In this document: positions 1 to 64,000 of the stretch, in pieces
Numbering within the stretch: the stretch's first letter is position 1
How the letters are laid out: each line of letters begins with the position of its first letter
NCBI GenBank assembly: GCA_903813345.2
Contig: CAIIXF020000006.1
Coordinates: forward strand, 38,159,348 to 38,223,347
DNA length: 64,000 nucleotides
Direction: 5' to 3'
From: Owenia fusiformis
Taxonomy: Eukaryota; Annelida; Polychaeta; Sabellida; Oweniidae
Notes under the pieces: model-generated
What the model saw: only the letters and a program-made list of their open reading frames with translations
Told to the model about the DNA's origin: nothing
The model's database searches: none
Program-made: the position numbers and the translations under genes

Positions 1-3000
1 TTTTGTAAGAAGCTGTAGTTTTTGACTCAATTCGTAGATTATTATCAAACTTTCACAACTAAATTCACATTGAATTAACTAAATAATTTGCAAATTTCAA
101 GGCAAAATATGCAAAATTGACTGAGTTATTCAACTTTCTTACGGTCCTATTTTTTGGACACCCTGTAAATCATGAACTGTACAGTCACAATGTAATATTT
201 ACCATCGTACTCTTCCCTTCAATAAATAGACCACTGTAGTATCACGTAACCATACTTGAAAGATATGTCTAAGTTATGGCCTATTCCAGCCATTTTGAAT
301 TTTCTCAGAAAAAATACCATTATTGTGATCCACTCTAAATATACTCTTAGTATAATATAGCCATACTTCTAAGATGAAGAAAATTGAAAAGGTTTAATGG
401 TAATAAATATGATCTTAAACAATGCTGAAGGACTTAGTTTTTAACATTTGTTGGCTCACCCTGTGCCTCAATTGGTTTTATTTCAAGTCATTTAAAGAGT
501 TAGTTTAAAAATTGCATAAATTGTTGGACTCTGAGACATAAAAAATCTTCAGTGTTGAATTGTTTTTCCTCAAAATCAGTGTTCAAAAGTTCACTTAATA
601 AGCATCATATCCTAACCTTTTGGAATAAATGTACTCATTCTCACCTGATCTGTGCGGTCACTATACAGTGACAACTCCAGGAGACAGCTCTCTAATGTGA
701 CCTTGGTATCTGCGAGTCATTTTGTCAAAGTTTCATAATAGTAGTGAAGGCTTTGCCGGAGTGTGTCTCGACCCAATACCAAGGAATTTGTCAAGAGTTT
801 TCGCCCCCTGTGTCTGCATGGTATGAAGCAGGCTCTGACCATCCTCTATTTGTACAGGAATATCCTTTTTGGAGAAATTATATTTTCATTTACATACAGT
901 CACTGTGTTTGCTTTTAGTAATGCTTTGAGCTTTAATAATCTGAGCAATTACACCTGATAATTTTAAATGAGTTGCATTTTTCATTCATTGTTGGCATTG
1001 AACTTGTAATATTTTGAATGTAAAATATATTAGAGAAATACATTTGCACTGTATTACTACAGGAGGGTTTTTTAATCGTAAATAAATGGACCTTCACTTG
1101 TTCTAGTTGAGTTTGCATTGTGCTTTCATCTTCTGAAGTATCCATACAAATGAGAGAGAAATGTAACTTTGGATAATCTCTACAATTTCTTTTGAGACAT
1201 CTGTTTATAAGAGTTGAGGGTTCAAGAATGTGAGAATACAATGTTTATGGAACACCCTGTGTATAATTTCGGCTTCATGCTGTAAAATATCCCAAAATTT
1301 ACCTTGAGTAATTGAGCTTGTGTGGTGTGCATATCCCCCTCCAGGTTATTCAGTGGTTTCTCCATCTATTCATTCTGTGGCATGGTCCAATATCTCCTGG
1401 TAGATAATCTGGTTTGACAATACATTGTCACATTCCCTTAATAAATCCTAAAAGAGAGATGAGATCAAAGAAATGAGATCAAATGGATGTCCCTTTCTTA
1501 GAGGAACACCCTGATTTAGATTTACATTTGTACACGATAGATTGCGGGGTCAATTAGTCCCCATGACAACTAATTTCCAAGACAACTGGTTGCCAAGAAC
1601 CAACTCATCCCAGTCAATTGATCCCCAAGACAACTCATCCTTAAGACAATTGATACTATACTCATCTAATCCCCAATGTTTGAAGTTTATTTTTGTACCA
1701 GTAATATTAAAATTACCCAATGTAACAGTGCATCATATAAAGTAATATTAAAAATACCCAATGTAACAGTGCATCATATAAAGTATCTCCAGATTATACT
1801 GTACCTCCACTTTGTCGAGAACCATGTGGTATCTCTCACAAACAAGGTTCTTCTCTCAGGTAAAATAAGGGTCACCACTCTATGTCTACAACTCTGAGAA
1901 TTTCTCCCTCCTTCTGTCTACCAAACTTTTCTCACTCATTAGTGTCAGCTTCAAAGTCTAAAAATATATGAGAAATCCTTCAGGGGTTCCATTCAAAAAT
2001 TACTTGTGTTCTGTGAAAACATGATTTGTAAAATTTTAGATTTGTATATTGATATAGCTAGAGTAGCTTCCAAAATTCAAATGGTAATATGACTCTAAAA
2101 TGCTATTCTTAACTGTCAAATAAGTCTTGCCCCCCCCCCTCTACAGCCAAAACCAAAATATATCTTACAAAGTTTAATATGTCATTGGAAAGATCGTCCA
2201 AACTTACATAATTATCATACATCTGATTCCTATCAATCAATGTCACAAATTGCAACATTGAATCAGTTGAAGTGACTATAAAACTAGAAACATGGCAATT
2301 TGCTGTATTTTCAGGATTTTAATTATCAGGCACCAGATAAGGCATTTTTCTCAAGTTGGTGCAAAATTCTCATTTTCACAATTCAGACCAAAACTGGTAA
2401 AATGTGCCAATTTTTTCTCATTTTTAAGTGGGTGCAAATGAATTTTAAGGAGGATGTAATAAGGCCAGTTTTAAAATTCTCAGGTAGGTGCTGTGCCTTC
2501 TTGCTTAATGCTGAGCAGATGACTGTATGCATTGCATATGGCAGTGATTTGAACTAATTTGTGGATAATGTCAGTGAGATATGTATAAAATAAAAATTTA
2601 ATTGAAAATACCCGAGACTTGTGATTAAATGTAACTTTGTGTGATTTAGCTCTAAGATTATGATTTTCTTCTTCCTTGTAGGACAGTAAGTTCTGAAATG
2701 AATACATAACAAAATATTTGGAAATTAAATATTAAAATTATTCATTGAAATAAAGATCCAGACTTTCATTGAACATACCTGGACATTCTGTAATTTAGCA
2801 TGCACAGGCGATCTGTCCCCCTGTGTGAATGTATTGCTTCTAAGTTTGGCCTCGAGGTCATCTAGGCTCTGTTACAAAGCCTTGTATAGTCTTCCATAGC
2901 CCTCATGTTCAATCACAGCCTTTTCCTGTTTCATACACTGTTTCTTACAGCTACTAACTAGTAGTGCATGGTACCTACAGGACAATTAAGTGTTACTCAT

Positions 3001-3190
3001 TGTGTTTGAGGAATGACATGTTTTTATGATGACTAAGACCCAGTTGCATGTAGTTTTGTGAGGGTTTGAAGCTAGTTGTCTTTAAATGCACTCCATATTC
3101 ATCAAAAAAGTGAGAATATAAAACAAGAATTATGTAGTAATATTGTGTTAATATTGCAATTTTACACATTTTTATATCCAAAATATTAAT
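1..3190. other. gene-free AT-rich stretch
   Basis: I see no supportable gene. Open frames here are short and lack family features. Three ACACCCTG-type ends (near 159-170, 1245-1256 and 1504-1513) look like single termini of decayed TA-flanked DNA transposons of the kind that are whole elsewhere in the window. A short direct duplication (AATGTAACAGTGCATCATAT) lies at about 1717-1782. Confidence 0.6.
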
Positions 3191-3195
3191 AACAC

Positions 3196-3690
3196 ACTGG
3201 TGATCCACTCGATTACGATGGTTACTGAAAAGGTTCGTTTCGGTAACAAAATGTTGGAACGTCGAAGGTATGATATTTATTTTTTCCTAATGTCACGCGT
3301 TGTAGGCAGAATCCCCACGACATTTTTTCACACAAACGTGTATCATATGTTTTAGAAAAGGTACATATTTGTGAAAAAATAGCTCAAAAGACAACAGAAT
3401 CGTCGATTTAATTCCTCACTTTAGTTACGGAAATGATATTGGTTAAAAATGCAGATCTTAACTGTTTTTCAAAATATTGTTTCTGTAACTTAAGTGAGGA
3501 ATTAAAATGACGATTCAGTTGTCTTCTGAACTACTTGTTCGCAAATATGTACATTTTCTTAAACATATGTGATAGATATATGTTGTCGGTTTGTGATAAA
3601 AATGTTGTGGTAATTCTGCCTATAATGTGTGAAATAAGGAAAAAAGAAAAATCGTACCTTGGACTTTCGGAGTTGGTTACCAGTGATAAC
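3196..3690. mobile_element. foldback element, family A, copy 1
   Basis: The left half (CACTGGTGATCC, GGTTCGTTTCGGTAACAAAATG, ATTCCTCACTTTAGTTAC) is repeated in reverse complement in the right half, which ends ACCAGTGATAAC. The whole folds into one long imperfect hairpin of about 490 bp. The halves differ at many positions, so this copy is old. No coding capacity is visible. A second member at 58334-58745 shares the left arm closely, so this is a dispersed family, probably a non-autonomous DNA transposon. Confidence 0.75.
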
Positions 3691-3699
3691 AGATCTTTG

Positions 3700-5850
3700 T
3701 AAAATACCTGGAAATTATCTGTGAGGCAAGGTTGGCTACTCTGGTGTTAGATGTGCTTACTGATAGGCTCCACCCATTCTCACTCAATGAGTCAAGCTCT
3801 GATCCATACACTATCATCTCTCTTGATGCAGTCTGGAAATAAAACATTATACATCTTGTTTGGACCTCTTATGAAAAAAATAATTGATCCTAATTGAACA
3901 ACAAGTGTTTAAAGCTTTGGTAAAGACTAGTTAAGTGTTTCAGGATGATGTCATAACATGTCATGTCAGGGATTATTTTGACAAAACTTATATTATCACA
4001 AAAAGAATGTCATTGCTGGCTAATTAAAGTAATTCTAATATAAACTACAATCAAAATTGAACAGAGGGGGGGGGGGGGGGGGGGGGTGAATGGATGGGGG
4101 AGTAATATGTCTAAACCTAAACCAGAAAACTGTGCTCATTGTGAAAATATCATTGCTCATTGTGAAAGTGAAGCTACTTTTGTTCTGATATTTCTTACAT
4201 CAAATGGCAGCTATCTTGTTTTTCCCCCTTCAAATTAAACTGGCGGGAAATTCAAAATTTGAAAAATAATTAAATATACTTATCACATACATTTAACTGA
4301 GGGACCAAAAGGGCATATATCCAGACTCATCCTTTACACAAATATGTGAGTTGATAATTAAACTCAGTAACACTTGATAACCCCCCCCCCCCTGCTTGAA
4401 AAATAATGCTGGGAAGATCACTGAATGCCTTGGAGTATATTTGCATAATTAATCTCAGTGGGTGGCACTCAGGTGGGTGCAAAAACTCTCATTTTCACAA
4501 TTTAGACAAAAATTGGTGAGATATGCCAATGATTTTTTTCATTTTTATGTGGGTGCAAACTGATTTTCAGGTGGGTGCAAGCATATTTTCAGGTGGTTGC
4601 TGCGCCCATCTTGCTTTATGCTGGGGAGATCACTGCCAGTTGCATCTAATTAAATGAACTATTGACATATTGATTGTGATTTAACATTAAAATTGTGACA
4701 CTTAAAAGAGTAAATGAATTTTTAATCTTTAAAGGTTTTTCAACATTGTGTAAATTAGGATTTAGCTTGAGCTTTTTCAGATTATTTAATTGAAGCTAGC
4801 TATATTGATAGAAAATAACATATAGAATTCAAAGAACTTATAACTGATACTCTTCGTTATTAATGAGTGGAATTAAGTAATTTGCAACTTTACTCTGTTA
4901 CTGTTTGTAATGGCCGATTTTTTTAAGGCACTTTTTTTTATTTAATTTTGCACCACTGTAATAATACTGTCACCACCCATTAATTTTCATTCAAAATTTT
5001 ACCGCTCACTTTTGAAAAATTAGGGAGAACACTGAATATGCTATTAAATAGAAGAAACTGTGGTCTTTAATTAATGGTTACAAATGCAGATCAATTAAAA
5101 ACATGACTTAAAATAACATGACTTTATGGAAACCATCTGATTTATAAAAAATTCAACATCACATTTAACAGCTCTCTCCATTTTTTAGTTTTAAAAGATG
5201 TACTGAATAGTGTTGAGTTGCCAAGCTGAGAACATCTTCCCAAAAATCTCTGCAACCTTATGCAGTCATCATTTCCATATCATCATTGCACACAAATATC
5301 TTTCTAACAATACATTCAAAAGAAAGGTGGACACATCAAGGACTAAGGCACACCCAAAGAGTACATTAAATCAACATAAAATGTAGGAAAATTCAGAATG
5401 AATATATATTTTTAATACTCACATAATAGTACATTTCCTCTTCTTAAACACCAGGACATCGCATCTCAGACATACATTCATCTTCTGAAAGTACAAAATG
5501 GGGTTCATAATTTAGATCTAAAACATTTGAGCAGCTCTTGCTAAGTTTGAGTATGTATGCTTGGTATTTTGATGCAATCCTCAATGGATTCACATGTTTC
5601 TCTCTATTAATCCATTCATTTGTTGAAATTAACAGATCTCTAAAACACTCAAATTATTATACTAGATTCCTCTTTTAAACTTAAAAAGTAGAAAACAGCA
5701 ATTGTGAATAATTCCAAATGAAGTAGGATTATTTCAATCAATATTCCAACATATGAACTCTCACATAGAGAGACTGATTGAGAGAGTGAATGAGTTACTG
5801 AACTTCTGATTGAGAGTGAGATAATGACTAAGGAAGTAAGTGACTTACTA
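3700..5850. other. gene-free stretch with homopolymer runs
   Basis: No gene is supportable. It holds a run of about 24 G (near 4063-4086) and a run of about 12 C near 4381-4392. A phrase built on GGTGGGTGC and CTCATTTTTA occurs at 4470-4600 and also at 2350-2480, a weak dispersed repeat. Confidence 0.5.
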
Positions 5851-5859
5851 AGTGACTGA

Positions 5860-5940
5860 GTAAGTGGCTTGCTGGCTGGCTTGCTGGGTGGCTGGATGGC
5901 TGGCTTGCTGGGTGGCTGGCTTGCTGGGTGGCTGGCTGAT
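5860..5940 (+). repeat. GGCT-based minisatellite
   Basis: Tandem copies of units such as GGCTGGCTTGCTGGGT run for about 80 bp, with a degenerate GACTGAGTAAGT-like lead-in from about 5760. Simple-sequence DNA with no coding signal. Confidence 0.8.
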
Positions 5941-6284
5941 CAACTCCACATTATGGAGATAAGCTTAAACATAAGTTAAGACGTAAGTTAAGACAAGAGA
6001 TCTCTTAGGGAACTCGACAATACTGATTCTGATTGACATTTTTACTTGAATTTGTGGACAGCCCGTCCGTGGTCCCGTCCCCAAAAATAAGAAATCAGGA
6101 GACCATTGTGCAATAATATTTGGAAAAGTATATTGATATTGTACATGAATGACATTTGGATATTTCAGATTATTTAGTTTTTTTGTGCAATAACCCTGTG
6201 CCCTCTTATAATGAATTTCAGCCATGTTACAATGTATCTTTTTGAAAATACTATGGCAGAGAAGCACACATGCTATCTATTGCA

Positions 6285-8190
6285 AGACTTATGCCTAGCA
6301 CAACTGTCACCATGTTATTAAGTGTTCTTAAGTTTCGCAAGGATCTTGCCATGGTGGTATTATCGTGAAAGCCTGGTATAACCGTGACAATGCTATATTA
6401 TATTGCAAGGCCTGTCATGACTGTGGTAATGTTTAAGCCTGATATGACAGTCGCAATGGTTGCAAGGCCTGTCACGACCTTGGTAATGTTAAAGCACAAT
6501 ATGACTGTGACAATGGTTATATTAAATAGCATTTAGTAGCATTGCAAATTTCATAGAATGATTAACTACATTAAATATCTGAATCTAGACTTCTATACAT
6601 GAACATGGTACTCACGTACATTGATACATAAAATTTTAGAATCATTTAACTCATAATTCATTTCCGAACACTATAATTCTAATCTCATTCAAGAACGAGA
6701 AACATTGTCACAGTCATATCAGGCCTTATTTATAATAAAGCACTGTCGCGGTCATATCAGGGTTTAACATTACCACGGTCATGACACTGGCCTTGCAATA
6801 TAATATTACATTGTCAAGGTTATACCAGGCATTCACGATAACAGTACCACGGTCATGGCAGGATCATTGTGCAACATAAAAACACATGCTATCTATTGCA
6901 AGACTTATGCCTGGCACAACCGTCGACATGTTATTAAGTGTTTTTAGGTTTCGCAAGGATCCTGCCATGACCGTGGTATTGTTATCGTGAAAGCCTGGTA
7001 TAACCGTGCCAATGCTATATTATATTGCAAGGCCTGTCATGACCGTGGTAATGTTAAAGCCTGATATAACTGTGACAATGTTCACGTTCTTGAATGAGAT
7101 TAGAATTATAGTTTGTGGAAATGAATTATGAGTTAAAGTAGTAGTAGTATCCTAGATTTACATATTTAAGGTAGATAAATGATGACGTTTTCGATTACAG
7201 TATTCTCATGCTACTAAATGTCACTAATATAACCATTGTCACGGTCATATTGTGCTTTAACATTACCACAGTCATGACAGGCCTTGCAACCATTGTCATG
7301 GTCATATCAGGCTTTAACATTATGATGGTCATGACAGGCCTTGTAACCATTGTCACCGTCATATCAGGCTTTAACATTACCACGGTCATGTCAGGCCTTG
7401 CAATATAGTATAGTTACTTCGGTCCAAAGCCTTCTCTATATTCCGGCTTTGAGGAGGAAGATTGAGCTGCCTTAGTATTATAAAAATTGTAAATCATTGT
7501 GTCACACGCACAGTAAATATGGCATAATAATATGAAATATACCTTTATGTATAGATTTGAAGAACATCAGCTCACATCCCCGTCTGAATCTATTGTTATA
7601 TTTGATTTCTTTAAGCGAGAATAATTTCAAATTTTATTCACGTCCAGAACCGGAAGCCATTTTTAGCTACAGCGAGAAAATTTCACCATGTGTCAAGCTC
7701 CGAAATGAAATTTTGACATATCTAAATCCAGACAAGCAACGCTTCATCCTAAATATGATTAATATTCTTAAAAATATTTATAAAATTTATTAAAAATGAG
7801 TTCTAGGTGCGTGTAGGTGCGTGTAGCACCTTTTCTAGAGTACATACGAAATCAATGAAGTTACGTCTAGCTGTAAGCTAGAGACTCGAGTAATAGTATA
7901 GTATTGTCACGGTCATATCAGGCTTTAACATTACCACGGTCATGACAGACCATGCGATATAATATAGCATTGTCACTGTTATACCAGGCTATCACGATAA
8001 CACTTCCACGGTCATGGCAGGATCCTTGCGAAACTTAAAATTACTTAATAACATGGTGACGGTTGTGCCAGGCATAGGTCTTGCAACAGATAGGGTCTCC
8101 ATAAAAATACTTGATAACATGGTGACGATTGTGCCAGTCATACATGTAAGTCTTGTAGATAGGGTCTCGAGAAGCATCAACATATAAGAG
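6285..8190. repeat. inverted-repeat cluster with CATGACCGTGGTAATG units
   Basis: A unit of roughly 190 bp built from TGCAAGGCCTGTCATGACC, GTGGTAATGTTAAAGCCTGA and TATAACCGTGACAATG runs forward at 6285-6520 and 6885-7085. It runs in reverse complement at 6700-6880, 7225-7410 and 7900-8165. The strand alternation makes the region fold into large hairpins. Open frames on both strands at 7195-7408 are products of the repeat (a repeating hydrophobic peptide) and not genes. Likely a compound foldback transposon remnant. Confidence 0.7.
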
Positions 8191-8544
8191 GCCACACACT
8201 TTATTAGCCAAACTAGAACTAATTCAAGATAAACGAAAGTCATTTATGTACAATAGGAATATATTTTCCATATATTTTTGCATAATGATATTTTAATTTC
8301 TTTTTTTTAGGTTTACTGACGCAGTGAAATTTTTTTGAAAATCAAAATCAATGGGCGATAATTCATCATACTCACTTTACGGGAAAATTACAAGTTTTAT
8401 GCTGAATTTATAAGAAAAAATCATTACCCTGTTTGATCCTCGCTTAGTCTTGTTCACTTTGAGCAACTTCTTACCTTCAGATCGGCTATATTGATTACAA
8501 ACTAACGGTACAAAACTTCCAGAAAGATATTTCGGCAAGATAGC

Positions 8545-10270
8545 ACGGGTTAAGAGCGCTCTGATTGGTTGGATTTGTAGCACGGGTTAGGAGCGCCTCT
8601 ATCGGTTGGACTTCGAACTAAATTCCAGCACGGGTGTGAAAGCCCAACTGTTCTGGGCTACCCAAGTGTTCTGTCTCTTGCCCAACTGTTCTGACAACCT
8701 AAGTGTTGCGAGTTCACATATTTTATAATATCTTAAAATTCACAAGAGAGGGTGCCAAAAGTTAAAAGTGCCACACAATGAAGAAAGAGAGCCAGAAAAT
8801 GTCGAAAATTGTCCATTATTAGAAATACGCACCCATTTTTTGCAAAAGGCCAATTTTCCTGAACAAGTTGAGACATACTTAGTATTCCTGAAACTGAGAC
8901 CCAGTCTACATATATCGATATATTCTGTCCAAATATCCTATTGCTCAGGAGTGTTCCATGGTGCAAAGGTCGAACACCCGGGGTTTTGACACTCCTCAAT
9001 GGGTGCCCTGTTACACTCCCCTCCATAAGTTTGGCAACCTTAGCTCCCCCATTGAACTACGTGTTAAAAGCCTCTTTACCTTTGAATTTTTATTTACTTA
9101 ACCTACCATGAAAATACTTATACTATTAACGGAAAGGTAATTTGACTTTATTTCCAATACCTCAACATTTTCTCAATTTTTTCCCTCAATTACAATAAGT
9201 TGAAAATTGATGATAAATTTGATGAATTTTTGAAAATCGACATTCCCATGTTAACCAATGGGAAATGATAGGTTTGCCGCAAGTCATATGACAGAATATC
9301 CATCCATCCGAGTCCTTGCAAAAAATACGAATAAGGCAGGCAATTGAATTTGTTAACTTTATTTAACAAAAAATTGACATGTTTCTTCAGGTTCAACAAA
9401 GTTATAGGGCTTTAAAGTCAAAATAGTTTTTCAAAAAACCTTTCCCATTGAAATAACTCAGGAGGCGAAAAATTATTTTCAAAAATGACTTTGAAGCGCT
9501 GTAACTTTAGTATTCATCAAATAAACTAAACACTTAGTGTACAAAAAAGTTAGACAATTCAATTTTCTATATAAATTTTTTTTGCTGAATCTTTTACTGA
9601 AAATATATCCTGATTTCTGATTTGCCCGAACCCTCCATTTCCCATTGAATTACATGGGAATGACGATTTTCAAAAATTCATTAAATTTATCATCAATTTT
9701 CGACCTATTCTAATTGAGGAAAAAATTGAGAAATTTTGGAGGTATTGAAAATAAGGTCAAGTTACGTTTCCATTAATATTATAAGTTATCTCATCGCCGG
9801 TTAAGTAAATAAAAATTCAAACGTAAAGAGGCTGACCAATGGGGGAGCTAAGGTTGCCAAACTTATGGAGGGGAGTGTAGTTATACATAAAAAAGGAAAA
9901 TCTTTTGTGCATGAGACAGCTACATTATAAGTGATTTGATTAACTTAATGTCAACAGTCATCTCTGTAGAAATCTAAAATTGGATTAGAAATTGAAAAAT
10001 CACCATATCTAGTGTATTTGCTAAAATAAGTAAACCCAGAATACTTGGGTCAATTCAGAATATTTCGGCAGGAGTCAGAATTCTTGGGTAGCCCGGAACA
10101 CTTGGAGCTTCACACACGGGTTTGATCTGAGGCCCAGGGTTTGATCGAACCTCAAACCTGTGCTAAATTCTAGCACGGGTTTGATCAACCTCAAACACGT
10201 GCTAAACTTTAGCACGGGTTTGATCAACCTCAAACACGTGCTAAACTTTAGCACGTGTTTGATGTGTATC
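8545..10270. mobile_element. outer foldback element carrying a nested element
   Basis: The arm at about 8620-8712 (AGCACGGGTGTGAA, GGGCTACCCAAGTGTTCTG) recurs in reverse complement at about 10020-10125 (CTTGGGTAGCCCGGAACACT, CTTCACACACGGGTTTGATC). Just outside the right arm a 39-bp unit, TAGCACGGGTTTGATCAACC followed by TCAAACACGTGCTAAACTT, is repeated about three times to 10265. AGCACGGGTT motifs flank the left arm too. A separate TA-flanked foldback (9014-9877) lies between the arms, so the outer element is the older. Confidence 0.6.
9014..9877. mobile_element. TA-flanked foldback element (CACTCCCCTCC ends)
   Basis: It begins CACTCCCCTCCATAAG and ends in the reverse complement CTTATGGAGGGGAGTG, each end abutting TA, which marks a Tc1/mariner-type target duplication. 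The inverted arms extend about 250 bp inward (for example TTGGCAACCTTAGCTCCCCC against its complement near 9838-9862). No transposase is visible; non-autonomous. Confidence 0.8.
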
Positions 10271-10299
10271 CGGCATCGAGTGCTTCTGATAAAAGGCCT

Positions 10300-12110
10300 C
10301 GAAGGGTGGTGTTATAAGAATTCTGGTAATTGTTGCATATTTTGCTTTACTTTTATTAATTTTTTTCACAGGGTCCATCGGACGCACACATACTGCAAGT
10401 ACCGTCAGTACGCTAGATTTTGATTAGATTTTACACTCTTCATCGCATTAAACTTCACAAAGTTCATCGAATCCAATTATTTATGTCCAAACAAACATAT
10501 AGGGCAGGCATTTCAACTAACTCAGTGCCAACCCCAAACCCCAATTTCATACAATAGTATAGTTTCTATATAGCTGAATAAATCTGAATAAAGCGTATAT
10601 AATAGATGTCACCGTTGTTTGTCTTTTATTTCCTTGGGCTAAACTTCCATTGACTCCAATGCTCAAAACTTTTAAAAGTCACTTAATTTCATGATTTATC
10701 AAAAAGTGATGGTCGAATATGTCTCTAACTCGAATGGCATATTATTTTTCATGATATATTTCATTTCATGATTTATCAAAAAGTGATGGTCGAATATGTC
10801 TCTAACTCGAATGGCATATTATTTTAAAGAATTTTAGCGTTGCACCATTGGAGAATTGGCCCAATTTTTTAAAATGTCATGGAAAATGATTCAAACGGCT
10901 TAACTGTGTCAATCAAAGCTATTATAGGAGGAAACTTTCCACTAAATTCAAATATGCTATTAAAAGAAATAAAAGTAAGTCATTAGAGGAGAAAAGTGCA
11001 AATCGCTTAAAATTCTGACGCCTTTGATGCAAACGATGCGTTCATGATTTATTTGAACAATTGGCAGATAAAAATTGAGGCAACAGCTTGAAATGTTTTT
11101 AACGTAACCCCAGCACCGATGCCGAGGAGTTTTGAACACCGACCGCGAAATTCCACAGATCAATCTCTAGACGCATTAGGGACGCAAAGATCGTCAAAAC
11201 AATCGTCAGGAGACTTCAATACTGGTGTCATTTAAGTCTGATACAGATGACAGCGCGGACGACGAACCCCACTATGAGAAAGGGCATAACATATTCCGAT
11301 GTAAGCGGTCTAAACAATCGGGGCAGGATGGGACCAATCAACGACATTGCCAAAGTGCCAGTGGAATAGCCTCATTTTTATGTACACAGAGGTTCAGATT
11401 GTAAATCAGCTACGGTTTAACTGTCCACGATTTCTTTTTCTCCGGTTACATTGAAAGCAATGCCGCACACGATGCATTATCAATGCCGATGCATTGTCAA
11501 TGCATGTGACGATGTACATCACTGCCACCGAGTCATGCTGGGTAAAATTGAACAAGGCATGCTCACGTGGTTTTTCATTGTTGGAAAATATTGATGTTCG
11601 TTCCTGGGAGCCAATCCTCCTTGGGCAAAATTATAAGAACAGACAAGACAACTTGATCGCAGAGATTCCCTAAATCTTCAACTAGTTTGTGAAGGATTAT
11701 GTTGATGCTCGTTATACGGTTGGATTGAAAACCCGCCCGATATCATGATGTCACCTGATGTCCCCCATTCAGTCATTTTGCAAGAAAGCTGTGGCTCACC
11801 CGAATGAGCAATTATTGTGTTTGAGCATTCTCAGATTTAAAGATACATTGTGCTTTAGGTTTCTCTCCCGGAAAATCAGTGATGTCCTGTTAAAATTGCT
11901 TATACCTTACATACCTTAGATATATCATGAAACCCACGTGGGGGTATACTATTGCTGATATATTGAGAAAATCAACAAAACAACCAAATGAGTTTGCAGC
12001 AATGAAGGGATTCCCTGTCAAGTGACACTTAAGCCAATTACATTCAGAGTCGTTTTTAAATTTTCATAACTGTCATTTACGGAGTTCCCTTAGCCAAGTG
12101 TCTAAAATGA
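10300..12110. other. gene-free stretch with one short tandem duplication
   Basis: No gene is supportable. A unit of about 78 bp containing CATGATTTATCAAAAAGTG and TCTAACTCGAATGGCATATT is present twice in tandem, near 10689-10766 and 10767-10844, nearly identical. The rest is unassigned AT-rich sequence. Confidence 0.6.
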
Positions 12111-12113
12111 TAG

Positions 12114-12794
12114 ACAAAGGAGTGGTATCGATATGGAGAACTGGATTCAACAATGTTATTCTCTTAAACCAATCATTGAAAACATTCTGTAAAAAACACG
12201 GTTTTTTATGTAATGTTGACTGATTGACACAATTTAATGCGAAAATTGTTTTTGTTAACATTTTCTGTTTTTTAGTGCAATTCTTTTTGCTCCTTTCTAC
12301 CAATTCTTGAGAATGAAATAAAATGTCTTTCCGAATCTTGTTGGAACAAAATAGCATATACAACATGTTTTAGACCTCTCAATAATATAGTTATACAAAG
12401 GAATTTTTGCTTGATTTTAAAAAAGTATTCAAAAAATTAAAACAAAATTCCCCCAAAATAGATAAAAATTTTCATTAACAAGATGCTTTTTAAAATCAAC
12501 CAAAACATCCTTTGTACAATTACAATATTGAGAGACCTTAACATGTTGTGTTATGTCGTTTTGTTCCAATGAGGTTCGGAAAGATGTTTCGTTTCACTCT
12601 AGAAACATGGTACCAAGATGATGTGTTTTCTAAAACAATATAGATGAAAGTATATATTTATTTTTCAAATTATATTGTAACCATTCAAAAGATGACCATT
12701 AAATTGACGATGTGTTAAATTTTAGGTTTTTTATGACTGGTTAAGAGAAACGTGTGTTCAAAAAGTTCTCCATATTGATACCACTCCTTTTGGC
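12114..12794. mobile_element. foldback element, family B, copy 1
   Basis: The left end (CAAAGGAGTGGTATCGATAT, then GGAGAAC) is mirrored by the right end (GTTCTCCATATTGATACCAC, then TCCTTTTG). The arms continue through CTCTTAAACCAATCAT on the left against ATGACTGGTTAAGAG on the right. Partial members lie at 26296-26580 and at the window's right edge from about 63765. No coding capacity; a non-autonomous DNA element is the best reading. Confidence 0.8.
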
Positions 12795-12839
12795 CTTGTA
12801 AATCAATGCAAAATAGAAAACCATGAAAATGCATTCAAT

Positions 12840-13320
12840 TTTGCATGTAAATTAACGTGCTTTGCATGAATTTGAACGGATGTCGCATGGACTTTGCATG
12901 GATTTGAATGGGTGTTGCATGGACTTTGCATGGATATGAATGGATGGTATGGACTTTGCATGTATTTGAATGGATGTTGCATGGGCTTTGCATGGATTTG
13001 AATGGATGTTGCATGGCCCATGCAAGTCCATGCAAAATTGCATGCATCTGCATGGGTTTATATGAAAACCATGCAATCCACATGGACATTGTATGGAATA
13101 TTTCTCGCAGCCTGCATGGACTTTTCATGTGGATTAACGTGCTTTGCATGGATTTGAATGGATGGTGAATGGAGTTTGCATGGATTTGAATGGATATGGT
13201 GAATGGGCTTTGCATGGTTTTGAATGGACTTTGCATGTTTTTTTATGAATTAGTTTTAGATCTGCTGCATGGGTGTTGCATGGGTATTGCATGGAAACGT
13301 CGCATGGACTTTGCATGCAC
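12840..13320 (+). repeat. GCATGGA-rich minisatellite
   Basis: About 20 tandem units based on TTTGCATGGATTTGAATGGA and variants, of about 24 and 48 bp. Several overlapping open frames in both directions run through it and translate to low-complexity HPFKSMQSPCN-like peptides; these come from the repeat length and are not genes. Confidence 0.85.
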
Positions 13321-13334
13321 GCGGTTTTTCTAAG

Positions 13335-14130
13335 GGATGGAACCAATGGAAATGGCGACCACAAGTTTCTCTGCTATAACAAGTGAAGATACTGGACTTA
13401 CTGAAAAAAGGATTCTGAAATCATAAAGCCCGACACCTTTCTGTGGCTCTATCTTGAACGACGACGACGACGGCGTTACTGGATATGCTGTCATTATGAA
13501 GATGATCGAATCCAACTTCTTATAGATCTTCATATAACTGACTGCTCATATGCATATTACTGTGAAAACAGGCCAACAGTCCATTCGTGGGATGGCACTT
13601 CCACAGATCATCAAAATGCATTCCTCGGAGCCCAAAATGTCCATTTGATATTAACTAAAGCAGATAACAGGAAAGTAAATCTTCACTACACACCCAGTTG
13701 GCAGAACTTTTGCAGAGAATTGATATTAACCCTCCACTCCCATAGACAAACCATAATATGATTGTGATGATGCGGGCTATGTAACAACTATGGCTTATTG
13801 TCGAGTATACATAAAAAGTAAGTATTACTTCAACGTTTTCGTTTTAAGATCGCAGCAATGGCAATAGATAGTTTTTTAATAAGACTGAGGCAATATGATT
13901 TTAGTCTGAGATGGCCACGATCTGACGATGAATCTCTCCAAAATCCAACAGAAGGTACTGGACTAACTGACAAAATATTCTCAACACTAGGGACGACATC
14001 TTTCCTTGCCCCTGCCTTATGGTACCCCGTCTACTAATGGACAACAATCACATTCGCGTAGACATATCAATCAATGATGCAGGATAGGGGCCCAAGAATA
14101 GCCTCAAACTCGCGCCTGTTAGAGCTGTAA
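13335..14130 (+). pseudogene. decayed PPxY-tail gene remnants (copy 0)
   Basis: Pieces of the membrane/PPxY family are recognisable only as fragments. ATGGAACCAATGGAAATGGC at about 13337, with a following AGTGAAGATACTGGACTTAC, matches the tail repeat of the intact copy (METAT..., EDTGL). A 3' flank follows, containing ACCATAATATGATTGTGATG and the GTCGAGTATACATAAAAAGT end motif (13750-13825). A second tail fragment (ACTGGACTAACTGACAAAAT, then TCCTTGCCCCTGCCTTATGG, at about 13958-14025) implies two collapsed copies. Frames are broken throughout; no product is expected. Confidence 0.6.
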
Positions 14131-14149
14131 ACAATGCGACCTTTTCAGT

Positions 14150-15060
14150 TATATGCTTACCACTAATTATTCAAAATATCTTTACAAGGAGGTGATTGTT
14201 AATTGTAACTCATGAGCGTAACTAATGTAGTCCACGGATGAGATTCAAACTCCTGATATCGATGTAGTTGAATAAACCAATGTAGAACACACTTACTCGA
14301 GTCGCCAAATTATAATCATGGAAGGCTTAGACGAAGGTGAGTATTACACACCACTTATGTTGTTCTGTGATTGTTCTCTAAATAAAATTTCATTTGATAT
14401 TAGTTTTACATTAACTCACAGTAAATACCTGTATTTCAATTACTTTTGTAACTTACTGCTGTTGTGAATAAAATTTTATTTATTTATTTTTATTTTTTTC
14501 AGAAAATACACGAATGATAAGATATGCAATTTTCTTGTTTATGAACTAACAATACAGCCTCCAATCTGCAAATTTTAGATTGATAAAAGAAAAATGACGA
14601 AATTTCAAAAACAACAGACGAAATAAAAAATGTACTGGACGCAAGCCCGTTAATAGCTTCAACAGCTTCCAGTCGGCAAATTTTAGATTTGAATAAATCG
14701 AAAATAGAAAAATGACGACATTTCATTTAGTATTACATACCCAGCGAAGCATTTGTATTCAAGTCAATGGAGCTGAAGGTCGGCTATATATTCCTGTATA
14801 GCCGCCAAACCTTTTACCATGACAATCTTATGACGTCATCGGGACGTCATGTTTCATTTCTTCCTAATTTCACTCGCACACAGACACGTGGCGTCATTGA
14901 TATAACGTAGCCATGATATAAAAGTATGTAATACAACAGTTATATCCGTATCATTGAATATATGCCTTCGGTCTGTCGTAATATAACCCTCGCAAGCTCG
15001 GGCTATATTGGTGACAGACCTTAGGCATATATTCAATGATAGGGACATAACTGCTAACAA
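14150..15060. other. intergenic, with one hairpin and a short duplication
   Basis: An inverted repeat at about 14933-15055 (AGTTATATCCGTATCATTGA... against TCAATGATAGGGACATAACT, with GGTCTGTC and GACAGACC nearer the loop) can form a 50-bp-stem hairpin. CCTCCAATCTGCAAATTTTA at 14561 and TTCCAGTCGGCAAATTTTAG at 14667 mark a short direct duplication. No gene seen. Confidence 0.55.
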
Positions 15061-15199
15061 TAGTTTGACTGTAACTGCATTTCACTTAAAAATAGTGTGC
15101 AACACTACGATATGCTTTTCTATTTCTTATTTATGTTAATTTCATTTAGGTTATACCTTTCAGATATCAATTTAACGGTGTGTTTTTTATGATTAGAGA

Positions 15200-15239
15200 A
15201 CAGTCATTGGCCAATTCTTTTACCAGGAAGTTAATTTCA
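15200..15239 (+). promoter_or_regulatory. conserved upstream block of PPxY family, copy 1
   Basis: CAGTCATTGGCCAATTCTTT followed by ACCAGGAAGTTAATTTC lies about 290 bp before the ATG. Matching blocks precede the other copies at about 17491-17530, 21984-22018 and 24777-24816, at similar distance where no later insertion intervenes. It holds an inverted CCAAT-like core (ATTGGCCAAT) and an ETS-like GGAAG. Its being a promoter element is inference; it could simply be common descent of the duplicated unit. Confidence 0.4.
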
Positions 15240-15517
15240 AATATATGTCCGATAGGCCTATACATTGTCAGCTATTTTTTATTGAATTTTGACAAATTGT
15301 TGAGATTCTTTATTTGTTTATCTGTGTAACTCGTTTCTTGCTAGAGGCATGCATGGTTATACTAAAAAAATAGTACCGAAGTACAAACACTGCACATAAT
15401 GTTGACATTACAACCCGAAGATATTACCATATCGTACAAGGCAAGAATTAATACCCTGACGTCGTTCAAAGTGGATTACATTTAGAATGTGACAGTAGTA
15501 GATTCCTATAAACGAAA

Positions 15518-16465
15518 ATGGCAGATCGCTGTTTGACAATTTGTGTCATAATGGGAATAGCAACTGTTATAGGAGGAGTTTTCCTGACAATAATCACCCC
15601 CTATGGATACTTTGGAGGTGTTTGTCTTATCACTTTTGGATTGACACCAGTTATATCAGGTCTTGTAATTTGGATAAGGACACAGAAAAAACGCAGAAAA
15701 GGACGCAGAAAAGGGACGCAGAAAAAACGAGCAAATCAACATTCTAATCCAACACGATTGACTGATGGCCCAACTAGAATTTCCCATACACCTCAAAACG
15801 AATCAGTTATGGAAGCAACAGAAAAAGCTATGAAACATTTATCTGCAAAGTCAACTAAGAATACTGACCTAACCGACAAAATGTTCCAAACTCATAGGGC
15901 ACAGCAACGGTCCTTGCCCCCGCCTTATTGCGACCACTCTACATCTGAACAACGACGATACTCGCATGAATATTTGAAAGCAACAGAAAAATCAAGTAGA
16001 TATCTCTCTCTAAGGTTCGCTAAGGATAGGCCTACTGGACTGACTAATACAGGATTTTCATCTAACGAGGCACAAAATCTTTCCTTGCCTCCGCCTTATG
16101 GTGCTCCGTCTACTTATGAGCAACGACCATATTTGCATGAATCGGTTATGAAAGCAGCTGAAAAATCAACCACTGAAAGGTCAACTGGACTCCTTGATAA
16201 AGGATTCTCAAATCACAAGGCACAGCAGATATCCATTCTTCTACCCGATGCTGCCCGTTATGATGCTACGCATGAACTTGATATGAAACCAATGGAAATA
16301 GCAACCATAAATCCCTCTGCTGGGTTAACTGAAGAAACTGGACTGCCTTACAAAGGTTTGTCAACTCACGAGAAACAACAGTTTGCCTCCCCTCCGCCTT
16401 ATGGTGCGTCGTGTTCCATAGGCCAACAGGGCTATGTAACATTTATTAAAGTCGACTATACATAA
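15518..16465 (+). CDS. two-pass membrane protein with PPPY repeat tail, intact copy 1
   Basis: An intronless 315-residue frame. The ATG is chosen because CGAAAATGGCAGA is shared with the starts of copies 2 and 4. Two hydrophobic segments (about residues 7-29 and 33-53) are followed by a strongly basic patch (RTQKKRRKGRRKG, 54-66), so the long tail is predicted cytoplasmic. The tail has about four units of 50-57 residues, each with a KATEK-like start, a TGLTNTGF-like middle and a PPPY end. PPPY lies at 134-137, 191-194 and 292-295; the third unit has a degenerate end (PDAARY). PPxY binds WW domains, notably of NEDD4-type ubiquitin ligases, so a membrane adaptor for such a ligase is a reasonable inference, not shown. 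I do not recognise a named family. The unit is duplicated in tandem downstream. Confidence 0.75.
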   Translation: MADRCLTICVIMGIATVIGGVFLTIITPYGYFGGVCLITFGLTPVISGLVIWIRTQKKRRKGRRKGTQKKRANQHSNPTRLTDGPTRISHTPQNESVMEATEKAMKHLSAKSTKNTDLTDKMFQTHRAQQRSLPPPYCDHSTSEQRRYSHEYLKATEKSSRYLSLRFAKDRPTGLTNTGFSSNEAQNLSLPPPYGAPSTYEQRPYLHESVMKAAEKSTTERSTGLLDKGFSNHKAQQISILLPDAARYDATHELDMKPMEIATINPSAGLTEETGLPYKGLSTHEKQQFASPPPYGASCSIGQQGYVTFIKVDYT

Positions 16466-16469
16466 ACAG

Positions 16470-17450
16470 TAAATGTTGTTATATGGGCATAGATGATATT
16501 GAACCACAGACAAATCATCATATGATTGTGATCATTGATGCGGGACGGGGTAATGTAACAATTATTACAGTCGACATAAAAAAGTAAGTGTTAATACGAC
16601 TAAGGCAATATGGATCTTTCTCTGAGTGATAAGATGATATTGACCGAGGGTACATTATCATAGTAAACAAAAATGTATGGACCGGAACATTGAAAGCAGG
16701 TGATTGCGGCATCATGCCATCCCAATTGACTCATTTAAAAAGTGTTGATAGAGACCGCCTGTCCAAGAAACATCTAAAGTAAAAACTTCAGTCTGTGACG
16801 ATGATAAATTATTACCACCTTGTCGGGCCAGTTCTAGGGGTTTTAGTGCTAGCTAGTCAAGAAGGCATTAATGTTTCTATATCGACCTGAGCAATATGTG
16901 ACGCCATGGTGGTGGTCAATATTGTCAGTCAAGAATGCAATTAATGACCGGCAATTTAGATATTAGATATCGTTCAGTGCGTAAGATTTTCTTGCTGTTT
17001 CAGTCCTGGTCATTAACGGTGGTAATAATACTAATAACGTCATTTCTGCCTTCGGCCCTCGGTCCAATATTTCACTATATTGCCCTTTGAAATGAAGTTA
17101 TTGTACTATTCCATATTATAATATCATATACCATGAATATTAATATTCAATGTTGTTTTTGTTTAATTTATGATTTGTTATTGATGAATCAACAATTATA
17201 AAAATAAATAAAATGATAATATAAAAACAAGCAACAGCAAGGTACTGTCAGTCGAAAACATCAAATGTGTGTCGATATTCTCTTGCTACATCTCATTTTG
17301 ACATGACACCTTGATTATTTCTTGGCTTTGCTTATTTAACATAGAGCTTCTAGACTAGACTAAAAATACCAAATGTTAGATAGAGATTTTATCATTTTTT
17401 GTCTTTCTTATAATTTAAATACAAACGTGTTATTATTTTCAGATTTTATG
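16470..17450 (+). other. 3' flank of PPxY copy 1 and spacer
   Basis: The stretch after the stop (ATACATAAACAGTAAATGTT, AAACATCTAAAGTAAAAACT) matches the 3' flanks of copies 3 and 4, so the duplicated unit includes it. A palindrome-like part near 16800-17110 pairs ATTACCACC-type and GGTGGTAATAATACTAAT phrases. No separate gene. Confidence 0.5.
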
Positions 17451-17619
17451 CTATATTTTAATGATCTTTCATTTTATTTTCTATGGATATAGACCCACTC
17501 ATTGGTTAATTCCTTAACCGGGAAGTTAATTTTAGATTGTGCACCATAGATCGCCAGCTATTTTTTAAATTGTTGAAAGGTTGACATTGTATATGGGAGT
17601 GTAAAGTTTTTTTTAACTA

Positions 17620-17808
17620 CTGGGTGGGCCAAAAACCAATACCCAACTTTAAATCAGGTTAAAAATAGTTGATTTTGTGAATAGTGTAATATACCAAATT
17701 GTTTCAAAATCTTCAACCTTAAAAATGATATATTATTCAATGTACAATATTGAACGAAACTATTTTTATCCTTATTTGAAGTTGGGTATTGTTTTTTTGC
17801 CCACCCTG
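17620..17808. mobile_element. short inverted-repeat element in PPxY copy 2 leader
   Basis: About 190 bp with ends CTGGGTGGGCCAAAAACCAA and the complement TTGGGTATTGTTTTTTTGCC, then CACCCTG. The left end follows TA. It separates the conserved upstream block (17491-17530) of copy 2 from its ATG. Same CAGGGTGGGCC end class as the mariner relic at 54567. Confidence 0.75.
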
Positions 17809-17989
17809 TTTTTATACCTATCATGACGAGAAAAAATGGAATGTAACCTTGAAAGCGTTTTTTAAGCAAAAGCTACATAGTGTATCAGCTCCACATGGTC
17901 CTATTAAACGAGGTACCAACGTGAAATGATTGCAATAGGAAAGTAGGCAAGAATTCAGACTCTGTAGTTTTATGTGAATTTCAACGAAA

Positions 17990-20290
17990 ATGGCAGATGC
18001 CCAATGTTTTTGTACACGCCCATGCGTGTTTATCACGGTTGGAATGTTATTTGTTATACTAGGATTTGCAATGACAATCCACTGTATTTTTCATTACTGT
18101 GTACTCCTAAGCACTGACTTTATTCATGTTATTGGTCTCATGGGTTTTGATTGTTAATAGTTCGATGAAATTTCATGACCAGATAAACTCATTCCACACA
18201 CCATCTACATCTTTCATTCTGGCACAAAAGATGCATTAGTGTACCTATTAATTGAGGGTTGATAATTCTTCAGAATGTTTGAATATCCAGTGTCCAAAAA
18301 GATCCAAAAGGCACTTTATAGCCAGAGGAAAGAGCAAATCAACATACTGTTTTGGGCAACACAAATAATGGTCAGGTGCAACTGGGATTTTCCAGCCTCC
18401 TTCTTCCAATGAACCACGACGGAACATGCATGAATCAGTTATGAAAGCGACAGAAAAAGACACGATAAATTTCCCTGAAAATTCAAATGAAGATACTGGA
18501 CTCACTAACATTGAATTCTCAACTCGTATGTCACAAAATCTTTCTCCGTCTCCGTCTTATGGTGCTCCGTCTACTGGTGAACAACGACCAAACAGGCATG
18601 AATCTGTTAAGAAAGCAAAAGGAATAACAACCATTAATCCCTCTGCAGGGTCAACTGACGATACTGGACGGATTGACATAGAATCCTCAACTTGTGGAGC
18701 ACAATTACTTTCCTCGCTTCCGCCTTATTGTGCCCAATCTACGTTTGAACCACCGACATACTCGCATGAACTGGCTATGAAACCCATGGAAATAGCAACC
18801 ATAAATCTCTTTGCAAGGTCATCGGATGATACAGGACTCTCAACTCAAGAGGACTCTCCTCCGCCTTATGGTGCACCATCCACTTTTGAACCACAACTAT
18901 ACTCGCATAAATCTGTCGAGAAACCAAAAGAAACAACAACCATTAATCTTTCTGCGAGGTCAACTGACGATACTGGAATGAGCAACACAAGATTCTGAGC
19001 TCGTGAGGGACAACAACTTTCTCTGCCTCCGGCTTAAGGTGCCTCGATTTCCGATGAACAACGTCAACACAGACATAAATCTGTTGAGAAACTAAAATAA
19101 GCAACAACCATCAATCTTTCTGAAAGGTCAACTGACGATACTGGTCTGAGCATCGCAAGATTCTTAGCTCGTGAGGGACAACAGCTTTCTTTGCCCCCGC
19201 CTTATGGCACACAGTCTACTGATGAACAACGTTAACAGACATAAATCTATCGAGAAGCCAAAAGAAACAGCAACCATTAATCCTTCTGCAAGGTCAAATG
19301 ACGATATTGGAATGAGCAACACAAGATTCTAAACTCGTGAGGCAAAAAGGCTTTTCTTGCCTCCGCCTTATTATGCCCCGTCTATTGAACCAACGCACCA
19401 ACTGGATATGGTACAGGGTGTTAAAAAAAACGCAACCCAAAGAAATCGCTCTATCTTGGAAAATACTTATCGAATTGCACTCATTTTTTCAGGAAAGAAA
19501 GAAGAGACTGTGTATGTAGAGCTCCTGTAGTTATTTAGTTGTAACACATGAAGCCTTGGACACCTGCTCAAAAGACATTAGTATTAAAAAGATACGAAAA
19601 ACGCAGTCAATTGTGACTGTCACAGCAATAAAACTGAACGACTTTGTAACCATAGTGTTTTGGCACTTCAGATTTGGCACAAATTATCCCCATTCAATGG
19701 GTGGTGAATTTGTGGAGTTTCATCAAAATCACTCCAGGGACTTTACAGTCATGGTCAAAATACCTTCTTAAGTTTGCCTGAACCAGGGCGTTTGACTGGG
19801 TTTTGAACGCATTTTGACCATAAGTGTAAAATCCCTGGAGTGATTTTGATTTCACTCTACAGATTTACCATACTTTGAATGAAGATGATTTGTGCCAAAT
19901 TTGAAGAGCTAAAACACTATGATTAGAAAGTTATTCGGTTTTATTGCTGTGGCAGTCACCCCTGACTGCGTTTTTCGTATCTTTCTAATTCTAATGTCTT
20001 TTGAGCAGGTGTCTAAGGCATCATGTTTTATAATTTACCAACTACAGGAGCTATACATACACAGTCTCTTCTTTCTTTCCTGAAAAAATGAACATGATCG
20101 CATTAGTATTTTCCAAGATATAGCGATTTCTTTGGGTTGCGTTTTTTTGAACACCCTGTACCAATGGAAATAGCAACCATAAATCACTTTCTACTGTAGG
20201 CCAACCAGCATTTAAATTAAACTGGTAATGAGGCAAGTGTGACATGAAAACCAAGGACCAAATCAAGACAGCTATAACAGCAATACCCTG
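17990..20290 (+). pseudogene. broken PPxY-tail gene, copy 2
   Basis: The start (CGAAAATGGCAGATG) and the first membrane segment are kept: 55 residues beginning MADAQCFCTR, then TAA at 18155. Unrelated sequence to about 18300 follows. The tail resumes near 18326 and is open from 18426 to 18998 with units ending SPSPSY, SLPPY and PPPY. At least two more tail units follow to about 19400 with stops. Copy 2 thus had more tail units than copy 1. A foldback element (19414-20158) sits cleanly in a TA of the last unit: the sequence on either side, GAACTGGATATGGTA and CCAATGGAAATAGCAACC, rejoins to match copy 1. The conserved upstream block is present. Not expected to make a full protein. Confidence 0.75.
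19414..20158. mobile_element. TA-flanked foldback element (CAGGGTGTT ends) inside copy 2
   Basis: It starts CAGGGTGTTAAAAAAAACGC and ends with the complement GCGTTTTTTTGAACACCCTG, with TA on both sides. The arms pair over about 350 bp each, including the CTCCAGGGA.. and TCCCTGGAG pair near the centre. No transposase. The uninterrupted copy 1 sequence serves as the empty site and confirms the ends. Confidence 0.9.
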
Positions 20291-20713
20291 CCATATTCAT
20301 CTTTCGTAAACTGCCCTCAATATGAAGATGATAGAATCCAACTTCTTAAAGATGTCGATTTAATTGGTTGTTTAGTGGGATTAACTAAAAAACAGGCCAA
20401 TGTTTCATTCATAGAATGTTACATGAAACTTTCCACGTATCATCAGAATACTATTCCTTGTCATTGAAGAGCCAGAGCTCTAAAACATCCATTGGACAAT
20501 ACCCAGCTTGTTATAGGTTATACATGTCATGTACATATGTAGAGTATCTAAGGTAAAATAACAGAGGTCTTTAACCTGAAAGTGAATATAATTAAATCAT
20601 GTTTCAAATTCATTTAAAATTTGTCCTAGCCGTCTACGAGCTTCACATTCGGAATAGTTGGTTTTGCTTCTATTCTATTCATCATCTTTACACGCTCCTC
20701 CGTCACAGTAATA

Positions 20714-21704
20714 CAAGGGGCGATCCAGATATTCTGATAAAAATGCTATAGTAAAATAATATAGTATAGCTATATCTTAAATTATATTTGAGATAAGGTT
20801 GCCATGGTAACCTGTATTTATGGTAGGCGGGTCAGTTAAATTATAACGTATAAAATATATAAATTTGTTAATTTAATCATTCCTCGGTACCTATTTCAAG
20901 CAGATCAAACGCATATCCAGGCAATTGCCAACTATTCGTTGAACTGCTCCATACCCCTGTTGCCCTTGTTTGCTATTTCCACAGTGGAATAGTTCTTTTT
21001 TCATAAATTGCATCTCAAATTATCGCAGTGTTCTCTGTCCGCAAGCTCTTCTTGCAACAAGACTGGGAATGATATTCAACAGTGACTAGCCTTCCTCAAA
21101 TTTACAATACTACCTAGAGATCCTTAGAGCAGATATAACACCTTGTCCATACACTATACGAGTCCATGTATGTCTCTGGCAGAGTCCTCTTACTTATTCT
21201 TGATAGTGCATAAAAGCTAGTGGTACTCCTAATGTATATGTTAATGTCACACTCTGCAACAGCCGCACTAACCTCATCTGATCTGTCATTTTGATGTTCG
21301 GTGTGTCTCATGACATATAATTCCAATTTGCCCATCCTGTCATACATAGCTATTGTGAGTTGTTGTGATGTTATGGTGATCACGAATAAACATTTCCTTA
21401 GCAACAAACAACGAGAAACAATACCAAACTTATTTTTAAAAAATGTATGATTCCGCATGCTTTAAAATAATTAAAATAACAAGTTATTATGATATTGTAT
21501 ACGTTATAATTTAATTGACCTGCCTACCCTTAATACAGGTTACCGTGGTAACCATATCTCTTATTAATTTAATTTAAGATGTAACTATAATATTTGAGCA
21601 TTGTATGTGTAATAACATAATCTACATTTCCTAAAATATGGAAGGGATATGTGAAAAATAGCAAAATGAGAGCATTTTTATCAGAATATATGGATCGCCC
21701 CTTG
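20714..21704. mobile_element. TA-flanked foldback element (CAAGGGGCGATCC ends)
   Basis: It starts CAAGGGGCGATCCAGATATT and ends AATATATGGATCGCCCCTTG, each next to TA. Arms of about 170 bp (GGTTGCCATGGTAACCTGTA against TACAGGTTACCGTGGTAACC) enclose a non-repeated core. The core has a 114-residue minus-strand frame at 21114-21458 that I do not recognise and give little weight. It lies between copies 2 and 3 of the PPxY family. Confidence 0.85.
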
Positions 21705-22169
21705 TAGATAGGCGCGTAGCTGCATCCATGACTTTAACGAGTTTTGAATTAAATGGACAGTTTTATATAACTTCTTTCGTTTGGAAAATAAGGGACGAAT
21801 AGACATTTAGACGAAATACGAGTAAATGTATGATCCTTGCAGCCATATCTTTTTAGTCCAGGGTATCTTGACTTTTTAAAGGTATTTACCTTAAGAGTAG
21901 TTAAGCGTAAGTAACCAAGTATGTGAAACATTTTCTAAAATGAATATTTGTGAAGAAATTCACGCAATAATTTAGGCCGTTATGATGGGTTATATCTTCC
22001 ACCAGGAAGTTAAATTCTAAATGGTATATGCACGATACATTGTTAGCCACTTTATATCAACTTTTTGAAAGATAGACACAATGTTTATGTGAATATAACG
22101 TTATTTTCTCATTTATACCTAGATCCATCCATATAACATGATACACAAAAAGCTATGGAATGTAACTTT

Positions 22170-23243
22170 TTTTTATTTATTTATTTAGTATTTAAGTCAG
22201 TGGCTCGGTCAACTTGACATTATGAGCCATTTTTACAAAAATATAGGAGTTGACGTACATCGGTGTTACATAGTTGAAGGTATACAGCCAAGTGAGGCTC
22301 GCACGACTAGTAGCATGTTGGTGGTGCTCTAAAGAATGACTCAACGGTTAGAAAATGCTATGTCTAGATATTCAGCAAATGATTTGATGATACATGAATT
22401 TTCATTTTTATTACAGAGATGATGACCAAATAGTATTTAAAGTCTTAGCCTTATTGGCTCGAGTTAAAGAGTTAAACTTTATCATTGGATTTTCACGTGT
22501 TATTTTATCATTAAGCAACTTGAAATCATCTACATGGAGGGGGCATCTGAAAAGAAAATGGTTGAGTGTTTCTGATTCTAGTTCGCAAGCGCACATTGGG
22601 GAATTAACATTGTTTAAATTATGTGAGTGTAGTTGCGCTTTGAGGACTAGGTCGCATCGGAGTTGGTTCAAGAGTTTTTCCCGATGTCTAGTAAGATTTA
22701 ATGAAAAACTTGCTATTATAGGAGTTGGTAGTGATTTGGAGGCCATTTGACGTTTAAATGTATCAAGTGTGTTTGATTGTTTGATTTTCAGAGGTAGATC
22801 ATTCCATTCTTTTATACTTCTGTAAACACACGATTTTGATTTAATAATAGCACGTTTTGCGGGGAGGATATATGATGGTTTGTTGCGAAGAACGCGTCTA
22901 TTGTCAGGACGTTGGAACTTTCTGAAGATGTCAAGTATATAATTTGGACTATTTCCATTTGTGATACTATACATCATGTTCATGCGGCGGTGGAATCTTC
23001 TAGTTTCGAGCGGTAACCAGTTTAGGCACTTGAGGACTTTGATTGAGCTAGATCCTGAAATGGTACCGGATATAATAATACCAGCTTTGTACATTAGTGA
23101 GTCAAGGGATTTTAATTTGTTTATATTTGCGCAGCCATAGATTATATCACAAAATTCAAAGTGTGGCCTTATGTATGTATTGTAGATGTTTAATAGGTGG
23201 ATACCATTAAGTTTTGATTTTAAGACTTTCAGGGGATTAATGT
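22170..23243 (-). mobile_element. 5'-truncated LINE (non-LTR retrotransposon)
   Basis: A minus-strand insertion of about 1.07 kb. Its 3' end has a tail of TAAATAAATAAA type (TTTATTTATTTATTTA on the plus strand from 22170). The 11-bp target duplication AATGTAACTTT is intact at 22159-22169 and 23244-23254. The frame (entering from about 23241 and ending at 22411) encodes a LINE C-terminus: an YIRPHFEFCDIIYGC-type segment after the reverse transcriptase core, a VYRSIKEWNDLP motif, and a C-x-C...H-x4-C segment (CACELESETLNHFLFRC) typical of LINE C-terminal zinc-knuckle-like regions. The catalytic reverse transcriptase motifs are missing because of 5' truncation. The perfect duplication and open frame indicate a recent insertion. 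The exact clade is uncertain. Confidence 0.85.
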
Positions 23244-23407
23244 AATGTAACTTTAAATTATAAAAACACAAAATCTACATATAAAAAAATCACCCATGCC
23301 TTAGGCCTTACTGAATGTCGGGGTAACAAAAGCGTGAACTGATTGCCATAGGAACGTAGGCAAGAATTCGGACTGATGTTTAAAGGTGGATTTCAATTTC
23401 AACAAAA

Positions 23408-23959
23408 ATGGCACATGGCCACTGTTGTCGTTCACTTTTGGCAATATTTATGATATTAAGTTTAGCATGGACTTCTATCACCATCAGATGTTATAGGGGA
23501 AAGTGATGCTACAGCTCCCCGCTGCTTACATAACAGGTGTTAGTCTAACAATCATTGGATTGTTTTTTTATAAGGAGACATATGCAGGTGAAACGAGCAA
23601 ATAAACAGTTTAATTGAACACGATCGATTGATGACGTAACTGAGATTTCCTATCCTCCTCACAATGAACAACGACCATATTCGCATGAATCAGTTATGTA
23701 AAGCAACGGAAATGGCCATGGTGAATCTCTCTGAAATATCAGCTGGGGATACTGGACTGTCAAACATAGGATTCTCAGTTTGTAATGGACAACAGAGTTC
23801 CTTGTCTCCTCCCTCTAGTACCCCGTCTACATGTGAACAACGACCACATACGCATGAATCGCTTATGAAAACAACTGAAATTTCAATCATAAATCTTTCT
23901 GAGAAAGGATTCCCAAATCATAATGCACAACAGTTATCCATGCCCCTGCCCCCTATGTA
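23408..23959 (+). pseudogene. broken PPxY-tail gene, copy 3
   Basis: The start ATGGCACATGGCCAC and a short membrane segment (MAHGHCCRSLLAIFMILSLA...) run to an early stop after about 32 residues. Tail pieces continue downstream; a frame open at 23664-23957 has units with EISAGDTGLSNIGFS and EKGFPNHNAQQLS, ending SLSPPSSTPST and PMPLPPM-like where PPPY is expected. The conserved upstream block is at 21984-22018, but a LINE (22170-23243) has landed between it and the start. The 3' flank matches that of copy 0. Not expected to be functional. Confidence 0.75.
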
Positions 23960-24299
23960 ACAACTATTGCAGTAGACTATATTACATAAAAAGTAAATGT
24001 TATTACTCTGGGTAACAAGGGTAACTGGGTACTCTGGGTAACAAGATGACAAGTTGGACCATAAACAAACCACCATATGATTGTGATGATGCGGGTAATG
24101 TAACAACTAATGCAGTCGACTTTACAAAAAAAGTAAATGATATTACATGGGCATATTGCCTGGGTCACATTTGCTCCGATTCATCGGCAGGCAAAAAGCA
24201 AACTTTGAAAAAGTAACTTTGAAAGCAGGTTATCATCCAATCCCAAATTGATCTATTTAAAAAGTAAATCATGAAGACTGTCCTTGAAACATTTAAAGA

Positions 24300-24770
24300 A
24301 AAACTTTTCAATCTTTTGACACTGATTAAATTTTATAATAAAACAAATATTAATTGTTAATGGTGTTTAATTTAATTTGTCATAACATGCTAAATGAATC
24401 AGAAATAATATGATAATTAACAAAATAGCAACAGGCTTGCAAGGTATCGAATGTCGCAGATGATGTTCTCATATTTAACAACTGTGTCGATATCCTCGTG
24501 CAGAGCTATGTCATTTTGAATAACAAACATCGATGCATTTGAATAATTACCACCTTGGTGTTTCTAGGTTTTGCCCCTTTGATTTGGAACTTTTAGTCCA
24601 AAATTATCAAATGATAGACTCTGATAATGCTCTTTTATTTCTACTGAAATTGTGGCATTTATCATTTTTGTTTCTCATGACTATGCATTCCGGGCAAGAA
24701 TAAAAAGTTAGAAATTAAATAGGGTTATTCTTTTCAGATTTTACGCTATACTATTGTTAAGTTGTTTTAA
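24300..24770. other. spacer between PPxY copies 3 and 4
   Basis: AT-rich sequence homologous to the spacer before copy 2 (for example TTTTCAGATTTTACGCTATA near 24733 against the same phrase near 17439). This shows the duplicated unit extends well upstream of the gene. No separate gene. Confidence 0.5.
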
Positions 24771-25065
24771 TGGATAGACAGTCATTGCTCAATCCCCTAA
24801 CAAGGATGTTAATTTGGAATAGTGTAAAATGTATTGCCAGCTTTTTTATTGAATCTTTGACATGTTGACACTGTTTATGGGAGTAGGCCCTATACAGTTC
24901 TATGTGATATGACCCGTTACACACTACACGCGTACATCGTTAAAGTAGAAAATATGTTTGATACTTATTTTTAAAAGCGAAATCTACCGAAAGACCAGCG
25001 TTGCACATACCAACTGAAACTGGTTTCATTTAGATTGTTAAAGTAGTAGATTTCCATAAACGAAA

Positions 25066-25554
25066 ATGGCAGATGGTCACTGTTTCCATACAAGCTTGAC
25101 TATATGTATTATAGTGGGATTAGCAGATGTTGTAGGAGGAATTGTCGTAATAACTATACGCCCCATTTCCACAGGTGTTCTTCTAGTGATATTCGGATTG
25201 TTTATACTTGTATTGTGTATTTTACTTTGGATAAGGAGACATAGGCAGAACAAACGAGCAAAGCTACAGTCTAATCTTGCACAATTGACTGATTCGGGCA
25301 ACACGATTGCTAACGCAACTGAACCACGACAATACACGTATGAGTCTGTCACTAAAGCAACAGAAACAGCTATGAAAATTCTTTCTGAAAGTTCAAATAA
25401 AGACACTGGACTGACCAACATAGGATTCTCAACCGATGAGGCACAGCATCTTTCCTCGCCTCCGCATTCTGGTACCCTGTCTACGTCTGAAAAAACGACT
25501 AAATATAAACCAATGAATACATCAATCATACATATCGCCGCTGAAGATGCTTGA
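25066..25554 (+). CDS. two-pass membrane protein, shortened copy 4 without PPxY
   Basis: An intronless 162-residue frame. The start context (ACGAAAATGGCAGATGG) and leader (AGTAGATTTCCATAAACG) match copy 1. Two hydrophobic segments (about residues 10-31 and 35-55) are followed by a basic patch (RRHRQNKRAK). Only one recognisable tail unit follows (KATETAMKILSESS, KDTGLTNIGFSTDEAQHLS), and its end reads SPPHSG where copy 1 has PPPYG, so no PPxY remains. A TGA at 25552-25554 stops it. The sequence beyond, to about 25676, still resembles the last copy 1 unit (NGFSTHK, QFAS, ending GYT), so the stop is a later truncation. It may be a functional tail-less variant or an early pseudogene. Confidence 0.6.
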   Translation: MADGHCFHTSLTICIIVGLADVVGGIVVITIRPISTGVLLVIFGLFILVLCILLWIRRHRQNKRAKLQSNLAQLTDSGNTIANATEPRQYTYESVTKATETAMKILSESSNKDTGLTNIGFSTDEAQHLSSPPHSGTLSTSEKTTKYKPMNTSIIHIAAEDA

Positions 25555-25559
25555 CTGAC

Positions 25560-25676
25560 TTACAACGGATTCTCAACTCATAAGGTACGTCAGTTTGCCT
25601 CCCATAAGCATAATGATGAACCATCTGTCATTGGCCAACCGGACTATGCAACAACTATTGCAATCGGCTATACATA
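25560..25676 (+). pseudogene. orphaned tail of PPxY copy 4
   Basis: In frame after the TGA, the translation LTYNGFSTHKVRQFASHK then ...IGQPDYATTIAIGYT matches the C-terminus of copy 1 (PYKGLSTHEKQQFAS ... GQQGYVTFIKVDYT). The PPPY is gone here too. It is followed by the family's ATACATAAAAAAGTA end motif. Confidence 0.6.
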
Positions 25677-26295
25677 AAAAAGTACTTACAGTAAGTGTAA
25701 TCACTCCGAGTGACAAGATGATATTCACTGGTGCCCACCTGGTTATAGAGACGTTACGTCTTCATAACAATAGGATGTACTTCCGCCGACAAAAAATTGT
25801 GAGCTTTTTTAATTTCATTATCTTCACCAACAAAGAAGTCGATTTGCACTTCAATACTTCACCCATGTGTTAAGTGTAGGCTCCGGTTACTGGAAAGCTA
25901 GTCTGTCACAAGCATATGCACCCAGAAGCTCCAATAATCGAGTGAGAATCCCCTCACTTCAGCAACCAGGACGTTAACATTATGCAATCAAGACGCTACT
26001 AAGTTATGCTCTCTGGGTAACCAGGACGTTTGAATTTGGTGTTATAGATTTGTATATATCGATCAGAAATCACTGAAAATATTTTAAATTCTAAATGTAT
26101 CTGTGAAGACGCTGGCACATCAGAAAATACACGCAATACAAATATTACACTGACAGAAAATTATGGAAGTGCCGAAACCCGCCTAAAACATGATTTTAAG
26201 ACAATTAATTTACGCCTCAAAGAGCAGTGAAATTAGGGATAGGATATGAACATTATGCACAATAAACACATTTATATATCACAATCACTATTTTG

Positions 26296-26580
26296 CAAAG
26301 GATTGGTATTGATATGGAGAACTGAATTCAACAATGTTTTTCTCTTAAACCAATCATTGAAAAAATTCTGTAAAATAACACGGCATTTTATGTAATTTTG
26401 ACTGATTGAAAAAAATTTAATTCTAAAATTATATAGAAATATTTTATATAACTGTTTTTGTTAAAAAATTTTGTTCTTTATAGTGCAATTGTTTTTGCTC
26501 CTTTGTACCAATTTTTGAGAATGAAATAAAATGTCTTTCCGAACCTTGTTTTTAGACCTCTCAATATTATAGTTATACAA
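26296..26580. mobile_element. foldback element, family B, truncated copy 2
   Basis: CAAAGGATTGGTATTGATAT and ATTCTCTTAAACCAATCATT-like sequence, through TTTTTGCTCCTTTGTACCAA, match the left half of 12114-12794. The right half is missing, so this is one arm only. Confidence 0.7.
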
Positions 26581-26599
26581 ATATTTATCCTACACTTAA

Positions 26600-27040
26600 G
26601 TGTAAAGTAACTTAAATGTAAAGTAACATTAAAAATAAATTTGATATCTATTTGCAAAATGAGTAACTGGACGATAGTGTGACAATATACTCCAGAAAAC
26701 TCCAGACAAAGTACTCCAGAAAACCAATTTGCGGAGGATATTGTGATGATAAACTCAGAAAAATATATCGTCAGGATATCAATATCACCACGTAGATGAA
26801 AATGATATTCTTCAAAATTATAGGATATCCGATAAATATCGCATCCCCTCTAATACTGAGCCTTCTTTATAGAATATACCAGTACCTATTTGAACCATTG
26901 GTTTTATTTTGATAAAAATGTATTTTTCGAGTGAAACAAGTTGGGCAAGGTTGTTTACTTTGTATGTGCCATTGTTCTGAAAGTGTCCAAGCCAATTAAT
27001 AAATAAGAATATTATATAGCATCGAGATATAAATAAATTA
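26600..27040. other. gene-free stretch before vWA 3' fragment
   Basis: AT-rich sequence without supportable coding. Only the last ~50 bp (ATAGCATCGAGATATAAATA and the splice acceptor) match the intron upstream of exon 4 of the intact vWA gene. Confidence 0.5.
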
Positions 27041-27051
27041 TTGTTTTCTAG

Positions 27052-27443
27052 ATCCTCCATTTACTCCATCTACCGATTCACCTGCCCCAGACCCATGCAA
27101 AAAGTTTGCGTCATCCCAGAGAAATTGTTCTATCCCTATGTCAGAGTGTCATCCTTCAAACAGACGATGCTGTGGCTGTCCCTTTATGTTTATGGACCCA
27201 ACTTCAAAGGTAGATCGATAGAGATATTTATTTGAAAATAAACCGGCGCCAATTCAGTTTAAATACTTCTCACTTGGAGAAAAGAACTACCAATTTCCGG
27301 GTTACAAAGAAGGCAAATGTTTATGTGAGGACTGTGTGAGAAGATCGTATTACTGCCTTCCAAAGGAATCTAGAGAAATATTAGGATACGGGAAGCCATA
27401 CTTCAATTTCTTCCACCCATTACTAAAAAGGATGAAACCTTAG
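27052..27443 (+). pseudogene. 3' fragment of the vWA gene (copy A)
   Basis: This duplicates exons 4 and 5 of the gene at 30214-32737, including the acceptor before DPPFTPSTDSPAPDP. All ten cysteines of the C-terminal region and the final HPLLKRMKP-stop are kept. No counterpart of exons 1-3 was found upstream. Continuous reading meets a TAG just after SKVDR. If the donor used by the intact gene (GTAGAT at 27210) is used, the next in-frame acceptor (CAG at 27255-27257) gives a 48-bp intron, too short for a typical animal intron. It could be an alternative 3' terminal exon set of another transcript, but a partial duplicate is simpler. Confidence 0.65.
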
Positions 27444-27929
27444 AGTAGTGTACATAGCTATATGTATATATATTTGTAATAAATCAAATTGTCCAGTGAA
27501 ATAAGGATTATTGTATTTGAACACTGCTGAAGTAATTTATCTTAAAAGCGAAGACCCAACATTTTTTGGTCTCCCAAGGTTTTTTTCTTTAAAGGTCACT
27601 GTATTTAAATGAAAAGGAAAATAAATACCTTGGTTCAAGTACCACCAATGCTTTACAACCATTATTGTTCCGAGTAATTTTGACATACATATTGCGCAAG
27701 AAATTTAGTTGTACTAAATTACAGTTGACTAACAAGTCATGCACAATCACAATTTCGCTAATTAAAGGTTGTACAATTTCACTTACTTACACATGTGGCT
27801 AACGTTCATGTATTACTTAACAGAACGCGAAGCCTAACGGAAACGTTCCTATGATTACATGAGCGTAAAAACACACCTTCACGATTTGTAACCTCTCTTT
27901 TTTCAATCAACTCAACTCGAGGCATACCC

Positions 27930-28670
27930 ATAATCACCCTTGGTACCACAGCTAACGAAAATTGACCGGTACGGGTCAAAAGCTGGACCGGTACGGGTTA
28001 ACGGTTTTATTTGAATTTAAAACAGCCATAACTTGCTCAATATTGACTTCCTCGTGTCTAATTTGAAATATATGATGCCTCCCGATGCTTTTAAGTACCC
28101 CAATTTTTTACAGATTTTTAAACGGACCAAAACTCTCTAAATGCGCATTTATGCTCTTTTCTCTCGAGAAAGATTGTCTCATTTTCACGATAACTTTTAT
28201 TTAGTACTTCTAACATATAAGATCTATTTTCCCCATCAAGGTATGATGTAAATGACATGCTATTTACATCTTGTGAGTTTCAATGACGCGCGTTTGATTT
28301 TATAAAAAATGCCAAACTTTGTGACAAAGAATTTCATCAGCTATTGCCCCGAACCGGTCCGTCTTCTCGTTGCAAGCAGATTTCCCCGAACCGGTCCGTC
28401 TTCTCGCTGCAAGCAGGATGAAATTCGTTCTCGAGAGAAAAGAGCATAAATGCGCATTTAGAGAGTTTTGGTCCGTTTAAAAATCTGTAAAAAATTGGGG
28501 TACTTAAAAGCATCGGGAGGAATCATATATTTCAAATTAGAAACGAGGAAGTCAATATTGAGCAAGTTATGGCTATTTTAAATTCAAATAAAACCGTTAA
28601 CACCGTACCGGTCCAGCTTTTGACCCGTACCGGTCAATTTTCGTTAGCTGCGTATACCAAGGGTGATAAT
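27930..28670. mobile_element. foldback element rich in ACCGGT
   Basis: The left arm starts ATCACCCTTGGTACCACAGC and GAAAATTGACCGGTACGGGT. The right arm ends with the complement, through ACCCGTACCGGTCAATTTTC to CCAAGGGTGAT. Pairing extends for about 250 bp per arm (ATGCGCATTTATGCTCTTTT against its complement near 28440-28462). The core holds two tandem copies of a 39-bp unit with CCCCGAACCGGTCCGTCTTC. No coding capacity. The arms are very similar, so it is fairly young. Confidence 0.8.
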
Positions 28671-28679
28671 AGTAATAAT

Positions 28680-30200
28680 ATTATATAAAGACAGAGAATG
28701 CTCTAAGTGTAGATAAAGACATGTACCAGACACAGATGGTTCATGTGCAATAATAATATAATTCATGTTTTATGATTAGATGGTTTTATTCATGCTAGTT
28801 AAATCCTGAAGTTATCCAGGTATTTGTGGTCAAAGAAGCCACAATGTCATTTAAATCAATATTCTAGTTTATATTATATTATAAAGTTTATTCTAGTGTT
28901 AATTGTTACAATATATAATTGCCTAGATAAAATACAATAGAAACATACTTAGTCAATATTTTTTATCATCGAACCATCTCTTGTGATATAAACATAGACA
29001 GGGTCAAATACAGGTACGTCTCACGTTATTAGTTTCCTTTTAACCATATTTTAATTAGGGGGACCAATATATTTGGCGGCTTTTATTTTGCATGGGCGCA
29101 TGGGAAATTGTCTAGGTAGGAAAACTCAGGTTTTTTATGATTGCATTCTGATATAAAACGTCACAATTTTAATATTTCTAAATATGTTATAGTTGTACAT
29201 AGCATCTTATCACGTGACTTATTTACCATTAGACAAACTCCAATCGATTATAATTACGTGCACACGTGGTTGATTTGTGGTACCCATGTATCTTGTTCGG
29301 TTATGTCACGAATACACATTTTGATAGATATTTAAAAAGCACATTTCATCACATCATCTAACCAATGGTGTACCAGTATGGATTATGTTTCTAAAGTATG
29401 GGGTATGGGCTAGGCCAGCATCTACTTGGATTTTAATTGACTAGCTATAGCTGATCCGTCAGCTATCAAAATTATTCTCAAGCTTACTTACAACTTTTCA
29501 GTTGCCACCCATTCCCCACCACCTCCCACGGTTCTTAGCCCTATTTTCAAAAATAACGTTACATAATGGTTATGTAATCCATTGTGTAAGATTATGTAAT
29601 ATTATATGATAGTAATAAAGATTATCATCATTATAATTTGCCAACAAACATGAGTTGTTATGTCAACTAGTTATATATTCTTGCCTAACCCTGAGTGCCA
29701 AGGAAACCAAAATGATCCAGCTACATAAATGCAAGTTACGTCTCCTTTCGAATGCATGTATGATGCATTTGCTCACACCACATACTACACCTCTTTAAAA
29801 TTAAGCCCAAATGCCAACGAGAACACTGAGCTATAACATTTACAATTTGATTTTACCTTACATACTTAAAAGGTAAAGAAATCCTAACTATTCTATAAAT
29901 TATATATATGGTTTAGTTTAGAACTAATGAATATCTGTGTGAAGTATGTGAAACTTTATGGCGGGTAAAATTATACATGTATATTTGTAGAAATGCAAAT
30001 ATGCCAATAGCAAGATCTTGGTAATATCTATTTGCTATCTTCGTCATAAATGGTTATTGAAATATAGATTAACGTTTTTATGTCAGAACACCAATCGACA
30101 AAATCAAATTCACTTCCAAATGGTATTTGATAATATATGAATGTAAGTGCCTGGAGCTTTTCGCCCGCTCTGTATATGTCTATTTCTGGTGATTTCTATT
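28680..30200 (+). repeat. 5' flank of vWA gene, duplicated at 41570-43040
   Basis: Phrases such as CATGTTTTATGATTAGATGG, GGTCAAATACAGGTACGTCT, ATTTGGCGGCTTTTATTTTG and GGGAAATTGTCTAGG recur in the same order at 41570-43040 with point differences and small indels. The last 160 bp (ATATGAATGTAAGTGCCTGG, TTTTCGCCCGCTCTGTATAT) recur before the broken copy at 47356. So the flank was duplicated with the gene. The proximal part probably carries the promoter; GATAATATATGAATG near 30129-30143 is TATA-like. Confidence 0.65.
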
Positions 30201-30213
30201 TAGAAGTGTCAAT

Positions 30214-32737
30214 ATGCTGAAGCTGATAGCACTAGGGTGTCTCTTAGCATTTGGTTTGGTGGTATATGGCCAGAAGATAGTATGTAAGTATGCTTGTTTG
30301 TCACTTAATTTGGCACGGGTGCATACATAATATATACGTATATATACTTCAATGAGGTACTTGAATTAAATATTAAAAATTAATTCAATTTATTTTCAAT
30401 GATGTTATTTATGTTTTTTTTTGTTTTTTATAGTGGAATGTGGTGTGGATATTGTCGTTATTTTGGATATATCCTGCAGAATCACTCCGCCAAACAAAGA
30501 CATCTTGCGTGAGTTTATGGTTAACTTTGCAAATTCCTTGGATATTGGACCTTCAGATGAGAAAGTGCAAGTAGGATTTTTAGATTTTCATTGGTGTTTG
30601 TTGCTCTTTTATCATTATATTAATCAAGCGTAAATTTAATTACTCGATACAAGAGAAATTGCAATATTTACGCACAGGATAGCAAGTGTCGTGTAACAGT
30701 CATTTAGTAGGACTTTCTGTTTATTGATATTTCTTGTAAAGGGTCGTATGCTTAGGACATATTGTCAAGATATATAATTAAAAACCTAATGGGCGGTTTT
30801 GTAGTTCTTATATTCAAGCATACTATTTGAATGAATACTTGTTAAATGCACGTGTCTGCTTGTTGTTCAATGGGAACGTACATTTGCATGTTAAATCTAC
30901 ATGTGATTAATTTCAGATGGGCCTTATAACATTTGATAGATTTGTCTATGACGAATTCTTCTTAAATACGTACAATTCGTCGAGTGAAATAGTGAATCAC
31001 ATAGAAAGAATGGATATTCACCCCTTCAATGACAAGAGGTCGAGATGTGGTGGTTCAAGAACAGATTTAGCTCTCGTATCAGCTAAAACATTGCATCTCA
31101 CAGTTGCTAAGGGTCTTCGTATTAGGGATTGGGATTGGGATTTTGGAATAATTTTTCATCAAATGCAAAAGATCGTACTGATTATAACTGCTGGTCCAAC
31201 GTTTCCTCCATCTAAAGTCAAGAATACCATAAGATACTCAAAGGAGCTCAAACACGATATAGGACCTAAGATATTCGTGGTTAGCTTATCAGACGTATTC
31301 ACTGAGAGACATAGCTGGTCAATGGTTGAATATAGTGCCATCGCCAGTCAGCCTTCGCAGGAGTTTGTTATCAATATCGACGGTTTCCACAATTTGCTTG
31401 TTTCCTTGGAAGAAATCGTGGGCGATTTTTGTGGTAAGAAGTAATGATTCTCGTTAACTTTTACTTCTTTAATTTTCATCTGATTTGCTTTCAATTTCTT
31501 TTCATCTTCTTTCTTAAGTATTCCTTTCTTTGGGTATATGCATCTCCCTTGTCACCGCTTGTGTTAATTCATCTAGTATACCATTCTAATACTCAGACCA
31601 TCTCTGCCATGCACGAGAGAAGGCTGTGATATCTCACGATGCTTGTATACAGGATGGCAAAACGATCGCCTCCGTTCTCATACCAAGCCTTCTGTCTACC
31701 TATCCATTCGAACTTTTGGTTTTATTTTAATAAAAAAAACACATCTTTGCACAGTAAAACGTTTTAACTTGAACCATTCAATTACTTTTAAGCACCTGAA
31801 CTTAATACTATTTTCAATAACTCAGATGCAAGTAGGTAGTTACCAGTTTAACCAACATGTGCCTCCTGTTATCTCAAAATCTGCTTGGAAATATGCCATT
31901 GGATTACTATGGAAAATTCCTCAAAGAGAAAATTCTTTGGATAAAGGAACTTAAACTAACGAGCCAACGACAAGAAGCAATGAGAGATAAATGGTTTATT
32001 GTTCTCAGGATACTGAAATAACAGCAAATAGCATCGAGAATTGAATAAATTATTTCTGTGTAAATTCATCACTCTGGTAATATATTAATAATAACTAAAC
32101 ATTTTACTCTGAAGTAAATTAACTTAAGTTATTATAAATAAATTATTGTTTTTAGATCCTCCATTTACTCCATCTACCGATTCACCTGCCCCAGACCCCT
32201 GCGAGAAGTTTGCCTCATTCAAGAAAAGTTGTTCTATCCCTATGTCAGCGTGTCATCCTTCAAACAGACGATGCTGCGGCTGTCCATTTATGTTTATTGA
32301 CCCAACTTCAAAGGTAGATCGATATTTATATTTATTTGAAAATGCCAGAGCGCCTTTGCAGTTCTAATACTTTTTATGTTGGGGGTAGTAGTAATAGAAC
32401 TAACAATTTCTGGGTAAACGTCACATTCGTTGTTTATTTTACATGGGTTAATATTTTTACTTTACAGTTTTCTTATTACAGAATGAATCAATAAATAAAA
32501 TTGACAAAAGCATCCATGTAAAGGCTATTATTCATTCAACTTTTGCAAGATGATGTTTTTCGCTTCTAGTCTGTGAAAACACCATTTGAGTTGGCTTACA
32601 AAGAAGGCAAATGTTTATGTGAGGACTGTGTGAGAAGATCGTATTACTGCCTTCCAAAGGAACTTAGAGAAATATTAGGATACGGGAAGCCATACTTCAA
32701 TTCCTTCCACCCATTACTAAAAAGGATGAAACCTTAG
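30214..32737 (+). CDS. secreted vWA-domain protein with Cys-rich C-terminus, intact
   Basis: Five exons with phase-consistent GT-AG junctions: 30214-30283, 30434-30570, 30917-31433, 32156-32313 and 32570-32737, giving 349 residues. The signal peptide (MLKLIALGCLLAFGLVVYGQ) is exon 1. Residues 28-235 form one von Willebrand A domain: DIVVILDIS as first strand, GLITFDRF, SRTDLALVSAK and KIVLIITAGPT. The metal site looks weak: DxSxS reads D35-I-S37-C-R39, and the usual ITDG aspartate is A161; T118 is kept. Residues 257-321 hold ten cysteines (C-x9-C-x6-C-x6-CC-x-C, then C-x-C-x2-C-x6-C), probably disulphide-linked. AATAAA at 32760. Probably extracellular; molluscan shell-matrix and byssal proteins use such domains, but that link is speculative. 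The exon 4 donor (GTAGAT) is weak, and reading past it would end at a TAA near 32365. Confidence 0.75.
31810..31970 (+). repeat. fragment of a dispersed repeat in vWA intron 3
   Basis: CAATAACTCAGATGCAAGTA and GGTAGTTACCAGTTTAACCA match the start of the longer repeats at 46795-47205 and 57115-57555. Only the first part is present, in the intron between exons 3 and 4. Confidence 0.55.
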
Positions 32738-32759
32738 AATGCTGTATATAAATATTTGT

Positions 32760-32765
32760 AATAAA
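32760..32765 (+). terminator. polyadenylation signal of vWA gene
   Basis: AATAAA lies 23 bp after the TAG of exon 5. The same TTTGTAATAAAT sequence follows copy A near 27473-27484. Confidence 0.6.
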
Positions 32766-32799
32766 TTGAATTGTCCAGTGAAATGAATGAACACTTGTC

Positions 32800-33750
32800 A
32801 AGCAGATTTCTTTGATATTGACGTTTTGGAATCACAGAGAAAATTGAGTTAAAGATACTCTATTGAGACTGCTCTGTGGCATTTTTTCTTTATTCCTTTT
32901 TGTTTTGAATTTTTAACACCATAACATAAACTAACTACTCAATATGCAACTTTTCACCACGTAGAATTTTAAAATATTAAGTTTGAAAATTCCATTTTTA
33001 TAATGGAGCTCAATGGGAAAAACTACATAATTTGAATTATTTTCAAACGTAGCGGCGCGATTTTGATAAAATTGACAGATATAATAAATATTGGTAAGAC
33101 GAAATGTTTGATGAAAAATGAAGAAAATTCACCGTCCTGGTTACGCAAACTATAGAAAAATCTGAAATAATCATAAAAACCTGTAAAAATAGATTGAAGG
33201 GGGTGATATTCATTTCTAATGTGCCTTTCACTACTACAGGGTAACCATAATTTTGGTACTGATTTGATTTTTCAATGAAAATCATTTCTATAGTGTATAG
33301 TCAGTTTAAATAATACAATTGCTATATTTCTTTACTGAACAGTGCAATCATTTATTTATTTATCAACAGTAATGCAAACTACATATTATACAGTTAGTAA
33401 AATATTAAAATAATTCTATTAAAATTAAAGCATTGAGATGATACTTAAATAATTACATATTATATTGATAGGCATATTATATTATAGGATTTAAGCCAAT
33501 GACTCAATGCATTGTAGATGATTAAATTTAACATATGTCCTGATTCTAGACTATGAACGAGGGTGGTAGTCCAAATTCAAAGCCTAGACTAGAAGAAAGT
33601 GAATTAAAGCATCCACTATTCATTGAATCATGTGCTTTAATTCAATTTCACACATTGCAAAATATTTTTTACAATTTCACTTAACAGAATGATATTTTTT
33701 CAAAGATATGTTGTACTTTTAGAATCATTTGCTTCAAAGAATTGAACTAT
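32800..33750. other. gene-free AT-rich stretch
   Basis: No supportable gene, RNA or clear repeat end was seen. The longest open frames are short and low-complexity. Confidence 0.5.
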
Positions 33751-34150
33751 GGCGGCCTTTACTCGTTATTTTACGATTTTTGCTGTAACTCGAAAAGTAG
33801 TCGAGCGATTTTGTTCATATTTGGTATATGAATACTGTAAGCATGGCACACTGTCTAATGACACTTTTGGTAGAAGGCAGCCATTTTGAAAAATGGCCGT
33901 CATTTTAACGTATTTTACTATAACTCGAAAAGTAGTAGAGCGATTTTGTTCATATTTGATGCGTGAATACTATAAGCGTGGCACACTGTCTAATGACACT
34001 TTTGGTAGAAGGTGGCCATTTTGAAAAATGGCTGCCATTTTTGCTGTATACTTTGTTTGTAAAAAAAATGCCAGCCATGGCTGTTCGATGGGATTTGCTA
34101 CACTTTGGTGTTGCTGTTGTCTAGTTGAAGGATGGATGGACGGACAAATG
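33750..34150 (+). mobile_element. diverged relative of the CCCACCGAACG element
   Basis: Two tandem units (TAACTCGAAAAGTAGTCGAG ... CACTGTCTAATGACACTTTT ... CATTTTGAAAAATGG) of about 125 bp are followed by GTTCGATGGGATTTGCTACA and GTTGCTGTTGTCTAGTT. That is the same 3' terminus as the element at 52659-53960 (GTTCGGTGGGATTAGCTACT, GTTGCTG...CTAGTT). The 5' end is not recognisable. Same superfamily, older or a different subfamily. Confidence 0.65.
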
Positions 34151-34990
34151 GAGGGGTCTCTTAGCTTATCCCCTAATCTTCGTTGGATTGAACAATTGTG
34201 AATATGGTTTGTTGGACAAATAAAACTGATTGAATGTCTAAAAGCAAATAATGAAGTGGTAATTTATTTAAAATCATTAAAATTTCAAACATGCTTGCTT
34301 TGGTCTAGTCACTTAATTCCTAAATGTCCCGTAATTAGTATCTATATACCTTATTAGATGCAGTGAAGGAGTTAAATCATTGGGATATGAATAAATCATG
34401 AAAAACATATTTTGTACATATTTCTCATCATTTAGGGTTACCCAGTAGTTTACAAGCTGACCTTTGCAAAATATATTTCACTTACTATCCTCATTCGCTA
34501 TCACGCTATCTAGTTTCTTTCCAAATTGGCCTGAATTGCCTGGTTTATTGGTTTTAGCGAACCGTCCGTTTCGTCGAACCATCATTTTGCTAAGGTTGTT
34601 TGTGATGAATATACAATATTCAGTTACATATAACTGTACAGCAACTTTATGCAAGGGAAGGTAATTGTGTGAGAGCACATAAAGTACACGAAGTATTGAC
34701 CCACTTGTCTCAGTGAATCTTATAAACAGTGCATAAAGTTTTTTCTATGCAATGATTGGCTCACAGTTACTTATAGTGTAAGTTATTTTATTTCTATACA
34801 GTGTGGAATAGAGTGTATAAACTTTTACAGTTTCAAGCAGGTTTTAGTGTTTTCTGACCAATGATATATTCAGACTTATTCATTTCACGATTATGTAATA
34901 CTGACCTACATATCTGTATAGCATATCTTTAAATGCACATTTGTTTGTTGTCCAATGGGAAAGTACATATGCATGTAAAATCTGCATTTG
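34150..34990. other. gene-free stretch
   Basis: AT-rich sequence with no supportable gene. Overlapping short frames on both strands at 34464-34678 lack family features. Confidence 0.5.
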
Positions 34991-34995
34991 ATTTA

Positions 34996-35470
34996 CAGGG
35001 TGGTCAAAAAAACGGCAACCCTAATTTTTCCTAATGTCTTTGTCATTTTTAAAATTTTTGCCCTGTTATTTGGCACACATGTACATCATTCAATTTCATT
35101 ATTAGTATACTATGTACTTTTATTGACTGATAGTCGCTATGTTACAGCACTTTAAACAAGGTGCCCCAGTTTTCCAATATCGTGCTGCAGGCAAACCTGC
35201 ACACATTTTTAAACCTGTCAATGACATAACTGCATTCCTCAGCAAGTATGGCCTGAACGACACATGTGATATTTATTTTGAGGTCAAATGTCTTTCGTGT
35301 GCTATTACCATACACCCTATCTTTGGGGTATCCCCACTGGTAAAGATTAAATGGGGCCATATCTGGGCTATGGGCCGGTGCCCATTCATTGTCTGTTGTA
35401 CTGCTGATAATGTGGTCATTCAAGTGGTCCCAAAGCCATTATTGTGCATCATTTGGTGTATGGGGTATAT
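34996..35470 (-). mobile_element. mariner-type transposon remnant with transposase C-terminus
   Basis: The left terminus CAGGGTGGTCAAAAAAACGG follows TA at 34994-34995. A minus-strand frame (35142-35423) encodes the transposase C-terminus: EWAPAHSPDMAPFNLYQWGY, a variant of the WPPxSPDLNPxDxFLWG block around the third catalytic acid, then KDRVYG and a VIDRFKNVCRFACS segment. N in MAPFNLY replaces the usual third catalytic aspartate in SPDLNPxDY-type motifs. The N-terminal two thirds and the other terminus are missing, so it is inactive. Confidence 0.8.
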
Positions 35471-35571
35471 ATAATAAAGAAAATACTTTAAACTAACTAA
35501 TTCCTTATAAAAAGATATATATGTTTATAAGTAGTGTATTACCATTGAACGAATGTTCAGTGATATATGTA

Positions 35572-36672
35572 CAGGGTGGTCCAAAAAAATTGGAACATTT
35601 GTTAATTGAACGCAAAACCTTTATTTTTCTTCTAGAATGTACCAAACTTTTACTGAGCATAGTTCAGTCACTTATTTATCTGATGTAAAGTTTATAGGTG
35701 AAAACCTCAAAGTTAATGCATTAAACTAGTCAATATTTGATATGACCCCTCTTCTCCTGACTTACAAGTTGAAGCCTGGGGCTCAGATTTGTAAATATTC
35801 AATTAGTTTGCTGTTCGTTTGTTTTGTTCAAGCCATCTCAATTAAAAATTTCAGCTTGATCAAACTTCATATTTGTTTGCCTTGGAAGATCAAATCTAGT
35901 AACATATTTAACATTTTTTACCCAAATTCATGAGTATCAAGCATATTTTGATGACTATTGTTGGGTGTATTACTGATTGAATATTCTCCAGAAAGAGGCC
36001 AGGGCAGTCTGATTTGACTGGTAAATGAAGCCCCCGCCCCTTAATTGTTCTGATATGAATGATATCCATTGGATATATCAATATGTCTATCAATATCATA
36101 GAGAGAACACAAATGGTATATTATATATATATTATACACTGTATGTGTGCTTAACATTGGTTTTTAATGTGAATAAATGGCCATGGTCAGTTTTGCCTTT
36201 ACTGAAAAGTGGGAACAATTCTTTTGACACTTGAGTAGCTGTGAGGGTTATGCAATCGCTCACCTCTGACATGTTCCTTTTCCCTACTCTTAAATGAAAA
36301 TGATCATTTTGGGTATTGTTTAAGTTTAAGTTAACACAATATTTTTCTGGCAAACCCCAGATGGAAATATTCTCTGTCAACTGAATATGATTTTATAAAA
36401 TATTTATAGCAATTAACATGTGCATTAAAGCTTTGAAATAAATAATACTTGAAAAAGTAGCCGCGAAATTGACAAGTGTATATTTAAGAAAAGGGGGTCC
36501 TATCAAACATTGACTAGTTTAGTGCATTAACTTTGTGGTTTTCACCTATAAACTTTACATCAGATAAATAAGTGATTGAACTATGCTCAGTAAAAGTTTG
36601 GTACATTTTAGAAGAAAAATAAAGGTTTTGCGTTCAATTAACAAATGTTCCAATTTTTTTTGGACCACCCTG
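35572..36672. mobile_element. TA-flanked inverted-repeat element (CAGGGTGGTCC ends)
   Basis: It begins CAGGGTGGTCCAAAAAAATT and ends AATTTTTTTTGGACCACCCTG-like, with TA on both sides. The inverted arms match for about 180 bp (GAACGCAAAACCTTTATTTT, TGACTAGTTTA...). The 700-bp core has no transposase-like frame. Non-autonomous member of the same end class as 34996 and 54567. Confidence 0.85.
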
Positions 36673-37460
36673 TATGTACATAATAGAGATTAAAATGGTA
36701 TTAAACTGTACTATGTATTAATCGATCTTATGTATTTTCTATTTATTTTACCATAATAAAATAAAGTTTGTTTGAATTACTGTAACTTATACTTAACATC
36801 ACATCTACCTTGTTAATGTTTACTCACTACATGTTCATGGAAGCGTTGTCATTCTCAACTTAAAGTGTGTCAGAAAAATAGTAAAAGTGTTTATTATAAA
36901 CGAACAAGAAAAGTGTTCTTCAATGACTTTTATGCTAATTACGGCCCTTTGGAACAATATATTAAAATACAAGGCTTTCGTGTGTACATTCGCACTTCAA
37001 ACTTTAAGAAAAGTTTTCAAGGCTATGAAAAGGGGTGAACATCACTTTGATAGTTATATAAAACCGCTAATAGCAAAACATCTATTCATAACATCAAATA
37101 GTTGTAGATACTAGATATAGTAATCATACAAGATACAGCATTCAGTCTCAGATAATAATTAATGAAATCAAATTAATCAAATTATTCTAGCAGGTTTGAT
37201 TTCCAGGTTCAAACGCTGCTCCAATGCTTTTTCCTTGGCAATTTTAACCACGACGCTAAAAATTTGAGGCCAACGATTTATTTTTACTTAACAGAGGTAT
37301 TTGAATGTGGGAAAAATACTGTACATATTTCTTTGATTTTATATGTCCATAGAAACAAATTGATTTCACGTTGTACAACTAAAGAGGATTTTTAGATATC
37401 AATTTATACTTTTTAAGAATGTTTCCTCCAAGGAGCCATATGAGAGAAAATCGATGCATA

Positions 37461-37931
37461 CAAGGTGATCCAGAAGTAACGTCAAATATGTTGCAATTTC
37501 AATCTACTGGACCAATCTTCGTGAAACTTGGTATAGATTTTGCCAAGACATTATTGAGTGTGTACTCTAAAAATATGGATTTGACTGTTTGATCGGTTGA
37601 TTTTATGGTAATACTATGGTAACCAGATTTGACGTCATTCGGGGCAAGTTATTTGTTCAAGCAGAAAATGGAATGAAAAAAATTAATAGAGACAACATAA
37701 AGGTTAGTGCTAAACACTTTATTTTATTTAAATCATGAACATTTAATTGCTCAATCATTTCAAATATGTTATTTCGTAATTTCAATAAAATAAATTGTAG
37801 AAGGGATATGAAAATGAAACATTGCCTGTCAATTTAAGATTATACAATGTACACCTGCTGAAAATTTCAACTCAATTGGTTGAGAAACCTTGAAATGGCA
37901 GACCAATTTCCAAAACTTAATGATCACCCTG
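37461..37931. mobile_element. TA-flanked element (CAAGGTGATCC ends)
   Basis: CAAGGTGATCCAGAAGTAAC after TA at the left; the right end is TTAATGATCACCCTG followed by TA. The terminal match is short (about 12 bp) and the interior is non-coding. A related single end (ATTACTTCTGGGACAACCCTCG) occurs at about 39786-39808. Confidence 0.65.
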
Positions 37932-37939
37932 TATTTTCA

Positions 37940-38975
37940 TAAATCAACTGAAATTTAAAAACTGATTCCACTTAGCTCCGATTTAGTTCACTGTGTAAGT
38001 AGATGTCACACATTAAAAAAAATTGAAAAAATGTTGATATTTATTTAAGTTATCAAGTTAAGAAGAGCTATAGTCCATTTGTCATGTTCTGAACGTATGA
38101 TTGTTTAAAATACGATGTTTTACTACGCAATCACTATCGTTCAGGGGTTTATGAATTGATTTAGCGTGGTTGCCATAAAATTAACTTTGAGGTAAAATTA
38201 AATATGCAACTATATGTATCCCCATTCATGCATTAAGACATACTTGATGGTATCCGGATGCCGAGTCAATAGTCAACCACGTGTTAACTCAATACACCCT
38301 AGCTGAATGAGCCTTGTATTTTTCCCCCAAACAAACGGTTTTGGCAACCCAGTGTAAATCACTTCAGGAAACCCTTATTATCAAAAATTCACCATAAAAC
38401 ATCAAAGGTTCACTATATGATGTATGTGGCTGACACATGGACTATAGCTATTTTAGATACAGTTCAATTGATCGATTTCATCATTTCTAGTTGACATTGA
38501 GTGAAAAAAGAAGAGGGAAAACCCCATGATTCAATTGATGACATACGATTTCCTCCTTCGCGCACCTCCTTTCCCAGAAGTACTTACCCTCCATCTTGGT
38601 TTAATTGACCTAGTTTTAAACCAATCAACGATCGACTCGCTAAACCAATCAGCGACGATGTCATCTCAATACAGATTTACATTATAAGCGAATGTCATCT
38701 TTGAACCATGGGGTTCCTCCCCCTCTTGAGTGAAAAGCTATATATAATGTTATAAGGAATAGCAACTAGCAAGAGAGGTGCTTATGCAGGCCGAATGGTC
38801 AAATGGTCAACCCTTAAAAACGTGTTTGGTTGGTTGGCCGGTACTGTTTCCTTTCATAATTAGCGACACGTGCACATTGTCTTTGATTTCTGCTACACTT
38901 TAATCATGTTTTTCCGACAATTACGCGTTTCATGTAGTCATAGCATTTGGTTACATAAAAAGAAATAGGCTGAGA
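37940..38975. other. upstream flank of the secreted-protein gene
   Basis: No coding is supportable. GTGAAAAGCTATATATAATG near 38729-38748 includes a TATATAAT stretch but is about 240 bp before the start; I cannot fix a promoter. Confidence 0.4.
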
Positions 38976-38981
38976 AGAACC

Positions 38982-41379
38982 ATGCATTCGCTCAAATATA
39001 GCATTATTTTTATTTCTCTAATCAGTTTTGTGAAACTTGGTGATTTTTCAAAATGTAAGCGATGCAAGAGAGAAGTTGAGGGAAATTCTACAGAGAAGAC
39101 ATTATCGTTTCTAGCAGATGGAGATCCCCAGGGGTTATTCGCCACCCCAAAAGTCTTGCACAAAACCTGGAAATTATTTGGAGTGAAATCAAGATCAGAA
39201 ATCGTCAAGAAAGGTGAGTAGTAGGGTTTTGTAAGTTGTCGGTCTCTGTGTAAGGGTTCAAAAAAAGTTAACTACAATTATGAGGTGGCAGAAGAGATTT
39301 AAAAGAAGAGACTTGACCCTGAATAGTGAATACCAACTCCAAACATGTGAGGCAAAAACTCCACAAGTCACAGTGGAAGAAATTGCCAAGAGTGTTTGAC
39401 CTGACAGGCATCAAATACATAACATGCAAAGGGCAATATTTTGAGAAAATGTGAAATGGGACACTGTGCAAGCCATTAAATCTAAGATGTGCTCATAGTA
39501 ATTTAGTATCTTAAAATGTATTTTTGAGCATACTTCTTATAGCTACACAAAATGGTATTTGTTAATTAATTATTTCATATTTTCAATTTGTTATTCCTTT
39601 TGACGTGACTATATAAGCTGCCCCACCCTACCCAAACTCACCAACTTGATTTTATTATAACATCAATATAGTTTTATCAGTCAACATGAAAATTTGTAGA
39701 ACAATCAAAATGTCTCTATAAGGAATATTTACTGAAAATTTCATGGAAAAATATCAATTATTGACAAAGTTAGACCATATAGTGCATTACTTCTGGGACA
39801 ACCCTCGTATATTTCAATGTTATAGAGTTATTGAAACGTTTATATATTCGGAGGGCCTGTCTAATAGTCTATAAGAGGCATTATACAATCAAACGCCTTT
39901 CATTTCTCTTTCGACGTTACTGCTGCATATCATCATCTGACGACTATATCTTATTTGACATAACTGCTGAATAAATTTAGCCGTAGACAAAGTTAGTCAA
40001 GGAATTGCAATTAGTCCTTCTTTATTGATAGTTGACCACTGACAGTCCATCTCAAAACATAATTTTAGCATATATCATTTTGATATAAAAACGCTGCTAC
40101 CATTTACATCACCAAAACATTTTTCTTGTCAAACTGCGCGCCTATATTCACTTGTATTTCCCAAACTGCGTGCCTAATATTTCCAAACTGCTTGCCTATC
40201 CAAGCTTGTTTTGTATCATTAGAAAACATAAGCGCCATACAAGGCACAAATGTGTCTAATAGTAGAACCCCATAATTGAAACACTATGAGAGTCCATCCA
40301 CCAAGATGGTGATCTGAAAATAAAAGTTTTTTTCGTTCCCAACTAAATTGTCACTTCTATTATACATTTTGACTTTCAATATGAAAATTTCATAAAATCT
40401 GACGATAAAGCAAAATTTCCAAAGCTACATGAAAAACACCTACACGTGCCTCTGTAGAAATTCCAATGATAATATGTAGTTTTGATAGTGTATGCGCACA
40501 GTTTGTAATTTCTGGCTAAAATAGGCGAGCAGTTTGTGGTTTATTTCTTTTTAATCTCCTGATTATCTGTTTTATCTGGAAATATTTTGAATTATACATG
40601 ATGAATGTGTAAGGAATTAAATATAAAACGAGTCTAAAGTATTTGTCATTTATTTTTAAAGTGCTAGATCGATTTACGTATACATTCCCGTTAAATCAGT
40701 GACGAAAATGCCATTAATCTGCTTATGTTTTAAAACTTAGATTCATTTGCACATAGTTTTTGCTAGTATTTGCAAGATTCGTATATTCACCACAGAATGA
40801 ACGCATTGAACAAGAAAACAATGCAGGATAAATGTCTTTAAATTTCGTTTCAAAAAACAGACTCCAACTTAAATAATGCAATGTTCTTAGGCACGCAGTT
40901 TGTGATCGAAACAAACTGCGCGCCTAAGTAGGCGCGCAGCTTGACATGGGCACCGTGTTAAACATACATTCAAGATCCATTTAACATAATTTCCCTCTCA
41001 GTTTGGACCTCTATCCCCTGGCCAAGAGATAGAGGTCCATGCTCTCATATAGCCGTTTGTCTTATATAAGCTGAGCTACTTGATTTCAGGAAAATACTTT
41101 GTTGAATATCTCAAAGAGTTTGGAATTGATGCAAGCAGTTTGACAGATGAGCAGCTGTACCAAGGTCAACCTGTAGATTTGGGAGATTATACGTTTTTTG
41201 CGTTTGTCTTAAAATCTAAGCTTAGGACAGTGACTGAGACAATGCCGCATCGACGTGTGAAATATTACAAGAACACATATCTTAGCGAAATTGGATTTAT
41301 AGCAACAACCAAAAGACCAATCAACCTAACAGGTAAGAGCATAGAAAGAAAGGGAGCCAAGATAACATTTGCATTCTAA
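38982..41379 (+). CDS. unrecognised small secreted protein, two exons
   Basis: Exon 1 is 38982-39213 (ATG to AAAG|GTGAGT). Exon 2 begins at 41090 after TGATTTCAG; both junctions split a GGA codon, so the frame continues. The signal peptide is MHSLKYSIIFISLISFVKLG. Then comes CKRCKRE, a basic middle (LHKTWKLFGVKSRSEIVKKG), an acidic FGIDASSLTDEQL segment and a VDLGDYTFFAFVLKSKL strand-like part. Reading to the TAA at 41377 gives 173 residues, with AATAAA near 41460. A strong donor (GTAAGA at 41333) after NLT also allows a further exon, which I could not find. I recognise no family. The intron holds a foldback element. It lies between vWA copies but shares no sequence with them. Confidence 0.6.
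40133..40950. mobile_element. foldback element in the intron of the secreted-protein gene
   Basis: GTCAAACTGCGCGCCTATAT and CAAACTGCGTGCCTAA at the left (40133-40195) are mirrored at the right by TTAGGCACGCAGTTTG and TAGGCGCGCAGCTTGAC (40887-40948). An inner GGCGAGCAGTTTGTGG lies near 40526. No coding capacity. Confidence 0.65.
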
Positions 41380-41399
41380 CAAATATGGGCATGGGACGC

Positions 41400-43040
41400 T
41401 GAAGGGTGTAGAAATTCAATCGCAAACATACGTTATGGCAACAACGATACGCTTTACCAAATAAATATGTAATACAAACATTTATATGGTGTGAAAAATA
41501 GCAATGTCAAAAATGTAAAATTTCAATACATGTGCTGAATAGAATTTGAAGCAATGGAATCCTAAATTCATTTCATTCATGTTTTATGATTAAATGGTTT
41601 CATTCACGTAAATTAAATTCTGAAGTTATCGAGGTATATGTGGTTAACAAAGCTATAATATCATTTGAATCAATATACTATATATTTTATAGTATATATA
41701 TTAAGTTTATTATTTGGTTGATGGTTAGAATATATAAATACGATAAATAATACAATACAAACATGCAAGAATTATCTGTGTGAAACATAAACGTATACAT
41801 GGTCAAATACAGGTACGTCGTTGCATTTTTATTTACATTTTAATATAAGTTCAATACGTTGCATCAATATATTTGGCGGATCTTAATTTGCACAGGCTCA
41901 TGGGAAATTGTCTAGGAAAACTCGTGTTTTTATGATTGCATTCTGATATAAAACGCCATAGTTTTAATATTTCTTAATATGTTTATAATGTGAATAGCAT
42001 GGTGCCATGTGACTTATATTGCAGGAATTAATAAGAAGAAATTACAATAAGACAAACTGCAATCAATTCTAATTATGAGTAAATATTTGTTGTACACATG
42101 TATTTTATTCTGGTTTTCTTACTTTATGTAAGTCCCTTTTCTGGTCCTGTATTCTTTCTGGTCCTGGAGAAAATGTATAATATATTAGACATAATTTCTG
42201 TTCACGTTCAAGATCATGGTTTTGGGATAAACAGGGTATTTTTCCTTATGATAAGTAAACAATTAGAGTTTGCTTTTCTTGCTAGGGTTCATTGCAGTTT
42301 TCCATTTGGCATTTGTGCTTAGATATGTTATATGCATTTTGATTGATCACAAAACATTCTATATCGCATTCTCATTATGTCAATTTTCCAATTCAAGTAC
42401 GTTCCGTTTAATCTTATATAAGGGCCAATGAGCTAATATATTTATCAAAATACTATATTTTCTTAAAATTGACTACATATGTTATATGTGGCGGTGGACT
42501 CTTTTTATCAATTTGTTTGTAATAGATGGAGCTACACAGCTATACGGTCGACATATTTTATTCTATTTTCATCATAGCATGAACTCCCATACAATGCGCA
42601 CTGTGTCCTTAAAATTAAATCCAAACGCCAACAAAACTTGGCTAGCAAAATTACAATGTGAGTCTATACTAATTACTTACAAGGTATAGAAATCCGGACC
42701 ATTCTATATTTGTTGTAGTGTAGAAATCCGGACCATTCTATAACTTACATATTTGTTGAAATGTAGAAATCCGGACCATTCTATAACAATATATTTTGTT
42801 GAGGTTTAGAAATTCGGACCATTCTATAACAATATATATTTGTTGAAGTGTAGAAATCTGGACCATTCTATAACTTATATCTTTGTTTAGGTCTAGAAAT
42901 CCGGGTTGAAATGTAGAAATCCGGACCATTCTATAACTTAGTTTTGTTGAAGTGTAAAATTTATGAATAAATGTATGAAGTGTGTGAAATATTGATGACA
43001 GGTACAAGTATATAAACTTGTGGAAATGCCAATATGCCAA
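41400..43040 (+). repeat. duplicated vWA 5' flank (copy C upstream half)
   Basis: From about 41570 this matches 28740-30010 in order: the CATGTTTTATGATTAAATGG block, TCAAATACAGGTACGTCG, ATTTGGCGGATCTTAATTTG, the TTAAATCCAAACGCCAACAA phrase, and ATGCCAATATGCCAATA. The match breaks near 43040 and resumes near 47195, so about 4.1 kb was gained in between. Confidence 0.65.
42690..42950 (+). repeat. minisatellite, GTAGAAATCCGGACCATTCT units
   Basis: About six copies of a 45-60-bp unit with GTAGAAATCCGGACCATTCT and ATATTTGTTGAAG. The paralogous flank at about 29876-29900 has a single copy (AAGAAATCCTAACTATTCTA), so the array expanded after the duplication. Confidence 0.8.
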
Positions 43041-43328
43041 TATACCTATACGCGCTAACTTCTAACGTGCGAAATATTCTTATCTCCGCGTTGGAGAGTT
43101 CAGTTTCGTGGTACAACTTTCTCAACATCCGGGCACTTTCCCATTGGAATAACATTGGCTGTGTTTTTCAATGACGCATTGTGACTTTATTAGAGGTTTA
43201 TCATGAATTATATTTGCACATACGATAGATATGATCATTATAAAGACATTTGACAATTTTTTTAAAAATATATTCACCAGAATCGTCAAAATCCTAAGTT
43301 TAAAATTCAAGTGACGTCACAGATTTCC

Positions 43329-43403
43329 ACAAGCTGAGTAACACACGTTCTTAACAGATAACACCACAAGCTGAGTAACACACGTTCTTAACAGATAAGA
43401 AAA
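43329..43403 (+). repeat. 37-bp direct duplication upstream of ORF
   Basis: CCACAAGCTGAGTAACACAC and GTTCTTAACAGATAA occur twice in tandem, about 37 bp apart. They lie about 120 bp before the TATA box of the putative element. Confidence 0.85.
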
Positions 43404-43484
43404 CACAAATTAAAAGCCTATTAGCCAATCTTCCATAACTAATAAGCAAACCGGACGCTTGTTCACTAACGTCCGCGCTTACCG

Positions 43485-43492
43485 TATAAATA
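43485..43492 (+). promoter_or_regulatory. TATA box of the ribozyme-bearing element
   Basis: TATAAATA, in a GC-richer context than its surroundings, lies 75 bp before the ATG at 43560. A start about 30 bp downstream would fall near 43515-43520. Unusually clear for this window. Confidence 0.6.
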
Positions 43493-43559
43493 AGAAGAAT
43501 GATCGAGAGTGATCATACACACAGTGAGAAACAACACAACACAAACGTAATCTATCAGC

Positions 43560-44171
43560 ATGAAAACTGAGCAGCAGCAACCACACTTGGACGACATGGT
43601 GGGACACCAATCTCCTAAAGAGAACTACAGCTCGTACGACGAGTACCTGGACGGCAGCCGGGCAGATCCCAACGAGATCAAGACTATCCCAGACAGCCAA
43701 CAAGACTACAATGTCCTCACACAAACCAATGGCCAAACAAAATCCAAAAGCAGCATCAACCCTGGCCAATCCAGGATGACACCTTACAAAATACCAAAGA
43801 AAACAAACAACATCATGGAGACCCTGGGTCTTACATCCAGAAAAACGCCAAACAACCTGCCAACAGCTGAAGCAGACAGAATTGCTTTAGAAAACCTAAA
43901 AAAGGCGACACATTGGGAGGCCCGCCACCAGGGAGCGTTGAACGCCATTGAGAACTCACCAGAAGGAATACCCAAGGGACTCACCCCTAAAATATCCTGT
44001 AATGTCCCAGAGAAAGACAAATCCGACATTGCAGAGGCGTTTGAAGCAATACTCTACAAATGTGGCGAGGAACTAGCAAACGCAGCAGCACTCCATAGCC
44101 AGAACCGGTTGGAGTTCTTCAAACAAGAAATAACTTCACTGACCATACAGTTGGCAACTACCATTGGGTAA
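43560..44171 (+). CDS. 203-residue hydrophilic protein of a putative retroelement
   Basis: A clean frame with A at -3 of the ATG and a base composition (about half GC) unlike its AT-rich surroundings. No signal peptide or membrane segment. The N-terminal 95 residues are Q/S/N/P-rich and probably disordered. Residues about 105-200 look helical: ALENLKKATHWEARHQGALN, then SPEGIPKGLTPKISCNVP, then long helices (DIAEAFEAILYKCGEELANA, LHSQNRLEFFKQEITSLTIQ). The IPKGL/CN pattern before an H-rich helix recalls, from memory and untested, small proteins that accompany Penelope-like elements. It lies 2 kb upstream of a hammerhead ribozyme on the same strand. No reverse transcriptase or endonuclease frame is present. 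A host gene remains possible. Confidence 0.6.
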   Translation: MKTEQQQPHLDDMVGHQSPKENYSSYDEYLDGSRADPNEIKTIPDSQQDYNVLTQTNGQTKSKSSINPGQSRMTPYKIPKKTNNIMETLGLTSRKTPNNLPTAEADRIALENLKKATHWEARHQGALNAIENSPEGIPKGLTPKISCNVPEKDKSDIAEAFEAILYKCGEELANAAALHSQNRLEFFKQEITSLTIQLATTIG

Positions 44172-44361
44172 AAGGCAGCGGAAAAAACCACAAAAAACCT
44201 CCGTAATTCAGCTGCTGAAAGCAGACCAAGAAGGCGCAACTCATCAACCAACAGATCAACCTAAACAACCAAAACAACCCCGGCCCTTTTCAGGGCCACC
44301 CATCTCTACCAAAAGAGAAATTGAAATTATGAATCAATCTTTAAGCTACTTGTCAAACTGA
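44164..44361 (+). other. overlapping basic frame after the 203-residue ORF
   Basis: An open frame that overlaps the end of the upstream ORF by a few codons and is lysine/glutamine/proline-rich (KRQRKKPQKTS, QPKQPKQPRPFSGPP). It has no ATG near its start. Whether it is translated is unknown. Confidence 0.3.
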
Positions 44362-44512
44362 CTGAATGAATGACTGAATGAATGAATGTATGAATAAACG
44401 AATGATTAAAACCATATACAAATGAACGCACCTGTCTTCAATTCAATACCACATGTCATAACCACATCCATAACCCACCAACCCTATCCCTATTGACAAA
44501 CTCAATAGATAT

Positions 44513-46090
44513 ATTATATTTATAAACCACCCAATATAACAACCAAACAACCCAATAAAACAACCTAAAGTATCAATCCCACCAAACACGCAAATAAAAC
44601 AAGAAATTATGAAAACGCGTACGGAATAACAACATCCCCGTTCAAGTTAATATCTCAGCAACAAGATATGCCTCCATTATAACACTTACCACTTCACGAA
44701 GCAGAGACTATATACTAAACAACCAAACAACTCAGATACCGACCGAATAAAACAACATCTCCCCACGAAACCAATAAGTATTTCACAAATCCCGAAACAT
44801 TAAGAAAACACCAGAACACAAAAATATCAGAACGCGTACGAAAACAACTTTCCAATTTAAGTTAATATCTCAACAAAATGAGATGCCTCCATTATAACCC
44901 TTACCACTTTATGAAACTGAGACTATATACTTAACAACCAAACAAACCAAATACCGACCGAATCAAACAACATCTCTCCACGAAGCAACACCCATTCTGA
45001 AACCAGCAATTATTTAGAAAAACACGATAAAACATCGAAACGCGTACAGAATAACAACACCCACCATTCAAGTTAATATCTCAACAAAAAGAGATGCCTC
45101 CATTATAACCCTTACCACTTTATGAAGCTGAGACTATATACTAAACAACCAATCAACCAAAAAACCAATTCACCGACCGAATAAAACAACATTTCCCCAC
45201 GAAACCAACACATATAACACCAGAACACAAGAATATCAGAACGCGTATGGAAAAACAGCTCACCAATTTAAGTTAATATCTCAACAACAAGACATACCTC
45301 CATTAAAACACTTACCACCCCACATAACCGAAACTATATACTAAACAACCAAACAACCAAACAAACCATATACCGACCGAATCAAACAACATTTCTCCAC
45401 GAAGCAACACTTATACTGAAACCGGCAATTATTTCGAAAAACACGATAAAACATCGAAACGCGTACGGAATAACAACACCCCCGTTCAAGTTAATATCTC
45501 AACAAAGGAGATGCCTCCATTATAACCCTTACCATTTTATGAAGCTGAGACCATATACTAAACAACCAAAAAACCAATTTACCGACCGAATAAAACAACA
45601 TTTCCCCACGAAACCAACGCATACAACACCAGAACACAAGAATATCAGAACGTGTACGGAAAAACAGCTCACCAATTTAAGTTAATATCTCAACAACAAG
45701 ACATGCCTCCATTAGAACACTTACCTCTCCATATAACCGAAACCATATACTAAACAACCAAAAAACCAAACAACCCAAATAACGACCGAATCAAACAACA
45801 TTTCTGCACGAAACCAACACTTATTCTGAAACCCACAATTATTTCGAAAAACACAAAACAAGATAAAACATTGAAACGCGTACAAAAAACGAACACCCCC
45901 AATCAAGTTAATATCTCACCAATAAGATATGCCTCCATTATAAAAATTACCACTTCATGTAGCTAAGACTATATACTAAACAACCAAACAACCAAACAAC
46001 CCAGACACCGACCGAATAAAACAAGATTTCCCCACGAAACAAACACTTCATTTCACAAAACCCGAAACATTAAGAAAACGCCAAAACGGG
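44513..46090 (+). repeat. tandem array with two alternating unit types
   Basis: Seven to eight units of about 195-225 bp. Each has an ACGCGTACGGA-like box, AAGTTAATATCTCAACAA, GATGCCTCCATTATAAC, ACTATATACTAAACAACC and ACCGACCGAATAAAACAAC. Two variants alternate: type A after AAACGCGTACGGAATAACAAC-like boxes (near 44613, 45035, 45457, 45875) and type B after ACGCGTATGGAAAAACAGC-like boxes (near 44832, 45240, 45650). That gives a higher-order period of about 410-422 bp. Strongly A/C-rich on this strand. It lies between the ORF and the ribozyme. Confidence 0.85.
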
Positions 46091-46197
46091 GTTAACGCCT
46101 CCCATAACTAATATTGATTGGATGAGAACAATACGTATCATTCACGATAACAAAATAACAAACACATTTTTTACTTTTAATACATTTTTTATTTTTT

Positions 46198-46313
46198 GGC
46201 CGCTGATGATGAACATATCATGGACGACAACCCATGAGTTCGAAACATCTTGGGCCCTTAATGTGACTAACACATAAGGGAGAAGATCCACTACAGGATC
46301 GAGATGTCCGGCC
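46198..46313 (+). ncRNA. hammerhead ribozyme, type I topology
   Basis: All conserved parts are present. Stem I: GGCCG (46198-46202) pairs with CGGCC (46309-46313). Core CTGATGA is 46203-46209. Stem II: GAAC (46211-46214) with GTTC (46238-46241), then CATGG (46219-46223) with CCATG (46232-46236). Core GAAA is 46242-46245. Stem III: CATCTT (46246-46251) with GAGATG (46301-46306), plus the A46245-U46307 pair. The predicted cleavage site is after C46308 (UC). One extra U (46210) lies between A9 and stem II; extra bases there are known in some natural hammerheads. Stem III is unusually large and contains two further hairpins: 46255-46280 (CCCTTA/TAAGGG, TGTG/CACA) and 46285-46300 (GATCC/GGATC). 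The chance of all this arising at random is very low. Confidence 0.8.
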
Positions 46314-46794
46314 TTCACTACATAAATGACAGCAAGAGATGACACACTAATGTCACCATCTTGGGGTCTACCAAATATACTTTACCTGTCACATAATCAC
46401 TGACGATAGTTCGGGGAAGCTTAGATACTAGACTTTGTCTCCCAGGTCCCACCAACGAGGCCTCTCACCAATGTACACAGATTACATGATTCATGTGTGT
46501 TCATAACAGGTGATGTCTCAAGACATGGTCTAAGTCACCACCCCCCACAATATAATAATCGAAGCAAATTGAATTTCCATCTTCTTTTCTAATTATTGTC
46601 TGGATTATAGAATATTATTATACATATGTACTAATGTTGGATCGGGATAATGCCTATGACGTTGTGTTTTGCGGACCAATAGAAAATTGTTCATGTTATC
46701 GTGTTGCATTGCGGGAAATATTTATGTTAATGACCAGTAATTTCCTAACGCGAATAGGACTATTGAAAGATCTTGAAAATATAATACCCCCGTC

Positions 46795-47205
46795 ATAAAA
46801 ACTAAGATGCGCGTGGGCAGTTACCAGTTTCACCACCAGGTGACTCATTCTGGTCAGATAGTATGGCGGATACGGTAGAGAGTTCCCGTTAACTTAGATA
46901 TTCATCAGTTTTGGTGGTTCAATTTTCATATCACCCTTGTGTATCTAATAATTATGCAAATATTATCTGTCCGATACGCAAAAAGATATTTCACTTTTTT
47001 TATAACATGGGTCTATGGGGAATCTCTGCGAACTAGAAGTCACATTTTCAAAAAATTTAATTTTCAAAATTGATAAACAATTTTTGAAACCGTATTTCTA
47101 GATGTACTTTCACGTGTAGATTTCAAATATGATAATACCTTGGCTGAATTTGGAATATTTAATGACATAAACCAAGATTATTTCCACTCGCATCTAGTCT
47201 ATTGA
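46795..47205 (+). repeat. dispersed repeat, copy 1
   Basis: GGGCAGTTACCAGTTTCACC, CAGATAGTATGGCGGATACG, TATGCAAATATTATCTGTCC and ACTAGAAGTCACATTTTC recur in order at 57115-57555 at roughly 80-85% by eye. A fragment lies at 31810. Non-coding and unclassified. Confidence 0.7.
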
Positions 47206-47355
47206 AATATAGATTTACGTGTACGCACGTGATATGTTCAATTGAAAATCAAATTACCTTTCAAATGGTATTCAAAAATATATAAATGTAAGTGTCTACT
47301 TTTCGCCCACTCTGTATATGTTTATTTCTGGTGATTTTTATCCAGAAGTGCCAAT

Positions 47356-47817
47356 ATGCTGAAGCTGATAGCACTAGGGTGTAGGGTGTCTCCTAGGATT
47401 AGGCCCGATGGTATATGGCCAGTATCTGGCATCATGTAAGTATATGATGTTACTCGAAGGAGTTAGTAATTGAGCTTTCTAGTAAAGGAAATCATAATTC
47501 TGTTTACTGAAATAAAAGAACCTATGATATATTGACGAGATTGATGATTGATGATGGCATTGATCATTCATCTTCAAATTAGGAATAGGTTCTTTCTTTT
47601 ATCATCATTCTAGCAAGTTGTTTCAAAAGAATGAGTTCAAATTCGTCGATATAGTTTCACTTATGTTTTCCATTATTAGTGGAATGCGGTGTGGATATTG
47701 TCGTTATTATGGAATATATCTTGCAGTATCATTCCGCCAAACAAGGCAATCTTGCGTGAGTTTATGGTTAGCTTTGCAAAATCCTTGGATATTGGACGTT
47801 CACTGGAGAAAGCACAA
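47356..47817 (+). pseudogene. broken 5' part of vWA gene (copy C)
   Basis: Exon 1 (47356-47435, MLKLIALGC then shifted) has a 10-bp gain around GGGTGTAGGGTGTC that breaks the signal peptide frame. Exon 2 (47680-47817, VECGVDIVVIM...) is one base longer than in the intact gene and also shifts. Both splice sites resemble those of the intact gene. Exon 3 onward is absent: intron 2 is interrupted by a foldback element and then a satellite array. The promoter-proximal 160 bp are also conserved. Non-functional. Confidence 0.8.
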
Positions 47818-47848
47818 GTATGATTTATAAGATCTTAATTGTTGTTAA

Positions 47849-48599
47849 GGTGCTATGGAAGTTAACAGGAAATGACAAAACAGGAAGTGACAATTTTTTT
47901 TGCATTTTTAGATATTTTTTGAATAAAAATAACAGAGTTCTGGTTTGACCTCCAGTCAATTTAACTATTTCCACATATCATTTACATGACCAGGATCACA
48001 ATGTGCATGGTCAGAATGACCCTAAACATGATGAAATAACCTTTTTAGCCCTTTGAAAGTGTGACTGAAAAAAAAAGTAGGAGCGTAGGGATAGTCACTG
48101 AACAGAATCTTTTGAATTTTTCAGAAAATGTGCCCAATATAATGCTCTAACTAGTACAATCTTTGAAATTTTAGAAAATTGTCTTAAACAAAAATGGCAG
48201 TCATAAAAAGGAAATTAGATCGCTTTTCAAATCAGTTTTTTCATTTTTTTTCTTTTTCTATGAATGATATCAAATTTTCAAAGATTGTATCATTTAGAGC
48301 AATATATTAGGCACATTTTCTGAAAAATTCAAAAGATTCTGTTTAGTGACCTTCCCTACGCTCCTACTTTTAGCTTTTTTTCAGTCACACTTTCAAAGGG
48401 CTAAAAAGGTTATTTCATCATGTTTAGGGTCATTCTGACCATGCACATTGTGATCCTGGTCATGTAAATGATATGTGGAAATAGTTAAATTGACTGGAGG
48501 TCAAACCAGAACTCTGTTATCTTTATTCAAAAAATATCTAAAAATGCAAAAAAATTGTCACTTCCTGTTTTGTCATTTCCTGTTAAGTTCCATAGCACC
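47849..48599. mobile_element. TTAA-flanked foldback element in intron 2 of copy C
   Basis: A near-perfect inverted repeat: the left arm starts GGTGCTATGGAAGTTAACAG, the right arm ends CTGTTAAGTTCCATAGCACC, and arms of about 330 bp flank a short centre near 48180-48260. TTAA is duplicated at 47845-47848 and 48600-48603. The intact gene's intron 2 (TTTGTTGCTCTTTTATC near 30595) serves as the empty site, matching TTGCTCTTTTATC just after the element. TTAA targets are typical of piggyBac-like transposons. No transposase. The arms are close to identical, so it is young. Confidence 0.85.
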
Positions 48600-48654
48600 T
48601 TAATTGCTCTTTTATCGTAATACTAATAATCAAGGTTAAGCTAGATAGAACCCA

Positions 48655-51360
48655 GCTAACAATTTTACGTTGTGATAACGTCGTCAGAATATATGTCTCA
48701 AGTTGTAGCAACGTTAATATGGAACGTTGTAGGTACAGGAAGGTGTGGACTCGCACAGATGTTTAAAGAACGTTACATTTGACTTAAATATCACGTGTCA
48801 GGAACGTAGTAGCGACCTTAACAATTACGTCGCCAAAATAACGAAACTGTAACGTACTTACATTACGTCATATATACGTGGCCAATCTAAATTTCTGGTA
48901 ACGTTGATATGGAACGTTGTAGGAACAGGAAGGTGTGGACTCGCACAGATGTTTAAAGAACGTTACATTTGACTTAAATATCACGTGTCAGGAACGTAGT
49001 AGCGACCTTAACAATTACGTCGCCAAAATAACGAAACTGTAACGTACTTACATTACGTCATATATACGTGGCCAATCTAAATTTCTGGTAACGTTGATAT
49101 GGAACGTTGTAGGTACAGGAAGGTGTGGACTCGCATAGATGTTTAAAGAACGTTACATTTGACTTAAATATCACGTGTCAGGAACGTAGTAGCGACCTTA
49201 ACAATTACGTCACCAAAATAACGAAAATGTAACGTACTTACATTACGTCATAAATACGTGGCCAATCTAAATTTCTGGTAACGTTGATATGGAACGTTGT
49301 AGGTACAGGAAGGTGTGGACTCGCACAGATGTTTAAAGAACGTTACATTTGACTTAAATATCACGTGTCAGGAACGTAGTAGCGACCTTAACAATTACGT
49401 CGCCAAAATAACGAAACTTTAACGTACTTACATTACGTCATATATACGTGGCCAATCTAAATTTCTGGTAACGTTGATATGGAACGTTGTAGGTACAGGA
49501 AGGTGTGGACTCGCATAGATGTTTAAAGAACGTTACATTTGACTTAAATATCACGTGTCAGGAACGTAGTAGCGACCTTAACAATTACGTCACCAAAATA
49601 ACGAAAATGTAACGTACTTACATTACGTCATAAATACGTGGCCAATCTAAATTTCTAGTAACGTTGATATGGAACGTTGTAGGCACAGGAAGGTGTGGAC
49701 TCGCACAGATGTTTAAAGAACGTTACATTTGACTTAAATATCACGTGTCAGGAACGTAGTATCGACCTTAACAATAACGTCGCCAAAATAACGAAACTGT
49801 AACGTACTTACATTACGTCATATATACGTGGCCAATCTAAATTTCTGGTAATGTTGATATGGAACGTTGTAGGTACGGGAAGGTGTGGACTCGCACAGAT
49901 GTTTAAAAAACGTTACATTTGACTTAAATATCACGTGTCAGGAACGTAGTAGCGACCTTAACAATTACGTCACCAAAATAACGAAAATGTAACGTACTTA
50001 CATTACGTCATAAATACGTGGCCAATCTAAATTTCTAGTAACGTTGATATGGAACGTTGTAGGTACAGGAAGGTGTGGACTCGCACAGATGTTTAAAGAA
50101 CGTTACATTTGACTTAAATATCACGTGTCAGGAACGTAGTAGCGACCTTAACAATTACGTCGCCAAAATAACGAAACTGTAACGTACTTACATTACGTCA
50201 TATATACGTGGCCAATCTAAATTTCTGGTAACGTTGATATGGAACGTTGTAGGTACAGGAAGGTGTGGACTCGCATAGATGTTTAAAGAACGTTACATTT
50301 GACTTAAATATCACGTGTCAGGAACGTAGTAGTGACCTTAACAATTATGTCGCCAAAATAACGAAAATGTAACGTACTTACATTACGTCATAAATACGTG
50401 GCCAATCTAAATTTCTGGTAACGTTGATATGGAACGTTGTAGGTACAGGAAGGTGTGGACTCGCACATATGTTTAAAGAACGTTACATTTGACTTAAATA
50501 TCACGTGCCAGGAACGAAGAACCAACCTAAACGATGACTTCGCCAAAATAACGAAAATGTAACGAACTTACATTACGTCATAAATACGTGGCCAATCTAA
50601 ATTTCTGGTAACGTTGATATGGAACGTTGTAGGTACAGGAAGGTGTGGACTCGCACAGATGTTCAAAGAACGTTACATTTGACTTAAATATCACGTGCCA
50701 GGAACGTAGAACCAACCTAAACGATAACTTCGCAAAAATAACTGTAATGTGCTTATGCAACGTCACATATACGTGGCCAGTTTTAAGTTCTGGTACGTTA
50801 ATTATGGAACGTTGTAGGTACAGGAAGGTGTGGACTCGCACAGATGTTTAAAGAACGTTACATTTGACTTAAACATCACGTGCCAGGAATGTAGAACCAA
50901 CCTTAAGAATGACTTCGCAAAAATAGTGAGACTGTAATGTGCTTATGCAACGTAACATATACCTGGCCAGTTTAAAGTTCTGGTAACGTTTATCTTGGAA
51001 CGATGTAGGCACAGGAAGGTCTGGACTCGCACAGATGTTTATACAACGTTACATTTTACTTAAATATCATGTGCTAGGAATGTAGTAGCAACCTTAACAA
51101 TGACTGCAAAAATAAAATGACAGACTGTAACGTGCTTATGCAACGTCACATATACGTGGTCAAGTTAAAGTTCTGGTTACATTAATTATAGAACGTTGTA
51201 GGCAAAGGAAAGTGTGGACACGCATAAATGAGTATACAAGTTACGTTCGACTTAGATATCACTAGCCAGGAATGTAGTACCAACCTTAACAACGACTTTG
51301 CCAAAATAAAGAGACTGTAACGTGCTTGTCACATACATGGCAAATTCATAACTTCTGGTT
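48655..51360 (+). repeat. 190-bp satellite array, ACGT-rich
   Basis: Fourteen or so units. The phase marker TGATATGGAACGTTGTAGG recurs every 190 bp at about 48711, 48901, 49091, 49281, 49471, 49661, 49851, 50041, 50231, 50421 and 50611. Later units decay to about 51360. Many units alternate between a form with GAAACTGT and TATATACG and one with GAAAATGT and TAAATACG, giving a 380-bp higher-order period over 49091-50420. Each unit is dense in AACGTT, TACGT and CACGTG palindromes. It starts in AGCTAACAATTTTACGTTGT. The class of the founding element is unknown. Confidence 0.9.
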
Positions 51361-51364
51361 ACAT

Positions 51365-52650
51365 CAAGTTAGGACAACACATGCAAGGAATGTTCTAGTA
51401 ACCTTAATTATGACATCAACAAGATATAGTGATAGTAATGACTAACGTCCAGTTAAATGAATCATTACATGAACATATAGCTAATTTAAACTTCATGTAC
51501 AGGAAGATGTAGACACCGATGTTCAGTAAAATTATATATAACACACTAAGCCTAACATTTTCACATGTGAAGGTAAAACACAACTAACTTATGCTTTGAC
51601 TTATTAACAAATGTATATTGTTTTTCCAATAATTAATGAGTTAATACACAAGAACTTTTTTGAGCATCCAAATAGAGAATATTGACACACAGAATTGAAC
51701 TTAAATATAATCACAGTCACGTATGTCATCTATCAAAAATCTATCCTATCTTTAATAAGTTTTATTAAGTATTTTATTAACCCCTAAACGGTTAACGGGG
51801 TGGGGAGATTTGCCGTTCTGGCTTGTCTTAAAATTAAATTAGGCATATTTTAATTAATAAATTGTTACTAACCCCCCCTTAGAAATGATAAACCCCCATG
51901 TTTTTAAACTATGAATTTCTTCATTAATAATGGCTCAATATAGTTATAAGAAAACTCAAAATACTGGGAGTTGAATACTTGTTACCTTTCCAATGATACC
52001 TAATACGTTATTTAATGGGAGATTTTTGATAGAGGGTATATCTGAGGGAAATACAATATATCTACCTGAGGGACCGTAGGTTGATATATTGTATTTACTG
52101 AGGGATATACACTGTATCAAAAATCGAGCATTTAATAACTGATTTATCCTTTACTTAGTAGATTATGAGAATTAAATATGCATTGAATGTTAGGGAACCC
52201 TAATGTAGTAATTCAAACGATAATTAAAATCAAAACATGAATATTTTATTCAAAGGCCTCAAAGATTTTTTTAAACTCAACAGCTTTTAACATTTTATAG
52301 TGTATGAAATTAATATTTATCAAAGATAACCAAAGTATAACCCGGGAATTCAAAAAAAGCACTGAAAAGAAATTCCAAGGGATTGCTGATGAGCGGATGA
52401 TATATATATATATATATATATATATCTCCCGCTCACCTCAGATATCAATTATATTCCTGCATGTTATTTACCTATAACACTACTAAGTACGGGATTAACA
52501 CTTGTATGATAGTTCGATATTTCATTTCCGAGATTGTGCCCAGATCTCGGCAGATCTATTCACCCCCTTTACTATGAATGTAATTATCTATAGCCTGACT
52601 GTTTAGGGGTTATATTGTTATTTTTCTGAACTGGAATGAATAAATATTCT
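51365..52650. other. spacer with palindrome and AT microsatellite
   Basis: A palindrome at about 52028-52120 (TTTTTGATAGAGGGTATATC ... GATATACACTGTATCAAAAA, with AATACAATATATC and GATATATTGTATTT nearer the centre), a (TA)n run at about 52400-52424 and CCGCTCA/TGAGCGG arms around it. No gene seen. Confidence 0.55.
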
Positions 52651-52658
52651 AATTATCC

Positions 52659-53960
52659 CACCGAACGAAGTTCGTGAGGGATATAGGAAAGCCGTCCGTC
52701 CGTCCGTCTGTCCGTCCGTTCGTCCGTCCGTCCGTCCGTTTGTTTGTCCGGGCGATAACTCAAATACCGTTTCACGGATTTGATTCAAATTTTATAGGCT
52801 TATGCCTTATGGGTGTAGGACCTCTGCTCGAGAAGGAATTTTCAATATGGCCACTGAATTCAAAATGGCCGCCATTTTTCGTAAAAAATGTAATCTTTAA
52901 TAACTCAAATACTAGTTTGCGGATTTGGTTCAAATTTTATATGCTGATGCCTAGGGACACAGTAGATATGTTAGAGGAAAAATTTTCAAGATGGCGGCTA
53001 GATTTTAAAATGGCGGCCATTTTTCGTAAAAAAACTTAATCTTTGATAACTCAAATACCAGTGAACGGATTTGGTTCAAATTGTATATGATGATGCCAAG
53101 GGACACAGTAGATCTGTTCGACTTACAATTTTCAAGATGGCCACTGAATTTCAAAATGGCGGCCATTTTTCATAAAAAACGTAATCTCTGGTAACTCAAA
53201 TACCAGTGAACGGATTTGGTTCAAATTTTATATGATGATGCCTAGGGACAAAGGAGCTTCACTCAAGATGGGATTTTCAAGATGGCCACTGATTGTCAAA
53301 ATGGCGGCCATTTTTCGTAAAAAAACATAATCTTTGATAACTCAAATACCAGTTAACGGATTTGGCTCAAATTTTATATGATAATGCCTAGGGACACAAT
53401 AGATCTGTTCAAGAAAGAATTTTCAAGATGGCGGCTTGATATTCAAAATGGCGGCCATTTTTCGTAAAAAAGGTAATCTTTGATAACTCAAATACCAGTG
53501 AACGGATTTGGCTCAAATTTTATATGATGATGCCTAGGGACAAAGGAGATCTGTTCGAGAAAGAATTTTCAAGATGGCGGCTGAATTTCAAAATGGACAC
53601 CATTTTTCGTAAAAAACGTAATCTTTGATAACTCAAATACCAGTGAACAGATTTGGCTCATTTTTTATATGATGATTCTTAGGGACACAGTAGATCTGTT
53701 TGAGAAAATTTTTTCAAGATGGCGGCTGAATTTCAAAATGGTAGCAATTTTTCATAAGAAAAAACGTCAAATACCAGTGAACAGATTTGGTTCAAATTTT
53801 ACATGCTGATGCCTAGAAACATAGTAGCTCTGTTCGAGAAAAAATTTTTAAGATGGCAGCTGATCTTCAAAATTGGTGCCATTTTTCATTTTCATTTTCG
53901 TAATCTTTGGTAACTCAACTGCCGTTCGGTGGGATTAGCTACTCCGTGGAGTTGCTGTTT
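52659..53960 (+). mobile_element. CCCACCGAACG element with internal tandem array
   Basis: It begins CCCACCGAACGAAGTTCG and has the inverted CGTTCGGTGGG near 53924-53935, followed by ATTAGCTACTCCGTGGAGTT. Inside are a (CCGT)n block (52687-52745) and about eight units of 140-150 bp: TAACTCAAATACCAGTGAAC, GATTTGGTTCAAATTTTATA, GATGATGCCTAGGGACA, TTTTCAAGATGGCGGCTGAA and AAAATGGCGGCCATTTTTCG. A 121-residue frame through it (52674-53036) is repeat-derived. Non-autonomous; a relative lies at 33750-34150. Confidence 0.8.
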
Positions 53961-53964
53961 TTCT

Positions 53965-54560
53965 AGTTTGAGCTTGAACAAATGCTCTATTAGTTAACAT
54001 GGTATTGATTTTCAAAAAGCAATAATGACCATTTTAAGTTGGGAATAAATCTAGAAAAATTGCATGTTTCAGATATGAAGCCATTATATCTATGCAATAT
54101 TAAAAGTACTGTCCCATTACTTGTTATAGAGATAAAAATTTAATTCAAACTGGCTTGCTTCTCGGAACAGATATTGTTTATGCTAAGTTTTCATTTTTCC
54201 TTGAAAGCATGAGCTCTCATTGGTCCTCATCACTTTCCAAATGTTTCTTCAAATGACTTGTACAGCTCAGTCGTTGTTTCCCTGGTTGCATGTTTAACAC
54301 ATTGCCATTTCTGCTTGTTTTTGGACATTTTCCTGGAAAAAATCAATCTATTGAAAAGTATGAAATGTAACCTGTATACCCATACCCACTCTGTATATTT
54401 TGCAGTGTCATTTTCAACCAAAATTGACCTAGCAATCTATTCTTTACAATCTCAGATACAATATGTCTCAAAGGTCTACAATGTGTTGTAGTTATTGAGG
54501 ATTAAAAGTGCGAAAATCGGGAAAATGTTTAAATTCTTCCAAATATAAATATGGAAGCCA
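53965..54560. other. gene-free stretch
   Basis: No supportable gene. Overlapping frames of opposite strand at 54230-54491 have no recognisable features. Confidence 0.5.
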
Positions 54561-54566
54561 TATATA

Positions 54567-55653
54567 CAGGGTGGGCCAAAAAAATGTGCAACTTTTTTAG
54601 AAGGCAAAAAAAGTATCATAACAATATAGTATTGACATGAAATTTTTTTTACAGAAACTTGAGGATAGGCATATTTTACCATTCAAATACTTAAGCTAAT
54701 ACTGACTTCAAATTTTTTTGTCAGATGTTTGAATATTAGTGGTAAATTGTTCGTGTGTCCGAGATTTACCAATTTTCCTAAAAAATGTGATTTTCTATAA
54801 TTTTTTGTGATCATCAATAGCACATTTATTATGTTCACTAAATCTGCTGCAATCTTTGTTAAGTGGTGTATTGAGCAGCTATTCATTAGGACTAATAAAT
54901 CAAGGGGTATTCTCCTCCAGATATTCCGTACTGACTTTTGCCCTATGGCTGGGAGCGCTATCCTGCTGGAATAAGTAATGACCTGGGGCTGAAAAAGCCC
55001 TCATTCTCGACAATGTCACTTTTGAAGAATATTAGTCCAGATGAATGGCCACCCAATACACCAGATGCCAACCCCTGTGACTATCGCACATGGGAGCACC
55101 TTGAGCAATGTATTGTAGTTAATGGTTATACCCCACAAATTATTGATCAACTAAAAGAAGTTCTGAAGGAGACGTGAAGAGAATTACCACAAGAATCACT
55201 GGATCGCGCCATTAATCAGTTCCGCCCTCGTCTCCGCGCGATAGTGAAGGTGAAAGGCGGATGCATAGAACATTTGTTCAATAAATAATTATTAGATACA
55301 GTATAACATAATACCATAGTGACTAGATACTTATATAAACCTATTATTGGTTAAGCAGTTATCAAAGATTGTAGCAAATTTGGTGAACATAATGAATGTG
55401 TTATTGTTGATCACATAAAATCATAGAAAGTCACATTTTCTAGGAAAAGGGGTAAATCTCGGACACATGAACAATTTACCATTGATATTCAAAGATTCGA
55501 CAAAAAAATTTGAAGTCAGTATTAGCTAAAATATTTGAATGGTAAAATATGCCTCTCCTAAAGTTTCTTTAAAAAAAATTCATGTCAATACCTTAATGTT
55601 AAGATACTTTTCTAGCCTTTTAAAAAAGTTGCAAAATCTTTTGGCCCACCCTG
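54567..55653 (+). mobile_element. decayed mariner-type transposon with ~290-bp inverted repeats
   Basis: The ends CAGGGTGGGCCAAAAAAATG and CAAAATCTTTTGGCCCACCCTG-like sequence are flanked by TA (54565-54566, 55654-55655). The arms pair for about 290 bp each, ending in the AATCTGCTGCAATCTTTG and CAAAGATTGTAGCAAATT pair, far longer than the 20-30 bp usual for mariner. Between them a transposase C-terminus remains (54938-55285): DEWPPNTPDANPCDYRTWEH carries the third-acid block, then a TGA in frame at 55175-55177, then RELPQESLDRAINQFRPRLR and an EHLFNK end. The first two thirds of the transposase are missing, so it is inactive. Confidence 0.85.
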
Positions 55654-55659
55654 TATAAA

Positions 55660-56330
55660 ATAAAATACATAATATTGTAAAATTCTTTGGTAAAATTCTC
55701 TAGTATTCCTGAAGTAAAGTCTGCACTTTATATTTTTTGAATAGAATGACAAGGATCTTGCTAGATTTGATTCTGCTGTAAACTTAATACTGTATATATG
55801 AAATACTTCTATAATGAATAATAGATTAACCTGGACTTACCGAAGTCACTTTCCTCGCAACTCCCCAAGCTCAGAGGACTCTAGATTGCCTAACTTCAAA
55901 ACCGTCAAATGTTCCATTCTGCTTGTACTGCTAGTTTGTCTGAAATATTTTAGAGACTTGTAGTATAAACATTTTATTAGTTGGTTATCTGAAAATGCAC
56001 TTGATAGTGTAATCTTTCTTCCACCAGATCTGATCTTTGTCTCAGGAGACTTTTGGGACTACTCTGGGGTAAACAATCCCTATGCTCATCAGTTTAAAGA
56101 TCCCTAGTAGCTTTTTGTACTATCCTTTTGTATTTCTACAGTAGAATCATATAGCCAAAACATTCCTTTGTTGACTCTCATAATCTTCATCCAATGATCT
56201 AACTAGAGATCTATTTATTAAAATATTCTATTGGATAATAATTTGAAATGTTGGAACGGTAGGAAAGTAGATACCTGGGAATGACTCTTAACTTTCTGAG
56301 ATAAAATATGGCAGGTCAACTTCGGGTCAG
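55660..56330. other. gene-free stretch
   Basis: No gene, RNA or clear repeat was recognised. Confidence 0.45.
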
Positions 56331-56344
56331 TGTGACACCTCTAG

Positions 56345-57030
56345 AAATAATATAGGCCTACCTGATTAGCATAACACCACTCATCTCAACACAGCCAAAA
56401 TCATCTCAGGGTTATCATGGGTGAAGGCTACAACAATCCTGAAAACAGAATAGGTAGATGGGAAAATAGAGGACAATAGTAGTACTTTAAAAGACTGTTA
56501 CTTTATTTTATACTTTTATTTCAAATTGTATTGATTAAGATAAGACCTTTAAATTGTGAATATGATGAGTAAATCTACTGAGATGTTTTTAACATTGTGT
56601 CAATCAGGATTAAGTTCAAACCTTTTAAAAGAACTTAATTATATAGCGGTCATACTTTTAAAATTTGCACAGTGCGCCAAATTAAATAGCACCAAATTAA
56701 AGCAATTTACAGTATCTCATTTGTTGCGAAACTGTGAAAGTTAAATAATAACTGCATTAAATACAAATGAATACTTTCTGAAGCAAGGAGCCACAAATGA
56801 TGCAAGTTAATTAAATCAAACGATGAAATAATATACCTGATTAGTATGAAACACCATCATCTAAACACAACCAACAAGGTCTCGGGGTTATCATGGATGA
56901 AAGCTACAAAAATCTGGTTCATCTCCTACTTCTGAAAACAGAGTAGAGAACTATTGTACACTAAGATGGAAAACAGATGACAATAGAAGTCTTTTTAAAG
57001 GCTGATAAAAGTTAACTTAACTTAAAAGAA
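56345..57030 (+). repeat. diverged tandem duplication, ~480-bp spacing
   Basis: TACCTGATTAGCATAACACC ... GGGTTATCATGGGTGAAGGC ... CTGAAAACAGAATAG at 56359-56450 recurs as TACCTGATTAGTATGAAACA ... GGGTTATCATGGATGAAAGC ... CTGAAAACAGAGTAG at 56836-56946, with GACAATAG and AAAG.CTG after both. Non-coding. Confidence 0.65.
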
Positions 57031-57114
57031 ATTAACTTTCATTGAATTCGATCAATAAAAACAAAGCTTAATTTCAGATTTGCTGAAGATGAAATACACT
57101 TTTCAGTCTCTATC

Positions 57115-57555
57115 AATAACGCAGATGCGAGTAGGTAGTTACCAGTTTCGCCACCAGGTGGCTCGTTCGGGTCAGATAACATGGCGGGTATAGTAGAAAG
57201 TTCCCTTTAACTTAAATTACGTCTGTTTTAGTGGAACAATTTTTTATATAACCCTTATGTATCTAATAGTTATGCAAATTAAAATATGTCCAGTAAAAGA
57301 AAATGTTATCTGTCCAATACAAGAAAAGATATTTCACTTTTTGTGATTTTGTAACATGGGGTCTATGAGGAATCAACCAGAACTAGAAGTCACATTTTCA
57401 AAAAAAATTAAATTTTCAAAGTTGATAAACAATTTTCGAAACCATATTTCTAGATGTACTTTTACATGTAGATTTCAAATATGACATCACTTTGACTGTA
57501 TTTTGAATATCTAATGACGTAAATCAAGATTATTTCTATTCGCATCTAGCCTATT
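57115..57555 (+). repeat. dispersed repeat, copy 2
   Basis: Matches 46795-47205 in order, including GGTAGTTACCAGTTTCGCCA, AACATGGCGGGTATAGTAGA and TCGCATCTAGCCTATTG. The shared right border (CGCATCTAG.CTATTG) suggests a defined element end. Confidence 0.7.
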
Positions 57556-57559
57556 GTTT

Positions 57560-58330
57560 AAAGGCGTGTGCTTATAACAAACACCATTTCGATTAAAAAA
57601 TATAAATATCAATAATCATACAGTTTCAAGGAAGGTTGAAGTTCACCTGTCAGTCTCCGTGAATTGGTAAAGGGCGTATGCTTAATATGTTTAATAAAAG
57701 ACACATTTCCACATCAAAAACTGTCAAAGGCGAACCTAAATCATAATGGATAATGTTTGATTTTAAATTAAATTCACAAAATTTTGCCAGGCATATGTTA
57801 TATACATATTAATACTAGCCTAAATAAATTTTGGAACATAAATAAATGACATGTGAATTTGCTGAAGTGACGATTTCCCATGTTAAAAATAAGAGAATTT
57901 TAGAGAGACCATACATCATGCGATTTATCGCATTCTACCCCCACTTTAACAAAACCCGTATGGCCCAGTTATCTACGCCTGACGTTGTTGGTCTACGACA
58001 TTTCAGAATCAGGGAGTGGATAACAGGGCCAGACGAGTTTGGTTACCCCCACTTATGTTTTTTACAAATTTAAGTGGGGGTCGTAGAGTAGATGAGATTA
58101 CAGTAAAATTTTGAATGTTTGGAACTTCTATGACTCAAAAAATAAGCAATTAAAGGACCATATTGAAACAGAATATGTAAAAATAGAAACATTTATACAT
58201 GTTCTTACTTTTGTTTATTTTAGTTTGTTTTGTAGTTTAGCTATCATATCTGTGGCCTCATATTTCAATGCTTCTCTGACATGTTATTTTCAAAAAAATT
58301 AAAGAACTCCCTAAATATAGTATGCTATCT
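57560..58330. other. spacer, possible short hairpin
   Basis: TACCCCCACTTTAAC (57937) and GTTACCCCCACTTATG (58041) face AAGTGGGGGTCGTAGAGTAG (58071), giving a possible hairpin. A 75-residue frame at 57846-58070 overlaps it and has no recognisable family; I do not call it. Confidence 0.4.
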
Positions 58331-58333
58331 ATT

Positions 58334-58745
58334 CACTGGTGATCCGCTCGATTACGCTGGCTACCGAAACGGTTCGTTTTGGTAACAAAATGTAGGAACG
58401 TCGAAGGTACGATTTTTCGTTTTTCCTTATTTCACGCATTGTAGTCAGAATCGCAACGACATTTTTTCTCACAAACATGTATCAGCATCATATGTTTTAG
58501 AAAATGAACATGTTTGCGAAAAACTAGGCCTAGCTCAGAAGACAACAGAATCATCGATTTAATTCCTCACTTAAGTTACACAAACGGTTCGGGTTAAAAG
58601 TGCAGATCTTAACTGTTTTTCGAAAAAACCGTTTATGTAACTTAAATGAGGAATTAAATCGACGATTCTATTGTCTTCTGAACTATTTGTTCGCAAACAT
58701 GTACATTTTCTAAAACATATGAAACTGATACATGTTTGTGTATTT
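58334..58745. mobile_element. foldback element, family A, copy 2
   Basis: CACTGGTGATCCGCTCGATT, CGAAACGGTTCGTTTTGGTA and GAGGAATTAAATCGACGATT match 3196-3690. The arms pair through ATTCCTCACTTAAGTTAC and GTAACTTAAATGAGGAAT. The right arm is cut short after CATATGAAACTGATACATGT, so this copy has lost its right end. Confidence 0.75.
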
Positions 58746-58749
58746 CTGT

Positions 58750-59160
58750 ATTTCTGCCATCATGATTATCTATCAGGCTAAAGAAGGCAATCACTGACTC
58801 CCCGGGCAATGTCTATTCTTTGAAAGAAGTAGATCTAACAGAGATCACCATCAAGATTAAGATAACTGCATAAACCATTTGCCATAAACACTTCACCATC
58901 CAATCCAGACCTCTGCGCCAGATCCCCGGGGCCGGATCTGACTTGAAAGTCGCTGATGGTTAATTGACCCCTGGACCTCTTGTAATTGACCTAACGAAAA
59001 TTATGAACCGGGAATTATGATTGAAAATCGTGATGAAATTGAAAATCAAAAACATCGATTCAAATATCAGAATATTCAAAAGTTAATTTCAACTGTCAAA
59101 AATTTTGAAAATATTGAAACGATCCCAACTTTCACATGAGATTATTTGGCTTATGGGCCA
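58750..59160. other. gene-free stretch
   Basis: Nothing supportable was seen. Confidence 0.4.
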
Positions 59161-59164
59161 TGTA

Positions 59165-59370
59165 AACCAGCATAGAATATGGAAATTAGATAGATACATA
59201 TATGTATAAATACATGTATCTATGTATTCATGCATATATATAATATGCCAGCACAGAATATGCAAATTAGATAGATACATACATTATTATATGTATTCAT
59301 ATATATGTATGATATATATACAAGCATGGAATATGTTAATTAGATAGACTAGATACATATATAGAACTAC
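59165..59370 (+). repeat. AT-rich minisatellite, ~80-bp unit
   Basis: Three units of AGCATAGAATATGGAAATTA, GATAGATACATATATGT and CATATATATAATATG at about 59167, 59248 and 59322. Confidence 0.75.
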
Positions 59371-59474
59371 AGTAGATACATAACAAGTAATTTATTAGTT
59401 AAATAACAATAATTCATGAATATCTTACATTGAGATATATATGAATATGCTTTATTTATGAGATCTATGTGTAT

Positions 59475-59965
59475 TCTATACATGTTATATATGTATGTAT
59501 TTGTATATATCTTCTAAGCTGGTCCCCAGTCCCCAGTTCCCAGTTTGAGATATCTATATGCTATATATAATATGTATGTATTTGTATGTATCTTTTAAGA
59601 AGGTCCCCAGTCCCCAGTTCCCAGTTTGAGATATTTATATGCTATATATAATATGTATGTATTTGTATGTATCTTTTAAGAAGGTCCCCAGTCCCCAGTT
59701 CCCAGTTTGAGATATTTATATGCTATATATAATATGTATGTATTTGTATGTATCTTTTTAAGAAGGTCCCCAGTCCCCAGTTCCCAGTTTGAGATATCTA
59801 TGTTTGTGTATATATGTATTTGTATGTATCTTATAAGTTGGTCCCCAGTCCCCAGTTCCCATTTTGAAATATCTATGTTATATGTATGTATGTATCTTCT
59901 AAGCTGGTCCCCAGTCCCCAGTTCCCAGTTTGAGATATCTATATGTAGGTATTTGTATTAAACAT
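59475..59965 (+). repeat. minisatellite, CCCCAGTCCCCAGTTCCC units
   Basis: GGTCCCCAGTCCCCAGTTCC recurs at about 59521, 59602, 59683, 59765, 59840 and 59906. The GC-rich box is nearly invariant, while the AT-rich linker (TATGTATGTATTTGTATGTA) changes length (spacings 81, 81, 82, 75, 66). An 84-residue frame through it is repeat-derived. Confidence 0.9.
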
Positions 59966-60109
59966 TGACTGAATATGAAATGAATATAACATCGTAACAA
60001 AAAAGTACAATTGTAAATCTAATAATAGATTATTTATTCAAAACTGATCATCACATAACTAATTTATCCTATGAAAAGTGAGGTTGTACAAGTGAAGTTT
60101 TCAGGACAC

Positions 60110-61380
60110 CCTGCATATCTAGTTTTTTTTAAGCGTTCTCATTCTCATTATTTTCAAAAAATCCATCAAATTCTACGGTCTGCTGGACCTATTTTTACAG
60201 TTTTGCTTTAGCAAGATACTTTTACAAATTGACTGTTTCTACAATGAATAAAAAACATTTTCCCGGCAATATTTGGATCGGGAGATACGCAGCGGTAAAT
60301 ATACATTGGAATATATATACATGTTTACTTGGATGTGTTACAGGTATATATTACGGGATCTGTTTGAAGGTTTAAAAAGGGAAGGAGCATCCACTAATCA
60401 ATCAAAAATTTGAGAAAATAGATGTGGGAATATTTGAGAGAACAGGAAAATCCGCCCACGGCCAAGAAAACAAAACTGGACATGAATATTCTAAAATATT
60501 TCCACGATTGAACAATGTGAACCAGATGACCAAGATTGGTATGGGATAAACATATTATCCTTTAGTCGGTTCAGGATATTGGGATTATCCTTGGCCAATA
60601 TAATATTTTTTCCCCTCTGGACCTAGCTGCGGGCCTCGGACAGATATATTATATTTACCTCGGGAGAATCCCAATATCCTGAACCTCATATAGGATAATC
60701 TCTATATATGTCATGCTCCTCCAAGATATCAATTCTTTATCCCATACTTGGACATGTTACGGGTAAACAAAACTGAACATGAATATTCTAAAATATTTCC
60801 ACGATTGAACAATGTGAACCAGATGACCAAGATTAGTATGGGATAAACAATATTATCCCATACTTGGACGTGTTACAGGTACATAAAGCCGGTTTGTAAA
60901 AACTTATATTTTCATCAGCGGGCAGATATAGCTTAACGTCCCGCTCCGAGTGGGCAGATATAGTATATCTGCCCGCTACGTCATAATCGCTGTTCCCGTA
61001 TTGGTTCTTTTTTGTAACGTTCCCATACTGTAAACCACAATGGAGAAAAACGCAGACAATCGCGATCTGTTTGATGTTTTAAAGTAGGGAAGGAGCAGTA
61101 TACCCCATTAATAATCAAAAATTTGAACAGGAAAAGAAACAAGAATACAAAACTGGACATTTTAAAATAATTCTACGGTTGGTTGCAAAGTTTCTGAACT
61201 TTGGCCAATTGAACAGTGTGATTGGTATGGGATAAACAAACCATCCTATAATCGGTTCAGGGTATTTGGATTATCCCTTGGCCAATATAATATATCTGCC
61301 CGAGGGCCGTAATATCCTGAACCTCATATAGGATAATCTCTATATATCCCGAAGTTTTCAAGTATAATATTTTCAAGATA
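60110..61380. repeat. compound repeat with GGGATAAAC/TATCC palindromes
   Basis: A block with ATTGGTATGGGATAAACA, CGGTTCAGGATATTGGGATT, GGCCAATATAATAT and CCTGAACCTCATATAGGATA occurs at 60535-60710 and 61219-61350; part of it recurs at 60770-60860. A separate palindrome lies at 60930-60985 (GCGGGCAGATATAGC ... GCAGATATAGTATATCTGCC). CAGGATATT and AATATCCTGAACC in each block also pair as hairpins. Non-coding. Confidence 0.65.
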
Positions 61381-61384
61381 TGAT

Positions 61385-62560
61385 CTGATATGACTTGAAG
61401 AAATAAATAGGAAGTAATCGTTTAGTTGATTGAATTATGGAAGTAGTGAAGTCAATGATTTAATGAATTAGAGCAAATGTTTTTAATTTGAACAGGTCAT
61501 TCATCAAATGACAACTGAAGATTAACTTAAAATAGATTGTCTATCTGTATATTTATATGCATGAGAGACATGTTATAATGTTAGTGAACTAATGATAATT
61601 TCACCTGTTCACATCCAGTTCCTATCATGATTGAAAACTGACCGGAGTAATTCTCTTCAAATTATTTACTCATTATGAACAGAAATTTAATATTTCAATG
61701 GCTTAAAAGGCGTAAATAAATGCCAATTTGACTTTCAATAAAAATCCGTCTATAATTTACTGATTACTTGCACATTTGAAGAGGTAAAACTTACAGCAAT
61801 CAACCGTGGATTTACATGTAAACTCAATTGCATTTGTTTTTCGCGGGAAAAAGTTTCTCTCATTGACGTCACAGATTTCTAAGCAGCTCATTATAATATT
61901 CATGAGCTGACTTTGTGGAAAGGTGAATAACATTGTAACAAAAGAGTACAATTGTAAATCATATATTTATGTATTTAACAATTGTCTTCAAATATCAAGG
62001 TAAAATAACCGAAATGTTATCTGAGTAGTATTACTCCAGTATATTGCATGTTTAAGTTATCTAATATTTATGAGCATTTTAAAACCTATTTTTGGCATAT
62101 AGCATCAATCAATTTGTACAGATTTTTATTCTTCTGTTTGGGTATGAGCTGCTAGTTCATAATGAAGGTGTTATATTTTTTCTCTATCTGATCTAATACT
62201 GGCCACATGAGCACACCAGGTAGATATCAGTTACACAAACTTTAGAGCAACATTTAACATTAAGCTTGTATATTTAAGTTCACTGAGTTACCCTATATGT
62301 GGAAATAAAAGACATTAGCGCAACCAGCAGACCAGCAGACTATTAGCTAGAAGCTTCAAACAAAATGCATTTTAAAGCTCTTATTTTTATTGGTCATCGC
62401 CCCTCCCTCCTGGCTACGCCTATGATAGGTATATAGGTCAAAAATGGTAAGCGGCAATGGTCATAGTATGTCTAAAAAATTAATATAAGTGATTCCAATG
62501 CAGATATTAGAGAGATTTCGCACATACGTAAAATACAACTTATAACGTATACTTATACTT
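61385..62560. other. gene-free stretch
   Basis: No gene, RNA or clear repeat end was seen. GACGTCACAGATTTCT at about 61865 matches a phrase at 43313-43328. Confidence 0.45.
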
Positions 62561-62573
62561 ATAAGAAGACGTA

Positions 62574-62789
62574 CAAGGTGTTTCATAATGTGGGTATTTC
62601 GTCAGGAAAGATCTTCTCGGACTGTAATAAATTAAGGTCAAAGGGATGCCTTTTGTACTTTCTTGAATTGTAGCATTTTTAGTTGATCCAAATGTGTTTC
62701 TCTAGAATAAAATAGGCTCATATAAAGTACATAGAGACCCAACTCTTCTCAAATTGACTTTTTGGAGATGCTCGTTATGAAACACCCTG
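62574..62789. mobile_element. short TA-flanked element (CAAGGTGTTTCAT ends)
   Basis: 216 bp with termini CAAGGTGTTTCAT and ATGAAACACCCTG, an imperfect 13-bp inverted repeat, TA on both sides. The interior is non-coding. Confidence 0.8.
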
Positions 62790-62799
62790 TATGTCATTT

Positions 62800-63760
62800 G
62801 TTGAGCTACTGAACGGGTCGTTTCCAGAAATTGCTAGATCCTACTGGTTTGACTGGTGTTTCAAATTGATGGTTAAAGTATTTGATTGGATACTGTTCCT
62901 ACTCAGCCGATTAATTTAGAAAATGCTTGCGGTCAATTGTTCCACACACATGTAGGTAAAGCTTTATACGTAGATCCAACTGTATACGTTTATCATCTAC
63001 GTGTATATACAATTTTGTAAGTTCATTGAACTTATACTGATCATGAAAACTTTGAAATAATCAACTTGTTTATGTAATGACTCACTTGAAAGGATCATGA
63101 CTCACTTTAAAGGATCGTGTTTAGAATACACTACAACTACTAGGACACGGAAGCAAGCATTTAATTATAATGTGCATAATCTACACGTGCAGATGACAGT
63201 GCATTCACAGTCTCTGGTTGATGGAGCTTTTCTGTATCGGGAATAGTTATGTTCCATGAAGTACAATTTAAAATTGATTTTAGTAAATATAATAGTTCGA
63301 CATGACCCTTTAAACTATACGTATACGTATAAGTTGTACTTTCACTTATGTGCGAAATCTCTCTATTTTATACTTCATATTTCATTATAGAAATTTTAAC
63401 TTTACTCCAGACTTGACAGAACTTTAACTTTAAAGAACTCTTTAAAATTGTCTTTGAATTATACATTGAATCAGCCTGAAACCTATCTTCTAGAGGAAAA
63501 CAGTTAATCCAGTCAAGACTACAGTAATGAGACAAACTCATAACTTACATAACTTAAATAATCTGTCTCCAGATTGGAAAAGAATTATACAGTTATACGA
63601 AGCACTATAAAGCTGATAAGCTGTTAGTTATCCAAACATATGTGTCTACTTAAGATGGATCATTTTATGTCTTATCTTGATACTGATTTTAAATAGAGAG
63701 TCAGTTTCAGAAGCTTTCAGTCTAATGTATTGCAATGTATTATGAATTCTCTACCTTTTC
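62800..63760. other. gene-free stretch
   Basis: No supportable feature. TATACGTATAAGTTGTACTT with TTCGCACATACGTAAAATAC (62518-62540) against TGTGCGAAATCTC (63350) hints at a wide inverted repeat around the element at 62574. Confidence 0.4.
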
Positions 63761-63764
63761 AATA

Positions 63765-64000
63765 TATTGAAGCAAAATTAGAAGAAAACGTAAAACAAAA
63801 CCCCCCAAAAATAGATAAAAATCAAGATAAACCTTTTATTTCATCAACAAGATACTTTTTAAAAATCAACCAAAATTTCCTTTGTACAATTACAATATTG
63901 AGAGACTTAAACATGTTGTATGTTGATTTGTTCAAAACAGGTTCGGAAAGATGTTTCATTTCATTCTGAGCATATGATACCAGAAGCAAAAGAAGTGTTT
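63765..64000. mobile_element. foldback element, family B, copy 3, cut by window edge
   Basis: CCCCCCAAAAATAGATAAAA, TCAACAAGATACTTTTTAAA, CTTTGTACAATTACAATATT and GGTTCGGAAAGATGTTTCAT match 12448-12590 in the same direction. The element runs past the window's right end. A short open frame here comes from the repeat. Confidence 0.75.

Follow-up and report, generated by a model that had tools for sequence, protein, structure and literature searches.

The window, that is, the whole 64-kb stretch of Owenia fusiformis DNA that was analysed, holds a candidate hammerhead ribozyme at 46198-46313 on the + strand. Tandem arrays are found on both of its flanks. Units of 409 bp (3.4 copies, 44613-46046) end about 150 bp before the candidate, and units of 190 bp (13.8 copies, 48710-51327) are repeated on the other side. 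Directly upstream, an 18-nt A/T-rich direct repeat, present twice, lies against stem I. No second copy of the candidate was found within the window. A tandem retrozyme was considered and rejected, as the window gives one hammerhead match and the neighbouring 409-bp array gives none with the descriptor used below. A tRNA at the locus was also rejected (0 by ARAGORN), as was a protein-coding stretch, because the Pfam search of eight nearby frames gave a single match, to a hormone family and below threshold. Neither these eight frames nor six long frames contain a reverse transcriptase above the domain cut-off. One frame of the window, which we take to be LINE-like, reached only a Pfam E-value of 0.074, below the cut-off.

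Several other features were observed in the window. A frame at 30911-31444 (+) encodes a von Willebrand A domain (Pfam E 2.1e-7), and its closest solved chain is collagen VI alpha 3. A histone 3' UTR stem-loop is located at 44277-44322 (+) (Rfam RF00032, 35.1 bits, threshold 34), and a 206-aa frame at 43551-44171, which has no Pfam match, lies about 100 bp before it. In a large inverted repeat (47825-48056 and 48393-48603), the same peptide (PPVNLTISTYHLHDQDHNVHG...) is framed on opposite strands.

Hammerhead cores and three stems had been reported at 46198-46313 by the first-pass annotation. They are present (Table 1), and the fold obtained without constraint is that of a hammerhead, with the type I layout, in which the core is ringed by three stems and stem I is open. 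The type I core at the locus comprises CUGANGA, GAA, the A15.1-U16.1 pair (46245-46307), and H at position 17, plus an extra U after A9. This single U at the boundary between A9 and stem II, noticed on first reading, is indeed read at 46210. The GAAC/GTTC part of stem II stands as it was first described, but its continuation is a TCATGG/CCATGA helix of 6 bp and not the 5-bp CATGG/CCATG helix. Stem III has 7 bp, including one G-U pair, and its strands are separated by 49 nt that hold two further hairpins. The unconstrained fold contains this insert as it had been proposed. A possible extension of stem I lies across a 10/10-nt internal loop and is weak and A/U-rich. By eye, no Watson-Crick contact was seen between the loops of stems I and II.

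Table 1. Parts of the candidate hammerhead (46198-46313, + strand), in positions of the window.
Feature	Position	Strand	Basis or remark
Possible stem I outer extension, 5' strand	46183-46187	+	Pairs with 46324-46328
Stem I, 5' strand, GGCCG	46198-46202	+	Read from sequence, folding, pairs checked singly
Conserved core CTGATGA (CUGAUGA, C3 to A9)	46203-46209	+	Read from sequence
Extra T (U), A9/stem II junction	46210	+	Read from sequence
Stem II, whole: GAAC/GTTC, 3-nt bulge, TCATGG/CCATGA, 8-nt loop	46211-46241	+	Folding
Stem II, GAAC/GTTC part	46211-46214/46238-46241	+	
Stem II, continuation TCATGG/CCATGA, 6 bp	46218-46223/46232-46237	+	
Conserved core GAA (G12, A13, A14)	46242-46244	+	Read from sequence
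Stem III, 5' strand, ACATCTT (ACAUCUU), first base A15.1	46245-46251	+	Folding, pairs checked
Stem III hairpin 1, 10 bp, one bulged A	46255-46280	+	Folding
Stem III hairpin 2, 5 bp, 6-nt loop	46285-46300	+	Folding
Stem III, 3' strand, GAGATGT (GAGAUGU), last base U16.1	46301-46307	+	Folding, pairs checked
C17, predicted cleavage 46308/46309	46308	+	Position by analogy with hammerheads
Stem I, 3' strand, CGGCC	46309-46313	+	Read from sequence, folding, pairs checked
Possible stem I outer extension, 3' strand	46324-46328	+	Pairs with 46183-46187

The folding of the 116 nt was analysed together with that of its parts. The unconstrained minimum free energy structure is the hammerhead fold (-39.9 kcal/mol, z -4.74), and none of 200 shuffles is as good. 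The stem II hairpin has a z-score of -3.03 (9 of 1000 shuffles equally good), and the whole stem III insert has a z-score of -3.48 (6 of 1000). Both stem II and the insert of stem III have more structure than a match to the motif demands, a point in favour of a real ribozyme. The pair probability of stem III is 0.52-0.61. With flanks up to 46050-46560, stem I pairs with a mean probability of 0.88-0.97, stem II with 0.90-0.91, and stem III with 0.48-0.53; in a context of 711 or 1001 nt, the values of stems I and III are reduced to 0.08-0.16. The main competing fold, in which GATG of the core is paired with CATC of stem III, is 0.5 kcal/mol worse.

How readily such a match arises by chance was estimated with a descriptor that demands the full core and GAA(A), permits 0 or 1 extra nucleotide at position 10, and allows a stem III span of up to about 110 nt. 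The candidate is its single match in the 64-kb window at every stem setting tried. With stems of at least 5/4/6 bp, no match was obtained in 1000 and in 12,000 dinucleotide-shuffled windows, and with stems loosened to 3/3/4 bp, 389 matches were obtained in 12,000. Extrapolation to the observed 5/4/8 run would put the chance, for a stretch of 64 kb, at about 1e-5 to 1e-4. Inverted repeats are commoner in real DNA than in shuffles, so these rates are optimistic. Prokaryotic contigs were scanned for the 5' half-pattern (core, extra base, stem II, and GAAAC). It matched 42 times, the rough chance expectation being about 29, and none of the 42 half-matches is completed by stems I and III at the strength of the candidate; three are completed weakly, with 3 bp in stem I and 2-4 bp in stem III. 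In addition, our own log-odds scorer was trained on 135 natural hammerheads, among the matches listed, from the viral contigs described below. Its mismatch weights and 15% uniform length tail were the author's choice, made after the candidate was known. The candidate scores 25.8 bits and is the sole match of at least 8 bits within the window. Shuffles reached at most 16.8 bits in a set of 800 and at most 23.2 bits, in one shuffle, in a further set of 12,800. The tail of these shuffles, when extrapolated, would correspond to a chance of about 1e-5 per window. Measured on the scorer's natural yardstick, which is its own training set, the candidate lies below all 135 hammerheads among the matches listed, the minimum of which is 30.0 bits.

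Natural hammerheads for comparison come from viral contigs. A scan for a common stem II gave at least 120 stretches (119 distinct among the matches listed), and a second scan, with a pattern in which the extra T is fixed, again gave at least 120. Close relatives of the candidate were sought in viral contigs by two separate exact-pattern scans, each with zero matches. Among the matches listed in the common-stem-II scan, 85 are type I hammerheads (at least 4 bp in stem I and at least 3 bp in stem III), and the spacing from A15.1 to U16.1 is 12-25 nt in 75 of them and at least 44 nt in seven. In three of these seven (on contigs L128, L129, and L155), the stem III helix measures 9-12 bp; the remaining four have just 3-5 bp in stem III and are doubtful. 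The 240 viral loci listed contain 135 distinct hammerheads with at least 4, 3, and 5 bp in stems I, II, and III, respectively, and at least 14 pairs in total. Among these listed matches, an extra nucleotide occupies position 10 in 13 of the 135, and it is U in every one of the 13; seven match the search pattern that fixes the U, and six do not match it and have U there too. Equally among the matches listed, at least 30 nt lie inside stem III in 13 of the 135. The related contigs L216 and L221 show the extra U together with a stem III forked into two hairpins, so both features co-occur in nature. Hence, the oddity emphasized by the first-pass annotation, a large forked stem III with an extra U, is real but not unique. 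A forked stem III without the extra U is present in L155 and in one hammerhead of L154. Stem I is unformed when the trimmed pieces of L216 and L221 are folded.

The viral contigs also provided observations of their own. The extra-U hammerheads, one per contig, at L216:3341-3444 (-) and L221:10500-10603 (-) have stem III inserts of 67 nt that are forked and almost the same in both, and each of the two contigs carries several hammerheads. The viral contig L242 bears an array of tRNA genes, and its hammerhead at 3374-3537 (-) combines the extra U with a long stem III. Cleavage is predicted at 3463/3462, precisely where a tRNA-Tyr gene has its 5' end, and the opening bases of that tRNA double as the 3' strand of stem I; such a hammerhead could generate a tRNA 5' end without RNase P. 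Hammerheads at the viral loci L128:7032 (+) and L274:3501 (+) have a stem III insert in common, and it contains the motif GAGTCCGCAAA two times.

Covariance models were applied to the window and to these hammerheads. Rfam reported no hammerhead in the window, in the locus, or in the 5' half of the locus. At the gathering threshold, it reported only tRNAs in ten viral loci known here to carry hammerheads, and up to E 10 it found neither the L242 hammerhead nor two neighbouring L216 hammerheads, one of which scores 63.5 bits with our own model, R1. The Rfam miss of the candidate is therefore uninformative, since clear hammerheads are missed too. In prokaryote genomes, Rfam Hammerhead_1 gave 0/3 and, in another run, 1/391, below the cut-off, and Hammerhead_3 gave 0/1. 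R1 was built from 21 hammerheads with a short stem III and A/U-rich stems I. With filters off, it returned 18 matches in the window up to E 10, and the candidate is absent among them, i.e., it is below about 8 bits. Of six controls with at least 42 nt in stem III, R1 found five up to E 1 (L216 at 28.2 bits, L129 at 23.9, L128 at 23.0, L221 at 21.6, and L155 at 12.1) and missed L242; these controls are not independent, as the training rows come partly from the same contigs. Because five of six long-stem-III controls are found, the miss by R1 is evidence against the candidate and carries some weight. Two further alignments that included long forms misplaced the extra U or stem II. The covariance-model match to which the first-pass annotation had looked was thus obtained neither with Rfam, a weak test, nor with R1.

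The candidate shares features with several known systems. According to the available portions of PMC7229834 and PMC7761336, helix III of the described animal type I hammerheads consists of about two pairs and a tetraloop in invertebrates, is weaker in amphibians, and is missing in Penelope-like elements, which agrees with the first-pass remark that stem III is usually short in animals. The same portions describe metazoan non-LTR retrozymes, whose type I hammerheads have the permutation, with stem I open, and the core seen in the candidate; in mussel retrozymes, most of the conserved loop contacts are absent, and in the candidate no Watson-Crick loop contact was seen by eye. As far as these excerpts go, metazoan retrozymes combine a short helix III with tandem repeats of about 150-450 bp, whereas the candidate has a long forked stem III and one copy in the window. 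The minimal hammerheads of Penelope-like elements and Terminons are, in those excerpts, likewise type I and located in animal genomes. However, they are described there as being without helix III and possibly acting as dimers, whereas stem III is the largest part of the candidate, and the frames scanned around it show no element of that sort. A likeness in layout is also shown by L216 and L221, which have in common with the candidate the type I form, the extra U10, and the two-hairpin stem III; they differ in having a plain short stem II hairpin and, by eye, a stem III insert whose sequence seems unlike. An extra nucleotide between A9 and stem II is also reported, in the accessible part of PMC3705267, for the plus-strand hammerhead of chrysanthemum chlorotic mottle viroid, a plant viroid; the base there is A, in contrast to U in the candidate, and U at that site is described as compatible with trans-cleavage. 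A hammerhead alignment review likewise states, in its available part, that one or two inserted nucleotides are tolerated beside CUGAnGA (PMC10085705). One grossly enlarged helix is a feature of the discontinuous hammerhead of mammalian Clec2 mRNAs, although PMC6155905 describes a type III hammerhead in which the enlargement affects helix I and not stem III. A phrase search of open-licence PMC papers found no description of hammerheads with an enlarged or branched stem or helix III.

A complete type I hammerhead secondary structure is supported by how the segment folds, by the controls for chance, and by the comparison with hammerheads found in nature. The segment is best read as an atypical type I hammerhead and is probably a genuine ribozyme, intact or recently intact, with predicted activity. 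The earlier claim of a complete hammerhead ribozyme therefore holds for the type I secondary structure, does not gain covariance-model support, and with regard to function is something we infer. A + strand transcript, if made, would fold into the hammerhead junction, with the 7-bp stem III helix forking into two hairpins. In the hammerhead mechanism, G12 is the general base and the 2'-OH of G8 is the general acid. The 2'-OH of C46308 would attack the next phosphate, so that the upstream RNA would end in ...GUC with a 2',3'-cyclic phosphate and the downstream RNA would start with 5'-OH-CGGCC at 46309. Owing to its stable stem III, the candidate should be able to work alone, as one motif, in contrast to the Penelope and newt forms, which need dimers. 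It most likely descends from a ribozyme-bearing retroelement of the retrozyme or Penelope kind, as a single copy or a relic, and would have processed the end of the element's transcript; this origin is suggested by the known biology of animal hammerheads, as given in the consulted sections of PMC7229834 and PMC7761336. It is improbable, but conceivable, that stem III is a separate folded domain controlling cleavage, i.e., that the segment is a natural allosteric ribozyme with an architecture common to L216 and L221, the GATG/CATC pairing being its off state.

Several readings compete with that of a genuine ribozyme. Shape without function would be expected of a decayed hammerhead, a relic that has lost cutting through the rival fold or through lost loop contacts. 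The rival fold within 0.5 kcal/mol, the disappearance of stems I and III in a long context, the single copy in the window, and the lack of an obvious loop contact by eye are all consistent with it, whereas decay would be expected to break core residues and stem pairs, and here the former are all kept and the latter are unbroken. Such decay appears rather unlikely, and it overlaps with the "recently intact" part of the preferred reading. Chance would require that hairpin-rich DNA happened to place the hammerhead core nucleotides in a junction, with neither ribozyme ancestry nor cleavage. The first-pass statement that the joint match is improbable by chance holds for one window (0 of 12,000 shuffles at 5/4/6 bp) but not for a whole genome or many windows, where a match is possible: a rate of about 1e-5 per window would imply that an animal genome of gigabase size contains about 0.1-1 match of this kind. 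The single copy, the absence of the candidate from the R1 matches, its score under every natural hammerhead in the log-odds scorer, and the best shuffle of 23.2 bits against its 25.8 bits point in the same direction. Against chance, the inserted base is U, as in 13 of 13 natural cases among the matches listed, stems II and III are elsewhere more structured than they need to be, the hammerhead is obtained by folding without constraint, and none of the 42 chance-like prokaryotic half-matches is completed at comparable strength. For these reasons, coincidence is considered unlikely.

The remaining alternatives concern other kinds of element. On the minus strand, the locus could be a SINE-like element or LINE end whose A-rich tail would be 46161-46196 in reverse; the + strand hammerhead would then be incidental. 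The 18-nt A/T-rich repeat against stem I would serve as the 3' tail, and the minus strand around 46175-46324 does fold better than its shuffles (z -1.9 to -2.4); however, the + strand folds better there (z -2.8 to -4.6), there is no exact 8-14 nt direct repeat between 46100-46200 and 46450-46950, no tRNA, and no inverted repeat in 46080-46600, which makes this reading very improbable. A C/D-box snoRNA, with ATGATGA at 46206-46212 as box C and GGCC as the terminal stem, is scarcely credible. The box C consensus is present and weak matches to archaeal sR families (6-9 bits) were obtained, but these are far below the gathering scores of 38-54, and the snoRNA was rejected because box D is missing, no CUGA being seen by eye before the 3' strand of the stem.

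The genuine but atypical type I hammerhead is thus the reading to be carried forward, with transcription, cleavage, action as a monomer, and a mobile-element origin as what we infer from it. If the candidate is active, animal type I hammerheads extend beyond forms with a short or absent helix III. Current models would then overlook such forms; Rfam listed no hammerhead for any of the ten hammerhead-bearing viral contigs, nor for two of them when matches up to E 10 were allowed. Together with the phage examples, the candidate would point to an under-counted subclass of hammerheads, in which an extra U accompanies a structured stem III and whose members can be counted and assayed directly.
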